Source of the DNA: an uncultured cyanobacterium | GTDB lineage: Bacteria > Cyanobacteriota > Cyanobacteriia > Cyanobacteriales > Microcystaceae | Direction of reading: 5' to 3' | Length of the DNA: 41,057 bases | NCBI GenBank assembly: GCA_903869185.1 | Contig: CAIPYC010000089.1 | Coordinates: 1 to 41,057 of the forward strand | Shown here: in pieces, positions 1-41,057 of the stretch | How the letters are laid out: every line of letters begins with the position of its first letter | Numbering within the stretch: the stretch's first letter is position 1 | Made by a program: the position numbers and the translations under genes | Notes under the pieces: model-generated | The model's input: the letters and a program-made list of their open reading frames with translations, nothing else | Told to the model about the DNA's origin: nothing | Database searches by the model: none

Positions 1-7
1 CAAAATT

Positions 8-499
8 ATGTCTAAAACCCCCTTAACCGAAGCTGTTTCCGTAGCTGATTCTCAAGGTCGCTTTCTCAGCAGTACTGAGCTCCAGGCGGCTTTTGGTCGT
101 TACCGTCAAGCTTCCAGCGGCTTGGCTGCTGCAAAAACCCTTACTGACAATGCCAAGGGATTGATCGAAGGTGCAACCAATGCGGTTTACAAAAAATTTC
201 CTTACACCACTCAGACTCAAGGAAACAACTACGCCGCTGATCAGCGCGGTAAAGAAAAGTGTTCTCGTGACGTTGGATATTACCTACGTATTATCACTTA
301 CTCTTTAGTTGCTGGTGGAACCGGTCCTCTCGATGAGTACCTTATCGCTGGATTAGACGAAGTTAATCGCACATTTGAACTATCTCCTAGCTGGTACGTT
401 GAAGCTCTCAGATACATCAAAGCTAACCACGGTTTATCCGGTGATGGCAGAGATGAAGCTAACTCCTACATTGACTATGTTATCAATGCTCTAAGCTAG
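8..499 (+). CDS. cpcA: Phycocyanin alpha subunit
   Basis: Light-harvesting biliprotein of the phycobilisome rods; it pairs with CpcB (presumably just left of the window) and carries one phycocyanobilin. The 163-residue product is the normal family length and matches CpcA throughout. The chromophore cysteine is Cys85 in the segment [11 protein letters not shown], and the C-terminus [13 protein letters not shown] is typical. The ATG lies only 7 bases into the window, so the ribosome-binding region and the operon promoter cannot be seen. The next gene is the lyase subunit cpcE. The rod linkers cpcC and cpcD do not lie between them, so they must be elsewhere. Identification is certain; phycocyanin is favoured over phycoerythrocyanin because the sequence follows ordinary CpcA and the neighbour looks like CpcE, not PecE. 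Confidence 0.97.
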
Positions 500-536
500 T
501 TTTGCCTAGAGATATACTTGATATAAATTAGAAAAG

Positions 537-595
537 ACCTGGAAGACCAGATGGTCGTCAGCAATTGTAGTTGACAATCGTTGGTGTTTCCAGGT
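537..595 (+). promoter_or_regulatory. Three-way-junction RNA structure between cpcA and cpcE
   Basis: A perfect 8-bp closing stem (acctggaa at 537-544, ttccaggt at 588-595) encloses two smaller hairpins: gacc-agat-ggtc (545-556) and attgt-agttg-acaat (564-578). No U-tract follows, so it is not a standard intrinsic terminator. Inference: an RNA processing, stabilising or attenuating element that keeps cpcA mRNA abundant and cpcE expression low. The pairing is seen directly; the role is not tested. Confidence 0.6.
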
Positions 596-618
596 TCTGT
601 CATATCATCAGAATTTAA

Positions 619-1422
619 ATGCAATCAGATGTTCCTTTGACAGCCCAGCAGGTTATTAAAAATCTGCAGCAGAAAGAAGATACGAGCCTGCGTTATTACG
701 CCGCATGGTGGCTAGGTCGTTTCAGGATAAGAGATGCAGAAGCTATTGAAGCTCTTTTAGAGGCTCTGCAAGATGAAAGTCATCGAGCTGCCGATGGTGG
801 ATATCCGCTTAGACGTAATGCGGCCAAGGCTCTTGGTAAATTGGGCAATCCCATTGCTGTTCTCCCCTTGATTGAATCACTCTCTTCTGGTGATTACTAT
901 GTGCGAGAATCAGCAGCTCAGTCTTTAGAAATGCTACGTGATCCTAGGGCGATTAGACCCCTTTTGCAACTTCTCGAAGGTGGATTGGACAACGCCACAT
1001 ATGTAGAAGGTAAACCCCATTTGCGCCAACCGGTTGAAGCGGCAATTGAAGCTCTGGGCACTTTGGGATCCACTGAGGCTATTGATGTAATCTTGCCTTT
1101 TTTGGAGCATAATATGCCCAAAATACAATATGCCGCAGCTCGCGCACTCTATCAACTAACAGGGCAAGCGCATTATGGAGAGCGCCTTATAGAAGCCCTC
1201 AGTGGCAAGGATTTGCAATTGCGCAGATCTGCCCTGATGGATCTAGGTGCTATAGGTTATTTTCCTGCAGCTAAATCCATAGCCAATACATTTGCTGAAA
1301 ATAGCTTGAAATTGATTGCTCTCAAGGGTTTGCTAGAGCATCAACTCAAAAAAAACACTCCCAAGGAGAGGCTTTCTCCAGAGAGTGTCGAGATTTTAAA
1401 TTTGATGGACAGTCTATTGTGA
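619..1422 (+). CDS. cpcE: Phycocyanobilin lyase subunit alpha CpcE
   Basis: CpcE works as a heterodimer with CpcF to attach phycocyanobilin to the cysteine of CpcA. The 267-residue protein is built of HEAT-like alpha-helical repeats from about residue 5 to 225. It has the CpcE-typical segments YYAAWWLGRFRIRD, GGYPLRRNAAKALGKLG and ENSLKLIALKGLLEHQL. It lies 119 bp behind cpcA, which is its substrate, and reads in the same direction, so co-transcription through the structured spacer is likely. No cpcF follows: the gene is 4 bp from the stop of convergent chlP. The partner must be encoded elsewhere. No strong Shine-Dalgarno sequence is visible before the ATG. PecE and other E/F-type lyases are related, but adjacency to cpcA favours CpcE. 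Confidence 0.92.
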   Translation: MQSDVPLTAQQVIKNLQQKEDTSLRYYAAWWLGRFRIRDAEAIEALLEALQDESHRAADGGYPLRRNAAKALGKLGNPIAVLPLIESLSSGDYYVRESAAQSLEMLRDPRAIRPLLQLLEGGLDNATYVEGKPHLRQPVEAAIEALGTLGSTEAIDVILPFLEHNMPKIQYAAARALYQLTGQAHYGERLIEALSGKDLQLRRSALMDLGAIGYFPAAKSIANTFAENSLKLIALKGLLEHQLKKNTPKERLSPESVEILNLMDSLL

Positions 1423-1426
1423 GCCG

Positions 1427-2644
1427 TTAGGGAGCCAAGGCATTACCTCTAATGAGAGAGCCTATAGTCTTGGCCGTAATCTTCATCTGAATCAGGGGGT
1501 TAGCAGGTACTACTGTTTTGTAAAGATAACTATCAAAGGTTAGTTTCTGTACGTCCTTATCTGCGCACATTTCCACAAAAGCTTCCCTGCTGGCATCGGA
1601 ACGGTAGAAAACTCTCTGCAATAGATCCAAAACAAGATAGGTCATTCCATATCTCTTATCCCAGCGCTGCAGGTAAAGTTTGAGATCAGCCTCAGTTGGA
1701 ACTTTTTGTCCATTATTGGAAGTTTCCACAATTGTTTCAGCACACATACGAGCTGATTTGGCTGCAAAATATATACCCTCTCCTGAAGATTTGGTAACAG
1801 TTCCAGCCGCATCTCCCACCAGGGCTACTCTGCCTACCACGCGGCGGGGGCGTGGATGTTCAGGTATTGGATGAGCTTCAACTTTGATGATTTGCCCTCC
1901 TTCTAATTTATGAGCAGCCCTTTGACGGATACCTGCCTGGAGATCTTTGATCATTGACTTATTGACTTTCATTGTGCCTGTTCCCACAGCCACATGGTCA
2001 TATTTAGGGAAGATCCAAGCATAGAAATCAGGAGAAACATCTTTGCCAACGTACATTTCAGCTAGATCTTCATAAAAAGCCATTTTGTCTTCAGGTAACC
2101 TAATTCTCTCTTGAAAAGCGATTGCATAGTTGTAGTCACCAGCATCAATGGCTTTGGCAATTCGAGAATTGGCACCATCAGCACCAATTACTAAATCCAC
2201 AGAGAGAGTTTTCATCTCTCCTTGAGCTGCGCCTTCAACATGCTCAGCATAGTGGAGAACATAAGGGTCTCGATCATTTTTGGGAATTTCCAACTCATAA
2301 ACAATTCCATTGATGAGTTTTGCCCCTAACTTGGCTGCCCTATCTCTCATGAAACCATCTAGGATCTCTCTGCGACACATGCCAATATACTCATCAGGCT
2401 TGATAAGCCCAAGATCAACCTCGATATTGGATGGCGAGATCATCTTCATTTTTCTTACTTTGCGATCAATTATCTCAGGCGGTAGTTCAAACTCACTCAC
2501 CATACACAGGGGAATGGCTCCACCGCAAGGCTTGGCATTATCCAGTTTGCGTTCAAACAGATATGTATCAATGCCGGCTTTTGCCAAAGTCTCGGCTGCA
2601 GACGAACCAGCTGGCCCAGAACCAACAACAGCAACTCTCAACAC
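1427..2644 (-). CDS. chlP: Geranylgeranyl reductase (chlorophyll and tocopherol side chain)
   Basis: Reduces the geranylgeranyl group to phytyl for chlorophyll a and for tocopherol/phylloquinone synthesis, using NADPH. The 405-residue sequence opens with an FAD-binding Rossmann motif (VAVVGSGPAGSSAAETLAKAG) and the ChlP signature around FERKLDNAKPCGGAIPLC; a second flavin motif, RVALVGDAAGTVTKSSGEG, lies near residue 275. The start is a GTG at 2644 followed by TTGAGAGTT. A GGGAG element lies about 11 bases upstream, and the family N-terminus begins at the same place. It converges on cpcE with 4 bp between the stop codons, so the two genes must share any terminator or read into each other. It appears to be transcribed alone. 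Confidence 0.95.
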   Translation of the reverse strand: MLRVAVVGSGPAGSSAAETLAKAGIDTYLFERKLDNAKPCGGAIPLCMVSEFELPPEIIDRKVRKMKMISPSNIEVDLGLIKPDEYIGMCRREILDGFMRDRAAKLGAKLINGIVYELEIPKNDRDPYVLHYAEHVEGAAQGEMKTLSVDLVIGADGANSRIAKAIDAGDYNYAIAFQERIRLPEDKMAFYEDLAEMYVGKDVSPDFYAWIFPKYDHVAVGTGTMKVNKSMIKDLQAGIRQRAAHKLEGGQIIKVEAHPIPEHPRPRRVVGRVALVGDAAGTVTKSSGEGIYFAAKSARMCAETIVETSNNGQKVPTEADLKLYLQRWDKRYGMTYLVLDLLQRVFYRSDASREAFVEMCADKDVQKLTFDSYLYKTVVPANPLIQMKITAKTIGSLIRGNALAP

Positions 2645-2780
2645 TTAAAGTTCTCTCCCGATTTTTTTATTAGATTATGAGCTGAATTACGGTATATATT
2701 TCAAGATTCCTAAGAACCAATTTCTCAACTTTACCTAAACTTATAAGGTTGCGGTACATTTGAGCAATGAAACTTAGCAA

Positions 2781-3239
2781 TTAGACTTCTGCGGTCTGCT
2801 CAACAAGTGACTTCAATCTTTTATAGAAATTAGAGGTATCCACCAAGGGAATAAATTCACTAATGCGAAGTTGATTATAATCCGTAAAAGATCGATCTTC
2901 TACAAGATTTAATGTCAAAGAAGGAGAATCGTTCAATAAAGAGGAGATAGACTCTCCCGGCACAGTACGGTTGATCAGGAATTCAAAATCTTCCTCAAAA
3001 TGGTGGACAGCAGAACCTCTTCTCGACCAAAGCTTTAAAATCTGTTCTACAGAAATTATCTTATAACGCCCCTGATGAAGAGACTCCATGATGGCAAGAT
3101 ATATCCATTGATCTGGATAATATTGAAACCATTGGGATATCCAAAAATCAGGGGATCGACCATCTAAATCAAAGCCGTAACGAGAGATGAGTTCGACCAA
3201 CTGTTGAGAATATGCCTGCTTCAACTGGTTTTCGTTCAT
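2781..3239 (-). CDS. Conserved cyanobacterial hypothetical protein
   Basis: A 152-residue soluble protein with no catalytic motif, signal peptide or membrane segment that I can see. The N-terminal half (RYGFDLDG, then a WISQWFQYYPDQWIYLAIMESLHQGRYK-like stretch and ISVEQILKLWSRRG) matches a small hypothetical family that I recall as common in cyanobacteria. The stretch reads as a helical, aromatic-rich fold with a possible winged-helix-like end, but this is an impression only. The ATG at 3239 has no strong Shine-Dalgarno sequence. It lies 136 bp upstream of chlP on the same strand, so it could share a transcript, though the gap suggests separate promoters. Function unknown; that it is a real gene is fairly secure. 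Confidence 0.75.
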   Translation of the reverse strand: MNENQLKQAYSQQLVELISRYGFDLDGRSPDFWISQWFQYYPDQWIYLAIMESLHQGRYKIISVEQILKLWSRRGSAVHHFEEDFEFLINRTVPGESISSLLNDSPSLTLNLVEDRSFTDYNQLRISEFIPLVDTSNFYKRLKSLVEQTAEV

Positions 3240-3425
3240 AACACTTGACCCTAAAAGTTGATGGTTTGGAGAGGTTTTGAGGATACTTTGACGATAATTT
3301 TAGCACAGGTTTTATCTCAGCAATCTTGGGTAGACAAATGGAGCACTGGCACAGCAATCAATATCGCTTAGACAAAGGTGAGATAGCCTAAGAATGTTAA
3401 TATCTGAGCTTAAGTAGGAATCAGT

Positions 3426-3578
3426 ATGAAAACAATCAAGTATCTGATGACAGCTATAATTCTGACATTAACCTTAATCTTATATGTTGAAGAATATTCC
3501 TCAACCCCTCCTTCAAGCAGCACAATTCAATCTAGTAGAATACAAAATCAAGTTTTAAACAATCTCAAATTAAACTAA
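3426..3578 (+). CDS. Possible 50-residue membrane peptide
   Basis: A short reading frame starts at an ATG with AGGA at a good distance (taggaatcagt before the start). The product has a basic start (MKTIKYL), a hydrophobic run (TAIILTLTLILY, about residues 9-20) and a Ser/Thr/Pro-rich tail ending NNLKLN. This looks like a single-pass membrane peptide or a secreted peptide with an uncleaved anchor; there is no lipobox cysteine. It occupies most of the otherwise empty gap between the hypothetical gene on the minus strand and the isoaspartyl peptidase gene, and ends 30 bp before the latter. I recognise no family. It could be chance, since the region is AT-rich. Confidence 0.42.
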   Translation: MKTIKYLMTAIILTLTLILYVEEYSSTPPSSSTIQSSRIQNQVLNNLKLN

Positions 3579-3608
3579 AATTGTGCATAACTATGGGTAA
3601 ATAGATTT

Positions 3609-4544
3609 ATGAATTCCCCAAAACCGAAATTGATAATCCATGGCGGAGCCAGTTCCCTAAATGACAAGGGAGGACTATCCTCAGTGCGCAGTTGTCTTCA
3701 TGGGATCGTCAATGAGGTCTATACTTTTTTACTGGCAGGCCGTAGCGCAAAAGATGCGGTGGTTTTGGGCTGTCAGTTGCTGGAAAATGAAATACGCTTC
3801 AACGCCGGAACAGGCTCAGTTTTACAGTCAGATGGACAGGTAAGGATGAGCGCGAGTTTGATGGATGGAGCAAGAGGTCGTTTTAGCGGAGTGATCAATG
3901 TCTCTTGGCTAAAAAATCCTATTTATTTGGCAAGTGCCTTGCAAGATGGCGATGATCGTCTACTTTCTGACTATGGCGGTGCTCACTTGGCCAGAGAGCT
4001 GCAAATTCCCATCTATGATCCTGCAACTGAATTTCGCATAGCCGAATGGATGGAAGAAAGAAAGGGGAATTTCCAATCCAAAATGGCTCGTCTTTATGCC
4101 GATCCTGAAGCTAGACGGGGAACCATCGGAGTAGTAGCCTTGGATGTAAATGGCAATATTGCAGCAGGAACATCCACCGGTGGAAAAGGACTTGAGAAAA
4201 TCGGCAGAGTCAGTGATTCAGCCACTCCGGCCGGTAACTATGCCAATCGTTATGCCGGAGTTAGCTGCACTGGGATTGGAGAGGATATTCTAGAGGAGTG
4301 TTTGGCTGCCAAGGTGGTCATACGCAGGAGCGATGGACTTTCTCTGGTAGAAGCGATGAATCGCTCGATGCAGGAATCACAAAACAATAACCGAGATCTT
4401 GGTGCTATTGCTTTAGACGATACAGGTGCAATAGTTTGGGGAAAAACCAGCGAAATTCTTTTGTCTGCCTACCATACAGGGGAGAAGATTGACGATACCC
4501 TTGAGTGGTTTGACAATGAACAATTGTTTGGATTTCATCAGTGA
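3609..4544 (+). CDS. iaaA: Isoaspartyl peptidase / L-asparaginase (Ntn hydrolase)
   Basis: Plant-type asparaginase family enzyme that removes beta-aspartyl (isoaspartyl) residues from dipeptides and hydrolyses asparagine; in cyanobacteria it is also linked to turnover of cyanophycin dipeptides. The 311-residue precursor has the family start KLIIHGGAS, the NAGTGSVLQSDG segment, and the autocleavage site RRGTIGVVALD. There Thr172 would become the N-terminal nucleophile after cleavage into alpha and beta chains. STGGKGLEKIGRVSDSATPAG is the usual substrate-binding region. The family is normally about 310-330 residues, so the gene is complete. The stop overlaps the GTG start of the next gene (GTGA), which implies translational coupling. 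Gene symbol by homology only. Confidence 0.9.
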   Translation: MNSPKPKLIIHGGASSLNDKGGLSSVRSCLHGIVNEVYTFLLAGRSAKDAVVLGCQLLENEIRFNAGTGSVLQSDGQVRMSASLMDGARGRFSGVINVSWLKNPIYLASALQDGDDRLLSDYGGAHLARELQIPIYDPATEFRIAEWMEERKGNFQSKMARLYADPEARRGTIGVVALDVNGNIAAGTSTGGKGLEKIGRVSDSATPAGNYANRYAGVSCTGIGEDILEECLAAKVVIRRSDGLSLVEAMNRSMQESQNNNRDLGAIALDDTGAIVWGKTSEILLSAYHTGEKIDDTLEWFDNEQLFGFHQ

Positions 4545-5620
4545 GCATCCCGCCAATAGTCTATTTGGCTATCACCAATCATGGTTATGGTCATGCTGTT
4601 AGGATGGCAACTGTAGCAGCTAAACTCAAACAGATTAGATCTGATATAGTACTTATTCTGGCCACAACCGCCCCCCATTGGTTATTAGAATCCTACATCC
4701 AGTCAGAATTCATTCAACGCCACAGAGCGTTTGATGTTGGGGTGATCCAAACAGACAGTATGAATATGGATCTTCTGGCTACAGCCCAAAAACTAAACCT
4801 GATCGAAAAAAATCAGGAACAGATTATTTCATCAGAGGTTAATTTCTTAAAAACAAATAGGGTTCAATTGGTTTTAGGTGATATTCCTCCCTTAGTTGCC
4901 CTGATTGCCCAAAGAGCTGGGGTTCCTTGCCTGATGATGGGAAACTTTGGCTGGGATATGATTTACCAGGAGTGGGGAGAAGGTTTTCAAGCCAGCGTAG
5001 ACTGGATTAGGCAATGCTACGGCCAAGTCGATCATCTTTTTCGTCTTCCCTTCCACGAACCTATGTCTTCTTTTAAAGCAATCAGTGATTTTGGCTTAAC
5101 CGGGGGAGAACCTCTTTATGGATCTAAATACCTCAGAGAAATTTTTAATCTGGATAAGCCAAAAGAAAGAACTATTCTCTTGACTTTCGGCGGGCTGGGC
5201 GTAGAGGCAATTCCTTACCAAACAATGGAAAAATTTCCCCATCATCAGTTTATTAGCTTTGATCAATATGCGCCAAAAATAGAAAATCTGCGACTAGTCC
5301 GTGATCCCAAATATCGTCCTGTTGATTTTATGCCTCTTTGCGGGCAAGTGGTATCTAAACCAGGCTATAGTACTTTTTCTGAAGCTCTCCGCCTGGAGGT
5401 GCCCATCACCACACTAGGGCGCAGCGGCTTTGCCGAAACGCCTTATCTACTAGAAGGTATTCAAAATTACTCCCAACATCAAATCATTGATAACCCTTCT
5501 TTTTTCAACGGAAATTGGCAATTTTTGCAAGAGCCTCCTCAACCTGCTCGTTTAGAGCAAAAACTTGCTGTAGATGGCTCAGAATCTATTGCCAAGTCAA
5601 TCTTACAAAAGCTGAACTAG
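4541..5620 (+). CDS. MurG-like GT-B glycosyltransferase family protein
   Basis: A 359-residue protein of the MurG/UGT-like GT-B fold. The N-terminal domain opens with YLAITNHGYGHAVRMATVAA, the glycine/histidine loop typical of this fold, also seen in the domain fused to plant L-arabinokinase. The C-terminal domain has a beta-strand plus TILLTFGGLGVEAIP and the nucleotide-sugar binding region VSKPGYSTFSEALRLEVP, about residues 270-290. No transmembrane segment. The start is a GTG at 4541 overlapping the stop of the isoaspartyl peptidase gene; no Shine-Dalgarno sequence is visible, so coupling is likely. Donor and acceptor sugars cannot be told from sequence. Similar proteins are found in many cyanobacteria; the link to the peptidase gene is unexplained. 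Confidence 0.72.
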   Translation: MSIPPIVYLAITNHGYGHAVRMATVAAKLKQIRSDIVLILATTAPHWLLESYIQSEFIQRHRAFDVGVIQTDSMNMDLLATAQKLNLIEKNQEQIISSEVNFLKTNRVQLVLGDIPPLVALIAQRAGVPCLMMGNFGWDMIYQEWGEGFQASVDWIRQCYGQVDHLFRLPFHEPMSSFKAISDFGLTGGEPLYGSKYLREIFNLDKPKERTILLTFGGLGVEAIPYQTMEKFPHHQFISFDQYAPKIENLRLVRDPKYRPVDFMPLCGQVVSKPGYSTFSEALRLEVPITTLGRSGFAETPYLLEGIQNYSQHQIIDNPSFFNGNWQFLQEPPQPARLEQKLAVDGSESIAKSILQKLN

Positions 5621-5724
5621 TTCGATTTTGATATTCCAAGATTTGTCACTTTTTGTGAGAATTTTTATCTTATCGGCTGTGGGATCTGCAATAATAACTA
5701 TGCTGTTTTTCCAAATCATATAAG

Positions 5725-7446
5725 ATGAACTCGAATAAACAAACCAAAGTTGCTGCAGCGATAGATTTTGGTACATCCTGCTCGGGCTATGCGTATGCCT
5801 TTCGAGATGATGGGAGGATTATTGGGCGTTATCAGTGGGACAAACAACCATTTAGCTATATCAAAACTTTAACCCAAAGTCTTTACAATGGCGATGGTAC
5901 TCTCGAAGCCTGGGGCTACGGGGCACTCTCTCGGTTCGCTACGCTAAGACAATCAAAAGAATCTCAATCCTACAGTTTCTTTCCAACTTTTAAAATGGCT
6001 TTGCGCGAAAGTCATAAACGTACTATTGACGGTCCAATTGCCGTTGCTCACAATGGAAGAGAATTTCCTGTGGTGGACTTGGTGGCCGATTATCTTCGCG
6101 AAATCGCCAATCTTCTCAGACAAGAATTGCAAAATGCTACCAGTAACCAACTTAAAGATCAAGAGATTTTTTGGTGCCTGAGTATACCGGCAATTTGGAA
6201 AGAAGATGAAAAATCCCTGATGCGTATTGCCGCAATCCAAGCTGGTTTAATCAGTGAGGATCCTGGTGATCAAGATCGTCTTCTTTTGGTTTTAGAGCCT
6301 GAAGCAGCAGCTCTATACTGCCAAGAGAAAATGCAATTACAATTGAGCGTTGGTAAGCGCTTTATGGTTGTTGACTGTGGAGGTGGTACTGTTGATATTA
6401 CTGTTCATCAAGTCTCTGTCAATGGAGCTCTAGAGGAAGTAGCCACAGGCACTGGAGGTGCTTATGGTTCTACCTATGTAGATCGTCAATTCATTGAATA
6501 TCTTGGCAACAAACTAGATAGTAAAGCTTTGGAGCAATATCAAGGCCAAGATCCAATCGGTTGGCTGGAGTTGATGTCCAACTGGGAGCGCAAAAAATGT
6601 GCTTTTGAACCCGATAAAACGCCAATTACCTATCTTGAGATTCCCAATCGTCTTTACAAGATTCTCTCACGCGATTTTCCAGCAGTTTTGGCAAAACTTT
6701 CCAAAGATCAAAATCAAGATGATGAAACTATACATTTGAGCAGAGAGACAATGGAATCTCTATTTAATCCAGTCTTAGATGGTCTAGTTAACAAGGTTAA
6801 GGAGCAATTTGCGCTTTTAGAAGGAATCGGTTGCGATTTTATCTATCTTGTGGGAGGGTTTTCTACCTCGCCAGTGCTTCGTCAACGCATGCTAGATGAA
6901 TTTGCAAATAAGGCACAAATTATAATGCCCCCCTTGCCTGGCTCAGCAATTGTAGAAGGGGCGGTTTCTTTTGGTTTAAATCCAGAGATGATCAGATCGA
7001 GGCGTTCCCGTTTAACTTATGGTTGTAATGTCTCTCGGCCATTCGAAGAAAATCTAGACAGCGCGAGAATTTCCTCAGCTTTTGAACTAGATGATCGACG
7101 CTATATGTTTAACAGATTTTGCCGCTTTGTCAGTTCCGGAGAGAGTATTGATATAGATCAAGTTATAAGGCATACTTTTGTTCCCACATCCAGTGACCAT
7201 GATTCGCTCAATTTCTTCTTTTTTGCAACTAAAAAAGAGAATCCCCGTTATGTTGATGAGCCTGATATAGAGAAATTGGGGGAGCTTGAAGTTGATATCG
7301 CCTCAACAGTCGGACAAAAAGATCGCCGAATAGAGGTCTCTATGAGTTTTGGTAAAACTGAAATTGTTGTTGTCGCCAAAGATCTCCAAACCAATCAACT
7401 CTATAAAACCAAATTTCGCTTTTCTGCTACATATGCAATATTCTAG
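5725..7446 (+). CDS. HSPA12-like Hsp70 family ATPase/chaperone
   Basis: A divergent Hsp70 of 573 residues. The actin-fold ATPase motifs are intact: phosphate-1 loop AAIDFGTSCSGYAYAF (residues 11-26), LVLEPEAAALYC (188-199), phosphate-2 RFMVVDCGGGTVDITVHQV (212-230) and the adenosine loop IYLVGGFSTSPVLRQRM (373-389). The wording of these motifs (SGYA, EPEAA..YC, GGGTVD.TVHQ) resembles the HSPA12 subfamily more than DnaK. After about residue 430 comes a beta-rich region ending IEVSMSFGKTEIVVVAKDL, like an Hsp70 substrate-binding beta domain. There is no room for a normal alpha-helical lid and no C-terminal EEVD/acidic tail. Nine bases downstream starts a GrpE-like gene, suggesting a dedicated nucleotide-exchange partner. 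Clients unknown. Confidence is high for the fold, moderate for the subfamily. Confidence 0.85.
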   Translation: MNSNKQTKVAAAIDFGTSCSGYAYAFRDDGRIIGRYQWDKQPFSYIKTLTQSLYNGDGTLEAWGYGALSRFATLRQSKESQSYSFFPTFKMALRESHKRTIDGPIAVAHNGREFPVVDLVADYLREIANLLRQELQNATSNQLKDQEIFWCLSIPAIWKEDEKSLMRIAAIQAGLISEDPGDQDRLLLVLEPEAAALYCQEKMQLQLSVGKRFMVVDCGGGTVDITVHQVSVNGALEEVATGTGGAYGSTYVDRQFIEYLGNKLDSKALEQYQGQDPIGWLELMSNWERKKCAFEPDKTPITYLEIPNRLYKILSRDFPAVLAKLSKDQNQDDETIHLSRETMESLFNPVLDGLVNKVKEQFALLEGIGCDFIYLVGGFSTSPVLRQRMLDEFANKAQIIMPPLPGSAIVEGAVSFGLNPEMIRSRRSRLTYGCNVSRPFEENLDSARISSAFELDDRRYMFNRFCRFVSSGESIDIDQVIRHTFVPTSSDHDSLNFFFFATKKENPRYVDEPDIEKLGELEVDIASTVGQKDRRIEVSMSFGKTEIVVVAKDLQTNQLYKTKFRFSATYAIF

Positions 7447-7455
7447 AGGTGTTTT

Positions 7456-8382
7456 ATGTTTGAGGAAAATGACAATGATAATAAAATTGCTCGGCTTATA
7501 GATGTCTATCAATGGCTAAAGAACTTAGCCTATTTGCTTTCTAATTCCCAGGAAAGTATTTCTGTAAAAGCAGATGATGTACGCAAACTAAGTGAGCATA
7601 CCAAAGAGGGAATATTCCTGCTCAAAAAAACACAGCAGAATATTAATGAACTATCGCAACAGATAACTGATCTTAGGCAAGAAATTCAAGCAAATTCCTT
7701 GGTGGACTCCCTGTTGCAAAATAAATACCAGCAACAAGCGGCTGAGCTGGAGCGCTCTGTTGCCCAGATTACCCAGCTAGAAGAGAGCAGAGGTATTATC
7801 TTGGCTGAATTAGCCTCATTAAAAACCGATCTTTCCACTCATTACCAAAGTGATCGACCTAAGCATTTCGTTATTATAGACAGATACAAAACACTCAAAG
7901 AGCAACATATCGATCCTCTTGTTGCAGATTTATTTCATGGAGTTCTAGAAATTGAACCAGAATTGGCTAGATCCCGCAGAGAAGTAATCCATAATATCAA
8001 GGGAGCTTTTTCTCGAACAGTTCTATCAATTGGTCAGCAATCAGGGACAAAAGATCCAAGCCAAAGAACAGAAGAAGTTTTTGAGCGTTTTCTAGAGCTT
8101 TTGCCTGTTACCTCTTTTTTAGATAACCTTTTCAAAGACCGAATCAGAAATACAATTTATTCTGTCTTGGAGTTTTTGGATGATGCTATCAATTGCCAAC
8201 CGCCAGCTCTATTTGTCTTTTACCAGAATGAGGCTTTTTCAGCTGACAAACATGAGCCTGCTAAAGGTTATGCGGATGATGGAACAGTAATCACAACGAT
8301 CTACCCCGCTTATCTTGTCAATCAAGAGGTAAAAGTTAAAGCGCTTGTTCTGACCGATTCCCAGGCAATCGAACATTATTGA
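7456..8382 (+). CDS. Coiled-coil protein with a GrpE-like C-terminal domain
   Basis: A 308-residue protein with a GAGGTG ribosome-binding site, 9 bp behind the Hsp70-like gene. Residues about 35-130 are Gln/Glu/Leu-rich heptad-like helix, probably a dimerising coiled coil. Residues 140-250 look helical. The C-terminus resembles the GrpE beta domain: F-x-x-x-x-H-E at 261-267 (compare FDPxxHEA in GrpE), then DGTVITTIYPAYLVNQEVK followed by VKALVLT (275-300), compare PGTVxxVLQKGYLLNxRVxRPAxVxV. Order and spacing of these parts match GrpE: long helix, helical bundle, terminal beta domain. I infer a nucleotide-exchange factor or adaptor for the upstream Hsp70-like protein. It is longer than ordinary GrpE and very divergent, so a database search could miss it. 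Confidence 0.62.
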   Translation: MFEENDNDNKIARLIDVYQWLKNLAYLLSNSQESISVKADDVRKLSEHTKEGIFLLKKTQQNINELSQQITDLRQEIQANSLVDSLLQNKYQQQAAELERSVAQITQLEESRGIILAELASLKTDLSTHYQSDRPKHFVIIDRYKTLKEQHIDPLVADLFHGVLEIEPELARSRREVIHNIKGAFSRTVLSIGQQSGTKDPSQRTEEVFERFLELLPVTSFLDNLFKDRIRNTIYSVLEFLDDAINCQPPALFVFYQNEAFSADKHEPAKGYADDGTVITTIYPAYLVNQEVKVKALVLTDSQAIEHY

Positions 8383-8399
8383 TTGGTTTGATATCCCCA

Positions 8400-9698
8400 C
8401 TATGCCAGGACGCGAATTACACTTGGAATATCTTTAATCGCTTCTAATTGACGAACAGATTCAAGGGCTCGGCGAAATAAACCTTCTTTAACATCGTGGC
8501 TAACTATTACCAATTCAGCTTGACCTGCTTTTAGACCAATCTGAACCAGGGATTGCAAACTAACGTTCTGTTCACCAAAACAAGTACCGATCTGTCCAAT
8601 TGCTCCAGGCCTATCAAGAGTGATCAAGCGAGTATAAAAACTGCTTTTTATCTCTTCAATGGGAGTTATTTGGCAATAATGCTGATGAGCACGACTTAAA
8701 AGAGGATCGAGCGTGGCTCCAGTACCATGGCTTTTTAAGATAGCTACTATATTCATTATGTCCGAAACAACCGCACTGGCAGTCGGACCTGAACCTGCTC
8801 CTGGTCCATAAAACATCACCCTTCCTAGGGGATCGCCTTCAACTAAAACGGCATTGTTTACTCCATGAATACTTGCAAGGGGATGGCTTTGTGGTACTAA
8901 TGTGGGATGAACACGCAGTTCCAAATGATCGGAATCCTCTCCGGCATTACCTCTGGCAATAGCCAATAGCTTGATGGTGTAACCCAAACGTCGAGCATAA
9001 TCAATATCTGTGGCAGTGATATTTGAGATTCCTTCACTGTAAACATCTTCACGTTTAATATGTCCGCCAAAACTCAAAGAAGCCAGTATGGCGATCTTGT
9101 CAGCAGCATCCAATCCATCGACATCGCTGCTGGGGTCGGCTTCTGCATATCCAAGTTGCTGGGCTCGAGCAAGGACCTCACTAAAATCTGCACCAAAGTC
9201 ACTCATTTGACTCAAAATGTAATTGGTAGTTCCGTTGACAATGCCGATAATCGATTGAATACGGTTACTACCAAGAGACTGCTTAAGTGGTTTAATAATC
9301 GGAATACCGCCACCAACAGCACCTTCAATCAGAACATATACTCCTTTTGCTTGGGCTGCTGCATAGATTTCCTCTCGATATCGGGCAATAACTGCCTTGT
9401 TGGCTGTTACAACATGCTTTCCGGCATTGATTGCTTTGAGAATTAGACTGCGAGCGGGCTCTAGACCACCGAGCAACTCTACAACAATATCAATTTGAGG
9501 ATCGATGACGATTGAATCTAGATCTTGTGTGAGCAGCTCTTGAGATAACTGGATCGTCCTAGTTTTTTCCAGGGAACGTACACCAATTTTCTTGACAATC
9601 ATCTCTGATATCAAAGGGTTTCTCCCAGAGGGATCCGAGAGAATTTCCAATGTTCCTGTAGCGACAGTTCCTAATCCCAGTAAACCTATATAGTACAC
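8400..9698 (-). CDS. hom: Homoserine dehydrogenase
   Basis: Reduces aspartate semialdehyde to homoserine in the threonine/methionine pathway. The NAD(P) fold begins at IGLLGLGTVATGT, followed by GLEPARSLILKAINAGKHVVTANKAV and the catalytic region YAEADPSSDVDGLDAADK; residues from about 350 form a C-terminal ACT regulatory domain (RLITLDRPGAIGQIGTCFGE), the usual site of threonine feedback. I place the start at the GTG at 9698: AAGGA lies 6-7 bases upstream and the product then begins MYYIGLLGLG with 432 residues, the family length. A TTG at 9737 in frame would add 13 charged residues with no support. The third glycine of the dinucleotide motif is alanine (GLGTVA). It lies downstream of apcC behind a terminator. 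Confidence 0.93.
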   Translation of the reverse strand: MYYIGLLGLGTVATGTLEILSDPSGRNPLISEMIVKKIGVRSLEKTRTIQLSQELLTQDLDSIVIDPQIDIVVELLGGLEPARSLILKAINAGKHVVTANKAVIARYREEIYAAAQAKGVYVLIEGAVGGGIPIIKPLKQSLGSNRIQSIIGIVNGTTNYILSQMSDFGADFSEVLARAQQLGYAEADPSSDVDGLDAADKIAILASLSFGGHIKREDVYSEGISNITATDIDYARRLGYTIKLLAIARGNAGEDSDHLELRVHPTLVPQSHPLASIHGVNNAVLVEGDPLGRVMFYGPGAGSGPTASAVVSDIMNIVAILKSHGTGATLDPLLSRAHQHYCQITPIEEIKSSFYTRLITLDRPGAIGQIGTCFGEQNVSLQSLVQIGLKAGQAELVIVSHDVKEGLFRRALESVRQLEAIKDIPSVIRVLA

Positions 9699-9761
9699 CA
9701 GCGTTCCTTTTTTCTCAATCTCTTTCTTATCTGACAATATCTACGATACAGGTTAAAAAGC

Positions 9762-9790
9762 AAAAAAGGGTAGCTATTCTACCCCTTTTA
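9762..9790 (-). terminator. Intrinsic terminator after apcC
   Basis: On the minus strand, a GGGGTAG / CTACCC hairpin (one bulged G, loop of 5) flanked by AAAA and a run of six T. It begins about 30 bases after the apcC stop and ends the apcA-apcB-apcC transcript before hom. Confidence 0.85.
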
Positions 9791-9818
9791 CGACTGATAT
9801 TGGGGTTCAAACCACAAT

Positions 9819-10022
9819 CTAGTCAAGACCAGTATTGGTGCCAGGCTTTCCTGTTACCAGTTTAACACTGACGATTCTGCCACCCATTTTCATGATGCGC
9901 TGTTGTTCTGCGAACCAATTGTCATAGGGAACTAACTTGGTAAAATAAGTATTTTGTAATTCACGCTGTGTTCGGATACGGGTCTGACTGGGAACACAGG
10001 CAGTAACTTTGAATGTTCTCAT
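9819..10022 (-). CDS. apcC: Allophycocyanin core linker LC (7.8 kDa)
   Basis: Small linker that sits inside terminal allophycocyanin trimers of the phycobilisome core and tunes their absorption. The 67-residue product has the exact family length and the CpcD-like linker fold: it starts MRTFKVTACVPSQTRIRTQRELQNT and contains PYDNWFAEQQRIMKMGGRIVSVKLVTG. It is the last gene of apcA-apcB-apcC, separated from apcB by 176 bp of structured spacer, which fits its lower stoichiometry, and is followed by a strong terminator. Confidence 0.96.
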   Translation of the reverse strand: MRTFKVTACVPSQTRIRTQRELQNTYFTKLVPYDNWFAEQQRIMKMGGRIVSVKLVTGKPGTNTGLD

Positions 10023-10033
10023 TAGATCTATTT

Positions 10034-10175
10034 GGCCTCTTTTGCTGGTTTATTAAACAAATTCTCTTAACGACAAATACAGCAGAGGCCGGGAGTCAGG
10101 AGTCAATACTAGATCAGCAAAACTTATTTCAGCAATAAGCCTTGGAAGAGCTGGCACTCACTCTGGACTTCCCGG
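10034..10175 (-). promoter_or_regulatory. Structured spacer between apcB and apcC
   Basis: The 176-bp spacer holds nested inverted repeats. One long-range stem pairs ccgggagtc (10089-10097) with gacttcccgg (10166-10175), 9 bp with one bulge. A second pairs ggcctc...tgctg (10034-10046) with cagcagaggcc (10080-10090). A tandem ggagtca repeat lies at 10092-10105. The stems share two bases, so they may compete or stack. Inference: an mRNA processing or attenuation element that lowers apcC relative to apcAB. Confidence 0.55.
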
Positions 10176-10198
10176 ACCTCCATATAATCAGAAATTGA

Positions 10199-10684
10199 TT
10201 AGCTTAAACCGGAGCAGATATAATCCAAGTAAACACCCATTTCTTTGCCAGCATCAGGACCAACCAAACTAGCAGTAACTTCTTTAATAGCTTGAATGGC
10301 TTGAACGGTGGAAGAGATAGGTACACCTAGGGAATTATAGGTTTCTTTTAATCCATTGAGAACTCTTTCATCAAGGATAGAAGGATTGCCAGCCAACATA
10401 GCATAGGTGGCATAGCGCAGGTAATAGTCCAGGTCACGAATACAAGCTGCATAGCGACGAGTTGTATACATGTTTCCACCCGGACGGGTAACATCGGAAT
10501 ATAAAAGGGATTTTGCTACAGCACCTTTAACAATGGCGGCAGCATTGGCACTGATTACGCTGGCAGCGCGAACACGCAGTTCACCTGTAGCGAAATAGCT
10601 TTTCAATCTGTCCAAAGAAGAAGCATCAAGATACTTCCCTTGAACATCGGCAGAGTTGATAACTGAGGTAATTGCGTCTTGCAT
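10199..10684 (-). CDS. apcB: Allophycocyanin beta subunit
   Basis: Core biliprotein; forms alpha-beta trimers with ApcA and carries one phycocyanobilin at Cys81 (segment [14 protein letters not shown]). Asn71 in RPGGNMYTT is the position that is gamma-N-methylated in this family by CpcM. 161 residues, normal length, ending [10 protein letters not shown]. It follows apcA by 64 bp on the minus strand. Complete with no anomalies. Confidence 0.97.
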
Positions 10685-10748
10685 AGTTTTGCTTCCTTAT
10701 CTTGCTTCGTCTTAAATGTCTTGAACCTATGTGAATAAAAAAGAAATC

Positions 10749-11234
10749 TTACGTTAGGGCACCAATGACATAGTCAAAGTAAGAACCAGCTTCAGCAGCA
10801 TCTTCAGCAGAGAGCAATCCAGAGGATGCTTCTTTGAGAGCTCGGACGCTTTGTCCTACTGCTTCAACAGGAGTTCCTAATGATTTATACATCTCACGAA
10901 CGCCAACTAGACCGATTTCTTCAATTGGTGTAACATCACCAGAAACTATACCGTAGGTAACCAAGCGAAGATAGTAGTCAATATCGCGCAGACAAGTGGC
11001 AGTCATATCTTGTCCGTAAGCGTTTCCACCAGGAGAAACAAGATCAGGACGTTGTTGGAACAATCTGTCACCAGCTTGCTTGACTAGGCTTTCACGCGCA
11101 CCAGCTAGAACTTCAGCAATGCGGATACGTGCAGAGCCAGAGGTAACAAAAGCTTTGATTCTGTCTAATTCACCGGGGCTGAGGTAACGGGCTTCAGCGT
11201 CGGCATTCACGATAGATTTCGTGACGATACTCAT
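10749..11234 (-). CDS. apcA: Allophycocyanin alpha subunit
   Basis: Alpha partner of ApcB in the phycobilisome core, with phycocyanobilin at Cys81 ([14 protein letters not shown]). 161 residues, the family length. An AGGAGAAA Shine-Dalgarno element lies 7 bases before the ATG. A terminator ends apcE at 11374-11405, so the 139 bp between that terminator and the apcA start probably hold an independent promoter for apcABC. The sequence follows ApcA rather than the variants ApcD or ApcF. Confidence 0.97.
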
Positions 11235-11373
11235 CGATGGATTTCTCCTAAAAAACGAGGTTTTTAATAAAGTGGGGCTCTAGAAAAATTACTCTAATTA
11301 GCCTGCCCAAACTATTTTCAGCTATTGTGCAGACGATCGCTCATATTCTGTAATAGTTTTTAACAATTTATGG

Positions 11374-11405
11374 AAAAAAAGAGAAGCTATAAGACCTCTC
11401 TTTTT
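11374..11405 (-). terminator. Intrinsic terminator after apcE
   Basis: Minus-strand hairpin AAAAAGAGAGG ... CTTCTCTTTTTTT starting 6 bases after the apcE stop. The base of the stem is A/T-rich and the arm runs into seven T. It separates apcE from apcA-apcB-apcC, though some read-through is possible. Confidence 0.7.
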
Positions 11406-11410
11406 AGGAA

Positions 11411-14482
<3,072 letters not shown>

Positions 14483-15673
14483 ATGGATCAAGATTATCAA
14501 CTCAGCCAGTCGAAAGTCGAACGACTCTATAATACTTATCCTTTTCCGCCAGATCCCCTTTCCAATGATCTTCCCCCTGGCTATAATTGGCGATGGAACT
14601 GGAAGGCTGCCCACAATTTTGCCCTAGGGGAAAAACCAGCTCGTGAAAATATCAGGATTTTAGATGCTGGCTGTGGAACTGGAGTTAGTACTGAATATTT
14701 GATTCATCTCAATCCTTCGGCTGAGGTGGTTGCTATAGATATCAGCGAAACAGCTTTGGCTATGGCTACTGAGCGATCCCGGCGATCGGGGGTACTCAAA
14801 AGCCACATCCCTGATGTTACTTTCCGACATCTTAGGCTGGAAGAGGCAGATCAATTGGAAGGAAAGTTCGATTTGATCAACTCCGTGGGAGTTCTGCATC
14901 ATCTTCCCGATCCTATAGTGGGCATCAAGTCACTCGCAGCCAAGCTGGCGCCGGGGGGATTACTGCATGTTTTTGTCTATGCCAAGCTGGGCCGCTGGGA
15001 AATCGCATTGGTACAAAAAGCCATCAAACTTCTACAGAAAGAAAAAGACAATTATGAAGCCGGCGTCTCCATAGGACGAGAAATTTTTGCTTCGCTTCCT
15101 GAAAATAACCGATTACTCAGGCGAGAAAAAGAGCGATGGTCCTTGGAAAATCACTATGATCAGTCTTTTGCCGACATGTATGTTCACCCTCTCGAATTTG
15201 ACTATGACATCGACAGTCTCTTTGAGCTGATCGATGCTTCCAATTTGGAATTTTTAGGTTTCTCCAACCCACAGTACTGGCAATTAGATCGCTTGATCGG
15301 TAAATCTTCACAACTGAGCGAATTAGCGAAAAACCTATCTTGGAAAGAGCGCTATCAACTGATTGAATCTCTAGATCCTGAGATCACTCACTATGAGTTT
15401 TTCTTGGCAAAGTCACCGTTTACTCAGCCAGATTGGTCAGATGATTCAACTTTAAAAGCGGCCTTTGCCGAGATTCATCCCTGTCTCTATGGCTGGCCTG
15501 AACAGAGTTTTCTAGATTATGAATACCAACCGGTGAGCCTGAGTGATGCCGAGTACAATTTTATGCGTTTGTGTGATGGTAAAACTTCAGTCGGTGAACT
15601 ATTAGGTGAAATGAGCCTGGACAATTTACGGTCCCTACAGGCAAGACAACTGATAATGCTATCTAGAGCCTAA
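14483..15673 (+). CDS. Class I SAM-dependent methyltransferase
   Basis: A 396-residue protein with an N-terminal YNTYPFPPDPL segment found in cyanobacterial methyltransferases of this type. The SAM-binding motif I is ILDAGCGTGVSTEYLIHL (59-76), then the acidic VVAIDISETAL, and FDLINSVGVLHHLPDP as motif II. Residues about 190-300 are a helical insert; the last 60 residues (LSDAEYNFMRLCDGKTSVGELL) resemble a small PqqD-like winged-helix tail. The substrate is unknown; no pathway genes adjoin it. It reads away from apcE and towards the convergent tRNA-Ser gene. Confidence 0.82.
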   Translation: MDQDYQLSQSKVERLYNTYPFPPDPLSNDLPPGYNWRWNWKAAHNFALGEKPARENIRILDAGCGTGVSTEYLIHLNPSAEVVAIDISETALAMATERSRRSGVLKSHIPDVTFRHLRLEEADQLEGKFDLINSVGVLHHLPDPIVGIKSLAAKLAPGGLLHVFVYAKLGRWEIALVQKAIKLLQKEKDNYEAGVSIGREIFASLPENNRLLRREKERWSLENHYDQSFADMYVHPLEFDYDIDSLFELIDASNLEFLGFSNPQYWQLDRLIGKSSQLSELAKNLSWKERYQLIESLDPEITHYEFFLAKSPFTQPDWSDDSTLKAAFAEIHPCLYGWPEQSFLDYEYQPVSLSDAEYNFMRLCDGKTSVGELLGEMSLDNLRSLQARQLIMLSRA

Positions 15674-15707
15674 ACAAATAAGATAAAGAATTCCCAATAA
15701 ATTGGAA

Positions 15708-15792
15708 CGGAGAGGAGAGGATTCGAACCTCCGGAGGCTTGCACCTCTTCCGATTTCAAGTCGGACGCAATAGACCACTCTACCACCTCTCC
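15708..15792 (-). tRNA. tRNA-Ser(UGA)
   Basis: On the minus strand the acceptor stem GGAGAGG pairs with CCTCTCC, with discriminator G73 as in serine tRNAs. The anticodon loop is CTTGAAATC, giving anticodon TGA. There is a long variable arm (GAAGAGGTGCAAGCCTC region), and the T arm GGAGG-TTCGAAT-CCTCT. The 3' CCA is not encoded. It reads UCA and other UCN serine codons. Length 85 nt. Confidence 0.97.
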
Positions 15793-15812
15793 AGTGCTTT
15801 TAAAATAACATC

Positions 15813-16715
15813 TTATCCCATGATGGTCGTCTTTGTTGAAAGGATTTCTCTATGAACTATACTAAAATTCTCATTGAGCCAAACTAATGACATCTCCGCT
15901 ACTTTGCCATGACTGAAACTAACGAGAGTAAAGTTGCGCAGAATCGATCTTTGGCTCTCAATGATTCGGGGAACAGAAGCTGCGTTGAGATAAATGGTAC
16001 CTTCAGTATCAACTACTACTTTTTCTCGACTATATGAATTTGTACAACGTAAGCTGTGGTGCATATGTCCAAAGACCACTAATGCTACTGTTTTTTCTTG
16101 GCGGATTATTCTGATTGACTCACTCAAGTCTGGATCTCCGTGATCGCCCCCTCCATCTCCCCAATCTCTACCACAGAGAGAAGAAGGACTATTGCCAAGT
16201 CCGTAGGGTCCATTGTGTGCCAGAAAGATCAGATTTTGATATTGTGTCTCTCTAGCCGCTGAGACAATTTTAGCGGTAGATTCCTGGAAGTTGTTAATCT
16301 GGTATAGATCCCGCAGAAAATCTATATTCTTCCATTGCGCACCTCCCCAGGAAAAGGGCCTTCCCCCTACAACAGAAAGTTCAATAGAGGGAAAATCCAA
16401 ACTACTATAGCCGATGTGACTTTTGCCGAGGAGTTCGAGCTGTTTTTGAAACCAGTTATCAGAGATTGGATCGTAGGGACGGTTCTTTCTACCCCAACTC
16501 GAAGCAGTATACCAAGCATCGTGATTACCCAGGACTACCGCTTTATCAAGAGGAAGTTCACCAATTTTTCGAGCAATCTCTACCGATTCATTCCCCAAAT
16601 CCCCAACAAAGAGTACCAAGTCAACACAGAGATGAACCAAGGCATCTTGATCCTGTTGCTGCCACTGTCCATGAACATCGCCAACAACTGCTATGGTGAA
16701 GTTCTCCTTTCTCAT
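15813..16715 (-). CDS. Metallophosphoesterase (cyanobacterial/plastid type)
   Basis: Calcineurin-like phosphoesterase of 300 residues with all metal motifs: GDVHG (Asp13, His15), GDLGNE (Asp39), GNHD (Asn64, His65), a His in [11 protein letters not shown] and the closing GHMHH. The overall layout, with [17 protein letters not shown] between the last two motifs, fits the subfamily I recall in cyanobacteria and plant chloroplasts (TIGR04168). Substrate unknown. Its ATG overlaps the end of cysK by 4 bp, so it is translated from the cysK message. No signal peptide, so cytoplasmic. Confidence 0.87.
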
Positions 16716-17683
16716 TTGAAATTGTCTAAAGCCAAGACTTCAGTTGGCTCAATATCTCTAAAGAGCGCAGAACTGAGATAGCGCTCACCGAAAGATGCCT
16801 GTATCAGTACGATCATCTTGCCCGCGTTTTCTGGGCGTTTGGCTACTTTTAAAGCCGCAAAAAGAGCAGCGCCAGCGGATATCCCAGATAGTATACCTTC
16901 TTCCCTGGCAAGACGCCGACTGTAAATCATCGACTGTTCATCACTGACGGTAATCACCTCGTCAATGAGATCCCTGCGCAATACTTCAGGAACAAAACCT
17001 GCTCCGATACCCTGAATCTTGTGAGGACCTGACTTGCCACCAGAGAGAACAGGACTATTTTCAGGTTCTACCGCTATTACCTGGAAACTTGGTTTACGTG
17101 GTTTGATTACCTCTGCTACCCCGGTAATAGTACCACCTGTTCCAACTCCGGAAATCAAAATGTCAACAGCACCATCGGTATCATGCCATATTTCCTCAGC
17201 CGTAGTCTCTCGATGAATCTCTGGATTAGCTGGATTCTTAAATTGCTGAAGCATGAAGGCATTGGGCAATCCCTGAGAGATTTCCTCAGCTTTGCGAATT
17301 GCCCCGCTCATTCCTTCTGTGCCGGGAGTTAAAAACAGTTCAGCTCCGTAAGCCCGCAGAAGGGATCGACGTTCTGTACTCATGGTGTCGGGCATAGTCA
17401 GAATCAATCGATAGCCTTTAGCCGCGGCCACCATAGCCAAAGCTATTCCCGTATTACCAGAGGTTGGTTCTACAAGGATCGTTTGACCTGGTTTAATCAA
17501 GCCCTGCTTTTCAGCTGCTTCGACCATACCAGCGCCAATACGATCCTTGACAGAAGAAGAAGGATTCATACTTTCAAGCTTAACCAATATAGTAGCCAAA
17601 GAGCCTTCTGAATTGGGTATACGATTGAGCTGAACTAAAGGCGTTCTTCCTATGAGTTCAATAATATTATGAGCAATGCGCAT
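16712..17683 (-). CDS. cysK: Cysteine synthase (O-acetylserine sulfhydrylase)
   Basis: PLP enzyme that makes cysteine from O-acetylserine and sulfide. 323 residues. The PLP lysine is Lys46 in [11 protein letters not shown], followed by [10 protein letters not shown] (73-82) and the phosphate loop [12 protein letters not shown]; the serine near the PLP ring nitrogen is in [14 protein letters not shown]. The C-terminal segment reads [14 protein letters not shown], slightly unlike the common [10 protein letters not shown]. It is the first gene of a cysK/metallophosphoesterase pair with a 4-bp overlap. CysM-type or cystathionine-beta-synthase-like activity cannot be fully excluded, but the pattern is CysK. 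Confidence 0.93.
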
Positions 17684-17702
17684 AGATATAGTTTTTTATA
17701 AG

Positions 17703-18767
17703 TTAATTCAATAATTTTAATTGTTCAACAAGAGTGGAAATATCAAAATATCGACTCATCAGGTCTTGAACACAGTTTATTTTAATGTTTTCCTGAAGAC
17801 GGGCGCTATCAAAAATATTCTCAATAATCTTGATTGTAGTCAAAGTATCGAGATTAACTGAAAGAATGGGAACTTCAAGATCTTCGGCACGGCTCAAAAG
17901 GATGGGATCTGGCGAGGTGGTTCCAGTCAAAATCAGGCAACTGGTAGAGGTTTCCAGGGCAGCAAAATGTAAATCCGTACGATCGCTTCCAGTAACTACA
18001 GCTTTATTTCTTTGTTTTCTAAAATATTCTAAGGCAGCATTGACATTCATTGCACCTATCATCAGACTCTCTACCATTAGATCCAGGCGATCAGAGCGAC
18101 ATAGTATATGAGCTTTGAGTTGTTTGGCTATCTCTCTAACACTAATGCTTGCCAATAGAGGGCTTTGAGGTAATACTCCCAATAAGGGAATCCCTTTGGC
18201 AATCAAATAGGGTTTTAGCTTAGTTTGTATTATATCAGCCTGATCTGGTAATATACCATTTAGGACGACACCTACCAAGCGGTTTCCTATTTCTCGTTTA
18301 GCTCTTAAAATACCATCAAGGGGAGGAAAACCCTTTGTTTTAACCACCAAAAGAACAGGACAGTCGATGGCCTTGGAAATTTCAATCAAAGAAAGACCGT
18401 ATAGCATGCCTTCATCAAGATTACTGGCACCTTCGACTAAAACTATATCACCCTGTAAAGACTCTAGCGAAGACAGCATAGTTGCCAAATAGTCAAGGGG
18501 ATCTTCTTGCTCTAACTTTTGACTGATTTTATCCCAGTCCATGTGAACAATAGGATTGACTATATTCTCTGAAGGAAGCGAGAGAATTCTTCCCATTAGA
18601 TCTGTATCCAAGTCATTTTCTTCATCAAAACATGAACCAACTGGCTTAGCATAGGAAACACTGATGTTAATGGCTTTTAATTGGCTCGTAATACCTAAAA
18701 TCACTCCCGTTTTTCCGCTACAAGGCTCGAGTGAACCAATCATCAAATACTTGGCAGGCTGTACCAA
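17703..18767 (-). CDS. BioD/Pta-like P-loop protein with DRTGG domain
   Basis: Resembles the N-terminal region of long phosphotransacetylases: a dethiobiotin-synthetase-like P-loop domain (Walker A in IGSLEPCSGKTG, then VLVEGASNLDEGM as the Walker B-like region) followed by a DRTGG domain at about residues 210-340. No phosphotransacetylase catalytic domain follows, so acetyl transfer is not expected. I place the start at a TTG at 18767 (354 residues, MVQPAKYLMIGS), because GAGGA lies 7 bases before it and the family begins about ten residues before IGS. An in-frame TTG at 18788 would overlap the upstream gene. It follows the ebsA-like gene so closely that the GAGGA overlaps that gene's stop codon. 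Confidence 0.78.
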   Translation of the reverse strand: MVQPAKYLMIGSLEPCSGKTGVILGITSQLKAINISVSYAKPVGSCFDEENDLDTDLMGRILSLPSENIVNPIVHMDWDKISQKLEQEDPLDYLATMLSSLESLQGDIVLVEGASNLDEGMLYGLSLIEISKAIDCPVLLVVKTKGFPPLDGILRAKREIGNRLVGVVLNGILPDQADIIQTKLKPYLIAKGIPLLGVLPQSPLLASISVREIAKQLKAHILCRSDRLDLMVESLMIGAMNVNAALEYFRKQRNKAVVTGSDRTDLHFAALETSTSCLILTGTTSPDPILLSRAEDLEVPILSVNLDTLTTIKIIENIFDSARLQENIKINCVQDLMSRYFDISTLVEQLKLLN

Positions 18768-18777
18768 TTTGTTTTCC

Positions 18778-19155
18778 TCAGTCTTCAAATTTTAATATTT
18801 TACGATAGAATTTTTGGGGAAAGTCGATTATTGTTTTTTCCTTGCTATTTTTCATTACATCTATCAGATAATCCACAAATTCTGAATTCATCAGAGTCAC
18901 CTCATAACTAAAATCTGCCTCTGCTCCAAATTGGATTCGACAACGCGTTAACTCAGAGGGTAGCTTAGATACATACCAGGTAATTACAAAAGGGACATCC
19001 TCCCCTCCTTCTATATGCCTTTGTCCCTCGAGATTGCCTCTTTGGTATAAATCCAAAGCATAGGGTAAAAATACATGTCTGTCTTTTTGATAATAAGGTG
19101 TATAAACTATCACATCCTCTTTTGATGCTGGTTTTAGGTTGCCGAAGAGCGACAT
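18778..19155 (-). CDS. ebsA: EbsA family protein (type IV pilus / biofilm control)
   Basis: A 125-residue protein that fits the cyanobacterial EbsA family, known from Synechococcus elongatus as part of the type IV pilus and secretion machinery that keeps biofilm formation repressed. Recognised from YTPYYQKDRHVFLPYALDLY, then the GQRHIEGGEDVPFVITW segment, RCRIQFGAEADFSYEVTLM and the ending DFPQKFYRKILKFED. No signal peptide or membrane helix, so probably cytoplasmic. It is the first gene of a two-gene unit with the BioD/Pta-like protein and is divergent from the carbonic anhydrase gene. The assignment rests on my memory of the family. Confidence 0.72.
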   Translation of the reverse strand: MSLFGNLKPASKEDVIVYTPYYQKDRHVFLPYALDLYQRGNLEGQRHIEGGEDVPFVITWYVSKLPSELTRCRIQFGAEADFSYEVTLMNSEFVDYLIDVMKNSKEKTIIDFPQKFYRKILKFED

Positions 19156-19277
19156 ATCCTGGATAATCCTAATTTTTCATATATTCTTAATCATATTCTA
19201 AGTTTAGACCATGAGAACTATGTAAAAAATCGTGCTATGTTTAATTCTATAAATTCGGTTTACTTAGAAATTTCACT

Positions 19278-19997
19278 ATGAAATCCAATATAAATTTATC
19301 AAGAAGAAAAGCAATAGTCTATGGTGCAGGTTTGCTTGGAACTGGCTCCTTGGTAGCTTGGCTTGAAAAACCTACCTTGGCAGACAATTCTACTGCTATC
19401 AACAATGAAGATCGCAAATTGCCCTTGACTCCGGATCAAGCTCTCAAGAAGTTGATGGCCGGAAATGACAGGTTTGTCGAGAACAAAAGAAACTATCCGG
19501 ATCAAGATAGTAAACGCCTCAAAGAGATAGCGCAAGGACAAAATCCTTTCGTGGCAATACTTGGCTGCGCTGATTCACGTGTTCCATCAGAAATTATTTT
19601 TGACCAGGGACTTGGCGATATTTTTAATGTCAGGGTTGCTGGAAATATTTCCACAATTGAAGATGTTGCCAGCGAAGAATATGCTGTTGCCGTATTAAAC
19701 ACTCCTTTGTTAATGGTTCTGGGCCATCAAAAATGTGGAGCGGTCGATGCCGCTATCAAAGGAGGGAATCCACCCGGGATGATTGGCTCTTTGGTTTTTG
19801 CAATCAGTCCCGCAGTTAAAGCATCTGAGGGATTGCCAGGAGATCGACTGACCAATGCAATTGTTGCCAATATAAAACTTCAAGTCAGTAGATTGAAAGC
19901 TTCTTCCTTGATTTCCAATGCGATTAAAGAAGGAAAATTAAAGATTGTGGGTGCCTATTATCATCTTGATAGTGGCAAGGTTAGTTTAATCGATTAG
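19278..19997 (+). CDS. ecaB: Beta-carbonic anhydrase, probably exported (EcaB-like)
   Basis: Zinc enzyme interconverting CO2 and bicarbonate. 239 residues. The N-terminus NLSRRKAIVYGAGLLGTGSL followed by VAWLEKPTLA has a twin-arginine-like start (SRRK), a hydrophobic core and a possible cleavage site near residue 35, so periplasmic or thylakoid-lumen placement is likely. The beta-class zinc site is complete: Cys97 and the Asp99/Arg101 dyad in LGCADSRVP, His150 and Cys153 in LGHQKCGAV. The ending KIVGAYYHLDSGKVSLID is typical. Physiologically it fits the adjoining carbon-concentrating genes, but it reads convergently towards the ATP synthase gamma gene. Shares its 3' region with that gene's terminator. 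Confidence 0.88.
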   Translation: MKSNINLSRRKAIVYGAGLLGTGSLVAWLEKPTLADNSTAINNEDRKLPLTPDQALKKLMAGNDRFVENKRNYPDQDSKRLKEIAQGQNPFVAILGCADSRVPSEIIFDQGLGDIFNVRVAGNISTIEDVASEEYAVAVLNTPLLMVLGHQKCGAVDAAIKGGNPPGMIGSLVFAISPAVKASEGLPGDRLTNAIVANIKLQVSRLKASSLISNAIKEGKLKIVGAYYHLDSGKVSLID

Positions 19998-20003
19998 ACA
20001 CAT

Positions 20004-20037
20004 AAAAAAACCTGCCTGGAATAACTTCAGACAGGTT
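20004..20037 (-). terminator. Intrinsic terminator after the ATP synthase gamma gene
   Basis: Minus-strand stem AACCTGTCTG / CAGGCAGGTT (one mismatch, loop about 9) followed by seven T. It ends the whole atp transcript. On the plus strand there is no U-tract, so it would stop ecaB transcripts poorly. Confidence 0.88.
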
Positions 20038-20059
20038 GAAAAATTGTGGATATAAACTT

Positions 20060-21013
20060 CTAGATTGCGTTAGCGCCGGCTACTACCTCAAGGAGTTCTT
20101 GGGTGATTGCTGCCTGACGGGCCTTGTTATAGGAGAGAGTCAAGCTACGCATCAGGTCATTGGCATTTTCACTGGCGTTGCTCATAGCAGTCATTCTAGC
20201 GGCCAGTTCACTAGCGGCAGATTCTTGTAATACTCTGAGCAATTGATTATTCAAATAAAGTGGCAGAAGAGCTTGTAAGATTTCAGTTGGATCTTGTTCA
20301 AAAATCATTTCTTCTGGAAGTTGACTAAAATCATTAGAGACAACCTGGCGTTGTACTGCTAACTTTCCATCGATATCAATCAGACGGAACAGTTCGTCAT
20401 CTTGAGATGAGAGATTTTGAGAATCCAGCGGCAGCAATGTTTGAACAACTGGTCTGGAACTGATCAAAGAGACAAAACGAGTGTAGATGATCTCAACGCG
20501 ATCTACTTCTTCGGCTAGAAACAAGGATAGAAGCTGATCGGCAATCTTACTAGAATCATCAGCTGTAGGAATCTGGTTTAACCCGATATAGCTTTCTATT
20601 ATTGGTAGATTACGCCGTTTAAAATACTGGGTTGATTTCTGTCCCGTGGTGATCAATTTAACATTTAAACCCAGGGAGGAAAGTTCATTAAAACGCGATT
20701 GGGCCCGCTTGATAACGTAGTTGTTGTAACCACCACAGAGTCCACGATCCCCAGAAATCACCAGAATTGCTACGTTCTTGACATTTGAATCTGACACTTT
20801 TTTTAAAAGGGGTAAATCCACATCTTCGAGTTTTAGCCTTTTTTCCAAGCTGTGTAAGACTCTTGTGAGAGCATCAGCAAAAGGACGGCTGGAAGTTACC
20901 TGCTCTTGAGCGCGCCGGACCTTGGCAGCAGCGACTAGACGCATTGCTTCTGTGATTTTGCGTGTATTTTTAACAGATTGAATACGATCTCGAATTGATT
21001 TGAGATTAGCCAT
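20060..21013 (-). CDS. atpG: ATP synthase F1 gamma subunit
   Basis: Central rotor shaft of F1 (named atpC in many cyanobacterial genomes). 317 residues. N-terminal helix [20 protein letters not shown] and C-terminal helix [19 protein letters not shown] form the coiled coil inside the alpha-beta ring. [10 protein letters not shown] is the conserved middle motif. The region about residues 195-235 ([20 protein letters not shown] and around) is the extra segment known in cyanobacterial and chloroplast gamma. It lacks the cysteine pair that makes the chloroplast enzyme thiol-regulated. Last gene of the atp cluster, 70 bp after atpA. Confidence 0.97.
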
Positions 21014-21083
21014 ATTTTTTTATTTTGTCTATAAAAAAGATAACCAGGGAACAGGTTGAATTCTGTCCCCTAGATAGGATGCA

Positions 21084-22595
21084 TTAAGAGTTGAAGGCCT
21101 GTTTATATTCTGCAATTGCCTCTTTGAGAATTTTTTCTGCCTCATCGGAGAGTTTTTTCTCAGAGACCAGAATATCTACAAATTTAGGCTTACTGGTTTT
21201 GAGATAATCACGCAGCCCCTTGACAAAGCTGGTAACTTTAGATGGCAAAATTTCATCCAAATAACCATTGAGTCCTGCATATACTACCGCAACCTGTTCC
21301 CATACCGCCAGAGGTGAGTTTTGTGCCTGCTTAAGGACTTCTCTTAGGCGAACTCCACGGGCTAGCTGTGATTGGGTTGCTGCATCTAAATCAGAAGAGA
21401 ACTGTGCAAAGGCTTCGAGTTCAGCAAACTGAGCCAGTTCCAATTTCAATTTACCAGCTACCTGTTTCATTGCCTTGGTCTGAGCAGCAGATCCTACCCG
21501 AGAAACTGATATCCCTGCGTTGATAGCAGGACGGAAACCAGAGTTAAACAAGTCAGATGAAAGAAAGATCTGACCATCAGTGATGGAAATTACATTGGTT
21601 GGAATATAGGCAGATACGTCGCCAGCCTGTGTCTCAATGATTGGCAAGGCCGTCATGCTGCCGCCACCTAATTCGTCATTAAGTTTAGCCGCACGTTCGA
21701 GAAGACGCGAGTGCAGGTAGAAAACATCTCCAGGATAAGCTTCGCGGCCAGGTGGGCGACGCAGGAGAAGAGAAAGCTGACGATAGGCTTGGGCTTGCTT
21801 GGATAGATCATCATAGATAATTAGGGTTGCCTTGCCTTTGTACATAAAGTACTCGGCCATTGCCGCGCCAGAGTAGGGGGCAATATATTGCAACGTAGCA
21901 GGATCATTAGCATTGGCTGTGACAATAATGGTGTAATCTAATGCGCCTTTTTCCCTTAGAGTTTCTACTACCTGAGCAACAGTAGCAGCTTTTTGTCCAA
22001 CTGCAACATATACACAGATTACATCTTCACTCTTTTGATTGATAATTGTATCAATAGCAATGGAGGTCTTTCCAGTTTGACGATCACCAATGATCAATTC
22101 ACGTTGACCTCTTCCTACAGGAATCATGGCGTCAATAGCTGTAATACCAGTCTGCATTGGCTCGCATACTGATTTACGGGCAACAATTCCAGGTGCAGGA
22201 GATTCAACAAGACGGGTTTGTGTGGTATTGAGATCACCTTTGCCATCGATAGGACGACCTAGAGCATCAACCACTCTGCCCAGAAGAGCCTCACCTACAG
22301 GTACCTGAGCAATTTTGCCGGTAGCCTTAACAGTACTTCCTTCTTGGATATTGAAACCATCACCCATCAAAACAGCACCGACATTGTCTTCCTCTAGATT
22401 GAGGGCAATACCAACAGTACCATCTTCAAATTCTAGTAGCTCTCCAGACATTGCCTGCTGTAAGCCATAAATACGGGCGGTTCCATCGCCTACTTGCAGA
22501 ACCGTACCAACATTGGAGATTTGTACTTCTTGAGTATAAGATTCAATCTGCTGACGAATAATACTGCTAATCTCATCGGGTCTGATACTTACCAT
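21084..22595 (-). CDS. atpA: ATP synthase F1 alpha subunit
   Basis: Non-catalytic nucleotide-binding subunit of F1. 503 residues, the usual length. Walker [16 protein letters not shown] lies near residue 170, and the alpha signature [17 protein letters not shown] is present; the Q of GDRQTGKT marks it as alpha, not beta. It is seventh in the order atpI-a-c-b'-b-delta-alpha-gamma. No atpD/atpC (beta, epsilon) follow, as is normal in cyanobacteria, where that pair sits elsewhere. Confidence 0.98.
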
Positions 22596-22648
22596 AGTCT
22601 TTTTAGTTTGTTATTTTTCAAAAGTTTAGGATTCGAGAGGTCGGATGA

Positions 22649-23206
22649 TTAACCGAGACTACCTAGGCTAAAGCCTAAACGTCTCAACTGTCCCTTCAAA
22701 CTGGCATCAATCACCTGTGAGCCAACTTTGATTACGACCCCGCCTAAAAGAGCTGGATCAATAATTGTTTTTAACTCTACAGACTTGGCGCCAGAAATCT
22801 GCTTAACTTTTTCAGTGACAGATTGCAACTGCTCTTGAGTTAGCTCTTTTACAGAAGAAACTTCAGCAAGAACAATATTGTTTAATTTCCTCAGCTGGGT
22901 CAAATATTCTTGACATATTTCAGCAAGCATACCAATACGCCTTTTGTCTACTAACAACATCACAAAGTTAGTGAGGTAGACATTTGCATCTTTACCTAAA
23001 ATCTTCTGGAGAACTTTTTTCTTGTTGGTTTCGGCAATAGTTGGATTTTGGATGAAATCCTTGAGCTCTTGAGAATTTTCCAGCAGGTTCAATATTTCTC
23101 TTGCCTGTTGACCCAAGGCGTCTGTCTGCTTATGTTCGATAGCTACAGACATTAATGCCAAAGCGTAGGGCTGTGAAATTTCCGAACCATATAGGGTTGA
23201 TTGCAT
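22649..23206 (-). CDS. atpH: ATP synthase F1 delta subunit
   Basis: Joins F1 to the peripheral stalk (OSCP-type; also named atpD in cyanobacteria). 185 residues, with the N-terminal YALALMSVAIEHKQTDALG helix region and the C-terminal beta part ALLGGVVIKVGSQVIDASLKG followed by QLRRL, which is the family signature. Starts 2 bp after the b-subunit stop codon, so it is translationally coupled. Confidence 0.96.
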   Translation of the reverse strand: MQSTLYGSEISQPYALALMSVAIEHKQTDALGQQAREILNLLENSQELKDFIQNPTIAETNKKKVLQKILGKDANVYLTNFVMLLVDKRRIGMLAEICQEYLTQLRKLNNIVLAEVSSVKELTQEQLQSVTEKVKQISGAKSVELKTIIDPALLGGVVIKVGSQVIDASLKGQLRRLGFSLGSLG

Positions 23207-23208
23207 AA

Positions 23209-23733
23209 CTATCCTCCTAATTGAGCTATGCTTCGCTCAATTAAAACGTCTTGGACAGAGTTATCCAGATTTTTCAGATTTACCTCTGCTTTTTCAATAG
23301 CCAATTTGGCAATTCTCTGGCGCAGTTCTGACAATACTCTTGTCTGTTCATTGCCTAGATCTTTAACCGCATTTTCCTGTAGACGGGTAATATCCAGTTC
23401 AGCCTGATTGGCAATCTCTAGAGCGGCCGATTCAGCCTGAAGCTGGGCAGATTTCATAATTCCCTCGGCTTCACTTTGGGCGGATTTTAACTTTTCTTGT
23501 GCTTGAGAAAGAGCAGAGATAGATTTCTTTTGATTTTCCTCAGCTTCTCTGATGGCTAAGGAAATCTTGTTTTGTCTCTCACTGAGGATGCTCTTGAGGG
23601 TTTTGCTCCCAAAATAAACCAATACCCCAACCAAGATAGCAATATTGATCAAATTAGTGGTCAGGGGATTGAGATCCAGACCAAAACCATGTTTTTCAGA
23701 AGCTAATTCTGCCGCTGCAGCTAAAATATACAT
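23209..23733 (-). CDS. atpF: ATP synthase F0 b subunit
   Basis: Peripheral stalk subunit. About 174 residues: a membrane helix at about residues 25-43 (NLINIAILVGVLVYFGSKTL) and a long charged helix rich in Glu, Lys and Gln. The ATG at 23733 is preferred; a GTG two codons earlier (23739) overlaps the b' stop as GTGA and may serve as the real coupled start. Forms a b-b' heterodimer with the product of the preceding gene. Confidence 0.94.
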   Translation of the reverse strand: MYILAAAAELASEKHGFGLDLNPLTTNLINIAILVGVLVYFGSKTLKSILSERQNKISLAIREAEENQKKSISALSQAQEKLKSAQSEAEGIMKSAQLQAESAALEIANQAELDITRLQENAVKDLGNEQTRVLSELRQRIAKLAIEKAEVNLKNLDNSVQDVLIERSIAQLGG

Positions 23734-23735
23734 TT

Positions 23736-24167
23736 TCACTTAACCAGCTCTGGACCTAATATTTTTGTTAGTACTCTTTGACTTAGAGTTTCGACCTGCT
23801 TCTCTAGTTCACTCAAAGCCTGTTGTCTTTGACTTTCAATTTCCCGATAAGCATCTTCTTTTTTAGCCTGGGCTTCTTTGACTGCCTGAGCTATCTTGCT
23901 ATCAGATATTTTCTTTGCTTCGGATTGAGCTTGGGCAATAATAGCCTGGTATTGCTTGCGTGAATTGCCTAACTGCGTCTCATATTCTTTGGCTATGCTC
24001 TCTGCCTTGGCTAATCTTTCTCGAGCCTCGGTCTCATTAGTGCTTATATAATTCTCCCTATCATCGATTGCTCGATTGAGAGGCTTGAAAAACAGAGCAT
24101 TGAGAAGGGCCATCAGTATGAGAAACTGCACGGCCATTATTGGTAAAGTGGCATCAAAATCAAACAT
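23736..24167 (-). CDS. atpF2: ATP synthase F0 b' subunit
   Basis: Second peripheral-stalk subunit, present only in photosynthetic organisms (named atpG in Synechocystis). Begins MFDFDATLPIMAVQFLILMA, the normal family N-terminus, giving 143 residues. An in-frame TTG at 24188 would add seven residues but has no ribosome-binding support, so I use the ATG at 24167. One membrane helix (about 8-27) is followed by a long Ala/Gln/Glu/Lys coiled-coil helix. The stop overlaps the next gene by a few bases. Confidence 0.95.
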   Translation of the reverse strand: MFDFDATLPIMAVQFLILMALLNALFFKPLNRAIDDRENYISTNETEARERLAKAESIAKEYETQLGNSRKQYQAIIAQAQSEAKKISDSKIAQAVKEAQAKKEDAYREIESQRQQALSELEKQVETLSQRVLTKILGPELVK

Positions 24168-24277
24168 TTTATTTGCAGATTCTAGCAATAATTTTTTTCT
24201 TTAGATTTAGGTTAGGCAGCTCCCCTCTCTTTGAAGATAGAGAGCTGATTTCACCACAAAAAAGTTCAAATAAACTA

Positions 24278-24544
<267 letters not shown>

Positions 24545-24558
24545 TTAATTTACTATCT

Positions 24559-24642
24559 CCCCAAGCTCTCTAAACTATTCTCTCTATTCCTAAGATCTAG
24601 GAATATTTCCTGATTCAATCTAAAAAGATTCTGTTCTTGGGG
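24559..24642 (-). promoter_or_regulatory. Multi-branch RNA structure between ATP synthase a and c genes
   Basis: A closing stem ccccaag (24559-24565) / cttgggg (24636-24642) encloses two perfect hairpins: tattccta-agatc-taggaata (24585-24605) and aatct-aaaa-agatt (24617-24630). No U-tract follows on the minus strand. Inference: an RNA processing or protection element that could raise c-subunit mRNA over the a-subunit message. Confidence 0.55.
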
Positions 24643-24713
24643 TTACATACAGTCTCTTCCTAGTCCACAGGCGTAACTTTCGACCGAGTAAGCCGTAAAA
24701 GAAACACTAACAA

Positions 24714-25463
24714 TTAGTGGTGCTCTTCATCATGTCCTTCAATTGCTTCATGAATATAGGCCCCTGCCAATGTCGCAAAGACCAGAGCTTGAATCGCACT
24801 TGTAAAAAGACCAAGGGCCATCAAGGGAAGTGGAACCAGAAGAGGCACCAGAAAAACTAGAACGCCAACTACCAACTCATCAGCCAATATGTTTCCAAAT
24901 AGTCGGAAACTCAGTGAGAGAGGTTTGGTGAAATCCTCGAGAATTTTAATTGGAAGCAAAAAAGGTATTGGCTCTACGTAGTGGGCAAAATATTTAAGTC
25001 CTTTTTTACTGATTCCTGCATAGAAATAAGCTAAGGACGTCAGCAAAGCCAAAGCTACAGTAGTATTGATGTCGTTGGTGGGGGCAGCCAATTCTCCTTC
25101 AGGAATTTGAAGGACTTTCCAGGGGATCAAGGCTCCTGACCAGTTGGAGACAAAAATAAAGAGAAACAGAGTACCTATAAAGGGCAACCACTGTCTATAG
25201 TCTTTTTCTCCCAGTTGGTTTCTGGCTAGATCGCGTAGAAAATCAAGAGCATATTCCATGAAGTTCTGAATTCCGCTGGGTACCCTTTGGATATTTCGGG
25301 TTGCAGCTATAGATACAATCAACAAAAGACCAATAACAAACCAAGAACCCACCAATACCTGACCATGTAGCCTAAGTTTACCAATCTCCCAGTACCAATG
25401 TTTGCCCACTTCAAGGGCCGCAATCATTGGAAAAGAGTTTAAGATTGTCAAGTTATCTAACAT
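24714..25463 (-). CDS. atpB: ATP synthase F0 a subunit
   Basis: Stationary proton-channel subunit beside the c-ring (atpI in Synechocystis naming). 249 residues with about five membrane helices. The key helix contains [20 protein letters not shown], whose Arg faces Glu61 of subunit c; the C-terminal helix [20 protein letters not shown] is also diagnostic. It ends in an acidic/His tail (GHDEEHH). It follows atpI by 67 bp. Confidence 0.97.
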
Positions 25464-25530
25464 TATCTACCCATTTTTTATAATATTGAGCAAAATAATT
25501 TCCTTACTATTTAGTACATAAATGATCTTG

Positions 25531-25944
25531 TCAGATTCTGCTTTTGGGCATCAAGCTCTGTATCATATAGATCATAATTGCCACTTTATAAGTTAGAAAT
25601 CCAAGAAACACAGGAACAACGTGCAAATGTTGCCAACGGCAAGCGACTATAATCAGCCCAGAAAAAATCATCAATCCTTTCGATCCGACCCTACCTTTAC
25701 TGACTCCAATTTTCTCTACATCTTTAAAAAGTATTCTTAAATACAATACACCGACAGAAGCGCCTAAAAGATAATTAAAAGCAACGTCAATAGAGTAGAA
25801 AAACCAAACCAGCGGAAATACTATAGGTATTAGTAGCAAACTATACTGCAAAAGCAATTGCTGCAGTCTATAGTAATCTTCCATGGAACTAGGAGATTTC
25901 GAGTCAGAATTTGGCTGCCCAGAGAGATTAAAGATTGAAGTCAC
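25531..25944 (-). CDS. atpI: ATP synthase subunit I (Atp1)
   Basis: Small membrane protein encoded first in cyanobacterial atp operons and thought to help c-ring assembly (atp1 in Synechocystis). 137 residues with four hydrophobic stretches, starting around LLLIPIVFPLVWFFYSIDVA and ending before LMPKSRI. The reading frame opens with a GTG at 25944 without a clear Shine-Dalgarno sequence. An ATG at 25884 (MEDYYRLQQLLLQY) is an alternative giving 117 residues. Identification rests on position and the EDYYRLQQ-plus-four-helix layout. Confidence 0.88.
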   Translation of the reverse strand: MTSIFNLSGQPNSDSKSPSSMEDYYRLQQLLLQYSLLLIPIVFPLVWFFYSIDVAFNYLLGASVGVLYLRILFKDVEKIGVSKGRVGSKGLMIFSGLIIVACRWQHLHVVPVFLGFLTYKVAIMIYMIQSLMPKSRI

Positions 25945-26046
25945 AATCGATATTTTAGAGGCTAATCATCAATCACAGTCCGGGTTGAAAGATCAACTCA
26001 GATCCACAAATCATAATAGCATGCGACCATAACAATAATTAATTTT

Positions 26047-26307
26047 TTATTGATCTTGATCGGTTTTTTTCTTAATTACCGGTGGTTTTATTGTCATGCC
26101 GATGGTGTTGCTGGGGGTAGTTCTTGTTCTTGGTGGCATTCTTTCTAAAATTACCTTATTAAAGCAATCTGGTTCTTCTGTAGCTATATGATAGTCAACA
26201 GGAAGCCGCTCTGCTGCTGAGAGGAGATCAATTCCTCTTTTTAGGCTTTTCGGAGATTCATAGAAACCTATTACGCGGTTTTTTTCATTGTCTACTAGGT
26301 AAAGCAT
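26047..26307 (-). CDS. Unknown 86-residue protein between rbcS and atpI
   Basis: Not recognised. The N-terminal 60 residues look like a small folded domain (MLYLVDNEKNRVIGFYESPK at the start, then RGIDLLSAAERLPVDYHIAT); the C-terminal 25 residues are Pro/Thr/Lys-rich and probably disordered (ending KKKTDQDQ). No signal peptide, membrane segment or catalytic motif. It lies behind the rbcS terminator and 102 bp ahead of atpI, on the same strand, so it may head the atp transcript. No clear Shine-Dalgarno sequence before the ATG. It is probably real, because nothing else explains the 320 bp between rbcS and atpI. Confidence 0.6.
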   Translation of the reverse strand: MLYLVDNEKNRVIGFYESPKSLKRGIDLLSAAERLPVDYHIATEEPDCFNKVILERMPPRTRTTPSNTIGMTIKPPVIKKKTDQDQ

Positions 26308-26325
26308 ACTGTTATAAATTTCATT

Positions 26326-26361
26326 AAAAAACTTCCCTAAATATATATTAGAGAAGTTTTT
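26326..26361 (-). terminator. Intrinsic terminator after rbcS
   Basis: Minus-strand stem AAAAACTTCTCT / AGGGAAGTTTTTT with an AT loop of about 11 and a T-run; the A-tract on the other arm makes it potentially bidirectional. It ends the rbcL-rbcX-rbcS transcript. Confidence 0.78.
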
Positions 26362-26378
26362 AGTAAAATTGGGAAATT

Positions 26379-26723
26379 TTAGTAGCGGCTATTGGTGTTG
26401 CTACCCGGTTTGTGAACAATGAAGCTCATAGTTTGACATTGTTTGATATTGTCAAAACCAATAACACGAATATAGCAATTAGGATATTCTGAACGGCACT
26501 CTCTAACTTCAGTCAACACTTCTTGGGGAGAGTTGGCTTTAAAAAGAGGTAATTTCCACAATGTCCAATAATGGTCGTCAGGTTTTGGATTTTCTTCAAA
26601 TTCAACAGCAGGGATATAGCCTTGTTCAAAGAGATACTGAATCTGTTTAACGATCTGTTGATCGGTCAGGGGAGGTAGGTAGGAAAGGGTTTCGTAACGG
26701 CGCTCTTTAGGTAAAGTTTTCAT
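26379..26723 (-). CDS. rbcS: RuBisCO small subunit (form IB)
   Basis: Small subunit of the L8S8 carboxylase. 114 residues, normal for cyanobacteria. Starts [20 protein letters not shown] and contains the conserved region [14 protein letters not shown] and [20 protein letters not shown]. Third gene in rbcL-rbcX-rbcS, 24 bp after rbcX, and followed by a terminator. Related in fold to the small-subunit-like repeats of CcmM encoded in the same block. Confidence 0.97.
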
Positions 26724-26747
26724 GCTTAGTGTTTCCTCGATTTGATG

Positions 26748-27113
26748 TTATTGTTCCTGTGAATCGTTTGTTTGAGTGGATGAAGTAAGGCGCTCCAAAA
26801 GTCGACGACGATGATCGATGTTGGCTTGAACTATACTTGTCTTGACCATTTCGGGCATAAGATCAAGTACACTCTCAGCTAAATCTTGTCGTACTGTCAA
26901 AACTCTCAATACCAACTCCTTGTTCTCATCCATCAGTCCATCCAGGTAGGCTTCGCCATCTTGAATACTGTGACTAGATGTATAGTTAACCAGCCATAGT
27001 GCCTGAGGTGGATTGGTTTCCGTTAATTGCTCAACGATCAGCCTGACAGCCATATAGGTTAGATAACTACGCAGAACTTGTGCGGTATCTTCAGCAACTT
27101 TTTTTGGATACAT
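26748..27113 (-). CDS. rbcX: RuBisCO assembly chaperone RbcX
   Basis: Homodimeric chaperone that clamps the C-terminal tail of RbcL during L8 assembly. 121 residues, helical. Recognised by KKVAEDTAQVLRSYLTYMAV, QLTETNPPQALWL and DGEAYLDGLMDENKELVLRV. It sits between rbcL and rbcS as in many beta-cyanobacteria. Spacing to rbcL is 73 bp, containing a strong hairpin. Confidence 0.95.
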   Translation of the reverse strand: MYPKKVAEDTAQVLRSYLTYMAVRLIVEQLTETNPPQALWLVNYTSSHSIQDGEAYLDGLMDENKELVLRVLTVRQDLAESVLDLMPEMVKTSIVQANIDHRRRLLERLTSSTQTNDSQEQ

Positions 27114-27148
27114 TAAGCTTACTTATCCACATTCTCTACTCAGGTATC

Positions 27149-27179
27149 ATTTGTCAGGGACAAGAGCCCACTGACAAAT
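27149..27179 (-). promoter_or_regulatory. Hairpin directly after rbcL
   Basis: Perfect 9-bp inverted repeat: atttgtcag (27149-27157) and ctgacaaat (27171-27179), with a 13-base loop. On the minus strand it starts 7 bases after the rbcL stop codon. No T-run follows, so partial attenuation or 3'-end protection of rbcL mRNA is more likely than full termination. Confidence 0.65.
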
Positions 27180-27186
27180 TTCCGAC

Positions 27187-28602
27187 TTAGAGAGTATCCA
27201 TAGCTTCAAACTCGAACTTGATTTCTTTCCAAAGTTCAAGGGCTGCAGCCAACTCAGGAGACCAACGACCAGCTTCACGCAGAATGTCGTTACCTTCACG
27301 AGCCAAGGAACGTCCTTCGTTGCGAGCTTGAAGACAGGCTTCAAGAGCGACTCGGTTCGCAGTTGCTCCAGGAGCATTACCCCATGGGTGTCCTAGAGTA
27401 CCACCACCAAACTGCAGACAGGAATCATCCCCGAAGATTTCTACCAATGCTGGCATATGCCATACATGGATACCGCCAGAAGCCACTGGCATTGTACCAG
27501 GTAATGATGCATAATCCTGAGTGAAGAAAATACCGCGTGAACGATCTTCTTCTACATAGTCTTCACGCATCAGGTCAACAAATCCCATAGTGATTCCGCG
27601 TTCACCTTCGAGTTTACCTACAACCGTACCGGAGTGAAGGTGGTCACCACCGGACATACGTAGACATTTAGCCAAAACACGGAAATGAATACCATGATTT
27701 TTTTGACGATCGATTACTGCGTGCATAGCACGGTGGATGTGAAGAAGCAGTCCGTTCTCACGGCAATACTTGGCCAAACTGGTATTGGCAGTGAAGCCAC
27801 CAGTTATAAAGTCATGCATGATGATGGGAGTCTTGATCTCCTTAGCATACTGGGCTCTTATCATCATCTCTTCACATGTACCAGCAGTTACATTGAGGTA
27901 ATGTCCTTTAACTTCGTTGGTTTCTGCCTGCGCTTTCTCAATTGCTTCTTGAACAAAGAGAAAACGGTCACGCCAACGCATGAATGGCTGTGAGTTGATA
28001 TTTTCGTCGTCTTTGGTGAAGTCTAGACCACCACGAAGACATTCATATACTGCACGTCCATAGTTTTTTGCAGAAAGACCTAATTTGGGCTTAATGGTGC
28101 AACCTAGCAGAGGACGACCATACTTGTTAAGTTTGTCACGCTCTACTGTAATACCATGAGGAGGTCCTTGGAAGGTTTTCATGTAGGCTACGGGTATGCG
28201 CAGATCCTCTAGGCGAAGTGCTCTGAGGGCTTTAAAACCAAAGACGTTACCAACCAAGGAAGTCAACAGGTTGGTTACTGAACCTTCTTCAAAAAGATCC
28301 AGAGGATAAGCTATAAAGCAAAAGAACTGATTATCTTCTCCAGGTATGGACTCGATATCATAACAGCGACCTTTATAACGATCGAGATCGGTTAGAAGAT
28401 CTGTCCAAACCGTAGTCCAGGTACCAGTTGAGGATTCGGCAGCTACAGCGGCAGCGGCCTCTTCAGGCGGTACACCGGGCTGGGCAGTAACACGAAAACA
28501 AGCTAGTATATCAGTATCTTTTGGGGTATAATCCGGGGTATAGTAAGTTAAGCGGTAATCCTGAACACCAGCCTTGAAGCCGGCAGATTGGGTTTGTACC
28601 AT
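27187..28602 (-). CDS. rbcL: RuBisCO large subunit (form IB)
   Basis: Catalytic subunit of ribulose-1,5-bisphosphate carboxylase/oxygenase, housed in carboxysomes. 471 residues. Key regions: [20 protein letters not shown] (catalytic Lys), [20 protein letters not shown] (carbamylated Lys and the Mg ligands Asp and Glu), [19 protein letters not shown] (catalytic loop 6), and [14 protein letters not shown]. The N-terminus ([20 protein letters not shown]) and overall length mark cyanobacterial form IB, matching the beta-carboxysome genes upstream. A GGAGG element lies about 11 bases before the ATG. Followed at once by a hairpin and then rbcX. Confidence 0.98.
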
Positions 28603-28964
28603 TGGTCAAGTCCTCCATATATTTAAGTAAACTTTTACGAGTTAGAGGTTATATTTCCCTTTCACTCTGACGTCTATTTGAAGCAATTCTTTTTTTAACT
28701 ACCTGTGACCTCATGGGACAATCTTAACATGGCTAGGTCTTTTTTTTTTGCTTTTTTGTGTTAGATTTAAATCTTTTTCATTGTATTTTCTAGTTACCCT
28801 TATTAATTTTTCTAATCATTGCCAGAGCTGAGTTTGGCTCAATTAAAAAATATTAATTGAACTTCATGAAAAGCAACAATTTATTTTTTTGCAACAACAA
28901 ACTATATTGCTTTTTAATTAGCAATCAAAAATGAAAAAAAGCAAATTTGTCAGGATCTTTGAGC
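28603..28964 (-). other. Promoter and leader region of rbcL
   Basis: 362 bp between ccmN and rbcL without any gene. Very AT-rich, with T and A tracts. A weak hairpin (ATTGCT / AGCAAT, minus strand) follows ccmN without a clear U-tract, so read-through from ccmN is possible. Holds a sequence matching the RbcR operator. The last 20 bases before rbcL carry a GGAGG ribosome-binding site. Confidence 0.6.
28802..28816 (-). promoter_or_regulatory. Candidate RbcR binding site upstream of rbcL
   Basis: Minus-strand ATTAG-AAAAA-TTAAT fits, in every position, the pattern ATTA(G/A)-N5-(C/T)TAAT that I recall for the LysR-type regulator RbcR of cyanobacteria. It lies about 200 bp upstream of the rbcL start. 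RbcR activates rbcLXS and other carbon genes. In AT-rich DNA such a match can arise by chance, hence the moderate confidence. Confidence 0.5.
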
Positions 28965-29489
28965 TTAAGGAGAGGGTTGCCTTCCCGGAAAAAGAGTCAG
29001 CAGTAATTGATTGATGTATATTTGTCCGACGACGGAGGATGTACCTTGCTCCTCTAAGACTTCTGTATTGACAGTGATAGGCTCAGTAACTTCCTGGGTC
29101 CATGTTTCGGGCTCTTTTTCCTGAACTGGCTCCACCAAATTCACTTCGCCTATAAGAGATCCTGCCAATATAACCGTTGATGACTCTATGGAACTGTTGA
29201 AAATCGTTGTGGATGATCCGATACAGGCATTAGCACCAATGGTACCTTTGCCAACAAGGAGGACGTTTGCTCCCAATATGGAGCCCTCGCCAATTTCTAT
29301 GATTCCACCACAAGCATTGACTATAGTTCCCATCCCTATACAGACCGCCGACTTGATGATGATTTGACTGCCAGGTGCAGCGCGCAAGATCACGCCTGAT
29401 GCTACTGCCGCCCCTTCTTCGATCATTACATCGCCAGAAATATATACATCTGAATGTGTTGTTGGTCTGATAGAGATTGATCCAGTCAT
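28965..29489 (-). CDS. ccmN: Carboxysome assembly protein CcmN
   Basis: Adaptor that links the CcmM/RuBisCO core to the CcmK shell. 174 residues. Residues 15-115 are hexapeptide repeats forming a left-handed beta helix. A flexible acidic linker (about 118-150) follows. The C-terminal encapsulation peptide is GQIYINQLLLTLFPGRQ (155-171), the helix that binds the shell. No cysteine or metal site suggests enzyme activity. Placed 21 bp after ccmM. Confidence 0.94.
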   Translation of the reverse strand: MTGSISIRPTTHSDVYISGDVMIEEGAAVASGVILRAAPGSQIIIKSAVCIGMGTIVNACGGIIEIGEGSILGANVLLVGKGTIGANACIGSSTTIFNSSIESSTVILAGSLIGEVNLVEPVQEKEPETWTQEVTEPITVNTEVLEEQGTSSVVGQIYINQLLLTLFPGRQPSP

Positions 29490-29510
29490 ATTTCCAAGTC
29501 CTTAAGACTA

Positions 29511-30806
29511 TTAGGGACGTTGGATGATTGATTCTAAAACACGACGTTTTGCTTTCGTATCAATGCCAATCAGTCGGACATATTCTCCCCGATGTTCAGA
29601 TACACATCTAGAGAGAAACGAAAGTACATCACTTTCTCTATTTGAATCTATTGGAGCACAGCTACTCCAAGAGCCGGTTCTGAATCTTCGCTTGTCTGCA
29701 TACTCAGTGCCTATTTTGTAGCCCTGTTGCAGTAAGGATTTCACTTGAGCCAGAGTTTGAGTATCCAAGGAGTGGGTGCCAGAGCCTCCTCCATTGCTAC
29801 TGCCATAGGATGGCGAAGTATTTATATTTTCTGTTTTTGAGAATGAATTACTGGCTACTGATGGAGTCGCCCCGTCAGATGGCCTGGCGATGACTGCCTC
29901 TAATACACGACGCTTAGCTTTAGTATCAATGCCAAGTAAGCGCACGTATTCACCTTGGTGTTCGACTAGACAATCATTGAGAGCGCGAAGTATTTCAGAT
30001 TCATTAGAAGATTCGATAGGGGAACAGCTTACCCAAGATCCGGTCTTAAAGCGACGTTTATCCGCGTGTTCAGTACCAATCTTGTATCCTTGTTGCAGTA
30101 AAGTACGAACTTTCTGTACAATATCCGCACCAAGAGCCCCCAGTCCGCCGGCGAATGAACTCCTTCTATTTTCTGTACCGCCAGTTCCAGCGGCAGAGGG
30201 AGATCCATTGTCATTGGGTCTTTGCACAATCAATTCAAGAACCCGACGTTTAGCATTAGCATCAATACCTATTAGCCGAACATACTCTCCTTGATGTCCT
30301 GCAAGAATGGAATTGAATTTACCAATTATCTCGGCTTCTCTTTTAGATTCAATGATTCCAGCGCTCTGCCAAGATCCGGTTTTAAAACGACGAGCATTGG
30401 CATATTCGGCTGCAATCTTATGGCCCTGCGCCAACAGTGAGCGAACATGTGATGCCACATTATTGTCAACTGTTGAAGCCCCAGATGTAGTCCTAGCTGC
30501 AACTGATCCACTGGTTTTGACAGTAGTATTACCTTGGACGCCATCGGGACGCTGAACGATCAGCTCGAATGCTCTTTTTTTTGCCTTCTTATCAACTCCG
30601 ATCAAGCGAATATATTCATTGGGATATTCGGATAAATATCCATCCAATGTCTGTAAAACCTGTTCGAGCCTATTGGCACTAATCGTGCCAAAACTCTGCC
30701 AAGATCCTGTTTTAAAACGCCTCTTGTCAGCGTGCTCGACACCAATATCGTAACCTTGATTGAGGAGCGAACGTACTTGCTCCTTGAGTTCTGTTGTTAT
30801 ACCCAT
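29511..30806 (-). CDS. ccmM: Possible short CcmM isoform from an internal start
   Basis: In beta-cyanobacteria a short CcmM made only of SSUL repeats is translated from an internal start. Here Met207 (ATG at 30804-30806), six residues before the first repeat, is the natural candidate and would give 431 residues with four repeats. A GTG lies two codons upstream. The region before it (aaacttagtgaacagt) has no good Shine-Dalgarno sequence, so this rests on family knowledge and position. Confidence 0.45.
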   Translation of the reverse strand: MGITTELKEQVRSLLNQGYDIGVEHADKRRFKTGSWQSFGTISANRLEQVLQTLDGYLSEYPNEYIRLIGVDKKAKKRAFELIVQRPDGVQGNTTVKTSGSVAARTTSGASTVDNNVASHVRSLLAQGHKIAAEYANARRFKTGSWQSAGIIESKREAEIIGKFNSILAGHQGEYVRLIGIDANAKRRVLELIVQRPNDNGSPSAAGTGGTENRRSSFAGGLGALGADIVQKVRTLLQQGYKIGTEHADKRRFKTGSWVSCSPIESSNESEILRALNDCLVEHQGEYVRLLGIDTKAKRRVLEAVIARPSDGATPSVASNSFSKTENINTSPSYGSSNGGGSGTHSLDTQTLAQVKSLLQQGYKIGTEYADKRRFRTGSWSSCAPIDSNRESDVLSFLSRCVSEHRGEYVRLIGIDTKAKRRVLESIIQRP

Positions 30807-31424
30807 ACTGTTCACTAAGTTTGTATATTGATTTTCTTTAGCGCTTGAGAAAACATTTTCCCCTGATTCGATACCAATTTCTTCTTCTGAGAGTTTCCTA
30901 ATTTGATTGACAAGAAGGAAATCTTCTGGTCGAACCTCAGGTAGGCGATCTGCCTGGGTTTGACTAGTGATGATCGAGCCGGAAGCTACGTACTTACCGG
31001 GAGGAATTTCTACATCCTGTATAAGTGCATGCATCATGATTATGCTTCCATTCCCTACCCTGGCATTAAAGAGAGTAGAACGAAAACCGACAAAGCAACG
31101 ATCACCTATGTAAACCGGTCCGTGAACCAACGTCATATGAGATAGACAGGTTCCTTTGCCAATCCAAACAGAGTATTCCTGTCCATCGTCGCCCAGAATT
31201 CTGCCAGTAGTTCTGCCATGAATCAGTACGCCATCTTGAATGATGACTTCTGGTTGAACTGCAGTGCGACCTCCCTCGTCAACTCTTATGGAACTCCCAG
31301 CACCCAAAATGGCATGAGAACCTATCTCAATATCTCCTAATAGATCACACAAGGAATGAACCACTGCTGTTTTGTCGATCTTGGCTTTTTTGAAGGGGGG
31401 AGCTGCAGCCTCTTTGACTGCCAT
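29511..31424 (-). CDS. ccmM: Carboxysome scaffold CcmM with four RuBisCO small-subunit-like repeats
   Basis: Condenses RuBisCO and organises the carboxysome core. 637 residues. Residues 1-205 form a gamma-carbonic-anhydrase-like beta helix with candidate zinc histidines His69, His96 and His101 (LIHG; LSHMTLVHGP). Four small-subunit-like (SSUL) repeats follow at about 213-293, 323-403, 435-515 and 557-637, each with RRF(K/R)TGSW and ending in a RP motif, joined by Ser/Gly/Thr linkers. Repeats 3 and 4 each have a cysteine pair 18 residues apart (467/485, 589/607), the spacing of the redox disulfide known from S. elongatus CcmM; repeats 1 and 2 have none. No cysteine pair follows the anhydrase domain, so its activity is doubtful. 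Confidence 0.96.
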   Translation of the reverse strand: MAVKEAAAPPFKKAKIDKTAVVHSLCDLLGDIEIGSHAILGAGSSIRVDEGGRTAVQPEVIIQDGVLIHGRTTGRILGDDGQEYSVWIGKGTCLSHMTLVHGPVYIGDRCFVGFRSTLFNARVGNGSIIMMHALIQDVEIPPGKYVASGSIITSQTQADRLPEVRPEDFLLVNQIRKLSEEEIGIESGENVFSSAKENQYTNLVNSMGITTELKEQVRSLLNQGYDIGVEHADKRRFKTGSWQSFGTISANRLEQVLQTLDGYLSEYPNEYIRLIGVDKKAKKRAFELIVQRPDGVQGNTTVKTSGSVAARTTSGASTVDNNVASHVRSLLAQGHKIAAEYANARRFKTGSWQSAGIIESKREAEIIGKFNSILAGHQGEYVRLIGIDANAKRRVLELIVQRPNDNGSPSAAGTGGTENRRSSFAGGLGALGADIVQKVRTLLQQGYKIGTEHADKRRFKTGSWVSCSPIESSNESEILRALNDCLVEHQGEYVRLLGIDTKAKRRVLEAVIARPSDGATPSVASNSFSKTENINTSPSYGSSNGGGSGTHSLDTQTLAQVKSLLQQGYKIGTEYADKRRFRTGSWSSCAPIDSNRESDVLSFLSRCVSEHRGEYVRLIGIDTKAKRRVLESIIQRP

Positions 31425-31457
31425 TTTTTTATTTCCTCAAGGTATTAACTATGTTGT

Positions 31458-31763
31458 TTAGGTGCGTTCGTTGTTTTTCTTGCTGTATAGAGAATTGTTG
31501 TCTACAGACACAGTATCAATGATACCTACCACCAAAGCATCCAAAGGACGTTCCTGGTTACCTTGCTCTATTCTGGCTGCACTTCCTCTAGAGACCAAAA
31601 CCCATTCACTGATACCCGCTCCAACTAAATCAGCAGCTACCTCATAGTTAGATGTCAAATTACCTTCGACATCTACAAACTGCAGGAGCAAGAGCTTTAT
31701 CCCAGTCATAGAGCGAGTTTTTTGAGTACTAACGACAGTCCCCCGCACCTTGGCAATTTGCAT
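31458..31763 (-). CDS. ccmL: Carboxysome vertex protein CcmL
   Basis: Pentameric shell protein that closes the icosahedral corners (EutN/CcmL/CsoS4 fold). 101 residues, beginning MQIAKVRGTVVSTQKTRSMT with KLLLLQFVDVEG and the conserved DLVGAGISEWVLVSRGSAAR loop. The C-terminus is variable. Nine bases after ccmK1 and 33 bases before ccmM, so it is co-translated in the ccm operon. Confidence 0.96.
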   Translation of the reverse strand: MQIAKVRGTVVSTQKTRSMTGIKLLLLQFVDVEGNLTSNYEVAADLVGAGISEWVLVSRGSAARIEQGNQERPLDALVVGIIDTVSVDNNSLYSKKNNERT

Positions 31764-31772
31764 TGTTGCTGT

Positions 31773-32111
31773 CTATACTCTTCTTAATGGCTGAGGATTC
31801 ACACTTTCACGAAACTGCTCTACTGCTTCGGTATAGCGAATGGGTAGTACATATTCCAGGTTTTCATTAGGACGAGCAATGATGTGATCAGAGAGGACTT
31901 TACCACCGTTGACCCTTTTAACATTCTCTATTCCGGCTGAAACCGAGGCTTGGACTTCAGAAACATCTCCGCGTACGATCACGGTGACTCGTCCACTACC
32001 AATTTTCTCGTAGCCAACCAAAGTGACACGAGCCGCCTTGACCATAGCATCAGCGGCTTCCACTACAGCTGGAAAACCCAAGGTTTCAATCATTCCTACG
32101 GCAATCGACAT
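31773..32111 (-). CDS. ccmK1: Carboxysome shell hexamer CcmK1
   Basis: BMC-domain protein that tiles the shell facets as hexamers with a central pore. 112 residues. First 60 residues identical to the upstream paralogue; pore loop region [15 protein letters not shown]. The longer tail ([13 protein letters not shown]) matches CcmK1-type proteins. Numbering K1/K2 follows tail length and the Synechocystis gene order and is tentative. Confidence 0.93.
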
Positions 32112-32153
32112 TATCTTTTACTCCAACTTTTGGTGATGATAGTTTGATCTAGC

Positions 32154-32465
32154 TTAATAAGTTCTGAACTGCTCTACTTCTTCTGTGTAGCGAATTGGCA
32201 GTACATATTCCAGGTTTTCATGAGGACGAGCGATGATATGAGTTGAGAGAACCTCTCCTCCATGTACCCGATTTACAGCTTCAGTTCCGGCTGAAACAGA
32301 GGCTTGTACTTCGGAGACATCTCCGCGAACTATTACTGTTACCCTGCCGCTACCGATTTTCTCGTAACCAACCAAGGTGACGCGGGCTGCTTTGACCATT
32401 GCATCGGCTGCTTCTACTACAGCAGGAAAACCCAATGTTTCTATCATACCTACGGCAATTGACAT
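32154..32465 (-). CDS. ccmK2: Carboxysome shell hexamer CcmK2
   Basis: Major BMC-domain shell protein, 103 residues, ending EEVEQFRTY. First gene of the ccmK2-ccmK1-ccmL-ccmM-ccmN operon. The N-terminal 60 residues are identical to those of CcmK1, although about 28 of the 60 codons differ at synonymous positions. Its leader is about 400 bp with a small hairpin. Additional shell genes such as ccmO, ccmK3/K4 and ccmP are not in the window. Confidence 0.94.
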
Positions 32466-32881
32466 CTTTTTTAATTTCCTCTTTGATATTTTTAAGTCAA
32501 ACCAAAATTTACAACGAGATCGTTTATCTAAATCAGTTTCTTGGCTTGGCTGATTATGTTTTTTTTAGATTGTTACTATCTAGATTCTCTCATATGGTGG
32601 ACTCTTTATTTCGAGTCCGTCTCATCTTATGTGGATCTTTGACTAACGCACTAGAACTAGCATAGAGAACAATGGCGCCTTTGACAAGATGATGCGAGAT
32701 GATAATTACTGATTTGATAGTTAACATTTTTTAATCATTGAGATGTATCGTCTCAACCAACAATATAAACCTATTTATATTTTATTCGTACTAAAGGACT
32801 AGATCTGAGTATTTACACCTAGTGCTTGATGATCTCTATAAAGCGCCTTTTATATTTCATGAAACATTAAAAATAAGCGTT
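32466..32881 (-). other. Promoter and leader region of the ccm operon
   Basis: 416 bp without a gene, between the ROK kinase and ccmK2. Contains a perfect hairpin ggactc-tttatttc-gagtcc (32599-32618) in the ccm leader. A weak AT-only hairpin (32869-32889) overlaps the stop codon of the kinase. I found no convincing RbcR-type or NtcA-type site by eye. Confidence 0.5.
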
Positions 32882-33778
32882 TTATTTTTTGGCCAAATCC
32901 CAAGCCAGCTTGGCTGCGCCCACCATACCTGCTTGATTACCCAGCTGGGCCTTGATAAGTTTTAGTCCTTCACGAGATGGAAAAAGTACCCTTTTTTCTA
33001 TTTCTGCCAAAGCAGAGGGTAGGAAGAAATCCGCACTAGAACCAATTCCGCCGCCAATTATAATCACTTCGGGGGTAAGGGTATAGATAAAGCTTGTGAT
33101 CCCTGTGCCCAGAATCTTCCCATATTCACACCAAAAAACCAGAGCATCGCGATCTCCTGCTTGAGCTGATATTCCCATCTGCGAGGGGTCTTTGCCAGTC
33201 ATTCGTTTAATTGCAGCTATAGAGAGATGCTGCTCTAGGGAGCCCTTGTTTCCGCTATTACAAAAAGGGCCATCAGGATCATACATAATCAATCCCAGCT
33301 CGCCCGCTGCCCCCATGTGCCCGGTAAATAGCTTCTTCCCCAAGATAATTGCGCCGCCGACTCCAGTGCCCAAAGTCAGCATGATTATATCTTCATAGTT
33401 GATTCCAGCTCCTAACCAAGCCTCACCAACACCTGCGCAGTTGGCATCGTTAGCCAAAATAGTAGGAATTCCCGTTCTTGATTCCATTTGCTCGGCTAGG
33501 GGGACATTTAGCCAACCGGATAAATTGATGGCTACCCTAGCAATACGCCCAGAGCGATCCACTACGCCCGGGACACCTATGCCCAAGGCAGCAAAAGTTC
33601 TTCTAGGAGCAATATTTTCTATTGCTTGAGTGAGAGTATCAACTACAGAATCAGGAGTAGCGGGAATCGGTGTGGGCACGCTTAGAGATCCAGTGCATTT
33701 TCCTTTGATGTCGAAGGTTCCCAGCTTTATGGATGTTCCACCAATATCTACCCCAATAACCTCAGGCTCTAGAGTCAT
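32882..33778 (-). CDS. ROK family glucokinase
   Basis: Sugar kinase of the ROK family, probably ATP-glucokinase. About 298 residues. ATP-binding motif VIGVDIGGTSIKLGTF at the N-terminus, phosphate loop LTLGTGVGGAIILGKKLFTG, sugar-binding LANDANCAGVGEAWLG and the GHMGAAGELGL histidine/glutamate site. The usual zinc-binding triple-Cys motif of ROK proteins reads FCNSGNKGSLEQ here, with only one cysteine left. I use the ATG at 33778 (MTLEPEVIGVD); a GTG four codons earlier has AAGGA close by and is possible. Divergent from aroA. Confidence 0.88.
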   Translation of the reverse strand: MTLEPEVIGVDIGGTSIKLGTFDIKGKCTGSLSVPTPIPATPDSVVDTLTQAIENIAPRRTFAALGIGVPGVVDRSGRIARVAINLSGWLNVPLAEQMESRTGIPTILANDANCAGVGEAWLGAGINYEDIIMLTLGTGVGGAIILGKKLFTGHMGAAGELGLIMYDPDGPFCNSGNKGSLEQHLSIAAIKRMTGKDPSQMGISAQAGDRDALVFWCEYGKILGTGITSFIYTLTPEVIIIGGGIGSSADFFLPSALAEIEKRVLFPSREGLKLIKAQLGNQAGMVGAAKLAWDLAKK

Positions 33779-33953
33779 CTTTTCAAACACTATCCTTGAT
33801 AAAATACTTTAATACTTCTTCACAAACATTCTTGCACCTTATCTATCAGATTTACTAGATTGTAAAGGTACGTTAATCTCTATAATCTGATTTAATTCTG
33901 GTCAATATAGCCCCTATGATAAAATCTAAACTTGATCCTGTTATCAGATAAAC

Positions 33954-35294
33954 ATGTCTATCACCCTGAAAAGAGCTGCAGATGGGCAGAATCTAATCAT
34001 AGAACTTAAAGATGTAGCCCTTAGTGGGAAGATTCACATTCCAGGCGATAAGTCCATTTCTCACCGCGCCCTCATTCTAGGTGCTATATCCAGTGGTCAA
34101 ACTACGATTGAGGGATTGCTCTTGGGCGAGGATCCTCGCAGCACTGCCAATTGTTTTGAGGCAATGGGTGTTAAAATATCTCCTCTCAATGCCGAAAAAG
34201 TCACTGTAGAAGGCATTGGACTGGAAAACCTGCAAGAACCCAATGATGTTCTCCAAGCGGGTAATTCAGGCACGACAATGCGGCTGATTTTGGGCATTTT
34301 GGCAGCGCAAAGAGGGAAATTTTTTACCATTACAGGAGATAGTTCGCTACGCTCTCGTCCAATGTCGCGAGTAATTAAACCACTTCAGCAAATGGGAGCA
34401 GCAATTTGGGCAAGAAAAGCAAACACATTAGCCCCTTTAGCCATTAGTGGATCAAAATTGCTTCCCTTAGAATATCACTCACCCATTGCCTCTGCCCAGG
34501 TAAAGTCATGTTTACTGCTAGCTGGACTGGCAATTGAGGGCAAAACAACTGTTATTGAGCCTGCCCTCTCGAGAGATCATTCAGAACGGATGCTAGAGGC
34601 CTTTGGAGCAAAAATCGAAAGAGATCCAATAGATAATATCGCCACTATCATTGGTCCAGCTTCCTTGACAGGACAAAATGTGGTTGTCCCTGGAGATATC
34701 AGCTCAGCGGCCTTTTGGCTTGTCGCTGCCTGTATTGTCGAAGGCTCTCAATTGACAATTAAAAATGTGGGAATCAACCCGACTAGAACCGGTGTTTTAG
34801 AGATTCTCCAAGAGATGGGTGCTGATTTGAGTCTCGAAAATGAACGAATGATCACCCGAGAGCCTGTAGCAGATATTCATGTCAAATACAGCAAGCTCAA
34901 GGGTTGTGAAATTTCTGGGGCAATCATTCCGCGTTTGATCGATGAGATACCCATTCTCGCTGTTGCTGCTGTCTTTGCCCAAGGTACAACTGTAATTAAA
35001 GATGCAGCAGAATTGAGGGTCAAAGAAAGTGATCGCTTGGCGGTCATCGCCAGAGAGCTAACAAAAATGGGGGCCAAGATCACAGAATTACCTGACGGGC
35101 TAGAGATTACCGGCTCAGGTTCTCTAGTAGGTACAGAAGTAGAAAGCTACAATGATCATCGAATTGCTATGAGCCTGGCAATAGCTGCCCTGGGCGCACA
35201 AAAGACCACTACCATCAAAGGGGTTGAAGCTGCAACCATTTCTTATCCCAATTTTATTGCTACACTACAAAGTGTCTGTGGAATGGAGGAATAG
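33954..35294 (+). CDS. aroA: 3-phosphoshikimate 1-carboxyvinyltransferase (EPSP synthase)
   Basis: Sixth step of the shikimate pathway, joining shikimate-3-phosphate and phosphoenolpyruvate. 446 residues. Conserved sites: [16 protein letters not shown] (28-43), [15 protein letters not shown] (100-114), [19 protein letters not shown], and the late motif [20 protein letters not shown]; the end has [15 protein letters not shown]. Complete. Four bases before the ATG of the next gene, so they form an operon with the two genes that follow. Confidence 0.96.
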
Positions 35295-35298
35295 TTCC

Positions 35299-36102
35299 AT
35301 GAAAGAATTCTGGGAAACGGTGCTGGATTTTTGTCAACAGACCACCAGTGAGGTCAGTAATTTTTTGATCAGGGATTTCGGTCAAGTCAGCGCAACTCGA
35401 AAAGCTGATGGAACTCTTGTGACCGAATCAGATCGTATGGCTGACCAGGCGATTAGACAAGCGATTCACGATTGGTTTCCCACTCATGGTGTCTTAACAG
35501 AGGAAACTGAACATGTTTTTCCATCCAATGACTGGTGCTGGATTGTAGATCCTATTGATGGTACTACTAATTTTACTCGTGGTATCCCAATCTGGGGAAT
35601 CTCTTTGGGACTTGCCTTTAGAGGAATACCTGTTTTTGGCTATGTTTATTTCCCAATGTTTGCCACCGCTTATTATGGCTACTTTTATGGCGATTCAGGT
35701 TTAGAAGGACCCCACCAAGGAGCATATTGTAATGGTAAGCCCATAACCACTAGTTCGGATGCCCCTAGCTATAATCATCTTTTCAATCTATGCGCGCGAA
35801 GTACACATATCATGACAAGACCCTTTCCTTGCAAACTACGCCTGATGGGAGTCGCTAGCTACAATGTGCTTCTTGTTGCCTCCGGCGCTTCTTTAGGAGG
35901 AATAGAAGCAACTCCTAAGGTCTGGGATCTAGCAGCAGCCTGGGTGATCTTGTTGGCAGCCGGCGGGGTTATTCATACACTCGATGATGGCGATACTTTT
36001 CCGCTACAAATTGGCCAGAATTATGGTGAACGTTCTTTTGCCTGTTTAAGTGCCGGTAATGAGGATTTATTCAATACTTTTCTAGCATTCGTTAGGCCAT
36101 GA
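35299..36102 (+). CDS. Inositol monophosphatase family protein
   Basis: Mg-dependent sugar-phosphate phosphatase of the IMPase/FIG superfamily. 267 residues from the ATG at 35299, chosen because GGAGG lies about 9 bases upstream; an in-frame upstream ATG at 35224 would run through the end of aroA and adds no family sequence. Metal and phosphate motifs: LTEETE (Glu68/Glu69), WIVDPIDGTTNF (81-92) and VWDLAAAWVILLAAGG near the end. Substrate could be inositol-1-phosphate, histidinol-phosphate or a nucleotide 3'-phosphate; the sequence does not decide. Stop and next start overlap (ATGA). Confidence 0.9.
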   Translation: MKEFWETVLDFCQQTTSEVSNFLIRDFGQVSATRKADGTLVTESDRMADQAIRQAIHDWFPTHGVLTEETEHVFPSNDWCWIVDPIDGTTNFTRGIPIWGISLGLAFRGIPVFGYVYFPMFATAYYGYFYGDSGLEGPHQGAYCNGKPITTSSDAPSYNHLFNLCARSTHIMTRPFPCKLRLMGVASYNVLLVASGASLGGIEATPKVWDLAAAWVILLAAGGVIHTLDDGDTFPLQIGQNYGERSFACLSAGNEDLFNTFLAFVRP

Positions 36103-37214
36103 ATAACGAGCAAAAGACAATTTATATTATTCTAGGCACCCGTCCAGAGGCCATCAAACTGGCACCGGTAATTAAACAATTTCAGCAATCTCCCAAGTTT
36201 AAGACTTCTGTGATTCTCACTGGTCAGCATCGAGAGATGGTGGATCAGGTAATGAATCTATTTAATCTCAGCGCTAATCAAGATCTCAAGATTATGCAAT
36301 CCAAGCAAAGCCTTACTGATATCACTTGTAGAACATTACAGGGTTTAGAGCATTTGTTTAAAACCCAAAAGCCAGATATGGTCATAGTCCAGGGTGATAC
36401 AACTACAGCCTTTGCCGCTGGTCTGGCAGCTTTTTATCAAGAGATACCCCTAGGACATGTTGAAGCTGGACTGAGAACTGATAATATTTACAATCCTTAT
36501 CCAGAAGAGGCAAATCGTCGTTTGATTTCCCAAATTACCCAGTTACACTTTGCTCCCACTCATCTAGCTGTAGAAAATTTACAAAATTCGGCAGTAACAG
36601 GGCAAATCCATCACACTGGCAATACGGTAATAGATGCTCTATTGAGTGTGGCTGGGCAAAACCCGAATTGTAATATAGATGGATTGGATTGGTCAAAATC
36701 TAGGGTTTTACTGGCAACGGTCCATAGAAGAGAAAATTGGGGAGATCCTCTAAAAGATATTTTAGAAGGCTTTACCAGATTACTAGAAGGATTTGAAGAT
36801 ATTGCGATTCTCCTACCCATGCACCGAAATCCGACCGTAAGGGAACCAATTCAAGCTGCCCTTGGTGGACATCCTCGTGTTTTTTTAACAGAACCTCTTG
36901 ACTATAAAGAACTTGTCGGAGCTATCAAGGACTGTTACCTTTTACTTACAGATTCTGGTGGACTCCAGGAGGAAGCCCCTAGCCTGGGTAAACCGGTTCT
37001 GGTTTTGCGAGAAACTACAGAAAGACCCGAAGCAATTCAATATGGTACTGCCAAGCTGATTGGCACCAAAGCAGATTCTATATTTGAAAATACATCCAAA
37101 CTATTAAATGATGCTTCTCTCTATCAGGCTATGTCTAATGCCGTTAATCCTTTTGGAGATGGTCGGGCATCTGAGAGAATATTGAATATAGTGGAAAGTT
37201 ACCTGCAGATCTAG
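36099..37214 (+). CDS. wecB: UDP-N-acetylglucosamine 2-epimerase (non-hydrolysing)
   Basis: Converts UDP-GlcNAc to UDP-ManNAc for polysaccharide or cell-wall glycan synthesis. 371 residues. Signatures: ILGTRPEAIKLAPVI (10-24), TGQHREMVDQ, VQGDTTTAFAAGLAAFY, HVEAGLRTDNIYNPYPEEAN and TDSGGLQEEAPSLGKPVLVL. The ATG overlaps the preceding stop by 4 bp (ATGA). No other ManNAc pathway gene (wecC or a polysaccharide transferase) is nearby. Confidence 0.94.
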   Translation: MNNEQKTIYIILGTRPEAIKLAPVIKQFQQSPKFKTSVILTGQHREMVDQVMNLFNLSANQDLKIMQSKQSLTDITCRTLQGLEHLFKTQKPDMVIVQGDTTTAFAAGLAAFYQEIPLGHVEAGLRTDNIYNPYPEEANRRLISQITQLHFAPTHLAVENLQNSAVTGQIHHTGNTVIDALLSVAGQNPNCNIDGLDWSKSRVLLATVHRRENWGDPLKDILEGFTRLLEGFEDIAILLPMHRNPTVREPIQAALGGHPRVFLTEPLDYKELVGAIKDCYLLLTDSGGLQEEAPSLGKPVLVLRETTERPEAIQYGTAKLIGTKADSIFENTSKLLNDASLYQAMSNAVNPFGDGRASERILNIVESYLQI

Positions 37215-37223
37215 CCTTTATTC

Positions 37224-37994
37224 ATGGAGATTTTGACAATCGTCCTTGCTGGTCTCTTTGCGGCACTTGGTGCGGCAGGAGTAGCATTAGAGGGTGTTGT
37301 AACTAATTTTATTTCTTCTCATATTCACTCAGGAGAGAAAATAACAGTACGTATTGACAATACTCCAAGCTATGCCATTTTCTCTGGACATCTGGATCAT
37401 TTGCGCATTGCCACAAGGAGGATAGAGCCTATTGAAAATATTTATTTGGATGCCCTAGAGCTAGAGAGCGATCCTATAGATATTGATATAGCCACTTTAA
37501 AATCTGGACATCTTCGGGAATCTCTTCGTCATCCACTACAAAGTGCTCTTCGTTTAGAGCTCAAAGAAAGTGATCTAAATAATGCCTTAGAATCAGACAA
37601 AATCAGATCCATGGTGCAACAGGTACTCCCGCCTGAAATAGGTAAACAGTTTGCTATTCTCCATATACATAGTAATTTTTTACTAGACAATACCATCTCT
37701 ATAGGTGTTGAGCTCAGGCAGCTTGAAGATGGCAAAATATTGGACCTCACTCTCGGGAGTAAATTGAAACTCATAGGTGGTCATACTTTAGAGCTACTTG
37801 AACCATCAGGCTATCTCAATGGCAGAAAACTTTCCTCCAAGCTGTTAAAGAGTTTTGCAGATGGTCTCAATCCACAACTTGATTTACGTCGATTAGAAAA
37901 AAATGGAATCACTGCTAGAATCCTACAATTGAAGTTAGAAGATGGCATATTGCGCTTAGCGTTTTTTGTGCGATTGGATCCTTTGAGCAAATAA
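37224..37994 (+). CDS. DUF2993 (LmeA-like) membrane-anchored protein
   Basis: 256 residues: an N-terminal hydrophobic segment (ILTIVLAGLFAALGAAGVAL) that would act as a signal anchor, then a beta-rich domain with the cyanobacterial DUF2993 pattern: FSGHLDHLRIATRR, YLDALELESDPIDIDI, and the ALRLELKESDLNNAL segment. DUF2993 proteins are related to mycobacterial LmeA, which binds phospholipids and acts in the envelope. Here the location is inferred to be periplasmic. Nine bp after the epimerase gene and 4 bp before the GerMN gene, so one operon. Confidence 0.83.
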   Translation: MEILTIVLAGLFAALGAAGVALEGVVTNFISSHIHSGEKITVRIDNTPSYAIFSGHLDHLRIATRRIEPIENIYLDALELESDPIDIDIATLKSGHLRESLRHPLQSALRLELKESDLNNALESDKIRSMVQQVLPPEIGKQFAILHIHSNFLLDNTISIGVELRQLEDGKILDLTLGSKLKLIGGHTLELLEPSGYLNGRKLSSKLLKSFADGLNPQLDLRRLEKNGITARILQLKLEDGILRLAFFVRLDPLSK

Positions 37995-37998
37995 ATAT

Positions 37999-38616
37999 AT
38001 GAATTCTGATAATAATCGTCCTCTTTCTCTAGCTGGTAAACTGGCACTTTTGTTCATTCTCTTGGCAGGTGGACTTGCTGCCTGGCTGAGCTTCAATGGT
38101 TTGCATGATAATACCCAGACAGTTCCCATTAAAACCCCCATTTCGCCTTCTTTGAAAAGTTCAGCAGGTGAAGTACCCAAGGTGGAGCAAGAGAGCTTTC
38201 AAATATATTGGGTTAACATAGCTCAAAACAAAACTGAGTTGGTTTCCTCTTCAATTACACTCAAAAAGTCTGACGATGAGATCACAAAACTCAAGGAATC
38301 TTTTAATCAACTATTAGCTAGCCAAAATATTAATAGCACCCAAATACCGGCTGGCACTAGATTGCTCGATTGTAGAATTAAAAAAGATGGTATACACCTA
38401 AATCTATCTAAAGAATTTGATAAAAGTGGTGGACCCACCTCATTAGCTGGCCGTCTTGCGCAGGTTGTCTATACTGCAACTAACCAAGAGCAAGATGCTA
38501 AGGTGTGGATCACATTGGAAGGCCAGCCATTGACTCTACTGGGACAAGGCGATGGATTGATGGTAGATCAGCCGATGAGTCGGAAAAAATTTGCCAGTGA
38601 TTATAGTCTTCAATAA
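37999..38616 (+). CDS. GerMN-domain membrane-anchored protein
   Basis: 205 residues. N-terminal membrane anchor LALLFILLAGGLAAWLSF, a Ser/Pro/Thr linker, then a GerMN domain (about 66-195): FQIYWVNIAQNKTELVSS, RLLDCRIKKDGIHLNLSKEF, SLAGRLAQVVYTATNQEQ and VWITLEGQPL. In Firmicutes GerMN occurs in sporulation proteins; in cyanobacteria it is a common envelope domain with no known reaction. No lipobox cysteine, so it stays membrane anchored. Starts 4 bp after the DUF2993 gene. Confidence 0.85.
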   Translation: MNSDNNRPLSLAGKLALLFILLAGGLAAWLSFNGLHDNTQTVPIKTPISPSLKSSAGEVPKVEQESFQIYWVNIAQNKTELVSSSITLKKSDDEITKLKESFNQLLASQNINSTQIPAGTRLLDCRIKKDGIHLNLSKEFDKSGGPTSLAGRLAQVVYTATNQEQDAKVWITLEGQPLTLLGQGDGLMVDQPMSRKKFASDYSLQ

Positions 38617-38623
38617 TAGACAA

Positions 38624-39817
38624 TTAGGCGATACTTTTTCTTTTTCTGGCTTCCTTGTAGGAGGTGCCAACTTTGTTGAGCCCAGCTGCAATCAATTGTT
38701 CTTCTAAAAGATTAAAAAAACTGTGGCGATCTCCCGAGCGGATCACAGCCTGATTGTGCGATTCCGCCAAAGCGATTGGATAACCCAAACCCTTGTGAAC
38801 CTGTGCAAGCAATATACTCAAAGAGCGCTCCAAGAGTTCGCTATCTTCAGCAACCCAAGCTGGAATCTCAACCCGAGCAATCTCTGTACCAACATTGAGA
38901 TAACAAAAGTAAATACGATGGGACTGGTCATAGAGATCTAGTATTTTTAATCGGCTTTTCCAGAGGCAACTGCGTTGTCCAGGTTCGAGCAGATATTGCC
39001 AGAAAGTGGCATCTCGCAGTGGATCAATACCCTGACAGGGAGATTTTTCTACTGGAGAACCACAATAAGCATGGCAGTTAGGTTGTGGATAGGGGCATTG
39101 GGGAAAGCGTAAAAAATTGATCGCCTCAGTACTACGTGATGCGCTGATATATCCCACAAAAGGTATTCTATTTTGCCTTAAATCTTCCCAATAACTCAAA
39201 ATAGGCAATAGAATCCTATCTCTTGCTTCGCTACAGAGTCCATCTAGAAACCAATAGATCAAAGAACCATCCACCATCGCCAGGTTAGGTTCTCCATGTG
39301 CTCCCGGTGGTCGTACCCAGCGACAAGCCATTTGGGATAGTACTTCTATCTCTAGAACACTCCTTTGGTAGCTCATCCAATCTTCGGTTCTAATTCCCCA
39401 TTGTCTGGCTATGTAGATATCTTCTGGTTTGTAATAGATTTCTGGAATGCTGTCAAGTAAAGGATGTAAGTTCTGTTGATAGTGCAACATGACCCTACCA
39501 ATATTCAATAGATAACAATAGGCTATCTCATGATGCGAAGGGGCTATCTGTGAACCATCGGTGGCGAATACACTATGACTCAAGGGAGCTTGAGGAATCT
39601 CACGGCGAGTATCTAATGCTTCAACAGGGGTAGCACTAGCAAAATTGAAAAAACTCTCATATTGCTTTTGCTTTCTTATTACATCTTGTTGCAGGGGTAA
39701 CGTTCGCTCTAGGATCAAAAGAGCCTGTTCTATTCTCTGATGGCTGGCCTTGGCTTCTTGGTGAAAATGCTGGCTGACTCCTGGAATTTTAATCGCTAGT
39801 TTGGCTAAATCCAACAT
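38624..39817 (-). CDS. NurA-domain nuclease family protein
   Basis: 397 residues with the NurA fold: N-terminal helical part, then FATDGSQIAPSHH with the first metal-binding Asp, LAMVDGSLIYWFLDGL with the second, and a C-terminal segment ALAESHNQAVIRSGDR. NurA is a 5'-3' nuclease that usually acts with the HerA translocase in end resection; no herA is nearby. The cysteine-rich stretch around CPYPQPNCHAYCGSPVEKSPC is unusual, with five cysteines. Overlaps the HAD gene upstream by 29 bp, so the two are coupled. Convergent with the GerMN gene. Confidence 0.8.
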   Translation of the reverse strand: MLDLAKLAIKIPGVSQHFHQEAKASHQRIEQALLILERTLPLQQDVIRKQKQYESFFNFASATPVEALDTRREIPQAPLSHSVFATDGSQIAPSHHEIAYCYLLNIGRVMLHYQQNLHPLLDSIPEIYYKPEDIYIARQWGIRTEDWMSYQRSVLEIEVLSQMACRWVRPPGAHGEPNLAMVDGSLIYWFLDGLCSEARDRILLPILSYWEDLRQNRIPFVGYISASRSTEAINFLRFPQCPYPQPNCHAYCGSPVEKSPCQGIDPLRDATFWQYLLEPGQRSCLWKSRLKILDLYDQSHRIYFCYLNVGTEIARVEIPAWVAEDSELLERSLSILLAQVHKGLGYPIALAESHNQAVIRSGDRHSFFNLLEEQLIAAGLNKVGTSYKEARKRKSIA

Positions 39818-40631
39818 CTTTGCTTGGCCATTCTTTAAAGGGGGCTTGGAATTGCTCTAATGATAACAAATTGATACTTGGATCTTTTTGGGCATCTTCT
39901 TTACTTTTGTCCAAATTGTAACCCCAGCGGGCCAAAAACAAACCGATTCCCTGTAGTTTTTTCTCTTTTAGTATAGATTGCAATGTTTCAAGCCTATCTT
40001 CAACAAACCAGATTTCTTTAGGAGCTATACCTTTAGAGTTGACTAAATCTAATAGAGTTTGGGTTTTGGATTGCTTGATTTCTTTGCCGATAATATGTCC
40101 ATCGGGTAGTGAGATTTCGGCGATTTCGAGCAGTTTACCAATGAAACGTCCTTCTTTGGTGGAAATGATATAAACTGGCAGTCCTCGCTCTTGGATATGC
40201 TGCATTTTTTTGATGACACCTGGATAAAACTCCTGAAGAGATAGCCAGATTGAGAGTTCATCATTTATTTGTCTATCTCTGGTTCTATCTAGTTCCTGCG
40301 TTATCAAAGATGGCATAATATTTTCTTGTTCTAGCAGAGTTTCAACTATAGCCATCCAATCATCTAAGATCTCTTGTTCTGACTTGCCCAAGACCAGTGC
40401 CCGGATGATTAAAGGCATTTCCCAGCCATGTTCAACAACTGGACGTAATCTATAGAAGGATTCAGTATATTCATCTAAATCCTCCTTAACCGGCCATATT
40501 TCTTTATAGGCCTGCATGGCAGTTTGAAAATATTCCCTTAGCCCGTTACAGAGTACACCATCAAAATCCAGCGCCAATAAACTAGGTTGATTCATTTTTA
40601 AGCTTTTGTTATTTGCCGAAGATTTAAGCAT
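39789..40631 (-). CDS. HAD superfamily hydrolase
   Basis: 280 residues from the ATG at 40631; an ATG at 40595 (MNQPSLLALDFDGVL, 268 residues) fits the family start equally well and neither has a good ribosome-binding site. HAD motif I is LDFDGVLC, motif II YIISTKEGRF, motif III includes KEIKQSK and motif IV is IWFVEDRLETL. The cap is helical. Likely a phosphatase of unknown substrate. Its 3' end overlaps the nurA start by 29 bp, and a perfect inverted repeat lies just before the first ATG. Confidence 0.83.
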   Translation of the reverse strand: MLKSSANNKSLKMNQPSLLALDFDGVLCNGLREYFQTAMQAYKEIWPVKEDLDEYTESFYRLRPVVEHGWEMPLIIRALVLGKSEQEILDDWMAIVETLLEQENIMPSLITQELDRTRDRQINDELSIWLSLQEFYPGVIKKMQHIQERGLPVYIISTKEGRFIGKLLEIAEISLPDGHIIGKEIKQSKTQTLLDLVNSKGIAPKEIWFVEDRLETLQSILKEKKLQGIGLFLARWGYNLDKSKEDAQKDPSINLLSLEQFQAPFKEWPSKDVGFSQTSD

Positions 40632-40636
40632 TTACC

Positions 40637-40657
40637 AAGAACTTCTGTCAAGTTCTT
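40637..40657. promoter_or_regulatory. Perfect 8-5-8 inverted repeat in a divergent promoter
   Basis: aagaactt-ctgtc-aagttctt lies between the HAD gene and hsdM. The dyad symmetry suits an operator for a dimeric regulator, or a hairpin at the start of the HAD leader. It does not fit the LexA box I know for cyanobacteria. Regulator unknown. Confidence 0.45.
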
Positions 40658-40734
40658 TTATCGTAGGGACTTGGATCTGGTGTTTGGGATTAAAATTAAC
40701 TTCAGGTCATCCCGATGTTTTGGAATAGGAGAGC

Positions 40735-41004
40735 ATGAATCAACAAAACCTATCTGCCCTGATCTGGTCAGTAGCAGATCTCCTGCGCGGGGATTATAAG
40801 CAGTCCGAGTATGGCAAAGTTATCTTACCTTTTACGGTATTGCGCGGCCTGGACTGTGTATTTGAGACCAGTAAAGCTCTGGTGCTTGCTGAATTTGCGG
40901 ATAAGCAAACGATGGGCATCAATCTTGATCCTTTTCTTCTCAAGGCTTCTGGGCAAAATTTTTATAATATAGCTAAAGTCGGACCTTACAAAGAGGTAAG
41001 ATAG
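40735..41004 (+). pseudogene. hsdM: Truncated type I restriction-modification methyltransferase HsdM
   Basis: The first 80 or so residues match the N-terminal helical domain of HsdM: LSALIWSVADLLRGDYKQSE followed by YGKVILPFTVLRGLDCVFE, then LLKASGQNFYN. GGAG precedes the ATG. After FYN the family sequence stops, and after a short stretch of apparently IS-derived codons comes a stop at 41002-41004. An IS630-type transposase starts a few bases later. The catalytic NPPF/FxGxG domain is absent, so this allele cannot methylate. Whether the rest of hsdM, hsdS and hsdR lies beyond the insertion is outside the window. Confidence 0.85.
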
Positions 41005-41057
41005 AAGAATGCCCAAAACTTATGGTTACGACTTACGGACAAAAGTAATAGAGTCAA
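40976..41057 (+). mobile_element. Left end of an IS630-like insertion sequence
   Basis: The insertion boundary must fall between the last HsdM-like residues (about 40975) and the transposase ATG at 41009; I cannot place the terminal inverted repeat exactly because the right end is missing. IS630 elements duplicate TA; TA dinucleotides occur at several points here. The element continues past the window. Confidence 0.6.
41009..41057 (+). CDS. IS630-like transposase, N-terminus only
   Basis: The last 49 bases encode MPKTYGYDLRTKVIES, the usual opening of IS630-family transposases (compare MPxxYSYDLRxKVIxA), which leads into a helix-turn-helix domain. The gene is cut by the window edge, so its integrity is unknown. 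AGA/AGAAG before the ATG is a weak ribosome-binding site. Confidence 0.75.
   Translation, partial: MPKTYGYDLRTKVIES

Follow-up and report, generated by a model that had tools for sequence, protein, structure and literature searches.

Bacterial GrpE is the nucleotide-exchange factor of DnaK, and the locus described here raises the question of whether an Hsp70 of a different build may possess an exchange factor of its own. The window, the whole 41,057-nucleotide stretch of DNA from an uncultured cyanobacterium of the Microcystaceae that was analyzed, contains a gene for an Hsp70-type ATPase and, immediately behind it, a gene for a coiled-coil protein (hereafter, the partner), which had been proposed from the letters alone to resemble GrpE at its C terminus.

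An Hsp70-type ATPase without a lid

Both open reading frames are intact and lie on the plus strand with a gap of 9 bp, in line with the original prediction. The first (positions 5725 to 7446) encodes the Hsp70-type ATPase of 573 amino acids, and the second (7456 to 8382), which is also found directly downstream of the Hsp70 gene in relatives, encodes the partner of 308 amino acids. A sequence reading places the putative ribosome-binding site of the partner gene (AGAGG, 7445 to 7449, plus strand) 6 nucleotides ahead of its ATG, where it overlaps the stop codon of the Hsp70 gene (7444 to 7446). This overlap suggests that translation of the two genes may be coupled. The pair is flanked by genes for an asparaginase (PF01112) and a glycosyltransferase-like protein, and reading of the translations revealed a homoserine dehydrogenase-type protein downstream on the opposite strand and phycobilisome-type genes farther along the window. 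Examination of these surrounding genes gave no functional link to the pair. The genome also has a separate grpE next to a dnaK; its DnaK-type genes number three in total, one of them truncated at a contig end. The cassette thus exists alongside a housekeeping dnaK/grpE set.

The nucleotide-binding domain of the Hsp70 spans residues ∼1 to 424 (5725 to 6996, plus strand), as indicated by PF00012, by alignment to DnaK with hhalign, and by the invariant ATPase residues. The PF00012 match lies above the cutoff and is confined to residues 126 to 396 (E = 7e-11), and, when the profile of the Hsp70 family is compared with that of 28 cyanobacterial DnaK proteins, 290 columns of the domain align (P = 3e-19). 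Twelve residues (D14, G16, T17, K90, E191, D217, G219, G220, T222, D224, G377, and G378) do not vary among the 16 family members, and the genome's own DnaK has the same residue at each aligned position, so that the ATPase motifs are intact, as first read. In a search of solved structures (PDB) with the Hsp70 profile, the top match was DnaK as solved in complex with GrpE (1DKG), a result that shows no more than a DnaK-like ATPase domain.

The C-terminal domain, comprising residues ∼425 to 573 (6997 to 7443, plus strand), is conserved over ∼150 amino acids in the 16 members, is beta-rich by prediction, and displays the successive motifs RRSxLTYG, MxFGxTEIxVxAxD, and RF. Because the protein stops ∼150 amino acids past the ATPase domain, the alpha-helical lid is absent, which bears out the initial remark that there was no room for the helical lid of DnaK. 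An AlphaFold2 model of low confidence (pLDDT of 37, two-sequence alignment) contains no C-terminal helices. Only the last 25 residues of the domain align to the end of the DnaK SBD-β (P = 0.006; score of 27.3 versus a maximum of 27.1 in 200 controls), and the domain is possibly a remodeled SBD-β. Compared with DnaK, the window protein presents the nucleotide-binding domain fold of the Hsp70 superfamily with all catalytic residues in place, but it is highly divergent, its C-terminal domain is not clearly an SBD-β, and the lid is missing.

The wording of the Hsp70 motifs resembles that of HSPA12, and we take the HSPA12 label to be plausible; no HSPA12 chain was among the matches listed in the PDB sequence searches. 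The vertebrate proteins HSPA12A and HSPA12B are described as Hsp70s whose ATPase domain is divergent, as it is here, and which show no resemblance to the canonical SBD (PMC2266713); ADP-dependent binding of a client has been reported for human HSPA12A (PMC6345817). A nucleotide-exchange factor of HSPA12 was not found in the literature searched.

Relation of the partner to GrpE

The partner presents a predicted long helix or coiled coil at residues ∼39 to 131 (7570 to 7848, plus strand), as suggested by coiled-coil-type Pfam matches and low-confidence AlphaFold helices. This is followed by a C terminus with the motifs F-x4-HE, DGTV, YLVN, and VKALVLT, and both features are present in the sequence as originally reported. 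Searches of the window partner against Pfam, NCBIfam, PADLOC models, and PDB sequences returned only coiled-coil noise and no family above the cutoff, and its AlphaFold2 model (two-sequence alignment; pLDDT of 57, and ∼30 in the beta domain) is too poor to show a fold. Across relatives, the partner varies from 236 to 708 amino acids, with a very variable N terminus and with SH3-like or helix-turn-helix regions added in several cases. The 16 aligned C termini share the consensus F-x4-[HQ]E, G-x-[IV], P-[AGV]-Y-x-V, and K-A-x-V-x-T, in this order.

A profile search had been named at the outset as the analysis that could refute a GrpE relation of the C terminus, and the relation was found. The partner profile, built from these 16 C termini (13 cyanobacterial and three from Streptomyces), aligned in hhalign with a profile of 27 cyanobacterial GrpE sequences, the match covering 43 columns within the GrpE beta domain (probability of 93%, P = 3e-7, score of 45.1). 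The 800 column-permuted controls (400 per profile) reached maxima of 22.4 and 28.1, and the reversed profile reached 10. The 13 cyanobacterial members scored 49.6, the set without the member closest to GrpE scored 43.7, and the close clade of the window scored 41.8; the three Streptomyces partners alone gave a score of 15, which is no match. The Streptomyces and cyanobacterial C termini are homologous to each other (P = 5e-10; score of 55.3 versus a null maximum of 19.5).

A hidden Markov model of the beta domain was also run against 3,753 open reading frames from 139 loci, a set in which GrpE is enriched because GrpE loci were fetched deliberately, yet in which they remain a small minority. 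GrpE ranked directly behind the partner family, and the best matches outside the family were all GrpE. The entries of this list that fall beyond the label pattern are the partners of G039, G590, and L028 and one GrpE locus. A model built from cyanobacteria only also recovered the Streptomyces partners from the same set. An artifact of the coiled coil was considered as the source of the GrpE match and rejected, given that the matching region is outside the coil and that the signal stands up to permutation. On the basis of the hhalign match, the permutation controls, and the search of open reading frames, the C terminus of the partner (residues ∼257 to 302; 8224 to 8361, plus strand) is assigned as a GrpE-type beta domain.

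The curated models do not reach this assignment. PF01025, the Pfam family matched by the largest number of partner C termini, hits 5 of the 16, all below the cutoff (best E = 0.012), and the best score in any partner locus is 18.5 bits versus a cutoff of 25.8, which is never attained. In whole genomes, it touches the partner loci of G320, G614, and G559 at the positions of the beta domain and a longer stretch in G537; it has no match in the window partner. Solved GrpE chains in the PDB were not found by the partner profile at E < 10. The helical domain of GrpE (coiled coil plus four-helix bundle), a part that also contacts DnaK, gave a generic coiled-coil alignment with the partner (P = 4e-4). 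The original description of the C terminus as GrpE-like therefore holds for the beta domain, the only specific part of the match, but not at the level of the PF01025 cutoff. Like GrpE, the partner contains this beta domain (F-x-P-x2-HE, G-x-V, GY, and KA-x-V in the homologous columns) and a long N-terminal coiled coil, and its gene adjoins an Hsp70 gene. It differs in falling below every model cutoff, in a beta domain whose HE-to-GY stretch is ∼4 residues shorter, in a variable N terminus and a helical region not recognizable as that of GrpE, and in being fixed to a lidless Hsp70 rather than to DnaK.

Conservation and gene neighborhoods of the pair

Relatives were retrieved through the Hsp70, by searching 389 genomes of the order with a profile. 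The family is distributed patchily, in 16 of these genomes from 10 genera. The partner lies directly behind the Hsp70, at 0 to 115 bp, in 12 intact cyanobacterial loci of nine genera (the window, G000, and G571, G245, G660, G455, G492, G039, G590, G614, G551, G559, and G537; L012 and L047 are one and the same G571 locus). On all four Streptomyces plasmids inspected, an Hsp70 ∼30% identical to the cyanobacterial proteins is followed 7 to 10 bp on by a partner of 236 to 244 amino acids, which is annotated as “hypothetical protein” and carries the same C-terminal motif. The adjacency of the pair is conserved across two phyla, Cyanobacteria and Actinobacteria, and the other outcome named as a possible refutation, that the two genes would not be neighbors in relatives, did not occur. 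Chance adjacency was rejected because the gene order is kept in both cyanobacteria and Streptomyces; for the observation as a whole, chance is excluded by this conservation and by the permutation controls. The pairwise identities of the Hsp70 and the partner covary across loci (r = 0.90), as expected from shared inheritance and by itself no proof of contact. A scan of viral contigs and a phage search returned no relatives.

Several loci are damaged or rearranged. In G320, G610, and G460, the Hsp70 itself is broken, with the partner or its remains adjoining; the G320 gene (L025, 7583 to 9403) has an internal direct duplication of ∼130 codons and a broken start, with a partner remnant behind it. 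In G661 (L052, 6900 to 8260, minus strand), an intact Hsp70 is accompanied by a partner that occupies its usual place but contains two in-frame stops, reflecting a pseudogene, an assembly error, or read-through, and the C terminus of this partner is among those closest to GrpE of all members. The exception to the paired arrangement is a second copy in G455 (L059, 6538 to 9396), where a coiled-coil protein of ∼600 amino acids forms one fusion protein with a truncated Hsp70 ATPase domain, with neither the Hsp70 C-terminal domain nor the partner. The same ∼600-amino-acid protein precedes the Hsp70 elsewhere, and the fusion suggests that the two work together.

The pair occurs in four contexts. 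It stands alone in the window, G571, G245, G660, and the Streptomyces plasmids, with mostly different neighbors, and is thus a portable cassette. In G039, it is accompanied by vWA, radical-SAM (PF13353), coiled-coil, and AAA_2 genes, and G590 has the same downstream order. In G455 and G492, and similarly in G661, the neighbors encode a double AAA+ protein of 880 amino acids, a zinc-ribbon/coiled-coil protein, other coiled-coil proteins, and a radical-SAM protein. The fourth context includes a beta-flower-like protein of ∼230 amino acids, the coiled-coil protein of ∼600 amino acids, or both (G551, G559, G537, G614, G320, and G610). None of the four arrangements has an immediately adjacent J-domain gene; in G320, the nearest one lies ∼2.3 kb away and is divergent. 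The idea of a self-contained module fits the window, where the pair stands alone, but has to be qualified for the many relatives with larger operons. Two of these, at L049 (4572 to 15986) and L024 (6899 to 15259), combine the pair with AAA+ ATPases, a radical-SAM protein with a single 4Fe-4S cluster, and several family-less coiled-coil proteins, and constitute an undescribed multigene system.

Proposed mechanism and alternative readings

The beta domain of GrpE inserts into the DnaK cleft and opens subdomain IIB (PMC4753570; PMC10825016), and it is the part of GrpE with the most contacts and the one that opens the cleft (PMC4753570). The reading that we favor, and regard as fairly probable, is that the two genes specify an Hsp70 and a nucleotide-exchange factor dedicated to it, a pair in which the lidless Hsp70 would hold a client and the partner would release ADP, probably making it a private ATP-driven chaperone switch. 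We infer dimerization, Hsp70-partner binding, ADP release, and client control, as follows: the lidless Hsp70 in the ADP state would hold a specific client or complex through its C-terminal domain, and the partner, probably a coiled-coil dimer, would wedge its GrpE-type beta domain into the ATPase cleft, shift subdomain IIB, and free ADP. Rebinding of ATP would reset the switch, and the variable N terminus and coiled coil of the partner may tether or select the client.

The same beta domain could instead be a docking module, with the partner acting as an adaptor that links the Hsp70 to a client or scaffold, or directs it there, and exchanges no nucleotide. The long and variable coiled coils of the partner, the SH3-like or helix-turn-helix regions of several relatives, and a helical contact region not recognizable as that of GrpE are compatible with this role, as is the L059 copy, which lacks the partner and has the ∼600-amino-acid neighbor joined to the Hsp70 domain. 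However, in GrpE the beta domain accounts for most of the contacts and for the opening of the cleft (PMC4753570), and every catalytic residue is kept in the Hsp70, so that a reset step should be needed; we consider pure docking unlikely. It is improbable that the domain belongs to another family, such as eukaryotic MIEAP, with GrpE likeness arising by convergence and the partner being some other regulator. PF16026 does match 3 of the 16 partner C termini up to the last model position, with a best E value (0.0023) lower than that of GrpE, but GrpE matches more members, is strongly favored by the permutation controls, and comes first behind the family in the search of open reading frames, while PF16026, taken per genome, touches only two partners, and weakly. 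MIEAP and GrpE may also share the domain, in which case this would be no true alternative; an example of the PF16026 similarity is found at L052 (6930 to 7493), and MIEAP could carry the same beta domain. A more far-reaching version, to which we give very little credence, would have the C terminus of MIEAP (mitochondria-eating protein, SPATA18) be this beta domain, MIEAP-type proteins be exchange factors of eukaryotic HSPA12, and the cassette be ancestral to the HSPA12-MIEAP pair.

The pair might also be part of an antiphage or other conflict system, with the Hsp70 as a threshold switch for effectors rather than a chaperone. The patchy distribution within the order, the plasmid carriage in Streptomyces, and the AAA+, vWA, and coiled-coil genes in the operons of relatives would fit such a role, and HSP70 with GrpE is present in described conflict systems, those of the GAP1-N2 GTPases, whose neighborhoods sometimes include a further HSP70 that has no peptide-binding domain (Kaur et al. 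2020, PMC7159879). As in the window, an HSP70 gene, at times without a peptide-binding domain, lies there beside an exchange factor. Those systems have a recognizable GrpE, a GTPase, and DnaJ/FNIII genes, whereas the window partner is not recognized as GrpE, the pair has no GAP1-N2 GTPase or DnaJ/FNIII genes beside it, and no GTPase was found among the operon genes of relatives that were scanned. Neither window protein matches a defense family, the operons of relatives yield only generic AAA+ and coiled-coil matches, and the window neighbors are metabolic and photosynthetic, with no effector domain, all of which makes a conflict role very improbable. The CnuD proteins of CoCoNuT systems (PMC11090510), with Hsp70-like NBD/SBD architecture, are likewise Hsp70-like ATPases in coiled-coil-rich bacterial systems, but they have degenerate ATPase motifs and McrB/McrC neighbors, whereas the motifs of the window Hsp70 are intact and McrBC is absent.

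The GAP1-N2 neighborhoods also limit the novelty first attributed to the gene context, since HSP70 with GrpE had already been described there (PMC7159879). What appears to be new is a GrpE-related partner that escapes curated models and is tied to this lidless Hsp70 family in both phyla; no published description of this pair was found in open-access full texts, and one may exist elsewhere. If the favored reading of a dedicated exchange factor is true, atypical Hsp70s of Cyanobacteria and Actinobacteria would have recruited exchange-factor modules privately, and the pair would offer a simple bacterial model for the working of lidless, possibly HSPA12-like, Hsp70s. A family whose members are currently annotated as “hypothetical protein” could then also be given a name.

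Other cyanobacteria have a second, short, recognizable GrpE (open frames of 155 to 172 amino acids) within a few kilobases of an Hsp70-like gene of ∼740 codons, as at G131:C146 (36963 to 42620) and G054:C1 (2064413 to 2070264). This is a separate accessory Hsp70/GrpE set.

What the first reader, a model, noticed from the sequence alone, without database searches (positions are those of the whole stretch)
40735..41057. Type I methyltransferase gene broken by an IS630-like insertion
hsdM opens normally, loses family similarity after FYN near 40970, meets a stop at 41002 and is followed 5 bases later by a transposase start. If hsdR lies downstream, loss of the methylase while a nuclease is kept would be harmful, so the whole system is likely silenced or the event is recent. 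The N-terminal part is well preserved, which suggests recency.
Basis: seen in the sequence. Interest (0 to 1): 0.5.

Follow-up and report, generated by a model that had tools for sequence, protein, structure and literature searches.

The report
Broken restriction gene cut by transposon
A DNA-methylating gene of a bacterial restriction system is cut off after its first 78 codons by a common jumping gene, and neither the rest of that gene nor its DNA-cutting partner was found in this draft genome, so this is most likely an ordinary relic of a lost defence system.

Summary
A type I hsdM gene starts at 40735 and is open for 78 codons (Pfam HsdM_N, E 3.6e-14). It is cut at a TA (40968-40969) by the left end of an IS630-type element. 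The same left end, with single-base variants, stands after TA at the 15 other copies whose flank I could read. The stop at 41002 and the transposase start at 41009 belong to the element. The window is a whole contig that ends inside this repeat, so the far side is not in hand.

No remainder of this hsdM, no relative of its HsdR and no HSDR_N domain was found in the 2.76 Mb draft, and none of 14 right-end candidates borders hsd sequence in the flank fetched. One same-genus relative carries the system as a scarred hsdM-hsdR pseudogene, another only a 27-codon stub, in different surroundings. Harm from a kept nuclease is not expected, because type I cleavage works through the R-M-S complex. Recency is not shown: the fragment departs at an arginine and a leucine that are invariant in 80 of 80 close and 19 of 19 more distant relatives. 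Ordinary decay of a restriction system.

The parts
40735..40968 (+). 5' fragment of hsdM, codons 1-78 (HsdM_N domain, incomplete)
   Evidence: PF12161 E 3.6e-14; 72% identity to P. foliorum HsdM; 80 homologous loci kept
40968..40969 (.). TA target dinucleotide (left copy of the expected TA duplication)
   Evidence: TA precedes the element's left end here and in 15 of 15 other copies with readable flank
40970..41057 (+). left end of an IS630-type insertion sequence, cut off by the contig end
   Evidence: repeat shared with other copies in the assembly
40970..41004 (+). element-derived tail of the hsdM reading frame, including stop 41002-41004
   Evidence: the same stretch stands in other copies of the element
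41009..41057 (+). start of the transposase gene (MPKTYGYDLRTKVIES...), runs off the contig
40712..40734 (+). leader of hsdM with a probable ribosome-binding site (by eye), also conserved before the hsdM remnant of a same-genus relative
   Evidence: 88% identity over 40712-40829 with G002:C100

Best explanation
A type I restriction-modification operon, probably acquired horizontally, was inactivated in a photosynthetic cyanobacterium and is at least partly lost. A cut-and-paste IS630-type element inserted at the TA after codon 78 of hsdM (shown for the left junction only). What can be made is the N-terminal part of HsdM plus 11 residues read into the element, without the N6_Mtase domain (shown), so no methyltransferase or restriction complex of this system can form (inferred). 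The remainder of hsdM and the hsdR of this family are not in the assembly (shown); deletion next to the element, or decay before the insertion, is the likely route (inferred).
For: HsdM_N hit. Element terminus and TA in this and 15 of 15 other readable copies. HTH_Tnp_IS630 and DDE_3 in other element copies (DDE_3). A full-length HsdM query finds only 40735-40983 in the own genome; HsdR query 0 matches there; HSDR_N 0 matches there while it rings in 10 of 14 control genomes. None of 14 right-end candidates borders hsd sequence in 1.0 to 5.8 kb of fetched flank. Same-genus G002 holds the system as a pseudogene: hsdM residues 1-34, 84-125, 119-162, then six HsdR pieces, with TAG stops and frame changes; G001 a 27-codon stub. 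Departures R38G, L43F, R70K.
Against: The contig ends 88 bases into the element; the draft is 96.56% complete in 205 contigs and breaks at this repeat, so the remainder may lie on sequence that was lost. hsdS was looked for only in fetched loci, not genome-wide. The hsdM frame is open up to the insertion and element copies are nearly identical, which also fits a recent event. Two or three unusual residues do not prove relaxed selection, and the 80 relatives were the best-scoring of 562 or more.
Confidence: 0.77

Rival explanations
1. Recent insertion: the element split an otherwise complete hsdM-hsdS-hsdR operon, and hsdM's 3' part, hsdS and hsdR lie on sequence missing from the assembly.
For: Open frame of 78 codons at 72% identity; element copies mostly 95-99% identical; the assembly breaks at the element; 72 of 80 kept relatives carry HsdM aligned in one piece of at least 500 of 580 residues and 49 of 80 an HsdR piece of at least 300 residues.
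Against: No other piece of this HsdM, HsdR or HSDR_N in a 96.56% complete assembly; R38G and L43F at positions invariant in 80 of 80 and 19 of 19 relatives; the two same-genus relatives in hand hold only decayed copies.
Confidence: 0.17
2. Assembly chimera at a repeat: hsdM is whole in the cell, and the contig was wrongly joined to the element.
For: The contig ends in a multi-copy repeat.
Against: The join is at the element terminus and at a TA, as at 15 of 15 other readable copies; the remainder of hsdM is not elsewhere in the assembly.
Confidence: 0.04
3. The 89-residue protein is a retained small protein, for example a regulator or inhibitor made from the HsdM N-terminus.
For: N-terminal hsdM pieces persist in the three genomes of the genus in hand.
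Against: The N-terminal pieces in G002 and G001 are only 34 and 27 codons long and the former has in-frame stops; two invariant residues are changed in the window copy.
Confidence: 0.02

Closest known systems
Type I restriction-modification, HsdM (hsdM-hsdS-hsdR order as in Paenibacillus foliorum, L037)
   Same: HsdM N-terminal domain; 72% identity to the P. foliorum HsdM over residues 1-83; best relatives 65-75%. The G002 remnant also holds HsdR pieces of the same family.
   Different: Only 78 codons; no N6_Mtase domain here, and no hsdM remainder or hsdR of this family in the assembly. The P. foliorum proteins pass Pfam cut-offs but score below NCBIfam's hsdM and hsdR cut-offs, so the subfamily is not named.
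IS630/Tc1/mariner elements; ISY100 of Synechocystis PCC 6803 is the studied cyanobacterial example
   Same: TA before the left end, HTH_Tnp_IS630 and DDE_3 domains in copies of the element; N-terminal residues match 11 plasmid records, best 60% identity, 5 of 11 annotated IS630 family transposase.
   Different: This copy is read for 88 bases only; inverted repeats look imperfect and were compared by eye; at least two other copies are internally deleted. Closeness to ISY100 itself was not tested.
Decayed type I systems (as in S. epidermidis ATCC 12228)
   Same: Partial hsd sets without a working enzyme. A review says disruptions and scrambled organisations are common and that 170 of 2145 genomes (8%) have some but perhaps not all hsd genes (PMC3874165, passages).
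   Different: Here hsdM is broken by an element and no hsdR of this family was found.

Membership tests
Type I HsdM | HsdM_N domain (PF12161) | tested here: met
   E 3.6e-14, 54 bits over cut-off 24.5, profile positions 1-69 of 135
Type I HsdM | N6_Mtase catalytic domain (PF02384) | tested here: not met
   Absent from the 89-codon frame. Five N6_Mtase matches elsewhere in the genome, three over the cut-off; a full HsdM of this family finds only the window fragment
Type I R-M system | hsdR of the system | tested here: not met
   HsdR query 0 matches and HSDR_N 0 matches in the own genome; the DNA behind the element is not in hand
Type I R-M system | hsdS of the system | tested here: inconclusive
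   Looked for only in fetched loci, not genome-wide
IS630 family | insertion at TA with TA duplication | tested here: inconclusive
   Left TA here and in 15 of 15 other readable copies; the right TA of this copy is not in hand
IS630 family | transposase with IS630-type HTH and DDE_3 domain | tested here: met
   In other copies: PF01710 E 2e-07, PF13358 E 7.5e-23; this copy shows only the first 16 residues
IS630 family | terminal inverted repeats | tested here: inconclusive
   Left and right termini read from copies, imperfect, compared by eye only

The most novel reading that the evidence does not exclude
Related type I systems entered this cyanobacterial genus more than once, at different chromosomal sites, and were destroyed each time by a different route (element insertion, deletion with stops, truncation), so that the three genomes in hand keep only relics of this family. 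Recurrent gain and loss would be a small natural experiment on why these hosts do not keep the system.
Probability: 0.3. Interest if true: 0.35.

Novelty: new member of a known kind. Interest (0 to 1): 0.15.

Why it matters
It is a well-bounded case of a restriction gene broken by a transposon, and the 'methylase lost, nuclease kept' worry does not seem to apply, since no nuclease gene of the system was found. The side result, decayed pieces of one hsd family in different surroundings in three related genomes, would matter modestly for the study of restriction turnover in photosynthetic cyanobacteria with small genomes.

Tried and rejected
PF02384 matches in the own genome were candidates for the hsdM remainder: C100, C10, C173 and C92 were opened and rejected as other methylase genes or a weak partial match; C162 (10.3 bits, 39 profile positions) was not opened. 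The full HsdM query finds none of the five. The 14 right-end pattern hits (11 exact, one with 1 mismatch, two with 3) were all tested for HsdM, HsdS and HsdR in 998 to 5830 bases of flank: no match except C10 in the same search set, at 29% identity, which is another methylase and not a right end. One of the 14 (C42) shows no element sequence before it and is probably chance.

A shared position with the relatives was tested and not found. G002's remnant lies about 130 bases from tRNA-Ala near hisF; the orthologous place in G000 (C98) has no hsd match. G002 and G001 show no hsd match in the 193 and 233 bases of contig left behind the match to the HAD gene. The fetched surroundings of the three remnants share no DNA with each other except the 118 bases of hsdM and leader between G000 and G002. 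Later horizontal arrival is kept as a weak idea: third-position differences between G000 and G002 are 8 of 34 in hsdM against 0.43, 0.39 and 0.42 in hisF, fmt and NurA (binomial P 0.02 against 0.42). One row compared the HAD frame with NurA through a motif slip in my script and was dropped; HAD was not compared by codon. A weak HsdR match in G002:C47 (E 0.016) and a distant one in G001:C41 (29%, E 7e-6) were not followed.

Full report
What is there. The window is a complete contig, G000:C89, of a 2.76 Mb draft in 205 contigs, 96.56% complete. Genes for the beta-carboxysome protein CcmM and the RuBisCO large subunit, both over their cut-offs, and a protein with phycobilisome-linker repeats (below the cut-offs of the CpcG models) lie in the window; from these I take it to be a photosynthetic cyanobacterium. 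At 40735 a reading frame opens on the + strand and runs to a stop at 41002-41004, 89 codons. Its residues 6-79 match Pfam HsdM_N at E 3.6e-14, and HsdM of Paenibacillus foliorum aligns to residues 1-83 at 72% identity. In P. foliorum the order is hsdM-hsdS-hsdR (domains; NCBIfam matches are below the curated cut-offs).

The junction. From 40967/40968 to the contig end the sequence is a repeat. I read 16 other left ends; 15 have a readable flank and all 15 have TA followed by the element terminus, with single-base variants in a few (the sixteenth, C158, is cut by its contig end). In the window the TA is 40968-40969 and lies across codons 78 and 79 of hsdM. The stop at 41002 and the transposase start at 41009 lie in the repeat, so the stop is not an hsdM mutation. 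Other copies encode HTH_Tnp_IS630 (E 2e-07) and DDE_3 (E 7.5e-23), and the N-terminal 46 residues match 11 plasmid records, all of cyanobacteria, 5 of 11 annotated IS630 family transposase. ISY100 of Synechocystis, a studied IS630 element, inserts almost exclusively at TA and duplicates it (PMC2170065, abstract and passages). Closeness to ISY100 itself was not tested.

The missing remainder. The contig stops 88 bases into the element. In the own genome the full HsdM query finds nothing but the window fragment, the HsdR query finds nothing, and the HSDR_N family finds nothing, although it rings in 10 of 14 control genomes. The element's right-end pattern has 14 hits in G000, 11 exact; all 14 were tested for HsdM, HsdS and HsdR in 998 to 5830 bases of flank, and none borders hsd sequence. 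The limits: the draft is incomplete and broken at this repeat, hsdS was not sought genome-wide, and of 20 contigs sampled for length the shortest has 2050 bases, so shorter pieces may have been left out of the assembly.

Relatives of the genus. Of 98 genomes searched with the fragment, 19 match at E 1e-5 or better, the own genome included. G002, same genus, holds hsdM residues 1-34, 84-125 and 119-162, followed by HsdR pieces 39-81, 134-179, 254-323, 384-493, 539-679 and 746-874, all on one strand, with TAG stops and frame changes: a decayed operon in which the rest of hsdM and hsdS were not recognised. G001 holds residues 1-27 only (1-28), near a frame that I read as isocitrate dehydrogenase, and no near relative of this HsdR, though it has two HSDR_N matches, two distant hsdM (29% and 33%) and one distant HsdR match. 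The surroundings differ: the fetched stretches around the three remnants share no DNA except 118 bases of hsdM and leader between G000 and G002 (places also). Those 118 bases are 88% identical, against 78-80% for two other stretches compared between these genomes, a weak hint of arrival after the species parted.

Recency. Forty-two positions of the fragment are at least 95% conserved among the 80 relatives; one departure (position 80) lies in the element and is set aside. The others are R38G, L43F and R70K. Leave-one-out counts for the relatives are 0 in 54, 1 in 17, 2 in 9 and never 3. R38 and L43 are held by 80 of 80, and by 19 of 19 more distant homologues that cover them, of 21 loci compared. 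The relatives were chosen by similarity, which favours conserved ones, so this is a hint of relaxed constraint and not a date. Against it, the frame is open and the element copies are nearly identical.

A type I enzyme is 2R+2M+S, the 2M+S trimer is the methylase, and one S subunit serves both activities (PMC3874165, passages). Loss of HsdM should therefore remove cutting together with methylation (inference). Partial systems without hsdM exist in living strains and are described as nonfunctional (PMC6918075, passages). So harm from a kept nuclease is not expected, and no such nuclease gene was found here.

Verdict. Most likely an ordinary relic: hsdM truncated by an IS630-type element, system lost.

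Noticed in passing
G000:C158:13815-14082 (L118) and G000:C136:9683-10073 (L116): Internally deleted, MITE-like copies of the same element with both ends kept (about 268 and 391 bases); the C136 copy sits inside a broken second copy.
   Followed up: partly
L009 (G000:C100:1-3480): A small contig with another N6_Mtase gene (713 aa, TTG start) followed by two short frames of unknown kind, bordered by a different IS630-like transposase start.
   Followed up: partly
L010 (G000:C10:1-1796) and L011 (G000:C173): Two further N6_Mtase proteins, one running off a contig edge, one a large frame that also holds helicase-like sequence (by eye).
   Followed up: no
window 38624-40631: A NurA-domain gene and a HAD-hydrolase gene on the - strand overlap by 29 bases; both are present in G002, and G001 matches the stretch at 68% DNA identity.
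   Followed up: partly
L003 and L004 (G000:C112 and C41): The flanks before the element are nearly identical in these two copies, so the element may sit inside a second repeat.
   Followed up: no
L217:2644-3137 (G002:C100): The hsd pseudogene of the same-genus relative starts about 130 bases from tRNA-Ala (GGC), a possible integration site.
   Followed up: partly
G000, G001, G002: No nifH match over the family cut-off in any of the three genomes of the genus; best matches about 228 bits against 394.
   Followed up: no
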